A stretch of 62,339 nucleotides of DNA, taken from the NCBI GenBank assembly GCA_022842725.1, contig JALHOZ010000023.1, positions 1 through 62,339 of the forward strand, read 5' to 3'. A program made the translations under genes and the position numbers. This document shows positions 1 through 62,339 of the stretch, in pieces; position 1 is the first letter of the stretch, and every line of letters starts with the position of its first letter. A model generated the notes under the pieces. The model did not search any database. It had not been told where the DNA came from and was given only the letters and a program-made list of their open reading frames with translations. The DNA comes from Saprospiraceae bacterium (lineage in GTDB: Bacteria > Bacteroidota > Bacteroidia > Chitinophagales > Saprospiraceae).

Positions 1-112
1 CACTTTGATCCGGAATTAGTGGTTCACTTTACTCCGGAATTAGTGGTTCACTTTACTCCGGAATTAGTGGTTCACTTTACTCCGGAATTAGTGGTTCACT
101 TTACTCCGGAAT
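1..112. repeat. 24-bp tandem repeat, about 4.6 copies, running off the window start
   Basis: The unit GGTTCACTTTACTCCGGAATTAGT recurs with exact 24-bp spacing from 21, 45, 69 and 93, preceded by a partial copy at 1-20 that differs by two bases (GA for AC). The last copy breaks into unrelated sequence at about 112. Tandem short repeats of this kind resemble the multiple terminal repeats of IS21-type insertion sequences in Bacteroidota, so this may be the edge of an element whose transposase genes lie outside the window. The repeat is seen directly; the insertion-sequence reading is inference. Confidence 0.8.
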
Positions 113-893
113 ACTCATATAGGTCATCACAAACGAAGCTTTCATTTTTCACCTTATAGATATAATATATATACAAACCTTTATACTTATCCCCAAAAGT
201 GTTAATTCAACAAGATAAATAGGTAGTAAACAAAACCCGATGTGGGTAACCCGACATCATGAGGGCTGTCGAGCTGATGTCAGAGAGCGTGCCGGTGCCG
301 GACCTTTTTCAAAAAACGGGTTTTTCTTTTGGGTCCAGAGATCCGGCATCACCCAAAATCTTTTTGAAAAGTGATTTTTTACGTCGTGGACAAAAGGTAA
401 AAAGGATAAAGTTGACTGGCTTTTTTATCATTTTTCCTTTCCGGGGTAAAACGGCTCTTTTTACCCCTCCAAAAGTTGATTCAAAAACCCAAATATAAGG
501 TCACGATTTTACCATGCATAGAGAAATAACATATATAAAAGTTGCTAATATAGCAACTTTTTTCGAAAAAAGTTGCGAAAGTCGCAACTCGGTATCGTTA
601 TTAGTAGACTTTTTGGTAAAAAGTTGCGAAAGTCGCAACTTTTTCTTGAAAATTTCTCTTTTTTTTTGCAAAAAATGCCTATATCTTTGTAACGTAATTT
701 ATTTGAAAATTTTACAACGGTAAAAACATCAGATAAATGATCGGAAATAAAACATCTTTTAAACGACTTTTTGTGATGTTTTACTTCCGAAAATATTCCT
801 CCCGGGAATGACTGCAGCGTTCAAAAGAGGAAAAAAAAATGTAACCTATTTTCTAATTTAAATTTATTGTTTAATCTTTTAAAATTATTAATC
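113..893. other. Gene-poor, hairpin-rich intergenic region
   Basis: No convincing gene lies here; the two short open frames (259-498 and 514-723) have no recognisable protein character. Several inverted repeats do stand out: GATGT-GGGT/ACCC-GACATC near 240-262, an imperfect long stem at 396-442, a GGGGTAAAA/TTTTTACCCC hairpin at 443-467, and three hairpins with AGTTGC/GCAACT arms at 538-641. A structured RNA, a decayed element or a regulatory region are all possible. Confidence 0.5.
538..641. repeat. Three hairpins sharing AAGTTGC/GCAACTT arms
   Basis: Three inverted repeats sit in about 100 bp: 538-560 (AAAGTTGC, 7-nt loop, GCAACTTT), 571-589 (AGTTGCGA, 3-nt loop, TCGCAACT) and 621-641 (AAGTTGCGA, 3-nt loop, TCGCAACTT). 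The second and third share the same 19-bp core and both follow runs of A. On either strand the arms are followed by T-rich sequence, so they could act as terminators, but three in a row with the same arms suggests a repeated protein-binding site or a small repeat family. Confidence 0.65.
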
Positions 894-1709
894 ATGTTTA
901 AAATTCTTAAACCCAAATTTTCTAACTACCGAATTGGAGAAAATCTTCAACTTCCTTTCGACGTAATTACTTATTTAAAAGGTTTGGACCTGGATACATT
1001 GATGTTGACACCCAGAGTCGATGAGCTTGAGCGCACCGTCACTATACTGAACGAAGCATTTATGGAGAGCAAAGGGGATACATTAATCGCAAAATTAAGT
1101 CCTTTTGATGAAGAACGATTATTGGCTGCAAGAGGACTCAAAAAGTATTTAGAGTCTGAAACATTCCGCACTGAACCCGGCCGTAGCGACCAGGCAAATG
1201 TATTGTTGAGGAGTTACAATAAATTTTGTAACAATATTACCAGACTTTCTTTACCTCACAAATCAGCAGTTTTTACAAAAATGTTGGGTGAATGGGACAA
1301 AGAGGCCGGGTTCAAAACTGCCATCACATTTTTGGGTGCCGAAACCTGGGTAGAAAACCTGAGAACCAAACAAGAAACATTTGAAAAAATGTCCCTGACC
1401 AAAGCACAAAGTAATCTGCCCAAAGCTGTTTCCGCCAAAATGTTGGCCGACGTTAAGTCCGCTTTTGAAGAGTTGAAAGAAGACATCTATGCCTTTTCCA
1501 GAGTTTCAGCTGACAAACAGGCATATATCCAGTTGATTGACGCACTAAACGGTATCATCGCTTTTGCAAATGCTCCTGCCGCTAAACGAAAAGGCAGAAA
1601 AGGAAGGGACAAACAAAAGCCGACGCCATCTGTGGAGAATAACACATCTTTAGGCAACACACCACCAATGGCGGATACCATCGACAATATCGACTTGTCC
1701 ACATTCTGA
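894..1709 (+). CDS. DUF6261 family protein
   Basis: A 271-residue, soluble, mainly alpha-helical protein with no signal peptide. Its pattern (a leucine-rich helix followed by long helices and the phrase TWVENLRTKQETFEKM around residues 150-165) resembles the DUF6261 family, which is common in Bacteroidota and often multicopy; no function is known. The C-terminus is basic (AKRKGRKGRDKQK) and then Ser/Thr/Asn rich. The open frame extends to a TTG at 867, but the ATG at 894 gives a normal N-terminus (MFKILKPKF) and is preferred. The gene stands alone, between a hairpin-rich region and its own terminator. The family assignment is from memory of the pattern. Confidence 0.65.
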   Translation: MFKILKPKFSNYRIGENLQLPFDVITYLKGLDLDTLMLTPRVDELERTVTILNEAFMESKGDTLIAKLSPFDEERLLAARGLKKYLESETFRTEPGRSDQANVLLRSYNKFCNNITRLSLPHKSAVFTKMLGEWDKEAGFKTAITFLGAETWVENLRTKQETFEKMSLTKAQSNLPKAVSAKMLADVKSAFEELKEDIYAFSRVSADKQAYIQLIDALNGIIAFANAPAAKRKGRKGRDKQKPTPSVENNTSLGNTPPMADTIDNIDLSTF

Positions 1710-1737
1710 TCGTAGCATTAGAAATATTTTTCATTTC

Positions 1738-1778
1738 AAAGACCTTCTGTGTGAATAACATGGAGGGTCTTTTTTTTC
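1738..1778 (+). terminator. Rho-independent terminator of the DUF6261 gene
   Basis: The stem AAAGACCTTC / GAGGGTCTTT closes a loop of about 16 nt and runs into eight or more T residues, 29 bp after the stop codon. Confidence 0.75.
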
Positions 1779-1961
1779 GATATACATACAATACCGACAT
1801 AAAAACAAAGTCTTTATATATAAGTACAAATAGTGGTGTGAAAGGACAATAAATGTGACCATATTTTACAATAAAAATTATTACTTCTGTATCAATCTTA
1901 ATTGTTTATAGAAAAAATAACATTGTACATGATTCAAACAAACTTGATTTTTTCCAAAAAA

Positions 1962-2711
1962 CTACATCATCCTTATCACCAACACCATACCCACAAATGC
2001 CGTCATCCAAAACAACCATATTTGCCACCGGGTCTGGCAATCTGTAAGGTCAGCGATCACTTCCACCCAACGGAGGGGTATGTAAAAGAAGACAAAAAAT
2101 ATAATCAACATCGGAAGATGTCCCCCGATGTTTTCTGCATTCATTCCCATAAATTGCCTTCGGAATACCCACATCAATCCCGTAGTAAAAAATGTCACAG
2201 ACAAAAAAAGAATCAACCGGTAAAACCATAATTTCGGAATTAAAACTTTGGTCGTTCCGGGGATTAAGGTGTGTCCAACCAATTTTGCTTCAGTATACAA
2301 AATGATACTGCCGGTCACATACACCGGAATTTTTCCCGTCCAATTCAGATTTTTATAAGGAAAACCCAACCATTCATATATTTCATAAAAAACCGGCATA
2401 AACAAAAACTCCATTTTAAAATAGGTACGCCAGATGAAGACCATCAACAACAATATACCAAAAAACCAGGTTTTGGTAAATTTTTTCCATACCACTTTTT
2501 GGTCCTCTCCCATCTGTTGAAGTTCACAACTGAGGATATACAAATTGGCCTTGTGTTCTATCGGTATCAGACAAGATAAGATCAATGTCATAAACAAGGG
2601 CATTTTAAAATCTGCCTCAGCCGTATTCATTTTTACCAGCCACGTACTAAAAAGATATCCAACACCCAGGAGTAATACATTAAAGACCAATCCTCTGTAA
2701 CCTCTCAACAT
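1962..2711 (-). CDS. Polytopic membrane protein of unknown function
   Basis: A 249-residue protein with about six hydrophobic segments and no recognised domain. It begins seven bases inside the end of the upstream YhhN-like gene, so it is probably translationally coupled to it and is the last gene of the 5544-1962 operon headed by a histidine kinase. The polar loop near residues 40-75 and the Trp/Phe-rich helices suggest an integral inner-membrane protein, not a transporter of a known family. The function is unknown. Confidence 0.6.
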   Translation of the reverse strand: MLRGYRGLVFNVLLLGVGYLFSTWLVKMNTAEADFKMPLFMTLILSCLIPIEHKANLYILSCELQQMGEDQKVVWKKFTKTWFFGILLLMVFIWRTYFKMEFLFMPVFYEIYEWLGFPYKNLNWTGKIPVYVTGSIILYTEAKLVGHTLIPGTTKVLIPKLWFYRLILFLSVTFFTTGLMWVFRRQFMGMNAENIGGHLPMLIIFFVFFYIPLRWVEVIADLTDCQTRWQIWLFWMTAFVGMVLVIRMM

Positions 2712-3439
2712 GTTGTTACTTCCTGTTTTTGATATCCCGACCAGGCCAACAACAGCAATGAAGGTGTGTAAAACAAACCGGTTGTGGTTCTGATAAAATG
2801 AACAACAGAAGATTCAGGAAAAATAAGTGGGAGCAATACAGTAATGTCACACAACAAAAACAAAACCATGGCCCAAAAGATAAAAACAGAAACTTTTCCG
2901 GAGCATTCAGCTTTGTATCGTGACACATAAGCCATAAAACAAGACAAAATCAACAGGGCTGCATAGATGTAAATGGCCTCTTTAAAAGGATGGCCTTTTA
3001 ACAAAGGTTGCAACCAAAAATAAATGCCACCATACAACAAAATACTAATCCCTAAAGGAAAAATGTAGTTTTTCACCTGTGTGATAAAAAATGACATTGC
3101 CGGAGCGTGTCGTATGATCAGCAATATTTGCATTACCATAAAAAATAAAATGCCAAAAATGAGTTTCCCTTCAATGATGATAAACCAATCGGCGATGACA
3201 ACAAATACAAATGCAATGACCAACCATCTTTGTAAACCTGTAGCGACCTGATTTTTATACATCAGAAGAACCAATAAAAAAATGATGGCCGTCCTGCCAA
3301 ATCTTAAGATTTCACTCGCCGTATTGGGTTGGTTATGTGTATGTTGATACCACCACAAAACATCAACCCATAAACAAATCAGGGTCATCAATACGGCAAC
3401 AGAGCTAAGGCCGGCATACAAACGTAGAGGATTTTTCAT
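2705..3439 (-). CDS. TMEM86/YhhN-like membrane protein
   Basis: A 244-residue protein with about eight membrane helices. Two features recall the YhhN/TMEM86 (lysoplasmalogenase-like) family: an ADWF motif leading into a helix with FGILFFMVMQ in the first half, and a WAMVLFLLCDITV helix in the second half, matching the family's paired Asp-containing helices. The match is distant, so enzyme activity is not claimed. The gene starts two bases after the stop of the histidine kinase gene and overlaps the next gene by seven bases, so the three form one operon. Confidence 0.5.
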   Translation of the reverse strand: MKNPLRLYAGLSSVAVLMTLICLWVDVLWWYQHTHNQPNTASEILRFGRTAIIFLLVLLMYKNQVATGLQRWLVIAFVFVVIADWFIIIEGKLIFGILFFMVMQILLIIRHAPAMSFFITQVKNYIFPLGISILLYGGIYFWLQPLLKGHPFKEAIYIYAALLILSCFMAYVSRYKAECSGKVSVFIFWAMVLFLLCDITVLLPLIFPESSVVHFIRTTTGLFYTPSLLLLAWSGYQKQEVTTC

Positions 3440-3441
3440 GT

Positions 3442-5544
3442 TTACAGCGGCAGTAAGAGGGTAAAGGTCGTGCCTTTGCCGGTTGCGGAGTCCACCAAAA
3501 TGTCTCCGTGATGTTCTTTAATGATGGCATAACTGATCGCCAGCCCTAAACCGGTGCCTTTGCCGACTTCTTTGGTGGTAAAAAACGGTTCGAAGATCTT
3601 TTTTTGTGTCGTTTCGTCCATGCCGGGACCATTGTCGCTGATTTTGATGCAACAATATTGCCCTTCCATTGAGGTTTGTATCCTGATTTTACCTGTTTGT
3701 GGCATAGCCTGGACGGCATTATCCAGAATATTGAGGAATACCTGATTGATTTTGCTTACATTACAGTTGATGGGTTGGCCAAACTCATAGTTTTTTTCGA
3801 CATCGATTTTGTCTTTCATCTTGTGATGCAACAGGGTCAGGGCGGCATCCAATCCTTCTTCGGGTTTATAGGATTGTTTGATGTCGCCACCGTCTCTGAC
3901 AAATGTTTTTAGTCCCAAAATAATATCAGAAGTCCTCTGCGAGCCGTTGGTCATGGTATTCAGCAGGGTTTTGCATTCAAGCATGATATTTTCCAGATCC
4001 GTATTTTGTAATATCTCTTCTATTTTTATAAAATCCGTTGTTTCGTTTTTTTTCATCCCGACCAAAGCGGTAAACAAAGGAAGTAATTCTTCATAATCCA
4101 TCGTAAGTGCTTCTGCACATGCATGCATCGAACTGACCGGATTGTTGAGTTCGTGGGCAATCCCTGCGGTCATTACACCGATGGATGCCATCTTTTCGGT
4201 ATGAACGAGGTGATGGTGGGATTCTTCGAGGTTTTTGAGCAATTCTTCTTTTTCAGCCAGTAACATTTTGGTCTGTGCCTGTTCTTTTTCGAGAGAAGCA
4301 AGGATTTTATTTCTGGTAAAAAAAAGATAAATCAGAAATCCGGACAACAGCAGCAACAATACAATTCCCATAGTCAGCACCTGACGGGTTTGTGCATTTT
4401 TGCGGTTTTCAATGTCCATCCTGCGCAGTTCGTTTTCTCTTTCTTTCAGTTCGATGGCCGCAGTGAGGTCTTCCGATTTTAAAGTCATTGATTCAGCGGT
4501 GTGGAGTTGGTTGACTTCCGTGTACTTTTCCAAAAAACGTAAAGCCTCGCCGACTTCATTTCTTTTTTTATACAATTCATACATAGATAAGTATGCCGTA
4601 AGTTGATAATTTCTTGAATCCACTTGTGTACATTCTTTGATGGCCCTGTTGAAAACCGCTGAAGCATCCTGATCACGACCGGTTGCCATGTACAATTGGC
4701 CAAGTTTGACCAATGACAACCCGATGGTGCGGTATCTTTTGATGGTATCAGCAGCCTGCAGGGCGAGGAGATACGTTTTTTCTGCTTCATCGTACTTTTT
4801 CCATTCCATATACGTGTCACCGAGACCGAGGTAGGAAATGACCAAACCTTCGTAGTTTTTTTGTTTTTTCCTTTTGGGAATATCTTTGATGTAAAAGGAT
4901 TCTGCTTTGGCGTAATCACCTTTGAGGCGATAGATATCTGCGTAAAGTGTTGAGATGATACCCAATTTGAAAGTATCTTTTAATTCTTTTTTGAGGGCAA
5001 GGGATTTTTCGAGGTATTGTTCTGCGGTTTCGAGTTCTCCAAGCTGTATATACGCTTTGCTGATGTCGTTGTACACTTCGGGAATGGCTTTACGTGTAGT
5101 ATCGTATTTTTCCAATAAAGACAAAGCTTTTTGTTGCCATTCGAGCGCCAGGAAGTTTCTGTTTTCTGTAGTGTAAAATCCTCCTAAACGGGAACATGTT
5201 TTGGCCACCCATACACTGTCCTTTCCAAGTTGTCCGAAACGTACAGCTTCGAGAAAGGACCGTTCGGCGCTACCCATATGTCCGATGTACTGATACATTT
5301 TGCCGATGGTCTTGTATTGTTCTGCAACAAGATGATATAAACCACCTTGCAATAAAGTGTCTTTGAGAAGGAGGGCACGCTGAATGTCAATCTGTTGGGT
5401 AAAAACATTGCCTTTGCCAAATTTTTGTTCGTACCAATCCACCCTTTTTTGTAAAAAGTCAGGAGATTGTCCGTTTGCTGCCATCACATAAAATATCGTA
5501 ACCGCACAAAAGATGATGTTTCGCAAACGGACTGCTCCTGCCAT
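3442..5544 (-). CDS. TPR-containing sensor histidine kinase
   Basis: A 700-residue sensor kinase. A signal peptide or anchor (residues 1-26, ending NGQ) is followed by a periplasmic array of TPR units (about 60-340), a membrane helix (about 390-412), a coiled coil, the phospho-acceptor H box GIAHELNNP with His464, and an HATPase_c domain with N box ([10 protein letters not shown]), G1 (DNGPGMD), F (FEPFFTTK) and G2 (GKGTGLGLA). All catalytic motifs are intact. The H-box type (HELNNP) is that of NtrB-like kinases, but no response regulator lies next to it, so the partner is elsewhere. It heads an operon with two membrane proteins that could be its targets or accessory sensors. A TAnnTTTG box at 5571-5578 lies just upstream. 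Confidence 0.9.
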
Positions 5545-5570
5545 AAGGTGTATCTTTAAAATTATAAGTG

Positions 5571-5578
5571 CAAATCTA
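5571..5578 (-). promoter_or_regulatory. Candidate -7 box of the histidine kinase operon
   Basis: On the minus strand this reads TAGATTTG, fitting the Bacteroidota -7 consensus TAnnTTTG, 27 bp upstream of the kinase ATG. No clear -33 TTTG is seen at the usual distance. Confidence 0.35.
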
Positions 5579-5604
5579 AACGTAAAATTAAACCGTACAA
5601 CATG

Positions 5605-6462
5605 TTATTGGATTTTGATTTTCGGCAAACCGATTTTTTTGGTCTTTTTTTCCGGTGAGGATGATGAAGGTTCGGAAGATTTATCCTCCTTTTCGGTATC
5701 GACATTCAGATATGGACATACAGGACCATAAAGTTGGTCTATGGATGTGTTTGCTAATGAGGGCAAACTTTCAAACGTTTTCCTGGACAACATTTTTTTG
5801 ACCGGACTATCGTCATATCCGATCGATACAACGGCAACTTTCATTTGTCCATCCACAAGTCTTACGTAAGCTTCAACGGGTGCTTTGTATTTTCTGACAC
5901 CGGCTTCAAAGGGATAGTTCGGAAGGGTGATCCCTTCACTGTCATTCCATTTTTTATCATACTCTATAAAACCGTTGTAAATGACATCTCCCGTTCTGTC
6001 TGTCCGGTTTTGAGACACATCCGGATAAGTGATGTCATAAACCCAGGAAACATCTTTAAAGTCCACAAATACTTTGATCGGTTCTTTACGGATGAGGTCG
6101 AGGGTCTGTTGTTTTAAATCCTCTGAGGTAAGGGTTTTGGCGCCAACCACTTCGCTTCCGGTGACAAAATACCGCGAAAACTTCCAGGCTTCACCGGCAC
6201 TGCCTCTGACATAGATGGCGAGACCGATGATTTTTTTTGATACTCCGTTTTCTTTGACCGTTGTTGCGGCGACCACTCTTTTGGCCATATTGGCAAACTG
6301 ATATCCCGGTTCTTTTTCGAGCTTCCAGTCATTTTGAACCGAAGCCGTGGCGATTTTTCCATGGTAGGTTTTTACGTCCTGCAGGACTTTGACATCCGTT
6401 GGAAAGGACTGAGCAATAAGAAATACAGGGGATAACAATACTAAAAAAAGGATATGTTTCAT
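5605..6462 (-). CDS. Secreted protein of unknown function
   Basis: A 285-residue protein with a clear signal peptide (MKHILFLVLLSPVFLIAQS, cleavage after about residue 18). The mature part is a mixed alpha/beta domain followed by a Ser/Lys-rich low-complexity tail (KSSEPSSSSPEKKTKK). I do not recognise a family. It follows the beta-helix protein gene at 6568-8025, which also carries a Ser-rich linker, with a gap of 105 bp; the two could be expressed together and act in the envelope. Confidence 0.6.
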   Translation of the reverse strand: MKHILFLVLLSPVFLIAQSFPTDVKVLQDVKTYHGKIATASVQNDWKLEKEPGYQFANMAKRVVAATTVKENGVSKKIIGLAIYVRGSAGEAWKFSRYFVTGSEVVGAKTLTSEDLKQQTLDLIRKEPIKVFVDFKDVSWVYDITYPDVSQNRTDRTGDVIYNGFIEYDKKWNDSEGITLPNYPFEAGVRKYKAPVEAYVRLVDGQMKVAVVSIGYDDSPVKKMLSRKTFESLPSLANTSIDQLYGPVCPYLNVDTEKEDKSSEPSSSSPEKKTKKIGLPKIKIQ

Positions 6463-6567
6463 AATAAGAAATTTGATGATGTGGGGAAAAATACACCGGA
6501 GTTTTTCTGTCCCGGTGTATATATCGAAAATGAAAAAATATGTTCAGGGATTTTGGGTGTTTGCTTT

Positions 6568-8025
6568 TTACAATACCGGTTTTTTGCAACCCGATCCTTT
6601 GCCATAGGTTGACAGACCCAATTTTACGGCGTCTTCCAGCGCCATACGGTGCAACCATATTTCTGCGTCTTTAGATACCGAACTTGCCTGCAGCGGAAGA
6701 CCAAACATAGATCGGAGTTGGTTGGCACCGCTGTTGGAAACTTTCGCAGCAGCATCAACTTCTGCTCTGGATATTTCGACCCGGCCAAAATATTTTTCAG
6801 CCCAAGGTTTGTTGACATCGAGTTTTATTTCCTGAGAATAGTTATTACCGGATTCTCTGGTGACGTAATTGGCATAATCTTCCATTTCGTCCAGTTTGAG
6901 GCCGGTGGCATATTCCTGATAGTCATATTTTTTGTGTCCGACAAACAAATTGTTTTTCAGGGTTACGGTTTTGCACTGTTTGATATTATTGACACCACCG
7001 TAATCACTGAATCCAAAAACATTATTTTCAGCTACCAGGGTCAGCGCATTGTCAAACATAATGCTGTTGCCGCCAAAACTTCCGATGGCATCATATTTCC
7101 AGGAAAAAAGGATGGTATTATTGCGCACTGTGTAAGACGGTTGGCCGGTAGCCCCGTGATGATTACTTTTGCACATGATACCTTCACCGGTATTGTTGAC
7201 GATGAGGTTGTTTTCGATGATGGCAGATCCGTCTTTACCCACCTGAACATCCAGAGCTCCCTGGGTAGGAGCGGTATTGGTGATGACACAGTTTTTAACG
7301 ATTACTTTGGTTCCGCTGCCCGTCCTGATTTTGATGCCCGGCGTATTGGGGGTAGGGTTGAGGCCTTTTTCAGCACTTGCTTTGCGTCGGATAAACTCTT
7401 CTTTGGCGTCGGAATAATAATTTCTGGCGCCATTGTCGATGATGATGCCATCGATGAGGATTTCACCTTTCCAGTCCTTGTATCCTTTGTCGGTGAGGAT
7501 GCCGATTCTTTCGGTGGTCAATCCTTTGGAGATATCATTGGTTCCTGAAAATATCGTTTTGTACTGACCCCACGGATCCCTTTTCGAAAAGTCAGGACTA
7601 TAACCGCCGATAATAGAAAAAGGTACAGAAAATACATCCGAACTTTGATCCGCTTTGCTGGTATAGACGCCGGCAGCGATGTGGACTACATCACCGGCTT
7701 TGATGGACATGGCTATCGCAGCAATATCTTTGGCTGGTGCTTCTTTGGTGGCATCCTTACCTTTGCCGTCAGGTCGGATATAAAAATGGGTGACATTGGC
7801 TGTAGAAGAATTGGAGGAAGTACTTTTTTCCGAAGCAGAAGATTTGGAAGAAGAAGATGAGGTTTTTGGTGTCGGAGCTACAGACTCTTTGATCTCTTTA
7901 GCATCCTTTGTGGTTTGAGAAATGGTTTTGGAAGTATTGTTGATACTTTTTTTCAGTTTGTCAAGCTGTGCGTCGACCTGAACAAAATGGAAAGTAACAA
8001 ACAAAAACAAAATAACGATTCGCAT
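6568..8025 (-). CDS. Secreted right-handed beta-helix protein
   Basis: A 485-residue exported protein: signal peptide (1-19, ending VDAQ), a Lys/Ser-rich linker (about 25-78) and a right-handed parallel beta-helix with repeated short strand units such as VIVKNCVITN, AIIENNLIVNN and YTVRNNTILF. This fold is typical of polysaccharide lyases and adhesins, but no lyase active-site signature is evident and no T9SS tail is present. It has a good Bacteroidota promoter (TTTG-N17-TACCTTTG) at 8056-8084. Confidence 0.75.
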   Translation of the reverse strand: MRIVILFLFVTFHFVQVDAQLDKLKKSINNTSKTISQTTKDAKEIKESVAPTPKTSSSSSKSSASEKSTSSNSSTANVTHFYIRPDGKGKDATKEAPAKDIAAIAMSIKAGDVVHIAAGVYTSKADQSSDVFSVPFSIIGGYSPDFSKRDPWGQYKTIFSGTNDISKGLTTERIGILTDKGYKDWKGEILIDGIIIDNGARNYYSDAKEEFIRRKASAEKGLNPTPNTPGIKIRTGSGTKVIVKNCVITNTAPTQGALDVQVGKDGSAIIENNLIVNNTGEGIMCKSNHHGATGQPSYTVRNNTILFSWKYDAIGSFGGNSIMFDNALTLVAENNVFGFSDYGGVNNIKQCKTVTLKNNLFVGHKKYDYQEYATGLKLDEMEDYANYVTRESGNNYSQEIKLDVNKPWAEKYFGRVEISRAEVDAAAKVSNSGANQLRSMFGLPLQASSVSKDAEIWLHRMALEDAVKLGLSTYGKGSGCKKPVL

Positions 8026-8055
8026 AATATATGTGTTTTATAAATTTTAATGGCA

Positions 8056-8084
8056 CAAAGGTATGTGGCCATTACGTCGTCAAA
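8056..8084 (-). promoter_or_regulatory. Promoter of the beta-helix gene
   Basis: On the minus strand TTTG (8084-8081), 17 bp spacer and TACCTTTG (8063-8056) match the Bacteroidota TTTG / TAnnTTTG promoter. The box is 30 bp upstream of the start codon at 8025. The same architecture and spacing occur at 18625-18653. Confidence 0.65.
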
Positions 8085-8157
8085 AACACTTATGCGGTGA
8101 AACGGGAAAAAGCTGTAGTAAAAAGGAAAATAAGAGCTTTTGGGTAAAAGTGCGGCT

Positions 8158-8922
8158 TTAATACCGGACCAAGGGTTTGCCTGATAAAGCCTGATATAAG
8201 GTAAATGCCGCGAGCAACAAATATAATAAAGTGACAAAAAATGTGGTTTTGACGTCTTTTAAAAAATAATATGCCAACAACGGCAATACTTGTAAGGCAT
8301 GCATGCCGATAAAATGTGCTACCCTCGGGTCGCCGAACTTTCTGCTCCAATGCACCAGAGGTAAGCCTTCACTGCCATCAGGACCGCCGATGGTGTGTGA
8401 CAGCCGGGAGCCCATGACAAACCCTTCAAAAGAAAAGATTACAAATATGAGAATGCCAAGCCTGATTGCCCAAACATAATAATCCGGAAGATCCGGAAAT
8501 TTTTGTGCAAAAAACAGGATTCCTATATAAGCTGTGTACATCGTCACCAAACTCGCAGCGAAAGCCATCATTGTATACAAAAAAGAATACATCGGTGTAC
8601 TGATGTTAAAATGAGACAACTGCCCTTTGCCGGCCTGAAGAGCGATATAAACAATTTCAAAACCAAATAAAAGGATCACGGTCCAGTTGAACAAACTGAT
8701 GTTGAAGTCCTGAAGATAATGGCAGTACCACGCCATCGTCCAGGAAAAAATTCCTATGGACAAGGCAAATTTGAACGGCTTGTACCAGGCATTGATTTGA
8801 AAAACCTGCGTGGTTGTCAACCGGGTGAGGATCAGGAAAAATACGGCGAGGATCATACAGATCAATCCAAACCAGAACAAACTTTCATTTTTTTCTTTGA
8901 GACTCTGGATAAAAAATATCAT
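8158..8922 (-). CDS. Conserved polytopic membrane protein
   Basis: A 254-residue integral membrane protein with about seven hydrophobic helices. A conserved-looking extramembrane segment near residues 175-210 (SHTIGGPDGSEGLP, then WSRKFGDPRVAHFIGMHALQ) places Asp, Arg and two His residues at a membrane interface; I recall similar segments in uncharacterised Bacteroidota membrane proteins, but know no function. It stands alone between the beta-helix gene and the SRPBCC gene. Confidence 0.55.
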   Translation of the reverse strand: MIFFIQSLKEKNESLFWFGLICMILAVFFLILTRLTTTQVFQINAWYKPFKFALSIGIFSWTMAWYCHYLQDFNISLFNWTVILLFGFEIVYIALQAGKGQLSHFNISTPMYSFLYTMMAFAASLVTMYTAYIGILFFAQKFPDLPDYYVWAIRLGILIFVIFSFEGFVMGSRLSHTIGGPDGSEGLPLVHWSRKFGDPRVAHFIGMHALQVLPLLAYYFLKDVKTTFFVTLLYLLLAAFTLYQALSGKPLVRY

Positions 8923-9051
8923 GATTCAGGGTTTGTGAGATTTTTTTTGAATGTTCATCAAAAGCTTGCCGGGATATGTTTCTGGTAATTAATAGAATGG
9001 AACAAGTTAAAACCTTGAGCCCTTCGAATGATCGCATGCCCAACATCAACC

Positions 9052-26278: not shown

Positions 26279-27085
26279 ATGAAAGAATTTTTACAATATC
26301 ATATCATAGCTTATGGTGATCATGTCATCCGGGTGGAAGCTATTTTGTTTTTGTTGATTTTTGTTTTTGCTGCTTATTTTATATCAAGGATCGTCAGGAA
26401 AATCATTTACCAACTTCACGTTATTGATGAGGCAAAAAAGTATTCGATATTCAGTTTGTTCAAATACTTTTATTTTACCATGGTCTTTATGATCGGGCTG
26501 AGAATTTTAGGTTTTGATGTGACCATCCTTCTGGCAGGGTCTGCTGCCCTTTTGGTAGGTTTGGGTTTGGGTATTCAAAATCTTTTTAGTGATTATATCT
26601 CCGGCATCATCATTTTATTCGACAATAGTATCAAAGTAGGTGATATTATTGAAATCAACAAGCTGGTGTGCAGGGTTCAGGAAATAAAACTCAGAACATC
26701 ATTGGTTTTGACAAGAGATGACAAATATATTATCATTCCCAACACAGAGCTCACCAAAAATCCGGTTATCAACTGGACACATCATGATTTTTCCGCCCGG
26801 TTTGAAGTCACAGTTTCTGTCGATTATGCCTCACCGATAGGATTAGTAAGGCGTTTGATGGAAGAAGCTGCAAAAGAACAACAACAAATATTGGCCGAGC
26901 CTGTGCCTTTTGTCAGATTTTCTGAATTTGGTGAATCAGCCTTGACTTTTTCGTTGTTTTTCTGGACACAGGACGTATTCAGGGTTGAAAATATCAAAGG
27001 TTTTGTCCGGGAGTCCATCATTGAAAAATTCCGAACAAACAACATTAATATACCTTTTCCGCAAAGAGTGATTCACACAAAGTAA
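26279..27085 (+). CDS. MscS-family mechanosensitive channel
   Basis: A 268-residue small-conductance mechanosensitive channel: three membrane helices (about 15-35, 60-80 and 87-110), the pore-lining Gly/Ala-rich helix (ALLVGLGLGIQNLFSDYISG, about 92-111) with the MscS signature, a beta domain (KVGDIIEINKLVCRVQEI) and a C-terminal alpha/beta domain. It releases solutes at the inner membrane under hypo-osmotic stress. Nothing is missing for a minimal MscS. Confidence 0.92.
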   Translation: MKEFLQYHIIAYGDHVIRVEAILFLLIFVFAAYFISRIVRKIIYQLHVIDEAKKYSIFSLFKYFYFTMVFMIGLRILGFDVTILLAGSAALLVGLGLGIQNLFSDYISGIIILFDNSIKVGDIIEINKLVCRVQEIKLRTSLVLTRDDKYIIIPNTELTKNPVINWTHHDFSARFEVTVSVDYASPIGLVRRLMEEAAKEQQQILAEPVPFVRFSEFGESALTFSLFFWTQDVFRVENIKGFVRESIIEKFRTNNINIPFPQRVIHTK

Positions 27086-27361
27086 AGTATACCAACAGCA
27101 TTAAATCAGGAATACAATCAAAATAAAATTTTGAAGTACTGGTATTCAGTTTAGGTTATCTCCACCTGCATTTGGAAAATATTTATAGTGTAAAAAGTGG
27201 ATATTTGTCTTTATGAAATCATTTTTTTACTAATTTGAAAAAATAAAAATACATCAGGGAACTATTTTGACCATAGGATCGTTCTTCTGTTACAGCATCA
27301 CGCTTACTTCGCTAAAGTTTCACATCGGATTGTATTTATGAACCTTTAAAATATCATTACC

Positions 27362-27787
27362 ATGATGAACGAAGAAGTACGCAACATTATGACCAAAAAT
27401 CCGGTTGTTGCGAAACCAAACCAAACCATTCAGGAAATTTACGAGTTAATGACAGGACAACAAATACAGCAACTGCCTGTAGTGTCGGAAGACAACAAGT
27501 TGTTGGGTATGGTTACCGCTTACGATTTGCTTAAAGCAGAAAAAGGTCACACCGCTGCCCGTTTGGTAAGCGAAATTATGTCGACCAAAATTGTTAAAAT
27601 CACGCCAAAAGATAAGGTTGGAACCGCAGCAGAATTATTTGCTGACAAAAGATTCAAAACCTTACCGGTTGTCAATCTGCAAAACGAGTTAAAAGGTGTC
27701 GTTACCGCATTTGATGTCATCCGATGCGCTTACAGAGAAGAATACCCGAGACCGATTTTGTACAAAGATGAGTTTGCTTACAATTAA
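27362..27787 (+). CDS. CBS-pair domain protein
   Basis: A 141-residue protein consisting of two CBS motifs (about 6-60 and 68-125): VRNIMTKNPVVAKPNQTIQE, then QLPVVSEDNKLLGMVTAYDLL, and VSEIMSTKIVKITPKDKVGT, then TLPVVNLQNELKGVVTAFDVI. Stand-alone CBS pairs bind adenosyl nucleotides and sense energy state, but the ligand and partner are unknown here. It lies after the MscS gene with a 276-bp gap and has its own terminator. Confidence 0.9.
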   Translation: MMNEEVRNIMTKNPVVAKPNQTIQEIYELMTGQQIQQLPVVSEDNKLLGMVTAYDLLKAEKGHTAARLVSEIMSTKIVKITPKDKVGTAAELFADKRFKTLPVVNLQNELKGVVTAFDVIRCAYREEYPRPILYKDEFAYN

Positions 27788-27957
27788 CCAGGTTTGGTAA
27801 AATTGGCGTAAACAGAATTTTTAGCTTCTGACTAAGATGGATTGGTTTCTTTTAGGTATATAAAGGTCATCATCTGTTAGGCTTTGTATTACCTATTATT
27901 TAAATTCAAAATACTTCAGAAAAATCTGATAAGGAATAGTTTGATTTTCGTCATCAT

Positions 27958-27989
27958 AAAAGGCACAAAGGTTTATTTGTGCCTTTTTT
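27958..27989 (+). terminator. Terminator after the CBS gene
   Basis: A perfect stem AAAGGCACAAA / TTTGTGCCTTT with a 6-nt loop followed by a T-run. It is 170 bp past the CBS stop and 20 bp from the end of the minus-strand gene at 28009, so it may serve both directions. Confidence 0.8.
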
Positions 27990-28008
27990 GTTTTGATTCA
28001 ATTAAGGT

Positions 28009-28632
28009 TCATTCGGGTAGAGGAAGTAGCTCTTTTTGGTTGTCTTTAAACAACTGGTACAATTCTTTTCCCATTTGGTAAAAATTGACAAGATTAGGTT
28101 CCGGAACTATGTGGTCCAGTTTATAAAACAATAAAAAATGGTTGGAAGCTTCGACGTACCATCCTTCTTTTTTGGAAAACCAGGTCAGTACTTTATCAGA
28201 AAAATTATCGCGAATCCATGATTCATCTTCTCCCGTCAGATGATACCGGGAAGAAAAAATTTCATTGGTTTCAAAATCAATATCTTCCCAACCAAACAAA
28301 GCTGCGATTTTATGGCCTAAATGTTCAGGTTTTAACAGAAAAGAAGGTAAAAACATCTCTCTGTCTTTGACAAAAAACAGAGTTTGGTGGTATTTTTTTT
28401 GATGATTGTTGCGCATCACCCAATACCGGTAATCAAAAATGTAAAAGGTTTTTGTAAGATTTTCATCTTTGGACAAACACAGATTTGAAATCCTGCCGTT
28501 GTTGCGATGTATTTCGAAAAACCGCAAAAATGACTTTATACCAAAATCATCCGTATCAAAATACTTTTTTTGATAGGTAAAACACAACTTTCTGAAAGCA
28601 GCACTTCTGTTGCTGTTACTTTTTCCGAACAT
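28009..28632 (-). CDS. Uncharacterised cytoplasmic protein
   Basis: A 207-residue protein with no signal peptide, rich in aromatic and charged residues, including FFEIHRNNGRISNLCLS and the C-terminal NFYQMGKELYQLFKDNQ. It reads as a genuine folded protein, but I recognise no domain. It is divergent from sdhC and convergent with the CBS gene. Confidence 0.6.
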   Translation of the reverse strand: MFGKSNSNRSAAFRKLCFTYQKKYFDTDDFGIKSFLRFFEIHRNNGRISNLCLSKDENLTKTFYIFDYRYWVMRNNHQKKYHQTLFFVKDREMFLPSFLLKPEHLGHKIAALFGWEDIDFETNEIFSSRYHLTGEDESWIRDNFSDKVLTWFSKKEGWYVEASNHFLLFYKLDHIVPEPNLVNFYQMGKELYQLFKDNQKELLPLPE

Positions 28633-28806
28633 TTAAACAAATTTGCCACAAAATAAATCAATTCATCCGAATGATGACCGGATATTTTATCATCTTAAGT
28701 TTCGCATCACCAAAAGGTGAACAACATACCGTTCTGCTATTCCAACAACATAAAAAAAGCTGACGTCATTTAGACAAATTCTAAATAATGAATATTCAAA
28801 ATCTAA

Positions 28807-28839
28807 TTTGGAAAAGTGATGTTCAAAGTACTACTTTTG
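28807..28839 (+). promoter_or_regulatory. Promoter of the sdhCAB operon
   Basis: TTTG (28807-28810) and TACTTTTG (28832-28839) are spaced 21 bp apart, 24 bp before the start at 28864. It implies that the upstream ATG at 28816 lies within the promoter and is not used. Confidence 0.5.
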
Positions 28840-28863
28840 CACATCACTAAAACGATACGGAAC

Positions 28864-29547
28864 ATGCAATGGCTCGTTCAATTTTTTTCTTCCGGTATTG
28901 GTAAAAAAGTCCTTATGAGCCTTACCGGTCTCTTCCTGATACTGTTTTTAATAGTACATTTAATCGGGAATTTGCAACTTCTTAAGGATGACGGTGGACA
29001 GGCATTTAATCTTTATGCAGATTTTATGGTGCACAATCCGCTGATAAAAACCATTTCTTATGGTTTGTACTTTTTTATTTTGTTGCACGCAGTGTTGGGT
29101 TTACTGATAGCTGCTTACAACCGAAAACTAAAAGGACAGAAGTATGCAGTCAGTAATTCTCAAAAAACAACATGGGCTTCAAAAAACATGGCTTTGTTGG
29201 GAATATTGATATTAGCATTCATATTCCTGCATATGGGAGATTTCTGGTTTAAAATGAAATTTACCGACCAACTGAACCTGCAGACCTATGATGGTGTGAC
29301 TGTCAAAGATTTGTATGCAAGGGTCTCAATAGCATATCAGGAATTGTGGATTGTTGTGGCCTATCTCGTAGGACTTTTTGCATTGGGATTTCATTTATGG
29401 CATGGCTTTCAGAGTGCGTTTCAAACCCTGGGGCTCAATCATAAAAAATACACTCCAACAATTAAGGGATTAGGGAAAATATATTCTCTGGTGATTCCTT
29501 TGGCATATGCCATCATTCCGATATACCATTATTTCTTCATGAAGTAA
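28864..29547 (+). CDS. sdhC: Succinate dehydrogenase cytochrome b558 subunit
   Basis: A 227-residue di-haem cytochrome b subunit anchoring succinate dehydrogenase (complex II) in the inner membrane and passing electrons to menaquinone. About five membrane helices carry the expected His residues ([35 protein letters not shown] and [13 protein letters not shown]). It is the single-anchor Bacteroidota/Bacillus-type subunit. The promoter position favours the start at 28864 (MQWLVQFF). It is followed after 10 bp by sdhA. Confidence 0.93.
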
Positions 29548-29557
29548 ATCAGAAAAA

Positions 29558-31549
29558 ATGTTAGATTCAAAAATACCATCAGGCCATATCTCGGAAAAAT
29601 GGACTAAATATAAGTCAGAGATTCCGCTGGTTGCGCCCAATAATAAAAGAAAACTCGAAATTATCGTCGTTGGTACAGGATTGGCTGGTGCCGCTGCAGC
29701 AGCTTCTTTGGGAGAATTGGGATACCATGTCAAATGTTTTACATTTCATGACAGCCCGAGAAGAGCACATAGTATTGCTGCTCAGGGAGGTATCAATGCC
29801 GCCAAAAACTATTCCAATGACGGGGACAGCATATACCGTTTGTTTTATGATACCATCAAAGGTGGTGACTACCGGGCAAGAGAGGGCAATGTGCACCGTC
29901 TTGCGGAAGCCAGTGTGGACATCATCGATCAATGTGTAGCTCAGGGTGTTCCTTTTGCCAGAGAATACGGTGGACTTTTGGAAAACCGGTCTTTCGGAGG
30001 GGTTCAGGTCTCAAGAACTTTTTACGCCAGAGGACAGACAGGACAACAATTATTAATAGGTGCTTATCAGGCGTTATCCCGACAAATAGGTTTGGGGACG
30101 GTACAAATGTACAATCGTCATGAGATGATCGAATTGGTCCTTGTTGACGGGAAAGCCAGGGGAATCGTCACCAGAAACCTTCTGACAGGAGCCATTGAAA
30201 GTCATTCAGCCCATGCAGTCGTATTAGCTACCGGTGGATATGGTAATGTTTTTTATCTGTCTACCAATGCGATGACATGTAATGTGACAGCGGCATGGCG
30301 TTCTGTAAGAAAAGGAGCTCTAATGGCAAATCCTTGTTTTACACAGATTCACCCGACTTGTATACCGGTGTCAGGAGAATATCAGTCCAAACTGACGTTG
30401 ATGTCAGAGTCTCTTCGTAATGACGGACGGGTTTGGGTTCCGAAGAAAAAAGAAGATGCGATCGCCATTCAGCAAGGAAAACTGAAAGGCGTCAACATAA
30501 AAGAAGAAGACAGAGATTATTTCCTCGAAAGGAGATATCCTGCATTCGGTAACCTTGTACCAAGAGACGTAGCGTCCAGAGCAGCTAAAGTCGAATGTGA
30601 TAAAGGGCACGGTGTCAGTCCGACAGGATTGGCCGTTTTTCTTGATTTTTCTGCTGCGATCGAAAGATATGGCAAAACGGAAGCCAACAAACAGGGATTA
30701 CATAATTTGTCAAAAGAACAAATCATCGAATTGGGTGAAAAAGTTGTTTCTGCCAAATATGGTAATCTCTTCGAAATGTATGACAAAATCACCGGCGAAA
30801 ATCCGTACAAAGAGCCAATGAAAATCTACCCGGCTGTACATTACACCATGGGTGGACTTTGGGTGGATTACAACCTTGAAACCAATATTCCCGGTTTATT
30901 TGCTTTGGGAGAATGTAATTTTTCAGATCACGGAGCCAACAGATTGGGAGCTTCTGCATTGATGCAGGGACTTGCTGACGGATATTTTGTCATTCCTTAT
31001 ACTATAGGAACCTTTTTGTCAAAGGAAATTTCAACACCAAAGTTTGATCCAAAAGGACCTGCTTTTGTTGAAGCTGAAAAAGCTGCCAAAGACAGAATTC
31101 AGACCCTGCTTAATATTAAGGGCAATCAGACAGCAGAAAGTTTCCATAGACGTTTAGGTAAAATCATGTGGGATTATTGCGGTATGGCCAGAAATGAAGA
31201 AGGTCTGAAAAAAGGCCGTCAGATGATCCGTGACCTGAAAGCAGAATTTTATAAAGATTTGTTTGTTCCGGGTAATGCCGACGAATTTAATCCTGAACTG
31301 GAGAAAGCACTTCGTGTTGCTGACTTTATGGAACATGGTGAATTGATGATGGTAGATGCCCTCGAACGTAATGAATCCTGTGGCGGACACTTCCGTGAAG
31401 AATCAGTAACAGAAGAAGGAGAAGCCAAAAGGAATGATGAATCATTCAGTTATGTGGCAGCCTGGGAATGGGACGACAACGAGCCCAAACTCCATAAAGA
31501 AGATTTGGTTTTTGAATATATTAAATTGGTAACCCGTAGTTACAAATAA
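29558..31549 (+). CDS. sdhA: Succinate dehydrogenase/fumarate reductase flavoprotein subunit
   Basis: A 663-residue flavoprotein that oxidises succinate to fumarate (or the reverse). Visible are the Rossmann dinucleotide motif [14 protein letters not shown] (about 37-50), the covalent-FAD site [11 protein letters not shown] with His71, the substrate region TQIHPTC, and the C-terminal FAD loop [15 protein letters not shown]. It is of full length for the menaquinone-type enzymes, which run longer than the E. coli SdhA. Second gene of sdhCAB; 11 bp before sdhB. Confidence 0.96.
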
Positions 31550-31560
31550 AACAATACAAT

Positions 31561-32313
31561 ATGTCAGATTTACATTTGAATATAAAAGTTTGGCGTCAGA
31601 ATCAAAAAAACGATTCAGGTCATTTCGAAACATATAAAGTTACAGCCAACGAACATATGTCCTTTTTGGAAATGTTGGATGTACTTAACGAACAATTGGT
31701 CAGAGAAAAAAAAGATCCCGTAGCTTTCGAACATGATTGTCGGGAGGGAATCTGTGGTACATGTTCTATGGTTATTAACGGACAACCACATGGACCATTG
31801 GCGGCAACTACAACCTGTCAGCTTCACATGCGCTTTTTTAAAGAGGGAGAAACCATTGTCGTTGAACCCTTCAGAGCAAGTGCCTTTCCGGTTTTAAAAG
31901 ATTTGGTTGTTGACCGTTCTTCCTTTGACAGAATCATTCAGTCAGGAGGATTTATTTCAGTCAATACCGGTCAGGCACCCGATGGTAATGCCATTCCTAT
32001 TGAAAAAGACAAAGCTGGTAAATCATTTGAAGCTGCCGCCTGTATAGGATGCGGAGCATGTGTCGCAGCATGCCCTAATGGTTCAGCTATGTTGTTTACC
32101 TCTGCTAAAGTTACCCATTTAGGTCTTTTACCACAAGGAAAAGTCGAAGAAGAAAAAAGAGTACAGGCGATGGTTGCACAGATGGACAAAGAAGGTTTTG
32201 GTATGTGCAGCAACATCGGTGCCTGCGAAGCAGAATGTCCTAAAGAAATCAAACTGGAAAATATCGCTTATCTCAACAGAGCCTATCTGAAATCGGTTTT
32301 CAGCGGAGAATAA
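31561..32313 (+). CDS. sdhB: Succinate dehydrogenase iron-sulfur subunit
   Basis: A 250-residue iron-sulfur subunit carrying electrons from SdhA to SdhC. The [2Fe-2S] ligands lie in [12 protein letters not shown] with a distal Cys in TTCQL (about 60-86). The [4Fe-4S] site is [12 protein letters not shown] (about 161-172), and the third cluster uses [12 protein letters not shown] (about 219-230). All ligands are present. Last gene of the operon. Confidence 0.96.
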
Positions 32314-32651
32314 GGCTGAGGTTAAGACTGAGGTTAAGGTTAAGGCAGAGGATGTTCATTAAAGGGTTATGACGACTATGCAAAGATTTTTTCATTCACC
32401 TTCAGTTAGGTTTAAGGCCTATGGTATGCGGTAATGTGTGTGTTTTGACATCGGTTTGTTTAAGGTTAAAACGTTTAGCGTTTAAGCCTGCTAAAAGAAC
32501 ATACAGTTGTTGATGATTCTACCTATCTCTTTAACTAAATACTGTTTACAAAGAAAACTAAATGACTACAATACCAAAAAAACGTAATACCAAAAGACCA
32601 AAATATATCCTTTCTGCAAATAAACCTTACTTTTGCGGCAAATTATAAAGC
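32314..32651. other. Intergenic region with short TTAAGG-type repeats
   Basis: Directly after sdhB, GAGGTTAAG / GGTTAAGGC-like units recur (about 32314-32350), with scattered related TTTAAGG words to about 32470. No gene is seen. The promoter box of the next gene lies at 32628-32635. Confidence 0.4.
32628..32635 (+). promoter_or_regulatory. Candidate -7 box of the RlmI-like gene
   Basis: TACTTTTG fits TAnnTTTG and lies 16 bp before the ATG at 32652. Confidence 0.45.
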
Positions 32652-33836
32652 ATGAGTCGTTTTGTTTTGTTGCGTAAAGGCAAAGAAGTTTCCGTTCTTC
32701 GGGGACATCCCTGGGTTTTTTCAGGAGCTATACAGAGGGTGTCGCCTTCTTTGGAACAGGGGGACATCGTCGAAGTTCAGCAATATGACGGAACATTTAT
32801 CGGTAAGGGGCATTACCAACACGGTGGTTCTATTACGGTAAGAATGCTGACCATGAATCAGGAAGAAACAGACGCAGAATTCTGGCGTGGTAAAATATCT
32901 TCCGCCTATACCTACAGAGAAAAGTGTGGTATCATTCAAAAAGATATCACTGATACGTACCGGCTTGTACACGGCGAGGGCGATATGGCTCCCGGCTTGA
33001 TCGTCGATGTTTACGGACAAATTGTCGTCATCCAATGTCATTCCATTGGGATGTATCGGAACAGAAAAGAGGTAGCTGAAGCCATTCGCCAGGTATTGCC
33101 CATAAAAAATCCTCACATCTATGTCAGAGCCAAAGATACTTTACCTTCGTTACCGGGTTTGATTTGGGAAGACGGTTTTTTATTTGGTGATGTGTCTGAA
33201 ACCACGGTAAATGAAAATGGTCATAAATTTATGGTCAACGTGATTGAAGGTCAGAAGACGGGATTTTTTCTTGATCAACGTGAGAACCGTTTTTTATTAT
33301 CACAATATGCGAAAGGAAAATCAGTGCTCAATACTTTTTGTTATACCGGAGGATTTTCGGTGTATGCACTTAAAGCAGCTGCACTTAAGGTAGATTCTGT
33401 GGATATATCTGAAAAGGCGATGGTTTTGACAGATAAAAACATAAGTCTCAATCCTTCAGAAGGTATACACAGGAGTTTTACAGAAAATGTAATGATTTTT
33501 TTGGGTCAGGAAGAAGTACCTTCTTATGACATAGTTGTTGTTGATCCGCCTGCTTTTGCCAAAAGTCTCGCCAAACGGCACAATGCTGTACAAGCATACA
33601 AAAGACTTAATATTCTGGCATTACAAAAAGTCAACCCGGGAGGATTTATGTTTACGTTTTCCTGTAGTCAGGTTGTCACTCCGCAACTCTTTTACGACAC
33701 CATTGTCGCCGCAGGTATGGAATCCGGGAGATCTATCCGGGTTATCCGACACCTCAGTCAGGGAGCAGATCATCCGGTCAGTTTGTTCCATCCGGAAGGA
33801 CATTACCTCAAAGGATTGTTATTGTACGTGGAGTAG
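32652..33836 (+). CDS. RlmI-like 23S rRNA (cytosine) methyltransferase
   Basis: A 394-residue class I rRNA large-subunit methyltransferase: N-terminal PUA domain (about 1-75, with KGKEVSVLRGHPWVFSGAI), central domain, SAM-binding motif NTFCYTGGFSVYALKA (about 224-239) and the catalytic-region DPPAFAKS (Asp298). The length and order match RlmI, which makes m5C1962 in E. coli 23S rRNA; the exact target here is inferred. Stand-alone gene. Confidence 0.88.
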   Translation: MSRFVLLRKGKEVSVLRGHPWVFSGAIQRVSPSLEQGDIVEVQQYDGTFIGKGHYQHGGSITVRMLTMNQEETDAEFWRGKISSAYTYREKCGIIQKDITDTYRLVHGEGDMAPGLIVDVYGQIVVIQCHSIGMYRNRKEVAEAIRQVLPIKNPHIYVRAKDTLPSLPGLIWEDGFLFGDVSETTVNENGHKFMVNVIEGQKTGFFLDQRENRFLLSQYAKGKSVLNTFCYTGGFSVYALKAAALKVDSVDISEKAMVLTDKNISLNPSEGIHRSFTENVMIFLGQEEVPSYDIVVVDPPAFAKSLAKRHNAVQAYKRLNILALQKVNPGGFMFTFSCSQVVTPQLFYDTIVAAGMESGRSIRVIRHLSQGADHPVSLFHPEGHYLKGLLLYVE

Positions 33837-33865
33837 GGTAGGTCATTTTACCTTATCTAAAGGTA

Positions 33866-33987
33866 CAGGTTTGAAACATGTAACTTTAAGGAATTTTTTT
33901 ATACTTTTACCTGAAATTACCAGTAGCAGTTCTCAAATTAATGAGTTATATGTAAAGATATTGATGTTCGCACAAGTTTCAAACCTG
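33866..33987. repeat. Perfect 12-bp inverted repeat with 98-bp spacer
   Basis: CAGGTTTGAAAC (33866-33877) and GTTTCAAACCTG (33976-33987) are exact reverse complements between the convergent RlmI-like and MCE genes. They could be ends of a small non-autonomous element or a long-range RNA stem. The spacer encodes nothing recognisable. Confidence 0.6.
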
Positions 33988-34061
33988 AGCGAGCAAACGC
34001 CAAAGGTGCTATTAGCAAACTTAATCGGGCAGAGGCCTTGTGACAGGCTTTTACATATTGT

Positions 34062-35099
34062 TTATTGACCTCCTGTCTTAGCAGGATCTTCCTCCGGAGA
34101 AGTATATTCTTTTTGTTTTTTTCCGAAAAGGGAAAAATGTGCGTATCTTTTAGGATTGAGCCTCAAATCCTGCAATAAAAGGCTTAGTTCTCTGGAAGTG
34201 GCATTCAGGTTTTTATACAGGTTTTGGTCGTAAATCAGTTTGGAAACTGTACCATCACCCTTTTTTACATCATGAAGGATGCCCTGAAGATTATTCAGGG
34301 TTGATTTTAATTCGTCGATACTCATGGTGGCCGAGTCCATCGTTTTATCCAGTTTTCCGAATGTCTCATCCATATTGGTTTTGGCGAGGTCTCCGGACAG
34401 TTTTTCGAGATTTTTAATGATGTTGTCTATATTTTTATTGTTATTGGCCACACCCTGAGAAACTTTTGCAAGATTGGACATCGTCGCATCAATGTTTTTG
34501 GCGTTAGACTCAATCACTTTTTGGGTCGTAGCGGTAAGGGAAGCGAGATTTTTGGAAATGATTTCAATTTGGCGAACGGTTTCGTTGAGCGAACCGGGTT
34601 CACCTTCTTTACCGAGATTTGCGATGATGGCTTGTGCTGAAGTCGACAATCCCGTAGAATATTTATCTATTTCACCTTCGCCCAACATGGAATCAAGAAA
34701 CCCCATCACTTTGCTTTTCAGTTGGGTTTTGTTTTTTGCGCAATTGTTTCCGTCACATGGTTTGTCATATTCCAAAGAAATGGCTTTACCTCCCATGACA
34801 CCTTTTGAATACAAAACAGCCTCGGTATTGTCCGGTATACCATAATCTCCTTCGATGACGAAAGTGACAATCATTTGTTTGACATTGGCCGGGTCGGGTT
34901 TGATATCGGTTATGGAACCAACCTTAAAACCATTAATGACCACAGGCGCAGAGATGGTCAGATCGGTCACATCATCGTAGATAGCATATAGGGTAGTAGT
35001 GTCGGATAGAATATTTCTACCTTTCAAAAACATATACCCCCAAATCATGATCGCGATCACGATGACTGACAACAACCCAATTTTGATTTCCTTTGACAT
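34062..35099 (-). CDS. MCE/MlaD-family lipid transport protein
   Basis: A 345-residue inner-membrane-anchored protein: a signal-anchor helix (about 6-24), one MCE domain (about 38-118, beginning TTLYAIYDDVTDLTISAPV and containing GFKVGSI) and a long helical C-terminus (about 150-310) with leucine repeats that would form a coiled-coil barrel. MCE proteins move phospholipids between membranes. It lies 89 bp downstream of the amidase gene, an arrangement with LptD that I recall from other Bacteroidota. Confidence 0.88.
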   Translation of the reverse strand: MSKEIKIGLLSVIVIAIMIWGYMFLKGRNILSDTTTLYAIYDDVTDLTISAPVVINGFKVGSITDIKPDPANVKQMIVTFVIEGDYGIPDNTEAVLYSKGVMGGKAISLEYDKPCDGNNCAKNKTQLKSKVMGFLDSMLGEGEIDKYSTGLSTSAQAIIANLGKEGEPGSLNETVRQIEIISKNLASLTATTQKVIESNAKNIDATMSNLAKVSQGVANNNKNIDNIIKNLEKLSGDLAKTNMDETFGKLDKTMDSATMSIDELKSTLNNLQGILHDVKKGDGTVSKLIYDQNLYKNLNATSRELSLLLQDLRLNPKRYAHFSLFGKKQKEYTSPEEDPAKTGGQ

Positions 35100-35188
35100 G
35101 CAAACTGTATTCTTTTAGCGATAAAACATTGGAAAGTAAACGTCCTGAAACGAAATTTGTTGCCGTTACTACCTTTCTCCCGGTAATT

Positions 35189-36304
35189 TTAAGGAATCCT
35201 GACGAGGAATGCTCCGGAATATCCCAATTTTTTTAATTTTTCTTTGGCAAATTGTGCTTCTTCGACGGTTTTGTAATCTCCTACCAAATATTTGGTCAGG
35301 TCATTAGTCGTGACAGTCGAAAGTTTACCGATTTTGCGAAGTTCGGCTGAATCCATGTCTGCCTTGACCGTCTTCATGGCTGCAATCTGAATTCTGTATA
35401 TACCAGACGTTTCGGTAGTGGTATCTGAAGGTGCCGTTGAAGTGTTGGTGGTTTGTGCAACAGGTTGTTGATTTTTTTTCTTTTCAACAAAATTTTTGAC
35501 AGCCTCCAACATGGCGTTACATACCTTTTTCTGACCTTCTTCCGACATCAGGAATTTTTCTTCGTCCTCATTGCTTAAAAAACCTGCTTCTACCAGGACC
35601 GATGGCATGGCTGCTCTGCGCAATACCGCAAACCCGGCCTGTTTCACACCTCTGCTTTTGGAAAATTTCATATTTTCAAAAGCTTTTTCGACCATGGCGG
35701 CAAATTCTATACTTTTTTCAAGATAAGCATTCTGGTACATCGACATCATGATATGGCCCTCGACACTGTTGGGATCGTACCCATCATAATTTTCTTTATA
35801 ATTATGTTCCAGGAAAATCGATGCGTTTTCTCTTTTGGCAACAGCCAGGTTTTCATCTGCACGGTGCAGACCCATAACAAATGTTTCCGTACCTTTGGTG
35901 TTTGGATTGGTGATATGATTGCAATGAATAGAGATGAACAAATCCGCATTTTCTTCGTTTGCAAACTGTATTCTGCGAAAGAGAGGTATAAAAACATCCG
36001 TGTTTCTCGTGAGGAGGACCTCAACCTCAGGATGGTTTTTCTGTATCATTTTTTCAAGACACAGCGCCATATCCAGCGTCAGATCTTTTTCTTTGCTCAA
36101 CTTTCCTACAGCTCCCGGATCGTGACCTCCGTGACCTGCATCGATGACCACGCGAATGGTATTTTTGGGCTTAGGATTTTTGGGTCCGGTGAAGGAATTA
36201 TTATTTAGCAAAACATTAACATGATTTGCCATGACCAAAAGTGGTAAAAACCCGAATACAAACGTTAGAGTTTTTACAAGATTCTTGAGATTAATTGAGA
36301 CCAT
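35189..36304 (-). CDS. N-acetylmuramoyl-L-alanine amidase (AmiC-like) with SPOR-like tail
   Basis: A 371-residue periplasmic amidase that cleaves the amide bond between muramic acid and the stem peptide. Export signal (about 8-27), Amidase_3 domain (about 48-285) with zinc ligands in VIDAGHGGHDPG (His58), the SKEKDLTL Glu, SIHCNH and the catalytic Glu of VEAGFLSN, then a Thr-rich linker and a C-terminal SPOR-like domain (about 305-371, IYRIQIAAMKTV...). Likely acts in septal or envelope remodelling. Divergent from lptD, with a TATATTTG box at 36331-36338. Confidence 0.92.
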   Translation of the reverse strand: MVSINLKNLVKTLTFVFGFLPLLVMANHVNVLLNNNSFTGPKNPKPKNTIRVVIDAGHGGHDPGAVGKLSKEKDLTLDMALCLEKMIQKNHPEVEVLLTRNTDVFIPLFRRIQFANEENADLFISIHCNHITNPNTKGTETFVMGLHRADENLAVAKRENASIFLEHNYKENYDGYDPNSVEGHIMMSMYQNAYLEKSIEFAAMVEKAFENMKFSKSRGVKQAGFAVLRRAAMPSVLVEAGFLSNEDEEKFLMSEEGQKKVCNAMLEAVKNFVEKKKNQQPVAQTTNTSTAPSDTTTETSGIYRIQIAAMKTVKADMDSAELRKIGKLSTVTTNDLTKYLVGDYKTVEEAQFAKEKLKKLGYSGAFLVRIP

Positions 36305-36330
36305 TAGTGTATTTTTGCCGTTTAAAAGTG

Positions 36331-36338
36331 CAAATATA
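36331..36338 (-). promoter_or_regulatory. Candidate -7 box of the amidase-MCE operon
   Basis: On the minus strand this reads TATATTTG (TAnnTTTG), 26 bp upstream of the amidase ATG. Confidence 0.45.
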
Positions 36339-36371
36339 ATACATTTTTATAATATGTAACATGTAATCAGT

Positions 36372-39173
36372 TTGAAATTAAACTTTTATATAATATTTTT
36401 TATTCTAATATGTTTTTCGAACCTCGGCAAAACACAAATTTTGCCTGTGAAAGATTCTTTACAGACAAAATTATTTAAAAAAGATAGTTTGTCGATAGAC
36501 CTGACTTCGGGCAACCTCAACATTGGTTTGGATTCGATTCCTGCAGATAGTTTGTCCACTTCTTCCAATAACGTCACCCTTTCTGAGGATGCTTTGGAAC
36601 AAGAGGTGGACTATGGTGCGCGGGATACGGTTTGGAATGACGTCACAAACAATAATGTACACCTGTTCGGAGGGGCTTTTGTCAATTATTCAACAATAAA
36701 AATCACAGCAAAATATATAATTTTTAATTTTGAAAGCAATACGCTGGAAGCTTACGACTTTATACCTGACTCGCTGGCATCTTTTGCAGTCGCCGTGGAT
36801 ACCTCTGAAGCTGGAAAACCAACGTTTATAGATGGTGAAAGCACCTTTACTTACAAAAAACTACGGTATAATTTTAAAAGTAAAAAGGCTTTTGTTGATC
36901 AGGCTCTCACCAAAGAATCAGACTTTTATCTGCACGGCAACCAAACTAAGTTTGTGTCAAAAGGAGTAGACAGCCTTCAATTGGAAGATATTATATATAA
37001 TAAAAATGCCTATATAACAACGTGTGATGCAGAACATCCTCATTTTGGTATCCGGGCATCAAAACTTAAGTTTATCCCTAATAAGGTTGCAGTCATGAGT
37101 CTTGCCAATCTTGAGATCAGCGATATTCCGACACCATTGTTTTTACCTTTTGGATTTTTTCCGTTGTTCAAAGGTAAATCTTCAGGCCTTATTTTGCCTA
37201 AATCTTATGATTATCAGGAGGATTTAGGATTGGGTTTCCGCGACATTGGGTACTATTTTCCAATATCACAGTACATGGATGCTACGGTCACAGGTGATAT
37301 ATATTCCAGAGGGTCACACGGCATCAGGGGAACAGCCAATTATAATGTCCGGTATAAATACGAAGGTGCCGTAAATATTGGTTATACCAATAACATATTT
37401 GAAAGTAATGAAACCGGGCAGCGAACTTCCAGCAAGTCTTTCGGTATTACCATCAGGCATAGCCAACACGCCAAAGCGCACCCTTACAGAAGACTGAGCG
37501 GTTCTGTAAATATTCAGGCCAACCGTTTTGACCAGCGGACCTTTGTCGATCCCAGGTCAGCAGCCCAAAATTCCTATAATTCCAATTTTTCTTTCTCGCA
37601 TTCTATGCCGGGTACACCTTTTAATTTTACGGCTTCTTTTAATCATACTCAAAATACGACAACAAGAAGGATGAATATCGTCTTTCCGAAAATGACGCTG
37701 AATATGAATACGATCACACCTTTCAAATCCAAATCTTCTGCAAAAGAAAGGTGGTATGACAACATTGCCGTTTCATACAAAGCTGATTTTGACAATGCGA
37801 CCAATACGACGGATACTACATTATTTACCAATGAAACCCTGAGAAATCTCAGAACCGGACTTAAACAAACCTCTACAGTTTCTACCAATTTCAGAATATT
37901 AAAATATTTTAACCTTAATCCGAGTGCCAATTACGAAGAAATCTGGTTGCTCAACAGGTTTGAAAACAGTTTTGATCCTACACCGGTTATTGTAAAAGAC
38001 ACGATAAAGTCTCCTGAAGGCGAAATTTTGGGTATCAATGACCGCGTGGTCAGATACGGAACAGTGGATACACTCCGGCAACTTGGTTTTTACAGTTACC
38101 GGACTTTCCGAACCGGGTTTGACCTTAATACCAAGGTTTTCAGTACACTGCAATTTAGAAGAGGATTTATTCGGGGTATACGGCATCAGGTCACGCCGTC
38201 CATCAATTTTACGTACACACCGATGAATTCAGACAGATACCAAAGATCGGTTGACACAGACTCAAGGGCTGAGATCAACCGCCCCAGGGCATATTCAATC
38301 TATCAGGAAAGCCCGTTTGGTGCTCTGCGGGGCACGGACGCAGCTATGGCTATCAATTATAGTTTACTCAATAATTTTGAAGCTAAAATCGCTACCAAAG
38401 ATACCATCCGAAAGGTAAAACTGCTTAACAATATCGGCGTTACAGGTTTTTATAATGCCGTTGCCGATTCACTACGTTGGAGCGATATCAGAGTCAGTGG
38501 TAATACCAACCTGTTTGGTGGAATAACCAATATCAACCTATCTCTAAATCTCTCGCCCTATGTATTTGTTGATCAGATCAAAACAAACACCACAAGATAT
38601 ACTGCTACCAAAAATGTGTTGAAGGCTGTCGCTTACCGGGATTTTAATGCCGGTATCAATACAGGTTTTACCGTTCAACAACTCATCAAAGTATTTCAGG
38701 GTAAAGATGATCCCCAAAACAGAAATACTCCCAAACCCAATCCGGATGACAAAAATACCAAAGAGGGCAAAACCGGCTCAAAAAAGGACGACAAAATAAT
38801 CGAACTGCCTCAATTGGCCGATTGGTTTGAACAACTGAGCTTTTCTCACAATTTTCAATTCAGAATTCAGAATCTGGATTCCCGGGACACGACCATCATT
38901 ATAACCAACACTGTAAGTATGTCGGGTAGTATAGCCCTGACCAAAAACTGGAATGTGCAAATTGGTAGTATAGGGTATGATTTTAAACAAAAAAGAATTA
39001 CGTACCCGTCTTTTACTTTTGTCAGAAATCTGCATTGCTGGCGCTTAAGTTTTGATTGGATCCCGCAAGCAGGAACTTATGGCTTTTTTATCGGAGTCAA
39101 CTCAGGTTCTCTTGATTTTCTGAAATACAATTACGGTCGTCAGAATCAGGGTGGCGTTTTGGGTCGACGTTGA
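36372..39173 (+). CDS. lptD: LPS assembly outer-membrane protein LptD
   Basis: A 933-residue protein that inserts lipopolysaccharide into the outer leaflet. A signal peptide (about 1-20) is followed by an OstA/LptA-like beta-jellyroll (about 85-240) and a large C-terminal beta-barrel (about 250-933). Bacteroidota LptD proteins are longer than E. coli LptD, as here. A Lys/Asp-rich loop sits at about 775-800 (PNPDDKNTKEGKTGSKKDDK). No ATG is in frame near the start, so a TTG at 36372 is proposed. Divergent from the amidase and MCE genes, all envelope functions. Confidence 0.85.
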   Translation: MKLNFYIIFFILICFSNLGKTQILPVKDSLQTKLFKKDSLSIDLTSGNLNIGLDSIPADSLSTSSNNVTLSEDALEQEVDYGARDTVWNDVTNNNVHLFGGAFVNYSTIKITAKYIIFNFESNTLEAYDFIPDSLASFAVAVDTSEAGKPTFIDGESTFTYKKLRYNFKSKKAFVDQALTKESDFYLHGNQTKFVSKGVDSLQLEDIIYNKNAYITTCDAEHPHFGIRASKLKFIPNKVAVMSLANLEISDIPTPLFLPFGFFPLFKGKSSGLILPKSYDYQEDLGLGFRDIGYYFPISQYMDATVTGDIYSRGSHGIRGTANYNVRYKYEGAVNIGYTNNIFESNETGQRTSSKSFGITIRHSQHAKAHPYRRLSGSVNIQANRFDQRTFVDPRSAAQNSYNSNFSFSHSMPGTPFNFTASFNHTQNTTTRRMNIVFPKMTLNMNTITPFKSKSSAKERWYDNIAVSYKADFDNATNTTDTTLFTNETLRNLRTGLKQTSTVSTNFRILKYFNLNPSANYEEIWLLNRFENSFDPTPVIVKDTIKSPEGEILGINDRVVRYGTVDTLRQLGFYSYRTFRTGFDLNTKVFSTLQFRRGFIRGIRHQVTPSINFTYTPMNSDRYQRSVDTDSRAEINRPRAYSIYQESPFGALRGTDAAMAINYSLLNNFEAKIATKDTIRKVKLLNNIGVTGFYNAVADSLRWSDIRVSGNTNLFGGITNINLSLNLSPYVFVDQIKTNTTRYTATKNVLKAVAYRDFNAGINTGFTVQQLIKVFQGKDDPQNRNTPKPNPDDKNTKEGKTGSKKDDKIIELPQLADWFEQLSFSHNFQFRIQNLDSRDTTIIITNTVSMSGSIALTKNWNVQIGSIGYDFKQKRITYPSFTFVRNLHCWRLSFDWIPQAGTYGFFIGVNSGSLDFLKYNYGRQNQGGVLGRR

Positions 39174-39316
39174 TGTTTTGAAGTAATCCTTTATTTACTA
39201 AATTTAATGTTTGTTTCAAAAATGTAATGACGGATGGTCCTGATCGGGTTTCAGTTTTTAGGAATTGAAAATAAAGATACGAGCCAAAAAAGTTGGATTG
39301 AATATTTTTTATGACC

Positions 39317-40360
39317 CTAAAATACATAATAAAGGGACAGCTGAACAGGTACCCAAATGTCATTCGATGGTTTTTTATCCAGGGCTGTATTGGTGTCAAA
39401 GTTCAACCTGACGTTTTCCCATTCAAACATTAATGAAAAATAAGAACCTAATCTGTCTGTATTTAATTCAGGATTGTACAAAGGTCCTTCCGTCCCGCCA
39501 ACGATACCGGCACCAAAACCGACCATCGGCATATTTTTTTTGGATGAAATCACCGGTTTTTGCATGTAAAATAATCCCATTTTTGTACTTCTGAACTGAT
39601 CAAACCAATACACTGAAACATGGAAACCATATTTTGACCGGACAAAAGTCTGTCCATAGGGATAGACGGCATAGTTTGCCACACCTATTTCTGTTCCGAG
39701 GCTGACACCCAATCTGTCCGGCCCGACAGAAGCTCCCACCAAAACATTAGGTGTAAATACTTTTTTGGTTTTAAAACCCAACTGTCCGGTATATACCAAT
39801 TCTCCGGAAATATCACTAAAAAACAAATCGGTACTTCTGACTAATTGATAGCGGGAAATATATTTTCGGGATTTCAGATTATAATGTAAATCGACAAAAT
39901 TGATTTTTTTCAGTAACAAAAGGTCATCAACCTGATCAAAATAAATAAACATATCCTGTTCTCCGGCACTGACAATACGAAACCGGTGCAGTCCGTGAAA
40001 TAATAAACTTGTATCTTTTGAATGGTAAGTGACGGGACGGATATTTCTGTAAATATGCATCTGAATGGTCTGATTCATTTGAACCAATACAATTTCCAAT
40101 GGTTGATTTGGATTGGCTTCATAACGGATCTCTTCCAGATAAGAAAGGATGACATCGGTAAATTCAGGCGTTTTCAAAATCCGGTCATAATACGTTTTCT
40201 GACTGAAATAAGAATAAGTGACCGGCCATTCAAACCTCAGTTTGTTTTGATAATTATAATTAATCACTGTGGAATTTTTAGGTTGTTCCACTTGTGCAGA
40301 TAAAAAACTATATTGTATGATACAAAGTAAGAGAGAAAGTATAATTCGTAGGTTTAACAT
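39317..40360 (-). CDS. Exported protein of unknown function, probably outer membrane
   Basis: A 347-residue protein with a signal peptide (about 1-22, ending FLSAQ), an N-terminal mixed region and a C-terminal half of alternating strands ending VPVQLSLYYVF with a terminal Phe, consistent with a beta-barrel. No family is recognised. It lies 27 bp downstream of the anti-sigma-like reading frame and could be co-transcribed with the sigma factor. Confidence 0.6.
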   Translation of the reverse strand: MLNLRIILSLLLCIIQYSFLSAQVEQPKNSTVINYNYQNKLRFEWPVTYSYFSQKTYYDRILKTPEFTDVILSYLEEIRYEANPNQPLEIVLVQMNQTIQMHIYRNIRPVTYHSKDTSLLFHGLHRFRIVSAGEQDMFIYFDQVDDLLLLKKINFVDLHYNLKSRKYISRYQLVRSTDLFFSDISGELVYTGQLGFKTKKVFTPNVLVGASVGPDRLGVSLGTEIGVANYAVYPYGQTFVRSKYGFHVSVYWFDQFRSTKMGLFYMQKPVISSKKNMPMVGFGAGIVGGTEGPLYNPELNTDRLGSYFSLMFEWENVRLNFDTNTALDKKPSNDIWVPVQLSLYYVF

Positions 40361-40387
40361 TAGATGATATTTAAATGGTTAATAAAA

Positions 40388-41025
40388 TTATTGTCTTTTG
40401 ACAGATGAAGAGTACATGAGACCCTGACTGCTCCACATCCATTTTGTCCTGACTTCTTTAATTTTGGTTGTGTCTGAAATAAAAACAGGCAGCGCATATG
40501 TTTTTTTGGTTCTTCCGCTTTTATAAGGTAAAATCTTCTCTGAATCAACCACTTGCACTACTGTTTCCTCCGGATAATCTTTTTGTTTTGTCGGTAATAA
40601 TTTGTAATCATCGACTAAAGTATCTGACTTATTGCTCAATACAAGTGTCGCAGCAATGGTTTCAAACGTATCTCTTTTGGGCGTTTGGATTTTTTTTGAT
40701 GTTTTTAAGCCAGTTGATTCCTTTTCAATCGTCACATAAAGCGTATCGGTTTTTACGACCGTCCTCTCCTGAATGCGTATACTATCATGTCGTTCAGGTA
40801 ATTGTTGATCAGGAATGGTTTGATGATGATCGACCCCCATTCGGTATCCAAACATAAAAGACATAATGGAGCATAAAACAAGTATTCCTAAATATAAATA
40901 TTTTTTATTCTGCCGGTTTTTTCAGTATCCAAACGACTTAGAATATTTTCCCAATTTTTATTTTTATCCAAACCTGAGGTATTAGTTGACTCAAATTGTT
41001 TGATCTTATGTTTTAAAGAATTCAT
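40388..41025 (-). pseudogene. Membrane anti-sigma-like gene with a one-base frameshift at an A6 run
   Basis: Starting at the ATG at 41025, the frame reads MNSLKHKIKQFESTNTSG and on to RLDTEK, then hits a stop about 30 bp past an A6 run (T6 at 40917-40922 on the plus strand). In the next frame the sequence continues as KNRQNKKYLYLGILVLCSI, a membrane helix, and runs to the stop at 40388. One extra A gives an unbroken 212-residue protein: short cytoplasmic N-terminus with a W-E-N-I-L helix, one membrane helix (about 43-62) and a periplasmic tail. This layout and the place 26 bp after the sigma gene suggest an anti-sigma factor. The ATG at 40864 alone would start inside the helix. It may be a real mutation, a homopolymer sequencing error or programmed slippage. 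Confidence 0.7.
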
Positions 41026-41051
41026 GATGTTATATTACTTATATGAGCGGA

Positions 41052-41576
41052 TTAAACCAGATTGATTAAAGTTTCCCTTAACCTCATTTTAGCACGATGC
41101 AGCCAGGACTTTGAGGTTCCTACAGGAATTCCGAGCATTTCACCTATTTCATGGTGGTTAAATCCATCGACTTCATGCAGAAAAAATATAGTGTTGTAAG
41201 GATGACCCAATGCCTGAATGGAGTCCACAATATGTTGATAAGAAAATTGGTCAGATATTTCAAAAATGATGTTTTCGTGAATATCTGAAATTTGTTCGGT
41301 GTATATCTTTTTTTTTCTCAATTCCATCAGACAACGGTTGATACAAATTTTTGACATCCACGACAGGAAAGCAGTCCCTTTATTTTCGTCGTACTGTTGC
41401 CACTTCTGAAAAACAGTCAAAAATGTATCAGAGACCATTTCTTCAGCTATCTGATCATCCGAAATGTATCTTTTGGCGATAAACATCATTTTATCTGCAT
41501 ACAGTTCGTGTACTTTTTTTAATCCAAGAACAGAATCCTTTCTGAACAAACTTATGATTTTTAATTCCTGTTGCAT
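41052..41576 (-). CDS. ECF-type RNA polymerase sigma factor
   Basis: A 174-residue sigma-70 family ECF factor. Region 2 (about 10-85) shows LYADKMMFIAKRYISDDQIAEEMVSDTFLTVF and FLSWMSKICINRCLMELRKKK; region 4 (about 118-172) shows IFFLHEVDGFNHHEIGEMLGI and GTSKSWLHRAKMRLRE. The frame is open to 41615, but the ATG at 41576 (MQQELKIIS) fits the family better. It precedes the anti-sigma-like gene and is divergent, 202 bp apart, from the Cys-rich/MbnP/MbnH group, which it may control. Confidence 0.9.
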   Translation of the reverse strand: MQQELKIISLFRKDSVLGLKKVHELYADKMMFIAKRYISDDQIAEEMVSDTFLTVFQKWQQYDENKGTAFLSWMSKICINRCLMELRKKKIYTEQISDIHENIIFEISDQFSYQHIVDSIQALGHPYNTIFFLHEVDGFNHHEIGEMLGIPVGTSKSWLHRAKMRLRETLINLV

Positions 41577-41778
41577 ATGGTTAATATGTTTTTTAGCGAT
41601 ACATGGTTGCAACATACTTCAAATATTAAAAAATATTTTCCAGTCAGGAGCATTTTGATACATTATGAATGTTCAATGGATAACGGTTTTTTTCTTTTTA
41701 CCATATATAAATTGTCAGCTTGTAACAATTATGACTTTAATCATAATTTCTTAAAAAATATCAAAGTATCTTTGCAGG

Positions 41779-42174
41779 ATGAAAATGTTGGTTTCTTATG
41801 GTTTGATATTTTTTATAGGGTTTTACGCCTCTGCAAGAGTCGTAGGTCTGATAACATGGAAATACCATCAGGAAACCATAGCCAAAACTATCTGTGTCAA
41901 TAAAAACAATCTGAAACTAAAATGTAACGGTAAGTGCCAATTGATGAAAATGATGGATGAAGATCCGAAAAATCAATCATCTTCACTGCCTGCGCCCTCG
42001 CAGAAATCAAGCTTTGAACTCTATCCTTTCTGGATAAAAAATGAATGGACGTCCGTTAATATTCCTTTTTTTGAAAAAAAGAGAAACCGGACATGGAACA
42101 CAACAAACATTTCTTTGCCTTCCGGAGTTGAATTACTTCTCATCAAACCACCCGAAGCTCTTATTTTTGTTTAA
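41779..42174 (+). CDS. Small membrane-anchored Cys-containing protein
   Basis: A 131-residue protein: an N-terminal membrane helix (about 4-27), then a short extracytoplasmic region with Cys39, Cys49 and Cys53 in TICVNKNNLKLKCNGKCQLM, then a polar region and a hydrophobic C-terminal strand. The CNGKC pattern looks like a metal or redox site; I recall similar small proteins in Bacteroidota near metal-related genes, but have no named family. First gene of the probable metal group, divergent from the sigma factor. Confidence 0.6.
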   Translation: MKMLVSYGLIFFIGFYASARVVGLITWKYHQETIAKTICVNKNNLKLKCNGKCQLMKMMDEDPKNQSSSLPAPSQKSSFELYPFWIKNEWTSVNIPFFEKKRNRTWNTTNISLPSGVELLLIKPPEALIFV

Positions 42175-42481
42175 TGTCTAAATTTTTGGATAAACAGAAA
42201 TTTCTGACAAAATAGTAGTTGATTTGGTTTTGTTAATTTATAGTTTTCTTATGTTATACATTAAGGAATATATAATATTACCTGTTACTACTTATTAAGA
42301 GCACTTACCCTCTTCCTTTTAAAATTATATTGTGAATGGTGTAAACCAATAACTCAAACAGATGCCCGAACATTTCTGAGCTATATTTTACACCATCAAA
42401 CGTTTTCACCAGGTTTGTCTGATACTTTGGTATTTTTTCAAACGCTGAAAATGGTTTATTATATTTAATAAAAATGTTGTC
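42175..42481. other. Leader of the CDVCGC outer-membrane protein gene
   Basis: 307 bp without a gene. The main feature is a long two-tier hairpin at 42336-42396. No -7 box is clear. Confidence 0.45.
42336..42396 (+). promoter_or_regulatory. Two-tier hairpin in the leader, candidate RNA regulator
   Basis: The outer arms ATGGTGTAAA (42336-42345) and TTTACACCAT (42387-42396) are perfect complements; inside, ACTCAAACAGATG pairs imperfectly with CATTTCTGAG. There is no T-run after it, so it is not a simple terminator. It ends 85 bp before the start codon at 42482. Confidence 0.45.
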
Positions 42482-43390
42482 ATGTTAAGAGTATTGGCCA
42501 TTTGTATGGTATGGTTACTTCTTTCCAATAATGTGCAAGCCTGTGATGTTTGTGGTTGTTCACTGACAAGTCAGACCTTGGGTGTGTTACCTAAGTTTAG
42601 CAAACATTTTGTTGGTATCAGGTACGGTTTTTCATCATTCCGGTCCAAACACCCTGCTGAAACCATTTATGATAAACCGGTCACAAGCCGGGAGTTATTT
42701 TCTTCCGTGGATATCTGGTCGAGATGGAATATCGGCAAAAAATCACAGATTTTTGTATTTGTTCCTTTTGCTTTTATACAAAAAAATGAAGCAGGTGTCC
42801 AACAATATAATCGGGGATTAGGTGACATGAGTATACTTTTTATGTATTCGTTTTTGCAAAAAGAAAATACAAAAAAAGAAAGTTCTCAGTTATTACAAGC
42901 TGGTGGAGGTATTAAATTTCCAACCGGAAATAATGATTTTGTACAAGATAATGAGTGGATTCCGGCTATTCAAACCGGTACGGCTACTTGGGATTATTTT
43001 GTAAATATCAATTATATATCACGTTGGAAACAATGGTCCTTACAAGGTGAATCTTCTTTTCGAATTAATCAAAATAATGAGAAAAAAGATTTCAGAAATG
43101 GTAACCGGTTACAATCGGCAACACGTATCATGTATACACTTAAAAATAAATATGTAACATGTTTACCCGTCGCCGGTCTGGTGTCAGAATGGTCAAGCCG
43201 GGATTTCCATGAAGGCGCCTACAATGATTTTTCCGGCGGTCACAGTTTATCAGGACAGGTGGGTACAGAACTCTGGTTTAACAAATTTGGTTTGGGAATG
43301 CAGGTTTTTATACCTTTTTATCAAACCCTGGGGGCTGGGCAAATAACAGCAGGTCCCCGGTTTTCAACACATTTATCTTATTTTTTTTAA
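42482..43390 (+). CDS. Outer-membrane protein with N-terminal CDVCGC motif
   Basis: A 302-residue exported protein. The signal peptide ends at Ala20, so the mature protein would begin with Cys21-Asp-Val-Cys24-Gly-Cys26. The rest is alternating beta strands (FVGIRYGFSSFRS, LQAGGGIKFPTG, QVGTELWFNKFGLG) ending THLSYFF with a terminal Phe, as in outer-membrane barrels. I recall similar barrels beside MbnP-like and di-haem peroxidase genes in other Bacteroidota. A three-Cys N-terminus could bind copper or another soft metal (inference). It is 19 bp from the MbnP-like gene. Confidence 0.7.
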   Translation: MLRVLAICMVWLLLSNNVQACDVCGCSLTSQTLGVLPKFSKHFVGIRYGFSSFRSKHPAETIYDKPVTSRELFSSVDIWSRWNIGKKSQIFVFVPFAFIQKNEAGVQQYNRGLGDMSILFMYSFLQKENTKKESSQLLQAGGGIKFPTGNNDFVQDNEWIPAIQTGTATWDYFVNINYISRWKQWSLQGESSFRINQNNEKKDFRNGNRLQSATRIMYTLKNKYVTCLPVAGLVSEWSSRDFHEGAYNDFSGGHSLSGQVGTELWFNKFGLGMQVFIPFYQTLGAGQITAGPRFSTHLSYFF

Positions 43391-43409
43391 TATTTAAATC
43401 AACAAAAAA

Positions 43410-44165
43410 ATGAAATTTAATCTTTTAGCAATTATAGCTTTATTTATATCTGTTTTATCTTTCACATCATGTACAGAAGATGATGAACCAAAAACCCTTG
43501 CTGCCGGCGAGGTCAGTATCGAGTTTGATCACGTTTTTGGCCCGAATCAACTGCCTTTTAATCTGAATACTGAATATACACACCAACGTTTAGGTGAAAA
43601 AATGACGTTTTCAATGTTCAGATATTATGTTTCCAACGTTCGTCTGAAAAAGACAGATGGTTCCTGGTATACTGTTCCAGAAAGTTATTATATCGTGGAT
43701 TTGGGAGTGAATGACGGAACCCATCTGCATTTGGAAAACATTCCCGGTGGTGAATATACCGACATTGAAATGATGTTTGGTGTGGACTCATTACGCAATG
43801 TTTCGGGAGCTCAGACAGGTGCTCTTGATCCGGCAAAAGGAATGTTCTGGAGCTGGAACTCAGGATATATCATGTTAAAAGCTGAAGGAACGTCACCTGC
43901 TTCTTCTGACGGTAGTTTTGCTTTCCACTTGGGTGGATTTAAGGGCGAATTTGCTGTCCCTACAGTTAAAGCATACAGTCTTGGTAAACTAACTGTAGAC
44001 GGTGACAGAGAAGCTGAAATTCATATGGTCGCCAATACCGGCAGGTTGTGGCATGAAGCTGACGGATTGGCTGTCAGATCAACTACACACATGCCGGGAG
44101 CTGTTGCAAAACAAATGACCGGAACATTTTATGACGGTATCGTTTTTGACCACATCCATAATTAA
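43410..44165 (+). CDS. MbnP-like lipoprotein
   Basis: A 251-residue lipoprotein (lipobox FTSC, Cys21) of the MbnP-like family: VSIEFDHVFG at the start, FRYYVSNVRLKK (about 70-81), FGVDSLRN, GMFWSWNSGYIMLKAEG (about 144-160, with Trp147 and Trp149), FAFHLGGFKG and the terminal DHIHN. MbnP partners the di-haem enzyme MbnH in methanotrophs, where a Trp of MbnP is oxidised to kynurenine and the protein binds copper; whether that happens here is inference. Six bases upstream of the MbnH-like gene. Confidence 0.85.
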   Translation: MKFNLLAIIALFISVLSFTSCTEDDEPKTLAAGEVSIEFDHVFGPNQLPFNLNTEYTHQRLGEKMTFSMFRYYVSNVRLKKTDGSWYTVPESYYIVDLGVNDGTHLHLENIPGGEYTDIEMMFGVDSLRNVSGAQTGALDPAKGMFWSWNSGYIMLKAEGTSPASSDGSFAFHLGGFKGEFAVPTVKAYSLGKLTVDGDREAEIHMVANTGRLWHEADGLAVRSTTHMPGAVAKQMTGTFYDGIVFDHIHN

Positions 44166-44171
44166 ATTTTT

Positions 44172-45194
44172 ATGAAAACATACGGTATTATCGGAAAAAC
44201 ATGTTTGTTTTTTGGGCTTACCGTTTTGCTTTCCTGTCAGGGGGACCGGGATACTTTACAAATGAGGTATCCCGGTTACTTTCCTGAGCCGGAATATACT
44301 TTTGGTAACAATGTACTTACTTCGGAGGGATTTGACTTGGGTAAAAAATTATTTTATGACCCTATTCTTTCCAAAGACAGTACGGTCAGTTGTGCATCCT
44401 GTCATGCTCAGGAACATGCATTTGCTGATCACGGAACCGCATTGAGTGTTGGCGTAGGAGGAAAAATGGGAAGCAGAAACAGTCCGGCAATCGTCAATGC
44501 TGCATGGCAAACCAGCTTTATGTGGGATGGAGGTATCAACCATATTGAAATAATGTCTTTTGCACCTTTAACCAATGAAGTCGAAATGGCTGAGGATATG
44601 AATCACATTATTCAAAAACTCTCCCGAAATGATTTGTACAGAAGCTCTTTTCAAGCTGTTTTTGGCAAACCAAAAATTGAGTCCCAACAGGTTTTTTATG
44701 CATTGACACAATATATGGCCATGCTCATCAGTGATGATTCAAAATATGACAGAGTCAAACAAGGTAAAAGTGCTTATAATGAGGAAGAAAGTGCGGGCTA
44801 TTCTTTGTTTATACAAAAATGTGCTACCTGTCATCCCGAACCATTATTTACGGATTATAGTTTTCGCAATACAGGTATTGGTTCGAAAAGCAACGATACA
44901 GGAAGATATAAGATTACACTTGATGATCGTGATGTGTATAAGTTTAAGGTTCCTTCCCTTCGAAATGTAGCCCTTACTTATCCTTATATGCACGACGGAA
45001 GTATCAGAAACCTGAGGAGTGTGCTGGATTATTATTCCGAAGGCATCCGGGAATCTGATCTGTTGGATCCATCTCTTTACAAAAATGGAAGGCCGGGAAT
45101 ATTTTTGACTGAAGATGAAAAAGATAAATTGTTATCTTTTTTGAACACATTGACCGATTTTACTTTCACAACCAATCCATTATTTGCAGAATGA
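44172..45194 (+). CDS. MbnH-like di-haem cytochrome c peroxidase family lipoprotein
   Basis: A 340-residue di-haem c-type protein. Lipobox LLSC (Cys22) anchors it to a membrane. Haem-binding motifs are CASCH (74-78) and CATCH (217-221). The conserved MWDGG follows at about 117-121, and the C-terminal region has KVPSLRNVALTYPYMHDGS (about 259-277), as in the bacterial cytochrome c peroxidase/MauG superfamily. Pairing with an MbnP-like gene points to the MbnH branch, which oxidises a protein Trp. The stop overlaps the start of the next gene by four bases. Confidence 0.88.
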   Translation: MKTYGIIGKTCLFFGLTVLLSCQGDRDTLQMRYPGYFPEPEYTFGNNVLTSEGFDLGKKLFYDPILSKDSTVSCASCHAQEHAFADHGTALSVGVGGKMGSRNSPAIVNAAWQTSFMWDGGINHIEIMSFAPLTNEVEMAEDMNHIIQKLSRNDLYRSSFQAVFGKPKIESQQVFYALTQYMAMLISDDSKYDRVKQGKSAYNEEESAGYSLFIQKCATCHPEPLFTDYSFRNTGIGSKSNDTGRYKITLDDRDVYKFKVPSLRNVALTYPYMHDGSIRNLRSVLDYYSEGIRESDLLDPSLYKNGRPGIFLTEDEKDKLLSFLNTLTDFTFTTNPLFAE

Positions 45195-45595
45195 CCAAGT
45201 CTTTTATAAAATATAGTTTTTTTAGTATTTATATGATTGTCGTAATCATGACGTCCTGCGACAAAAACCAGGATAAAACTATTGCCAATGCGACCATAAA
45301 CTTTTATTTACCAGCCAATAATACAACATTTAGTGAAGGGGACACCATAAAGATTGAAGCAGATATTTCAGCTGATGTATCGATGCACGGATATAAAATA
45401 TATTTGTTTACACCCGGAGAGTCAGAACCTCAATTGTTGGTTGACAGGCATACACACGGCACCATCATATATGTCAGAAACACATGGATTGTACCATCAA
45501 CGGTTGGTAAAGGCAAAATGGAAATTGAAATAATTGCTTTGGTTGATCACGAAGGTCAAACTGTAACCGCCAAAAAAGAAGTGGTCATTCAATAA
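45191..45595 (+). CDS. Small lipoprotein following the MbnH-like gene
   Basis: A 134-residue lipoprotein (lipobox VIMTSC, Cys23) with a single Ig-like beta domain (about 35-134: INFYLPANNTTFSEGDTIKIE, then VTAKKEVVIQ). A His-rich spot DRHTHGT (about 87-93) could bind metal. The gene begins ATGA over the stop of the upstream gene, so it is coupled to it and belongs to the same group. I do not recognise the family with certainty; a DUF4625-like fold is possible. Confidence 0.65.
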   Translation: MTKSFIKYSFFSIYMIVVIMTSCDKNQDKTIANATINFYLPANNTTFSEGDTIKIEADISADVSMHGYKIYLFTPGESEPQLLVDRHTHGTIIYVRNTWIVPSTVGKGKMEIEIIALVDHEGQTVTAKKEVVIQ

Positions 45596-45662
45596 TTAAA
45601 ACACTGAAAGCTTTTGCATTTTAGCCATATATCTACATGTTTTATAAGGGAGTATGATCTTT

Positions 45663-47003
45663 TTATTCGGCGATTAGCTTGTTCCCTTTTTTAATCAGAA
45701 AAAATCCAATAATGCTGGCTATAATGGAAGCAGACAAAATTCCGACTTTCGCCTGAAAAATAAAGTTTGTATCTGAAAATGCAAGATCTGTTATGAACAA
45801 TGACATGGTAAATCCTATGGCTGCTAAAAATCCTGCACCAAACAAATGCCACATGTTCATACCTTCGGGCATAGAGGCTATTTGTAAACGAATCAGGATC
45901 AAAGTTATGCCTACCACTCCAAGGACTTTTCCGGCGAGTAAGCCGAAAAAGACTCCTACAGATACCGGGGCAATCATCCCTTGTATTTGATCTGCCTGAA
46001 GTTGGACCCCTGCATTTGCCAAAGCAAAAACAGGCATAATACCAAAAGCTACCAAAGGATGCATACGATGTTCTAATCGTTGTAAAGGGGTTTGCGCTTT
46101 TTTTGTCAGATATTCGATTTCTTCCAAAATGTGAAGTTGCTCAGAGGTTATGGTCGGCTGATTATTGGGTTTGGCTTCCTTAAAAGCCTGATGAAGTTTA
46201 CTAAGTTTTTCAGAAAAAACCGTCTCTGATGCCTTGACCCTTACAGGAATGGTAAAAGCGGCCAAAACAGCGGCGATGGTTGCGTGGACGCCGGACAATA
46301 AAAATGCAAGCCAAAGTCCCCCGATTCCCATTACGGCATAAAAAAGGGTATTCCGAAATCCCAAAATGTTGGCAAGCATTAAAACACCCATAAAACCAAA
46401 TCCTATCAAAACATTCCACAACTGAATGTCAGAAGTGTAAAAAAAGGCAACAACCAATACTGCTCCGAGGTCATCAGCGATAGCCAATGCCGTTAAAAAT
46501 ATTTTTAAACTAACAGGAACTCTATCACCTAAAAGATATAAAACACCAAGTGCAAACGCAATATCTGTCGCCATAGGAATTCCCCATCCTGAAATACCAT
46601 CACCGCCAAAATTAAATAATGTAAAAATCAAAGCAGGTACGACCATTCCGGCTATAGCAGCCCCGATTGGCAACACAGCATTTTTGGGATCTGACAATCC
46701 TCCGGCCACGATCTCTCTTTTTAATTCCAGGCCTACGACAAAAAAGAACACCGCCATCAGACCGTCATTAATCCAATGATGCAGGCTTTTGGATAAAACC
46801 ATATCACCAAATCCAATAGTAAAGGTGGTTTCCCAAAAATGATGGTACGCATCTCCCCAAGGCGAGTTGGATATCACCAGGGCAATAAATGCGGACGAAA
46901 ACAAGATAATACCGCTCGTCGTGGAATTGCCAATAAATTTTTTGATTGGCTCGAGAATGTAGCGGTCTGCAGGGCTAAAAAGTTTGTTATTTGTATGCTC
47001 CAT
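45663..47003 (-). CDS. nhaA: Na+/H+ antiporter NhaA
   Basis: A 446-residue inner-membrane antiporter exchanging Na+ for H+. About twelve helices are visible, with WINDGLMAVFFFVVGLELKRE (about 77-97), GWGIPMATDIAFALG and the ion-binding pair Asp177-Asp178 in LTALAIADDLGA. It is longer than E. coli NhaA mainly through a hydrophilic insert (about 267-312). The frame is open to 47021, but the ATG at 47003 (MEHTNNKLF) fits. Two genes away is a sodium-pumping decarboxylase, so the locus has a sodium theme. Confidence 0.95.
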   Translation of the reverse strand: MEHTNNKLFSPADRYILEPIKKFIGNSTTSGIILFSSAFIALVISNSPWGDAYHHFWETTFTIGFGDMVLSKSLHHWINDGLMAVFFFVVGLELKREIVAGGLSDPKNAVLPIGAAIAGMVVPALIFTLFNFGGDGISGWGIPMATDIAFALGVLYLLGDRVPVSLKIFLTALAIADDLGAVLVVAFFYTSDIQLWNVLIGFGFMGVLMLANILGFRNTLFYAVMGIGGLWLAFLLSGVHATIAAVLAAFTIPVRVKASETVFSEKLSKLHQAFKEAKPNNQPTITSEQLHILEEIEYLTKKAQTPLQRLEHRMHPLVAFGIMPVFALANAGVQLQADQIQGMIAPVSVGVFFGLLAGKVLGVVGITLILIRLQIASMPEGMNMWHLFGAGFLAAIGFTMSLFITDLAFSDTNFIFQAKVGILSASIIASIIGFFLIKKGNKLIAE

Positions 47004-47304
47004 AATAAAAGTAATAGTCAAATATAAGAGATTGTTGTCATTATTCCAAATTTCAGGGCTTTTTTAGGGCTGTTTTTTTTTATACTTTAATGATTTTAAA
47101 AAGAAAAAAGTCATCACTTCTTAAAAATTATTTCCATTGACAAAAAAAATGAATCATAAAAGACTTAGGTTTGGTCATGTTATTTAATAGTTTTAAAATT
47201 TTAAATAGTATGGATAAAAAAGCCTGTCGGTAAAATATAGATCCGCTATTTGATATTTTTGTGTTGACCTGAACGGGTTTAATTAAAAACTTCAAAAATA
47301 CTTG

Positions 47305-47312
47305 TACCTTTG
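47305..47312 (+). promoter_or_regulatory. Candidate -7 box of the PfkB gene
   Basis: TACCTTTG fits TAnnTTTG and is 18 bp before the ATG at 47331; the longer frame beginning at 47310 would start inside it. The rest of the 327-bp gap (47004-47330) is AT-rich with nothing else recognisable. Confidence 0.55.
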
Positions 47313-47330
47313 CGCCTCAAAATAAAAAAT

Positions 47331-48245
47331 ATGAGTCTTCTCACCATTGGCACCGTTGCTTTTGACACCATAGAAACCCCTTTTGGTAAAGCAGAAAGAG
47401 TAATCGGCGGAGCATGCACCTACATCAGTTGGTCTGCTTCTTATTTTACAGAAAATATTCATTTGGTTTCCGTCATAGGTGATGATTTTCCAAACAGCGA
47501 ATTAAAAGCTTTGGAAGAAAGAGGTGTCAATCTCGATGGTTTGGAGATTAAATCCGGCGAAAAATCATTTTTCTGGGCCGGACGCTACCACGACAATATG
47601 AATTCCAGAGATACTCTGGTCACGGAACTGAATGTTCTTGCTGATTTTAATCCGGTAGTTCCTGAAGCAGCCCGTTCTGCAAAATATATTATGTTGGGCA
47701 ACCTCACACCGGCAATTCAAAAACAGGTACTGGACCAACTGGACGGAAGTCAGAAACTCATCGTGCTTGACACCATGAATTTTTGGATGGATGTTGCTCT
47801 CGAAGAACTGAAAGAAGTCATCAAACGCATAGACGTACTTACCATCAATGATGAGGAGGCAAGACAATTGTCAGGTCAACATTCATTGGTCAAAGCCGCT
47901 GCTGTCATCCTGGAAATGGGGCCTAAGATTTTGATTGTCAAAAAAGGAGAACACGGAGCACTTTTGTTTCAGGGTGAAGAAATCTTTTTTGCTCCGGCAC
48001 TTCCATTAGCGGAAGTTTATGATCCGACAGGAGCCGGAGATACCTTTGCAGGAGGATTTATCGGTTATCTGGCCGCCACAGATGACCTTTCAGCAAATAA
48101 TGTAAAAAAAGCCATCATCATTGGTTCTGCCATGGCTTCATTTTGTGTCGAAGATTTTAGTCTCAACCGACTAAAAAATCTCAACAGCAAAGAGATCAAT
48201 GAAAGAATCCAAAAATTCAAGCAGTTGACCCATTTTGAAGTTTGA
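47331..48245 (+). CDS. PfkB-family sugar/nucleoside kinase
   Basis: A 304-residue kinase of the ribokinase/PfkB family. The N-terminal substrate region has GGACTYISWSASYF; signature 2, DPTGAGDTFAGGF, begins at Asp231, with the catalytic base Asp237. It transfers phosphate from ATP to a sugar or nucleoside; the substrate cannot be read from the sequence, though adenosine or ribose are common in related Bacteroidota enzymes. Confidence 0.9.
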   Translation: MSLLTIGTVAFDTIETPFGKAERVIGGACTYISWSASYFTENIHLVSVIGDDFPNSELKALEERGVNLDGLEIKSGEKSFFWAGRYHDNMNSRDTLVTELNVLADFNPVVPEAARSAKYIMLGNLTPAIQKQVLDQLDGSQKLIVLDTMNFWMDVALEELKEVIKRIDVLTINDEEARQLSGQHSLVKAAAVILEMGPKILIVKKGEHGALLFQGEEIFFAPALPLAEVYDPTGAGDTFAGGFIGYLAATDDLSANNVKKAIIIGSAMASFCVEDFSLNRLKNLNSKEINERIQKFKQLTHFEV

Positions 48246-48447
48246 TGATATAAGGTTCGCCTGAATCATATTATTGGGTGTTTTTCGAAGTATTTGCCAC
48301 AAAACTTTTAAGAAAAACGACATAAAAAATCTTTTACCTATATTAGAATATTTCTGTATTAGTGTCACTTTTACATTTTCTTTTTGTTTAGTTTTAATAT
48401 TTCCTGATTTTGTCTTACTTTGGCACCCTTTTTAAAAATATCGCCTG

Positions 48448-48699
48448 ATGGGAGAAAATCTTTTAGAAGCATTGACGCTTTTGATCGTAGGCATGGGTTC
48501 CGCTTTTTTTGTCCTCTTCTTAATCGGAGTCATTGGTCAGTTCCTTATAACATGGACTAATTACCAAGCTGAAAACCGCATTATTTCTCAAAATAATGTT
48601 CACCGGAATCCGACACACATTGCTGTTATTACAGCTGCTGTGGAGCAAGTCACAGAAGGTGAAGGGCGCATTTCAAACATTCAGAAAATCGAATTATAA
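48448..48699 (+). CDS. Sodium-pumping decarboxylase gamma subunit
   Basis: An 83-residue OadG-type protein: one N-terminal membrane helix (about 8-33, LLIVGMGSAFFVLFLIGVIG) with the family's GMG-FFL pattern, and a short cytoplasmic tail. It assembles the alpha and beta subunits of the biotin-dependent decarboxylase encoded next (9 and 1 bp gaps). Confidence 0.85.
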   Translation: MGENLLEALTLLIVGMGSAFFVLFLIGVIGQFLITWTNYQAENRIISQNNVHRNPTHIAVITAAVEQVTEGEGRISNIQKIEL

Positions 48700-48708
48700 T
48701 TAACAAAA

Positions 48709-50604
48709 ATGAGCAAGGAAATTAAGTTGGCATTGATGTACAGGGATATGTGGCAATCATCCGGAAAGTACATGCCAAGGGTTGATCAGTTGGTCCAGGT
48801 GGCTCAACCGATTGTAGATATGGGTTGTTTTGACAGAGTGGAGACCAACGGAGGTGGATTCGAACAAATCAACCTTTTATTTGGTGAAAATCCGAATACT
48901 TCGGTAAGGCAATGGACAGCCGCTTTCAGAAAAGCCGGTATACAGACCCAAATGTTGGAAAGAGGACTGAATGGTCTGAGAATGAATCCTGTGCCAAAGG
49001 ACGTTCGCCAACTTATGTTCAGGCTTAAAAAAATACAGGGAACAGATATCTCCCGTTCTTTTGACGGACTCAATGACCCCAGAAATCTGGCCTATTCCTT
49101 TCAATATGCAAAAGAAGGGGGCATGATTGCCCAGGGAGCGTTAAGTATTACCGTATCTCCATTGCATACCGTCGATTATTGGGTTAGTCTGGCAGATCAG
49201 TTTGTCGAACTTGGAGCAGAAGAAATTTGCCTCAAAGATATGGCAGGCATAGGAAGACCTGCTACCATTGGAAAAATCGTCAAAGGAATCCGCGCCCGAC
49301 ATCCAAAAATAGTCATTCAATACCATGGACATTCCACTCCGGGATTTTCGGTAGCTTCTGCATTGGAAGCAGCTTATCACGGAGCCGATATTATTGATGT
49401 AGGTATGGAGCCCCTTTCATGGGGAACAGGTCATGCTGATTTACTAACCATTCATGCGATGCTCAAAGATGCAGGCTTTTTGGTGAAAGATATCAATATG
49501 AAAGCATACATGGAAGTACGTAGATTGACTCAAACTTTTATCGATGATTTTTTAGGATATTTTATCAGCCCGAAAAACAGGGAGATGAATTCCTTGCTTA
49601 TAGGCTCCGGCTTGCCGGGTGGTATGATGGGAAGTTTGATGGCTGACCTGGAATCTAACCTGAAAAGTCTCAACAGTTGGAGACAGAAAAACGGAAAGTC
49701 TCCTATGTCTCAGGACGAATTATTGATAAAATTATTTGATGAAGTAGAATATGTATTGCCAAAATTCGGCTATCCACCATTAGTGACACCATACAGTCAA
49801 TACGTCAAAAATGTTGCGCTGATGAATGTAGTACAAATGGAAAAAGGTAATGCCCGATGGAGTATGATAGACGAAAATACCTGGGATATGATCCTCGGTC
49901 AGCAGGGAAGACTCATCGGCCCGATCGATCAGGAATTACAAAACCTCGCGAAGGAACAAGGCAGAACATTTTTTGACGGTGATCCGAATGACAGACTCGA
50001 GGATCAACTGGATGTCTACCGAAAAAAAATGGCCGAAAAAGGTTGGGATGTTGGTTTGGATGATGAAGAACTTTTTGAATATGCAATGCATCCTCAACAA
50101 TATGAAGCTTACAAATCAGGAGTCGCCAAACAGAAATTTGAAGAAGAACTTGCGTCAAAAAGAGATCGTAAACAATCCCTGGACGTGAGTAATATTCCTG
50201 CATCAACAAAACCATCTGCCGGCAAAGATACTACCAAACCAAAGGTACTCGATATTGATGTTAATGGTGAAAAATACCGGGTAACCGTTTCATACCCCGG
50301 TGAAAACAGCCCTGCGCACAAAGTTGTGGATGAAGTGTTTACCAAAGTGGTGGAACCTTCAGAAAATGGTCGGGAACAATTTGTTTCTTCTCCTTTGGAA
50401 GGAAAGTTTTATCTGACCAAAGAAGTGGGTGAAAAAGGTGTAAAAGTAGGCGATAAAATTAAAGCCGGTGAGCCTGTAGCCTATATCGAGGCAATGAAAG
50501 TGATCAACGTGATTACATCACCATATACCGGAACCATTGCTGAGATTTTGGTAAATCACGGCGCGGAAGTCAGTGAAGACGACCACCTGATCAAAATCGT
50601 TTAG
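48709..50604 (+). CDS. Sodium-pumping decarboxylase alpha subunit (OadA-like), biotin-carrying
   Basis: A 631-residue subunit combining the carboxyltransferase and the biotin carrier. The carboxyltransferase TIM barrel (about 1-300) retains Lys176 in EICLKDMAG and the metal ligands His206 and His208 in QYHGHSTPG; the first motif reads YRDMWQSSGK, whereas common forms read LRDAHQS, keeping Asp13 but changing two neighbours. The C-terminal biotinyl domain has Lys597 in YIEAMKVINV. It takes CO2 from oxaloacetate or a similar acid to biotin and drives Na+ export with the beta subunit. Confidence 0.9.
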   Translation: MSKEIKLALMYRDMWQSSGKYMPRVDQLVQVAQPIVDMGCFDRVETNGGGFEQINLLFGENPNTSVRQWTAAFRKAGIQTQMLERGLNGLRMNPVPKDVRQLMFRLKKIQGTDISRSFDGLNDPRNLAYSFQYAKEGGMIAQGALSITVSPLHTVDYWVSLADQFVELGAEEICLKDMAGIGRPATIGKIVKGIRARHPKIVIQYHGHSTPGFSVASALEAAYHGADIIDVGMEPLSWGTGHADLLTIHAMLKDAGFLVKDINMKAYMEVRRLTQTFIDDFLGYFISPKNREMNSLLIGSGLPGGMMGSLMADLESNLKSLNSWRQKNGKSPMSQDELLIKLFDEVEYVLPKFGYPPLVTPYSQYVKNVALMNVVQMEKGNARWSMIDENTWDMILGQQGRLIGPIDQELQNLAKEQGRTFFDGDPNDRLEDQLDVYRKKMAEKGWDVGLDDEELFEYAMHPQQYEAYKSGVAKQKFEEELASKRDRKQSLDVSNIPASTKPSAGKDTTKPKVLDIDVNGEKYRVTVSYPGENSPAHKVVDEVFTKVVEPSENGREQFVSSPLEGKFYLTKEVGEKGVKVGDKIKAGEPVAYIEAMKVINVITSPYTGTIAEILVNHGAEVSEDDHLIKIV

Positions 50605-50605
50605 C

Positions 50606-51802
50606 ATGGAAGTTTTACAAAAGTTGTACGAAATGACAGCCATTCAGGGGGTGATTAACCAGCCTCTGAGTTTGGTCATGCTTTGTATTGCGCTTATATT
50701 GCTCTATTTAGGGATTATTAAAAAATTTGAACCCCTTTTATTGGTGCCTATAGCTTTTGGTGTATTGCTTGCCAATATTCCCGGGGGAAATATGGGAGTG
50801 GTTTCTGCTGACGTAGCCGAATCAATGGGCCTTATGGAATTAGCCAAAACCTACGGTATCATGAATATGCTGTACTTTGCCCTTATCAAAACCGGACTTC
50901 TTCCACCTTTGATATTTATGGGAGTAGGGGCTTTGACCGATTTTGGACCTATGTTGCGCAACCTGCGACTTGCTTATTTTGGTGCGGCAGCTCAAATCGG
51001 TATTTTTTTAATGTTGATGATTGCCGTTGCCATGGGCATGACACTAAAAGAAGCAGCTGCCCTGGGGATCATTGGTGGTGCTGACGGGCCAACTGCCATT
51101 TATACAGCCATAAAACTGGCACCACATCTGCTGGGTCCGATAGCTATTGCTGCCTATTCTTATATGGCATTGGTTCCGGTGATTATACCTTTGGTTGTAA
51201 AATATACCATGACTGAAAAAGAACTGAAAATTAATATGCGGGAACAGGATCGGTTATATCCTTCCAAAGTGAAGATTAAGGATATGAAAAAACTGAAAAT
51301 CGTTTTTCCTATTGTTTTAACTCTGATTGTAAGTTTGCTCATTCCTTCAGCCACACCTTTGGTTGGCATGTTATTGTTTGGCAATTTGGTAAAAGAAATC
51401 GGCACGGATACCCACAGATTGTATTCTGCAGCATCAGAGACTATTATGAATGCGGCCACTATTTTTTTAGGACTGTCCGTTGGAGCCACCATGGGAGCTG
51501 AAACGTTTTTGACACCTCAGACCATTATGATCGTTTTAGGTGGCTTTTTTGCTTTCATATTGTCCGTGGCAGGTGGGATTTTTGCAGTCAAAATATACAA
51601 TCTTTTTTCAACAAAAAAAATCAATCCTTTGATCGGAGCAACCGGACTCAGTGCCGTTCCCATGTCTTCAAGAGTTGCCAATGAAATTGCATTAAAACAT
51701 GATCCTGAAAACCATATTCTGCAATACGCTATGTCAAGCAATATTTCAGGTGTGATTGGTAGTGCGGTAGCTGCCGGAGTATTAATTTCGTTTTTGGGAT
51801 AA
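50606..51802 (+). CDS. Sodium-pumping decarboxylase beta subunit (OadB-like)
   Basis: A 398-residue integral membrane subunit that couples decarboxylation of carboxybiotin to Na+ transport out of the cell. It shows the characteristic ALGIIGGADGPTAIYTAIKL (about 152-171), AIAAYSYMALVPVI (about 190-203) and SNISGVIGSAVAAG at the C-terminus. Start and stop are one base from the alpha gene; third gene of oadGAB. Confidence 0.93.
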   Translation: MEVLQKLYEMTAIQGVINQPLSLVMLCIALILLYLGIIKKFEPLLLVPIAFGVLLANIPGGNMGVVSADVAESMGLMELAKTYGIMNMLYFALIKTGLLPPLIFMGVGALTDFGPMLRNLRLAYFGAAAQIGIFLMLMIAVAMGMTLKEAAALGIIGGADGPTAIYTAIKLAPHLLGPIAIAAYSYMALVPVIIPLVVKYTMTEKELKINMREQDRLYPSKVKIKDMKKLKIVFPIVLTLIVSLLIPSATPLVGMLLFGNLVKEIGTDTHRLYSAASETIMNAATIFLGLSVGATMGAETFLTPQTIMIVLGGFFAFILSVAGGIFAVKIYNLFSTKKINPLIGATGLSAVPMSSRVANEIALKHDPENHILQYAMSSNISGVIGSAVAAGVLISFLG

Positions 51803-51844
51803 CTTTTTTTAAGGTATGTTGTTATTAAAAAAAAAACAACTACC

Positions 51845-52543
51845 ATGAATCTGCTTTCTACCTGGATCAATGATTTAAAAAATGTAATTTTTCCCGATAT
51901 TTGTCCGGGGTGCAATGAAAATGTTTTACCTGCGGGAAGGATATTTTGTACAGAATGTTTGTTAGAATTGCCCTTTACCGATCATTTTGAGGTCAAAGAC
52001 AATAAAGTGACAGCTCACTTTTACGGAAGGATTCCAGTTAAGGGCGGTGCAAGTTTGGTCTATTTTTCATCCAATGGAAACATTCAGGAAGTTATGCACC
52101 GTTTTAAGTATAAAGGACAAAAAAATGTAGGATTGGCATTCGGACACATCGTCGGCGAAAAAATTTTGTTGTCATCACATTTTTATAATACGGATGCCAT
52201 CATTCCTGTCCCGTTACATAAAGACAAAGAATATATAAGAGGTTACAACCAAAGCACTGTTTTTGCTTCGGGCATTTCAGAAACTTCTAAAATTCCGGTT
52301 TACAAAGACGTGCTTTTAAAAACAGCCAAAAACGAATCTCAAACAGGTAAAAACCGGTTGGAAAGAGTCCATAATGTAAGTTCAGTGTATCAATTGCGGC
52401 ACCCTGAAAAAATCAAAGGTAAAAACATCGTTTTAGTAGATGACGTCATCACAACTGGTGCTACTCTGGAGGCTTGTTGTGATCTTTTGTTTCAGGCACA
52501 ACCTTCGACGATTTCCATAATTACCATTGCATGTGCCGTTTGA
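51845..52543 (+). CDS. ComF-family phosphoribosyltransferase-like protein
   Basis: A 232-residue ComF protein: N-terminal zinc-ribbon Cys pairs (CPGC and FCTEC), a phosphoribosyltransferase core with PVPLHKDKEYIRGYNQS (about 120-136) and the PRPP motif NIVLVDDVITTGATL (about 197-211). Related proteins are needed for DNA uptake. No other competence gene is in this window. Confidence 0.88.
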   Translation: MNLLSTWINDLKNVIFPDICPGCNENVLPAGRIFCTECLLELPFTDHFEVKDNKVTAHFYGRIPVKGGASLVYFSSNGNIQEVMHRFKYKGQKNVGLAFGHIVGEKILLSSHFYNTDAIIPVPLHKDKEYIRGYNQSTVFASGISETSKIPVYKDVLLKTAKNESQTGKNRLERVHNVSSVYQLRHPEKIKGKNIVLVDDVITTGATLEACCDLLFQAQPSTISIITIACAV

Positions 52544-52645
52544 GGCAGATTTATTTCCAGTATCATTTTTTATAATAAAATGTCGCGGCTACGTCTTTTT
52601 TTGAGAAAAAAGGACTTTTTCGTTATGTAACTAAAAAATACGTTG

Positions 52646-52653
52646 TATATTTG
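52646..52653 (+). promoter_or_regulatory. Candidate -7 box of the TPR protein gene
   Basis: TATATTTG fits TAnnTTTG, 19 bp before the ATG at 52673. A start at 52643 would lie before this box. Confidence 0.45.
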
Positions 52654-52672
52654 CATCATTAGTTATTCAACG

Positions 52673-53827
52673 ATGATGTACGTTTACAGAAGTTTATATT
52701 TTGTCTTTTATCTGATACCGTTTATCGGTTTTGGTCAGGGAGTGTGTGTCAGCGGTGACTCATTGTTATTGTTGCAAAACTATCCGGCTGCAACAGAAGC
52801 TTATAAACGATGTATAAACGATGATACTTCTTCCGTTTCCGTCAGGCTTTCATTGGCCAAATGTTATGATCAGCTGGGTGATTGGTCCAAAGCAAAAAAA
52901 TTGTATCATGAGCTTGAATATACTGAAAATGTAGAGGTGATTTCCCGACTGGCGGCCATATATGACGCTCAACAAAACCTACCCAAAGCCATTAAATATT
53001 TCAGGAAACTGGAGTCTTTATTTCCGGGCAATCCTCAATATCCACGCAAACTCGGAGCTTTATACCTCGCCGGTCATGAACAGGGTCAGGCCTTTAATTC
53101 CTATCAACAGGCATTAAAAATAGCACCGGAAGATGTGACATCCATCATCGGATTGGCTGAGATGATGTATCAGATGGATGACGTGGACGGATCGGATAGT
53201 TTGGTGCAAACCGGGCTTAGGTTGGATTCCATGTTTTTTGGACTTGCTTATCTGAATTCCAGGATTTTGTATCGGAAAAAAAACTATTCCGGTGCTGCCA
53301 GACAATTATTGTTTCTGGCGGCCAATACCGATTTGCCCCTGGCGTATAATAATTTGTTAGGTTATTCCCTGATTCAGACGGATTCATTTGATAAGGCCGT
53401 TTTTTATCTGAGACGTACCTTGCAAAAAGAACCGAAAAACGAATATGCTTTATTTTACTTAGGCCTGGCTTTTGAGAAAAAAAATGACTTTAATGAGGCA
53501 ATGTATTTTTTTCAGGAAGCAGCCAAGGCCGGAATCTCTGAAAATATGCATCTTTTTTATCAGGGTCAGGCAAGGATAAACAACAGAAAAGGAATGTATC
53601 AGGAAGTAATCAAAGCGTATCAGAAAAGCCTTGAATACAAATTTGAACCTGAAATGTATCTTTATATGGCAGGAGCTGCAGAAACTGCGTATAAAAACAA
53701 ATCCAAAGCCATTCAGTTTTATAAAAAATTTCTTGAATATCCATCCGTTGATGAAGAAAAAATCAAATTGGCAAAAGGCAGATTATCCTACCTTCAGGAG
53801 AAAAAATTTATGGAAGGCAATAAATAA
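52673..53827 (+). CDS. Secreted or periplasmic TPR-repeat protein
   Basis: A 384-residue protein with a signal peptide (about 1-23, ending IGFGQ) and nine or so tetratricopeptide repeats (for example ATEAYKRCIND, AIKYFRKLESLFP, AFNSYQQALKIAP, AVFYLRRTLQKEP and AIQFYKKFLEYP). It probably acts as a protein-interaction scaffold in the periplasm. The ATG at 52673 is chosen over 52643 because of the promoter box. It is followed 55 bp later by blaI; whether it belongs to that operon is uncertain. Confidence 0.8.
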   Translation: MMYVYRSLYFVFYLIPFIGFGQGVCVSGDSLLLLQNYPAATEAYKRCINDDTSSVSVRLSLAKCYDQLGDWSKAKKLYHELEYTENVEVISRLAAIYDAQQNLPKAIKYFRKLESLFPGNPQYPRKLGALYLAGHEQGQAFNSYQQALKIAPEDVTSIIGLAEMMYQMDDVDGSDSLVQTGLRLDSMFFGLAYLNSRILYRKKNYSGAARQLLFLAANTDLPLAYNNLLGYSLIQTDSFDKAVFYLRRTLQKEPKNEYALFYLGLAFEKKNDFNEAMYFFQEAAKAGISENMHLFYQGQARINNRKGMYQEVIKAYQKSLEYKFEPEMYLYMAGAAETAYKNKSKAIQFYKKFLEYPSVDEEKIKLAKGRLSYLQEKKFMEGNK

Positions 53828-53882
53828 TATTCGAATTACACAATTTATAATCATTATCATACATATATAAATATTATATCAT

Positions 53883-54248
53883 ATGAATCAACGCCTCACC
53901 AGAGCAGAAGAAGAAATTATGCATCTTTTTTGGGATCTCGGACCATCATTGGTAAGTGCACTGATTGATGCAATGCCGGAACCCAAACCACCGCACTCTT
54001 CCGTATCGTCCGTTGTGCGTATACTGGAAAAAAAAGGTTTTCTTGACCACAAAACGTATGGGAAAACATATGAATATTACCCTTTGATATCAAAAGAAGA
54101 GTATTCGAGGTTTTCACTGAGGCGATTGGTCAGCCAATATTTTGAAGGCTCTGCAAATGAGCTGGTTTCTTTTCTCGTTAAGGAAAATGAGCTGACCTTG
54201 TCAGAGTTGGAAAAAATCAAAAAATCATTTTTATCACCTGAAAAATAA
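53883..54248 (+). CDS. BlaI/MecI-type transcriptional repressor
   Basis: A 121-residue winged-helix repressor: helix-turn-helix with LTRAEEEIMHLFWDLG (about 4-19), HSSVSSVVRILEKKGFLDHK (recognition helix, about 39-58) and a dimerisation helix at the C-terminus. Members repress their own operon until the paired M56 sensor cleaves or inactivates them. The sensor starts six bases downstream. Confidence 0.9.
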   Translation: MNQRLTRAEEEIMHLFWDLGPSLVSALIDAMPEPKPPHSSVSSVVRILEKKGFLDHKTYGKTYEYYPLISKEEYSRFSLRRLVSQYFEGSANELVSFLVKENELTLSELEKIKKSFLSPEK

Positions 54249-54254
54249 TCGGAT

Positions 54255-55688
54255 ATGTTGTTATATCTATGGCAATCTTCAATTTCCTTATTAGTACTTT
54301 ATCTGGTGTATCACATGCTATTTGCACGGCTTTCTTATTTTGGTTATAATCGGCTTTTGCTTCTGTTTTTTGTCATTTTTTCGATATCATTACCTTGGTT
54401 GAGTCCGATTTTTTCAGAATATCTGACTACTTTTTCTCACCTGGCCTGGTCTTACCGCATGGAAGAAATCATCATTACGCCTTTCGGAATTTCAACAGCT
54501 GAAAATACGCATATTACTTCAAATTTCTACCCGGTTTTATACAGCATTTATATAGGCGGAGTTTGTATAGTTGGGCTAAGATTTTTGTACGGTTTGTTTA
54601 AAATAATCCGCTTATTTAAAGGTGCAACCCAATTTATTTCAGGTAATATCATTTTTGTAGAAACCAAAAAAGCACACTTACCTTTTTCATTTTTTCATTA
54701 TATATTTATATCGACCTATGATCCTGATGATAGCGATATGGCCACTATTGTTGCTCACGAAAAAGAACATATTGTTCAGAAACATTCCATAGATGTCTTA
54801 TTGTTTGAGCTGGTTCATATCTTTTTTTGGTTTCATCCCTGCCTTCCTTTTTATAAAAAAGCACTGAGAGAAGTTCATGAATGTTTTGTTGACCAAAAAA
54901 TGGTAAGTTCAAAATCTATCAGGGAATACATCGGTCTATTGTTAAAATCTCACAACCAAAACCTGACAACTTCATTAGCCAATCACTTTTACCAATCACA
55001 AATAAACAAACGTATTCAAATGATGACACAAATTAAAAATCATGGAAAAACAAAATGGCTTTACCTTTTTGTTATTCCTGTAGTAGCAGGACTCACCCTT
55101 TCATTTTCTGATCCGGCTTTTGGTAATATGCCGTATGTGTCAGGTGATGATAATTCGGTCTTAGATACACTTCCTAAAAAAGGCCAAAGTGGTCAGGTTT
55201 CAAAACGGCAAAATTCTGAAGTTGCTCCGCCACCACCGCCACCACCGGCACCACGATCGTCAAAAGATATGGTTCCACCACCACCTCCACCGCCACCTCC
55301 TTCCAAACCTGATGCCTACGCAATGAAATCCGTAGAAAAGATGCCGAGGTTTTATGATGAAGGTTGTGAATCACTGAGTAATGACAAACAAAAAGAAAAT
55401 TGTTCCCGCCGTAAATTCCTCGAGTTTTTATTTGAAAATCTCAAATATCCGGAAGATGCCCGCAGAGATTCTACCGACGGAATCGTGGTGTCACAGTTTG
55501 TTGTGACCAAAGAAGGCAAAATTCAGAACATCGAAATCCTCAAAGAGCCTACACCATCTTTCGGAAGAGAGGTGATCGGAGCTCTGTTGAAAATGAATGA
55601 AAAAGAAGGAACCTGGATTGCCGGACAACATCAGGGGCAAAAGGTGGATGTGCTTTACACCATGCCTGTCCGCTTTAAACTGGATTAA
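54255..55688 (+). CDS. BlaR1-like M56 peptidase sensor with TonB C-terminal domain
   Basis: A 477-residue integral membrane protein. Three or four N-terminal helices carry an M56 zinc peptidase site VAHEKEHIVQKHS (His168-Glu-Lys-Glu-His172) and a downstream acidic zinc ligand (LREVHECFVD). A fourth membrane segment (about 273-290) leads to a periplasmic Pro-rich stretch (two runs of about seven to nine prolines at about 325-352) and a TonB_C-like domain (about 375-477). M56-TonB_C fusions occur in Bacteroidota. It may sense envelope stress and control genes through BlaI; coupling to TonB-dependent uptake next door is inference. Confidence 0.85.
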   Translation: MLLYLWQSSISLLVLYLVYHMLFARLSYFGYNRLLLLFFVIFSISLPWLSPIFSEYLTTFSHLAWSYRMEEIIITPFGISTAENTHITSNFYPVLYSIYIGGVCIVGLRFLYGLFKIIRLFKGATQFISGNIIFVETKKAHLPFSFFHYIFISTYDPDDSDMATIVAHEKEHIVQKHSIDVLLFELVHIFFWFHPCLPFYKKALREVHECFVDQKMVSSKSIREYIGLLLKSHNQNLTTSLANHFYQSQINKRIQMMTQIKNHGKTKWLYLFVIPVVAGLTLSFSDPAFGNMPYVSGDDNSVLDTLPKKGQSGQVSKRQNSEVAPPPPPPPAPRSSKDMVPPPPPPPPPSKPDAYAMKSVEKMPRFYDEGCESLSNDKQKENCSRRKFLEFLFENLKYPEDARRDSTDGIVVSQFVVTKEGKIQNIEILKEPTPSFGREVIGALLKMNEKEGTWIAGQHQGQKVDVLYTMPVRFKLD

Positions 55689-55824
55689 CACAGGGTCAAC
55701 TTTCATCCATAACATGTCTCCAACAGTGAAGCATGTTATGGATGAGTTTAAAAAAAAATGAGGTCGATCTGCAAATTGACATTGTGATGACAAAAGATCG
55801 GGACTTATTTTTGACCTTTGCGTC

Positions 55825-57963
55825 GTGAATTTATACAAACACATATTTATAGCGACATTGTGTTTTGGGTGCACCTTACTCAAAGCTCAGGGTACTGTCT
55901 CTGACTCGACAGTTTGGGAGCAGATGATGGAAACAGTAGCCGAAGAAACGGTCATTACGGCCACACGTGCCGACAGGTCATTGTCAAACGTAACCGTTCC
56001 TACTTCTGTCATTCAGGCTAAGTCAATTCAAAATGCCGGTATGATCAAACTCAGCGATGTGCTTCAGGAACAATCCGGCATCATCGTTACCGCCGCAGCC
56101 GGCAGCAGTGCTATAGGCGGAGGTGTTTTTGGCAATGGTGTTCAGATTCAAGGCATGAATCCCGATTACACCTTAATCATGCTCGACGGAGAGCCCATCA
56201 CCGGTAGACAGGGTGGGGTGCTCGATCTTACCCGATTTGCTATCGGTAATATCCGAAAAGTCGAAATAGTCAAAGGCCCTTCATCCTCCCTCTACGGTAG
56301 CGAAGCGATGGGTGGTGTCGTAAATATTCTGACCGATCAGAGAAGACAAAATCAGTCAAAATTTTCCTTTCGTTTTGGCAGTTTTCGTACCCTGGATGGT
56401 TTTGCCTCACTCAACAGGGAAATTGGAAAATCATCTTTGTATGTTTTTGGTCATTACAACCGATCTGACGGTTATGATCTGACGCCGGAAACGTCGATTA
56501 AAACCATAGATCCGCATAGGGATTACGCCGTACAATTAAAGTGGACATATCGTTTTTCTGACAAAACCCGATTGGTTTGGAGCAACCGGTTTTTTTCAGG
56601 TGTACAAAAATCTTTGTTTTCCATCAATCAGGAAAGTCTCGAAATCAACGGAAACGGTACCACTACAGACCTTAACATCAATCCGGTATTATATCACAGA
56701 TGGAATCAGAAAGTCAACTCTACGCTTCGTTTTTATGCCAGTTTGTACAGATACGACCAATCTCTCTTGCAGGAAGATGGCGTCGTTTATTATGCGGATG
56801 ATTTTATTCAGCAATATTACAGGGTTGAACAACAAAATGACTGGGAAATAACCAAAAACATACAATTTATTGCGGGCGCAGGCTATAACCAACAGGTCGT
56901 TGAGACCATGCGTTACAGGGATGTGCAAAGTCAACATATTGGATATGTTTTTTCACAGGCAGAGATTAAGATCAATAAAAAATGGACCATAGTACCGGGA
57001 CTGCGTTATGATGCCAACTCTGCATATGAAAGCCGGTTGAGTCCCAAGTTTTCGACCCTGTATAAAATAAACGGAAAATCAGGTATCACGGCTTCTTATG
57101 GAGGAGGATTTAAAGCTCCTGATTTCAGACAACTTTATCTTTCTTATGCCAATCCGGCAGCTCAGGGGTACCGCATTTTTGGTGCCAATGAGTTTTCGTT
57201 ACAAAACATGGAAAACGAATTATTGGCAGGTACTTTAGCGCAGATATTGCCGGAAGCTTATCTTATTACGACGCTTAGTCCTGAGATTTCCCATGGATTT
57301 AATGTAGGATACAACTACCGTCATCCGAAACAGAATCTGTCCTGGGAAGTCAATCTTTTTTACAACGATATTCAGAACCTCATTAATTATTTGCCGGTTG
57401 CTATTCAATCCAACGGTTCTTTCGTTTTTTCATACAAAAATACCAAAAGGGCTTTTACTTCCGGTGTGGAGTGTAACTTGTCCGGAAATCTCCGCAAAAA
57501 CATAAGCTGGAGTGCGGGATATCAGTTTTTATTTACCGGCGAGCAGGCAGTTATCAGCGCTATCCGGGATGAGAAGGTTTTTGGGAGAAATCGTCCGACC
57601 GGCAGTGCACAAATCATGAAACTATCTGATTATTCAGGATTGTTGGGCAGAAGTCCACATATGGCCAATGTAAAGTTTGAATATACCTTTCCGGAAAGTG
57701 ACTGGTCTGCCAATGTCAGGGCGATCTATAGAAGTCGCTGGGGTGTGGTGGATCTGGACGGAAACGGATTTGCCAACATGGAAGAGGAGTTTGCCCCCGG
57801 TTTTGTCAATGTAAACATGAGTGTGCAAAAAACATTTAAAAAAATGTATACTTTACAATTGGCTGTCAACAATCTGCTCAACCACATGGATGAAGTCAAT
57901 GCACCGAATATGGCCGGAACCGGTGTCATGGCCACCTTTATATGTCAATTTTCAAATCAATAA
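55825..57963 (+). CDS. TonB-dependent outer-membrane receptor (HmuR-like)
   Basis: A 712-residue receptor: signal peptide (about 1-21, ending LLKAQ), plug domain (about 40-165, TVPTSVIQAKSIQN, then GVQIQGMNPDYTLIMLDG and GPSSSLYGSEAMGGVVNI) and a beta-barrel to the C-terminus, which ends TFICQFSNQ without a terminal aromatic. With the HmuY-like lipoprotein 10 bp downstream it is likely a haem uptake receptor. The GTG at 55825 gives a good signal peptide. GACCTTTG just before it (55814-55821), if a -7 box, would leave almost no leader. Confidence 0.88.
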   Translation: MNLYKHIFIATLCFGCTLLKAQGTVSDSTVWEQMMETVAEETVITATRADRSLSNVTVPTSVIQAKSIQNAGMIKLSDVLQEQSGIIVTAAAGSSAIGGGVFGNGVQIQGMNPDYTLIMLDGEPITGRQGGVLDLTRFAIGNIRKVEIVKGPSSSLYGSEAMGGVVNILTDQRRQNQSKFSFRFGSFRTLDGFASLNREIGKSSLYVFGHYNRSDGYDLTPETSIKTIDPHRDYAVQLKWTYRFSDKTRLVWSNRFFSGVQKSLFSINQESLEINGNGTTTDLNINPVLYHRWNQKVNSTLRFYASLYRYDQSLLQEDGVVYYADDFIQQYYRVEQQNDWEITKNIQFIAGAGYNQQVVETMRYRDVQSQHIGYVFSQAEIKINKKWTIVPGLRYDANSAYESRLSPKFSTLYKINGKSGITASYGGGFKAPDFRQLYLSYANPAAQGYRIFGANEFSLQNMENELLAGTLAQILPEAYLITTLSPEISHGFNVGYNYRHPKQNLSWEVNLFYNDIQNLINYLPVAIQSNGSFVFSYKNTKRAFTSGVECNLSGNLRKNISWSAGYQFLFTGEQAVISAIRDEKVFGRNRPTGSAQIMKLSDYSGLLGRSPHMANVKFEYTFPESDWSANVRAIYRSRWGVVDLDGNGFANMEEEFAPGFVNVNMSVQKTFKKMYTLQLAVNNLLNHMDEVNAPNMAGTGVMATFICQFSNQ

Positions 57964-57973
57964 ATAATCAAAT

Positions 57974-58555
57974 ATGTTTCGTAAATTATTATTATTAAGT
58001 GTTTTTGCCGGAATGGTTATGGTTTTTACAACTTCATGTAGTGATGAAGATTCACAACCGGTTGAAGCGACTGTGGATATTTCTGTATCTGCCAAACCAA
58101 CAGGAACGTTTACTTTTTTTAATTTTGAAAAAGGTCAAGTCGTTACCGGAGATACAATGATCAAAACGGCAGAATGGGATTTCGGCCTTGAATTGGTAAC
58201 TTTTATCGTAAATGGTGGACAGGACAGAGTCGGACAAGGTGGAGCGATTATCCTCGATAATACGTTGGAAGGTGTCACCGAAGCACCGGAAACCGGTTAT
58301 AAAACCGACAATGGTACAGATACTGCTATCAAAGATGAGTGGTATACCTACAACCCTGTAGCCCGTACTTTTACTCCGAAGGCCGGAAAAGTATTTGTCT
58401 TCAAAACAGCAAAAGGCAAATATGCCAAAATGGAAGTTTTGGGTGCGGTTCCAACGGATGACAACGGAGCAGTAGTCGTTCCGCCGGTAGTACCTACCAA
58501 AATAAAATATACCATCCGATATGCTTTTCAGCCTGATGGCAGCAGAAACTTTTAG
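57974..58555 (+). CDS. HmuY-family haem-binding lipoprotein
   Basis: A 193-residue lipoprotein (lipobox TTSC, Cys22) of the HmuY family: the domain begins near residue 45 (TFTFFNFEKGQVV) and shows TAEWDFGLELVTF, GAIILDNTLEGV, DEWYTYNPVARTFTPKAGKVFVFKT and YTIRYAFQPDGS. In Porphyromonas HmuY takes haem from host proteins and passes it to HmuR. I cannot assign the haem ligands here; the Pro-Val-rich stretch PPVVPTKIKY near the end is a loop between the last strands. Confidence 0.85.
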   Translation: MFRKLLLLSVFAGMVMVFTTSCSDEDSQPVEATVDISVSAKPTGTFTFFNFEKGQVVTGDTMIKTAEWDFGLELVTFIVNGGQDRVGQGGAIILDNTLEGVTEAPETGYKTDNGTDTAIKDEWYTYNPVARTFTPKAGKVFVFKTAKGKYAKMEVLGAVPTDDNGAVVVPPVVPTKIKYTIRYAFQPDGSRNF

Positions 58556-58573
58556 TCCGAAGTAAAATAGTAT

Positions 58574-58616
58574 AAAAACACCTTACAAAAGAGAGATTTT
58601 GTAAGGTGTTTTTTTA
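58574..58616 (+). terminator. Terminator of the HmuR/HmuY operon
   Basis: A stem AAAACACCTTACAAAA / TTTTGTAAGGTGTTTT with a six-base loop and a T-run, 19 bp after the stop codon. Confidence 0.88.
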
Positions 58617-59068
58617 TTTAAAAAAGTTGAAAAGCGATAAGGTTATTCTACAATCCATCAGTTACGTTTTAAAATGTAATGCAGTTTGTTTTGCATTAAT
58701 TTACATTTTCGTGTGCGTGACCTGTACTATGAATCAACATGAATCATCGTAATTATTTCTTTAAAGCACCAATAATGTCCAACAAAAAAAGAAATCAGAT
58801 GAACGAAACTTTAATTTATTAACTATTGTATTACTACCTTTTTTGAAAACATTTTGTATTGAGCGTTCATTTCAACTTCCAAAAAAATAAATCCAACTTT
58901 CTGGTTCAAATCAATTCATGAGTTATTTTGGTTAAGAAATCCAAATTTCCAGAGATCTTCATGCATTTAAACCGGAATCCTTATCTTTGTGGTCAGCATA
59001 TTGAATTTTCACAAGAAAAAATGGCACTTTTTTAAGTTTTGATTTGTTATATCATAAATGAAGTAATG
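58617..59068. other. Intergenic region before the toxin-antitoxin pair
   Basis: A hairpin with arms AAAATGTAAT / TTACATTTT and a TGCA pair inside lies at 58671-58709, without a T-run. A TATCTTTG box at 58982-58989 lies 80 bp before the antitoxin start. No gene is seen. Confidence 0.45.
58982..58989 (+). promoter_or_regulatory. Candidate -7 box of the toxin-antitoxin operon
   Basis: TATCTTTG fits TAnnTTTG and precedes the antitoxin ATG at 59069 by 79 bp. Confidence 0.45.
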
Positions 59069-59302
59069 ATGTCCAATATAGAATTAAAAAATAAGGTTTA
59101 CAAAGAATTAGAATCTGCTGACGACTGTCTGCTGGAAGAAATTTTAGGTCTCATTCACATAGAATCGGAAAATAGCGAGATGGTTAGCATACCTGAGCAT
59201 TACAAACAAGCTTTAGATAAGAGTATATCCCAAATAAAATCAGGAGATACAATTCCAAATGCCGAAGTTGAAGAAAGTATCGAAAAATGGCTTTACAAAT
59301 AA
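59069..59302 (+). CDS. Putative antitoxin of a ParE/RelE-type pair
   Basis: A 77-residue acidic protein (MSNIELKNKVYKELESADDC...): a helical N-terminus then an acidic, presumably toxin-binding C-terminus (VEESIEKWLYK). Size, charge and its place ahead of a RelE/ParE-like gene that overlaps its 3' end by 16 bases are what one expects of a type II antitoxin. The start could also be the ATG three bases earlier. Confidence 0.75.
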   Translation: MSNIELKNKVYKELESADDCLLEEILGLIHIESENSEMVSIPEHYKQALDKSISQIKSGDTIPNAEVEESIEKWLYK

Positions 59303-59589
59303 TTTGGACAGCAGCTGCTAAAGAACACTTAAATGAAATTCTTTTCTATTGGTATCAAAGAAATGGTACAAAATATTTTTCCCGGAAGCTTTATAAAACT
59401 ATCAAAAATGCACTGAAAATATTGGCAAAATATCCCGAATCCGGAAAGAAGTCCGAAAATTCGGAGATTCGGGTAAAGATCATCAAAGATTACTATTTTT
59501 TTTACAAGTTTGATTCAAGTCATTTATTTGTCGTTGGTTTTTGTGATATGAGAAGAGATACTGAATTTATTGGAACTTTATTAACCTAA
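59287..59589 (+). CDS. ParE/RelE-family toxin
   Basis: A 100-residue basic protein of the RelE/ParE fold: IIWTAAAKEHLNEILFYWYQRNG (about 4-26), a Lys/Arg-rich helix (FSRKLYKTIKNALKILAKYPESGK), and the C-terminal strands with RVKIIKDYYFFYKFD and VVGFCDMRRD. Such toxins poison gyrase (ParE) or cleave mRNA at ribosomes (RelE); the pattern is nearer ParE. It overlaps the antitoxin gene by 16 bases. Confidence 0.85.
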   Translation: MALQIIWTAAAKEHLNEILFYWYQRNGTKYFSRKLYKTIKNALKILAKYPESGKKSENSEIRVKIIKDYYFFYKFDSSHLFVVGFCDMRRDTEFIGTLLT

Positions 59590-59727
59590 ACTGAAACACC
59601 TTAAGAGTGTAAGTAACGCAATGGTTCCAAATGAAGTAAACTACAAGTAAAATAAAATGTTTTTTGAACTTCAATGGGCTAAAATTTTTTAAAGGTGACA
59701 TCCAATTCTGTAAAAAAAAATGCACCG

Positions 59728-60942
59728 TCAATCTTCCGCCATACTCTTACCGGCAAAGTAACCACCTGTCCAGGCAGCCTGAAAATTAAAACCTCCGGTG
59801 ACAGCGTCGATATCGATGACTTCGCCAGCCATATACAGTCCTGAATGGATTTTGCTCTCAAAAGTTTTGAAATGGATTTGAGATAAGGATACGCCACCGG
59901 CAGTGACAAATTCTTCTTTGAAGGTCGTTTTCCCTTTAACCTCAAGGGTATAGTTTTTTAATTGTTTTACCAAAAGATTAAGTTCTTCTTTGGACAACGA
60001 TGCCCAGTTTTTGTCTTTATCTGTCAAAACAGATTCGGTCAGAAAGGTCCACAATCTCGCCGGGATATCATACCGGGCATTGGTTGTTACTTTTTTTTTG
60101 GCCATACTGTCTTTTAATGCTCTGATATCTTCGTCTGAAATTTTGGGTATCCAATCTACCAGAATCCTGAAATGGTAGTTTTTTTCTCCCAAAAGCCGGG
60201 CTCCCCACGCTGATGCTTTGAGAACAGCCGGACCACTTAATCCCCAATGGGTAATCAAAATCGGTCCTGTGGTGGATATTTTACTATCTTCAATAGTAAC
60301 TTTTCCATCCGTAACTACCAGACCCATCAGATTTCTTATAGGATGTTCGGGTATGTTGAAGGTAAACAAAGAGGGCAGGGGAGGTACAATAGTATATCCT
60401 TTTTGTTCCAAAAGGTTCCACATAAAAGGGCTGCTTCCTGTGGCTATCATCATTTTTTTGGCCTGATAAGTAGCTGTTTCTGTAAATATGGTGAATTTGT
60501 ATTCTTCGCCCTCCTGAACGGTAAAATCTTTCATTTTTGCCCTGTTGATGATTTCGATATCATAATCCGAGCAGGCTTTCAAAAAACATTGGATAATACT
60601 ATCTGAATTATTAGAAACGGGAAACATGCATCCGTCGGGTTCGGTATACAGTTCGACACCCCTCGACTCAAACCATTGTACTGTATCCATTGCTCCGAAA
60701 CTGTAAAAGGGTCCCAAAAGTTCTTTTTGGCCTCTTGGGTAGTAACCCGTTAATTCTTTCGGGTCAAAACAATGGTGGGTTACATTACATCTTCCGCCAC
60801 CGGAGATCCTGACTTTGTTCAGCACAGTTGCTGCCTGTTCCAGGATGGTGATTTGTAATCCGGGATTCAATTCTTTGGCGTTGATAGCAGCAAAAAATCC
60901 TGCAGCTCCTCCACCTATGATGATGATGTCTTTTTGGATCAT
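59728..60942 (-). CDS. HI0933/BaiN-like NAD(P)/FAD-dependent oxidoreductase
   Basis: A 404-residue flavoprotein of the HI0933 family: FAD-binding IIIGGGAAGFFAAINA (about 7-22), GGGRCNVTHH (about 49-58), ATGSSPF, and the C-terminal signature YMAGEVIDIDAVTGGFNFQAAWTGGYFAG (about 369-397). Family members reduce flavin-linked substrates of mostly unknown identity; one branch (BaiN) acts on bile acids. It lies 35 bp downstream of murF and may be co-transcribed. Confidence 0.9.
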   Translation of the reverse strand: MIQKDIIIIGGGAAGFFAAINAKELNPGLQITILEQAATVLNKVRISGGGRCNVTHHCFDPKELTGYYPRGQKELLGPFYSFGAMDTVQWFESRGVELYTEPDGCMFPVSNNSDSIIQCFLKACSDYDIEIINRAKMKDFTVQEGEEYKFTIFTETATYQAKKMMIATGSSPFMWNLLEQKGYTIVPPLPSLFTFNIPEHPIRNLMGLVVTDGKVTIEDSKISTTGPILITHWGLSGPAVLKASAWGARLLGEKNYHFRILVDWIPKISDEDIRALKDSMAKKKVTTNARYDIPARLWTFLTESVLTDKDKNWASLSKEELNLLVKQLKNYTLEVKGKTTFKEEFVTAGGVSLSQIHFKTFESKIHSGLYMAGEVIDIDAVTGGFNFQAAWTGGYFAGKSMAED

Positions 60943-60977
60943 GAGACAGGAAAATACAATGTGGGGAATCTGCTCAT

Positions 60978-62261
60978 CTAAACCTCTAATAATTTTTCCA
61001 GACTGATACCTCGTGAACCTTTGAGAAGAACGACAGCGCCGCTGTTTTCATATTGTAAAAAAGTAGGTCTTGCTTCTTCCGGTGTTTCATAAAATTCATA
61101 ATTGTTTTTGGAACCTGTACACTTTTTAAACTCCTTGCCTATCAAAATGACTTTTTCCCACTCAAAGGTTTCACAAAACCGAACCATGTCTTCATGTTCT
61201 TTTTGTGACCATTCTCCTAATTCAAACATGTCTCCCAGGACCAACACTTTTTTTGCTGCCGGATGGTGGCCGAAATTTTGAACACTGGCCCGCATACTCG
61301 AAGGATTGGCATTGTAGGCATCCATGATGAGGGACATACCTTTCCATGGTTTGAGTTGCGACCTGTTGTTTGAAGGGCTGTACCTGGTCACAGCATTGAT
61401 GGCCTCGGCTTCTTTTACACCAAAATATTTGCCGATTTCGATGGCAATAACGATATTGCTGATATTGTAATCGCCTACCAATTGGCTTTCATACATATTA
61501 TCGTTGTACACAAATGTGAGGAAAGTAGCATTGTGGTTTGTCACCAAATGTGGCGACGGATATATATAATGAATTTTTTCTTTTGGGAAAGAATCCGGAA
61601 CGGAACTGGTTTGTTTTATATCCTCGCCATTGACAAAAAGGTGTCCGCCGGTAGCGAGTAAGTGTCGGTAAAGTTCTGTTTTTCCTTTCCTGACGCCTTC
61701 TTCACCGCCAAATCCTTCGAGGTGTGCTTTACCTATATTGGTAATAAATCCGTAATCGGGATTGGAGATGCCGGACAAAAAGGAAATCTCTCCCTGATGG
61801 TTGGCTCCCATCTCGACTATCAGATAATCCGGATTTTGTCTCACAGAAAGTATGGTAAGCGGCACACCTATATGATTGTTAAGATTACCCTGTGTGGCAG
61901 AAACTGCAAAGGTAGAGGACAAAACAGCATGAAGTAATTCTTTGGATGTGGTTTTTCCATTCGAACCGGTCAGTCCGATCACGGGAAAAGTAAAGGTTTT
62001 TCGATGATGTATTGCCAGTTCCTGTAAGGTTGTCAATACATCTTCCACCAAAAAACAACCTTTGGTGTCTTTGAGACCGGGGTCATCTACAATGGCTGCC
62101 AAAGCTCCCTGTTGCAGGGCGGCCTCCGCAAACTTATTTCCATCCGTTTGCGTGCCTTTTAAAGCAAAAAAAAGGGAATCGGACTTGATCTTTCTACTGT
62201 CGATGACAATGTCCGACGATTGAAGAAACAAGGTGTAAAGGGTTTCGATGCTGGTATACAT
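60978..62261 (-). CDS. murF: UDP-N-acetylmuramoyl-tripeptide--D-alanyl-D-alanine ligase MurF
   Basis: A 427-residue peptidoglycan ligase that adds D-Ala-D-Ala to the UDP-muramoyl tripeptide in the cytoplasm. N-terminal substrate domain (1-90, with SRKIKSDSLFFALKG), ATP-binding GLTGSNGKTTSKE (about 96-108), NLNNHIGVPLTIL, EMGANHQGEI and MDAYNANPSSMRASV near residues 312-326. It is not in a dcw-type cluster here. Confidence 0.95.
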   Translation of the reverse strand: MYTSIETLYTLFLQSSDIVIDSRKIKSDSLFFALKGTQTDGNKFAEAALQQGALAAIVDDPGLKDTKGCFLVEDVLTTLQELAIHHRKTFTFPVIGLTGSNGKTTSKELLHAVLSSTFAVSATQGNLNNHIGVPLTILSVRQNPDYLIVEMGANHQGEISFLSGISNPDYGFITNIGKAHLEGFGGEEGVRKGKTELYRHLLATGGHLFVNGEDIKQTSSVPDSFPKEKIHYIYPSPHLVTNHNATFLTFVYNDNMYESQLVGDYNISNIVIAIEIGKYFGVKEAEAINAVTRYSPSNNRSQLKPWKGMSLIMDAYNANPSSMRASVQNFGHHPAAKKVLVLGDMFELGEWSQKEHEDMVRFCETFEWEKVILIGKEFKKCTGSKNNYEFYETPEEARPTFLQYENSGAVVLLKGSRGISLEKLLEV

Positions 62262-62278
62262 AGTGGATTTTTTATCTA

Positions 62279-62313
62279 TAAAAAAAGGCGCTCAGAAATT
62301 GAACGCCTTTTTT
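62279..62313. terminator. Bidirectional-type terminator hairpin near the window end
   Basis: AAAAAAAGGCG / CGCCTTTTTT with a 13-base loop lies just upstream of murF. It has T-runs on both strands, so it could end a gene beyond the window edge transcribed towards murF. Confidence 0.65.
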
Positions 62314-62339
62314 GGTCTTTAAGTTTTGATGATATTCAC

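What the first reader, a model, noticed from the sequence alone, without database searches (positions are those of the whole stretch)
41052..45595. ECF sigma factor facing a five-gene MbnP/MbnH-like metal group
A sigma factor with an anti-sigma-like gene is divergent from: a membrane-anchored CNGKC protein, an outer-membrane protein beginning CDVCGC, an MbnP-like lipoprotein with WSWNSGY, an MbnH-like di-haem enzyme with two CxxCH motifs, and a lipoprotein with an HTH spot coupled by a 4-bp overlap. No methanobactin genes are present. Together this suggests a surface copper-handling or protein-Trp-oxidation module outside the methanotroph setting, with at least three unnamed partners.
Basis: partly seen in the sequence, partly recalled or inferred. 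Interest (0 to 1): 0.8.

Follow-up and report, generated by a model that had tools for sequence, protein, structure and literature searches.

The report
Copper-sensing leader gene for MbnP/MbnH operon
A small gene that looks like a built-in copper sensor, read by the ribosome before the rest of its operon, sits in front of a copper-binding-protein/haem-enzyme pair in this Bacteroidota-type genome, and the same arrangement recurs widely in its relatives.

Summary
It belongs to a family without a Pfam or NCBIfam entry, found in 157 of 395 same-phylum genomes. Three Cys, one Gly and a C-terminal Pro-Pro are invariant in 29 of 29 aligned members. In loci chosen by MbnP alone, 61 of 61 members end in Pro-Pro; other small genes, 5 of 231. 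The last Cys lies about 66 residues before Pro-Pro. In 62 of 66 cases a copper-type gene follows in the operon. Bacteroidota -7 boxes lie before the gene, almost never between it and the next gene. This is the anatomy of the CruR/CutF copper-sensing leader peptides, with different sequence, motif and spacing. Most likely it is a cis-acting nascent-chain copper sensor. The ECF sigma factor is not part of the conserved unit (0 of 80 named loci), though 3 of 5 MbnP loci of this genome have one nearby. A published in-silico list (PMC9973294) probably already holds relatives. Nothing was tested experimentally; no structure model was obtained.

The parts
41767..41774 (+). TATCTTTG, match to the Bacteroidota -7 promoter box TAnnTTTG, 4 nt before the leader ATG; no TTG at the -33 spacing within 26 nt upstream
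   Evidence: the consensus itself is recalled
41779..42174 (+). leader ORF (131 aa), the CNGKC protein: hydrophobic N-terminus, three Cys, C-terminal Pro-Pro
41893..41937 (+). codons of C39 to C53: C-x9-C-N-G-K-C, proposed Cu(I) site
   Evidence: invariant C39, C49, G51, C53 in 29 of 29; coordinates
42148..42153 (+). codons of P124-P125, 6 residues before the end; proposed arrest site (here I-K-P-P, family consensus I-F-H-P-P); 70 residues after C53
42175..42481 (+). 307-bp intergenic region between leader and operon; its 3' part (42320-42481) folds better than shuffles here (z -2.9), but there is no family-wide trend
42482..43390 (+). predicted outer-membrane protein, CDVCGC near the N-terminus; recurring partner
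43410..44165 (+). MbnP-family lipoprotein, W147-x-W149, H173
44172..45194 (+). MbnH-like di-haem enzyme
45191..45595 (+). DUF4625-like lipoprotein with M-H and H-T-H shared with two same-genus relatives; genus-level addition

Best explanation
The operon 41779-45595 is a copper-type operon whose first gene is a cis-acting regulatory leader of the CruR/CutF kind. Proposed mechanism: the leader is transcribed with the operon and its nascent chain is sent to the membrane by the hydrophobic N-terminus. When the ribosome reaches the C-terminal Pro-Pro it pauses. The Cys motif then lies about 66 residues (70 here) from the peptidyl-transferase centre, which is about the length of ribosome tunnel plus translocon (recalled), so it would just be reaching the outer face of the membrane, where it can bind copper. 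Copper binding changes the pause and thereby the expression of the downstream genes. Since these look like copper-acquisition genes, I expect the CruR direction: pause and expression when copper is scarce, release and shut-off when copper is bound. Downstream, the MbnH-like enzyme would oxidise a Trp of the WxW motif in the MbnP-like lipoprotein to make a copper site (recalled from the characterised pair), and the Cys outer-membrane protein would take part in copper passage. Shown here: family, motif, spacing, position, promoter placement, copper-type operon partners. Inferred: arrest, copper binding, direction, and all biochemistry.
For: Invariant C39, C49, G51, C53, P124, P125 in 29 of 29. 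Pro-Pro in the last 15 residues in 38 of 38 Cys-motif small ORFs found without asking for it, 80 of 80 with an N-terminal-only profile in the loci fetched, and 61 of 61 in loci chosen by MbnP alone. Controls: 5 of 231 other small genes, 3 of 48 with a hydrophobic N-terminus, and 1 to 3 of 80 for Pro-Pro in other 15-residue blocks of the family. Last Cys to Pro-Pro: median 66, 5-95% 62.75-70, range 55-74 over 76 members. Next gene on the same strand in 75 of 80, gap median 108 against 39 for later gaps in the same operons, p 3e-11. TAnnTTTG in 38 of 73 regions before the leader (42 boxes, 8.8 expected) but in 1 of 68 leader-to-gene gaps (7.1 expected). Operon partners TonB receptor, MbnP, MbnH, SCO, PCuAC, PepSY_TM; one TonB receptor has TIGR01778 TonB-copper as its best NCBIfam match, below cut-off. 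Five fetched loci hold two leaders, each in front of its own gene set. CruR and CutF precedents: passages.
Against: No arrest, copper binding or expression was measured. The family does not match DUF2946 (0 of 29) and lacks RAPP. Within Pedobacter the spacer is under purifying selection (dN/dS about 0.10, half of the finite-dS pairs only), so it is not free sequence. The leader-to-gene gaps show neither more RNA structure (mean z -0.75 against -1.41, p 0.18) nor more terminator-like sites (10 of 59 against 26 of 82) than control gaps, so the second step of the switch is not identified; a C-over-G excess is slight (p 0.035). In 60 of 80 cases the upstream gene is on the same strand, 9 of them within 25 bp, so 'first in the operon' is not universal. 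Twenty-three of 80 MbnP loci have no leader upstream, and four of the five MbnP homologues in this genome have none. The 60 profile-selected loci were chosen with a profile that includes Pro-Pro.
Confidence: 0.7

Rival explanations
1. The CNGKC protein is a stable membrane-anchored copper chaperone or ligand protein that works with MbnP/MbnH; the Pro-Pro end has a structural or binding role.
For: Hydrophobic N-terminus and an invariant Cys triad; purifying selection along the whole protein in Pedobacter.
Against: Pro-Pro sits within the last 15 residues in every member examined at a near-fixed distance from the Cys motif, while mean column identity is only 27%. Promoters precede it and gaps after it are long. 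It precedes different gene sets, and some loci carry two copies, each ahead of its own set.
Confidence: 0.2
2. The module is controlled mainly by the divergent ECF sigma factor/anti-sigma pair.
For: In this genome 3 of 5 MbnP-homologue loci have a sigma gene within 5 kb, with 29 sigma-region-2 matches in 4.6 Mb; chance 0.002 by a binomial chosen after the fact. L075 has sigma, anti-sigma-like and a CpxP/Spy-like gene (my reading of the sequence) directly before MbnP/MbnH.
Against: Sigma-like genes in 0 of 80, 4 of 60 and 1 of 16 other loci, at or below the density expected from this genome. The anti-sigma-like frame is broken in the window. The two sigma-bearing paralogue loci carry other MbnP subtypes without a leader.
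Confidence: 0.1
3. CutF-type switch with the opposite sign: copper causes the pause, which unfolds an RNA stem-loop and turns the operon on.
For: The 162-nt 3' part of the window's own gap folds with z -2.9; CutF has a CxxxC motif, as CNGKC is.
Against: No family-wide excess of structure before the next gene; the downstream genes look like acquisition rather than detoxification genes.
Confidence: 0.2

Closest known systems
CruR (DUF2946, PF11162) of Bordetella pertussis; PMC9426467 (passages), arrest shown in vitro in PMC12992588 (passages)
   Same: Small exported-type protein with a Cys motif, a conserved distance to a C-terminal Pro-Pro, a long gap to the next gene, heading copper operons with TonB receptors, SCO, PCuAC and MbnPH-like genes.
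   Different: No DUF2946 match (0 of 29); motif mostly [IV]-F-[HRQ]-P-P instead of RAPP; three Cys; spacing about 66 instead of 45.
CutF of Rhodobacter capsulatus and the CutF-like list; PMC9973294 (passages)
   Same: [quoted passage not shown] The list is 19% (raw) Bacteroidota, so relatives are probably in it; the supplement could not be read.
   Different: CutF precedes a multicopper oxidase and acts through a stem-loop; no stem-loop trend here. I saw no experiment on a Bacteroidota member in the passages read.
MbnP/MbnH of methanobactin producers and the MopE/SACCP and CorA/CorB pairs; PMC3621798 (passages)
   Same: PF20243 and a di-haem MauG-like partner side by side; W-x-W aligned to PDB 7l6g (E 2.8e-7); MbnH closest to PDB 6e1c (E 2.2e-44). 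That these entries are the Methylosinus proteins is recalled.
   Different: Both score below the NCBIfam equivalog cut-offs. No methanobactin genes were recognised in the region; no dedicated search was made.

Membership tests
DUF2946 / CruR | match to PF11162 | tested here: not met
   0 of 29 members at E up to 1; hhalign against two DUF2946-type proteins probability 0.1, a weak test
DUF2946 / CruR | C-terminal RAPP | tested here: not met
   residue before Pro-Pro is H 36, R 11, Q 6, S 6, K 5 and others of 76; the one before is F in 56 of 76
DUF2946 / CruR | fixed distance from Cys motif to Pro-Pro | tested here: met
   fixed, but at about 66 instead of 45
CutF-like leader (criteria of PMC9973294) | Pro-Pro within the last 15 residues | tested here: met
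   80 of 80, 61 of 61
CutF-like leader (criteria of PMC9973294) | N-terminal signal sequence | tested here: inconclusive
   hydrophobic N-terminal stretch seen in the alignment; no signal predictor was run
[quoted passage not shown]
   same strand 75 of 80, gap median 108, 95th percentile 356
CutF/CruR function | copper-dependent translational pause acting in cis | not testable with these tools
   needs toeprinting and reporters
MbnP | PF20243 and W-x-W | tested here: met
   178 bits, cut-off 27; W147 and W149 in at least 90% of 28 homologues
MbnP | TIGR04052 equivalog cut-off | tested here: not met
   39 bits against 140
MbnH | two CxxCH haem sites, CCP_MauG domain | tested here: met
MbnH | TIGR04039 equivalog cut-off | tested here: not met
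   216 bits against 363
MbnP/MbnH chemistry | Trp oxidised to kynurenine, copper bound | not testable with these tools
   needs mass spectrometry

The most novel reading that the evidence does not exclude
Bacteroidota have their own large, unnamed class of copper-sensing translation-arrest leaders, unrelated by sequence to DUF2946. It uses an [IV]-F-[HRQ]-P-P type arrest motif in place of RAPP, and a roughly 66-residue spacer that places the Cys triad at the outer mouth of the translocon, so that copper outside the cytoplasm is read during translation. It controls a phylum-wide regulon of copper TonB receptors, MbnP/MbnH, the Cys outer-membrane protein, SCO and PCuAC.
Probability: 0.5. Interest if true: 0.75.

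Novelty: new variant of a known kind. Interest (0 to 1): 0.6.

Why it matters
A recent survey by RAPP/RGPP motif reports that copper-related leader ORFs of that type were not found in Bacteroidota (PMC12992588, passage). The family described here would be invisible to that motif and is common in the phylum (157 of 395 genomes). If it works as proposed, it gives a ready set of genes for asking how ribosomes of this phylum stall, and how a nascent chain reads copper outside the cytoplasm. It also gives a regulatory handle on MbnP/MbnH pairs outside methanotrophs, where I saw no reported function in the passages read.

Tried and rejected
RNA structure or intrinsic terminators as the second step: no excess over control gaps. 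A shared operator upstream of the leaders: no repeated palindrome; the enriched 6-mers seemed mostly parts of the -7 box (42 leaders with a refined start). Homology to DUF2946: none seen; the DUF2946 profile matches 5 of 198 same-phylum genomes, 2 over cut-off. Sigma factor as a conserved partner: rejected outside this genome. The window MbnP alone finds only a chance match in the PDB; the 28-member profile was needed. Paper searches for MbnP, MbnH, CruR, CutF-like, arrest peptides and Flavobacterium copper limitation; only passages of seven papers were read. A structure model of the Cys outer-membrane protein was asked for 12 times; the machine was busy each time and no model exists. The Fisher test (copper-type genes 121 of 208 inside leader operons, 25 of 464 outside) is partly circular, because the reference proteins were taken from those operons. 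An earlier count said 41 Cys-motif ORFs; the output shows 38, two genes appearing in two loci each.
Full report
WHAT IS THERE. I infer Bacteroidota because most named records with the closest loci are Bacteroidota and because of the promoter box type. The anti-sigma-like gene is split over two frames.

THE FIRST GENE IS A LEADER-TYPE GENE. The CNGKC protein has no Pfam or NCBIfam match. Homologues were found with the window protein alone in 49 of 198 same-phylum genomes, and with a 29-member profile in 157 of 395, 70 of 171 genera. Six columns are invariant in the 29-member alignment: C39, C49, G51, C53, P124, P125. A regular-expression search on the Cys motif, without asking for Pro-Pro, printed 38 small ORFs; all 38 have Pro-Pro within the last 13 residues. 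In 77 stretches (window, 16 MbnP loci, 60 profile loci) a profile cut after the Cys motif found 80 proteins, 80 of them ending in Pro-Pro; 5 of 231 other small genes do so. The 60 profile loci were picked by me from the capped list, best scores and different genera first, and that profile includes Pro-Pro. The cleaner test is the 80 named loci chosen by MbnP alone: 61 leader hits, 61 ending in Pro-Pro.

SPACING AND MOTIF. The distance from the last Cys to Pro-Pro has median 66 (55 to 74, n = 76) and in the named loci 63 to 82 (n = 57); it is 70 in the window. Mean column identity is 27%. The residues before Pro-Pro are mostly I/V, F, H/R/Q; the window has L-I-K. CruR has 45 residues; two DUF2946-type proteins found in this phylum have 47 and 49, counted by hand.

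OPERON CONTEXT. Of 66 members in the 60 profile loci, 62 have a copper-type gene in the operon: TonB receptor in 38, MbnP with MbnH in 24 (19 distinct MbnP genes, because tandem leaders share them), Cys outer-membrane protein in 15, SCO in 10, PepSY_TM in 4, PCuAC in 3. The four without are L099, L128, L136 and L142. Of 80 named MbnP loci, 57 have the leader upstream on the same strand, 47 of them adjacent and 10 with a larger gap. Twenty-three do not: three have under 1.2 kb upstream, six are labelled Chitinophaga. In L157 the leader hit lies after MbnP. Of the five MbnP homologues of this genome only the window's has a leader, so the leader goes with one MbnP subtype, not with MbnP in general.

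TRANSCRIPTION. The gap after the leader is longer (median 108, n = 75) than later gaps in the same operons (39, n = 201). TAnnTTTG boxes are enriched before the leader (38 of 73 regions) and depleted after it (1 of 68; other intergenic 12 of 97, mononucleotide shuffles). In 21 of 42 leaders with a refined start a box was found, ending 4 to 63 nt (median 10) before the ATG, which suggests very short 5' untranslated regions. RNA structure and terminator-like sites are not enriched after the leader.

THE OTHER PARTS. The outer-membrane protein family keeps C-[DE]-x-C-G near its N-terminus in 17 of 21 aligned members (counted by eye). MbnP keeps W147, W149, Y153 and H173 and aligns to 7l6g. MbnH is closest to 6e1c. 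The DUF4625-like lipoprotein was found by phmmer in 2 of the 16 MbnP loci, both same genus. Sigma-like genes: 0 of 80, 4 of 60, 1 of 16 other loci, but 3 of 5 MbnP loci of this genome.

MECHANISM AND STATUS. The best reading is a copper-sensing nascent-chain leader (confidence 0.7); the direction of the response and the second step are open. MbnPH-like genes behind CruR homologues (PMC9426467) and Bacteroidota members of a CutF-like list (PMC9973294) are already in print, so this is a variant of a known kind. What I did not find in the passages and searches named is a description of this family's own motif and spacing, or of its tie to MbnP/MbnH and the Cys outer-membrane protein in this phylum.

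Noticed in passing
L216:5550-5894 and L221:5551-5895: Upstream of MbnP in Ohtaekwangia koreensis and a relative, a small ORF ends in FHPPSLA but lacks the Cys triad: a possible leader that reads something else.
   Followed up: partly
L092, L094, L102, L105, L108: Two leaders in one locus, the second a few to about 120 bp after the preceding gene and before MbnP: a leader in mid-operon.
   Followed up: partly
L075:7266-10266: ECF sigma, anti-sigma-like and a CpxP/Spy-like gene (my reading) directly before MbnP/MbnH, without a leader: an alternative control scheme.
   Followed up: no
L065 and L066 (own genome C47, C10): Two further MbnP loci of this genome carry two MbnH-like genes in a row and an ECF sigma factor within 5 kb.
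   Followed up: partly
window 40388-41025 (-): Anti-sigma-like gene split over two frames at an A-rich stretch: frameshift or assembly error.
   Followed up: no
L226:1399-1794 and L229:1390-1776: His-rich DUF2946-type proteins ending in RGPP and RAPP also occur, rarely, in this phylum.
   Followed up: no
L152 (record titled Glaciecola amylolytica): Carries a leader and MbnP of the Bacteroidota type; the record may be mislabelled.
   Followed up: no
window 42337-42470: Stem-loops in the gap after the leader, z -2.9 for 42320-42481; no family-wide trend.
   Followed up: partly
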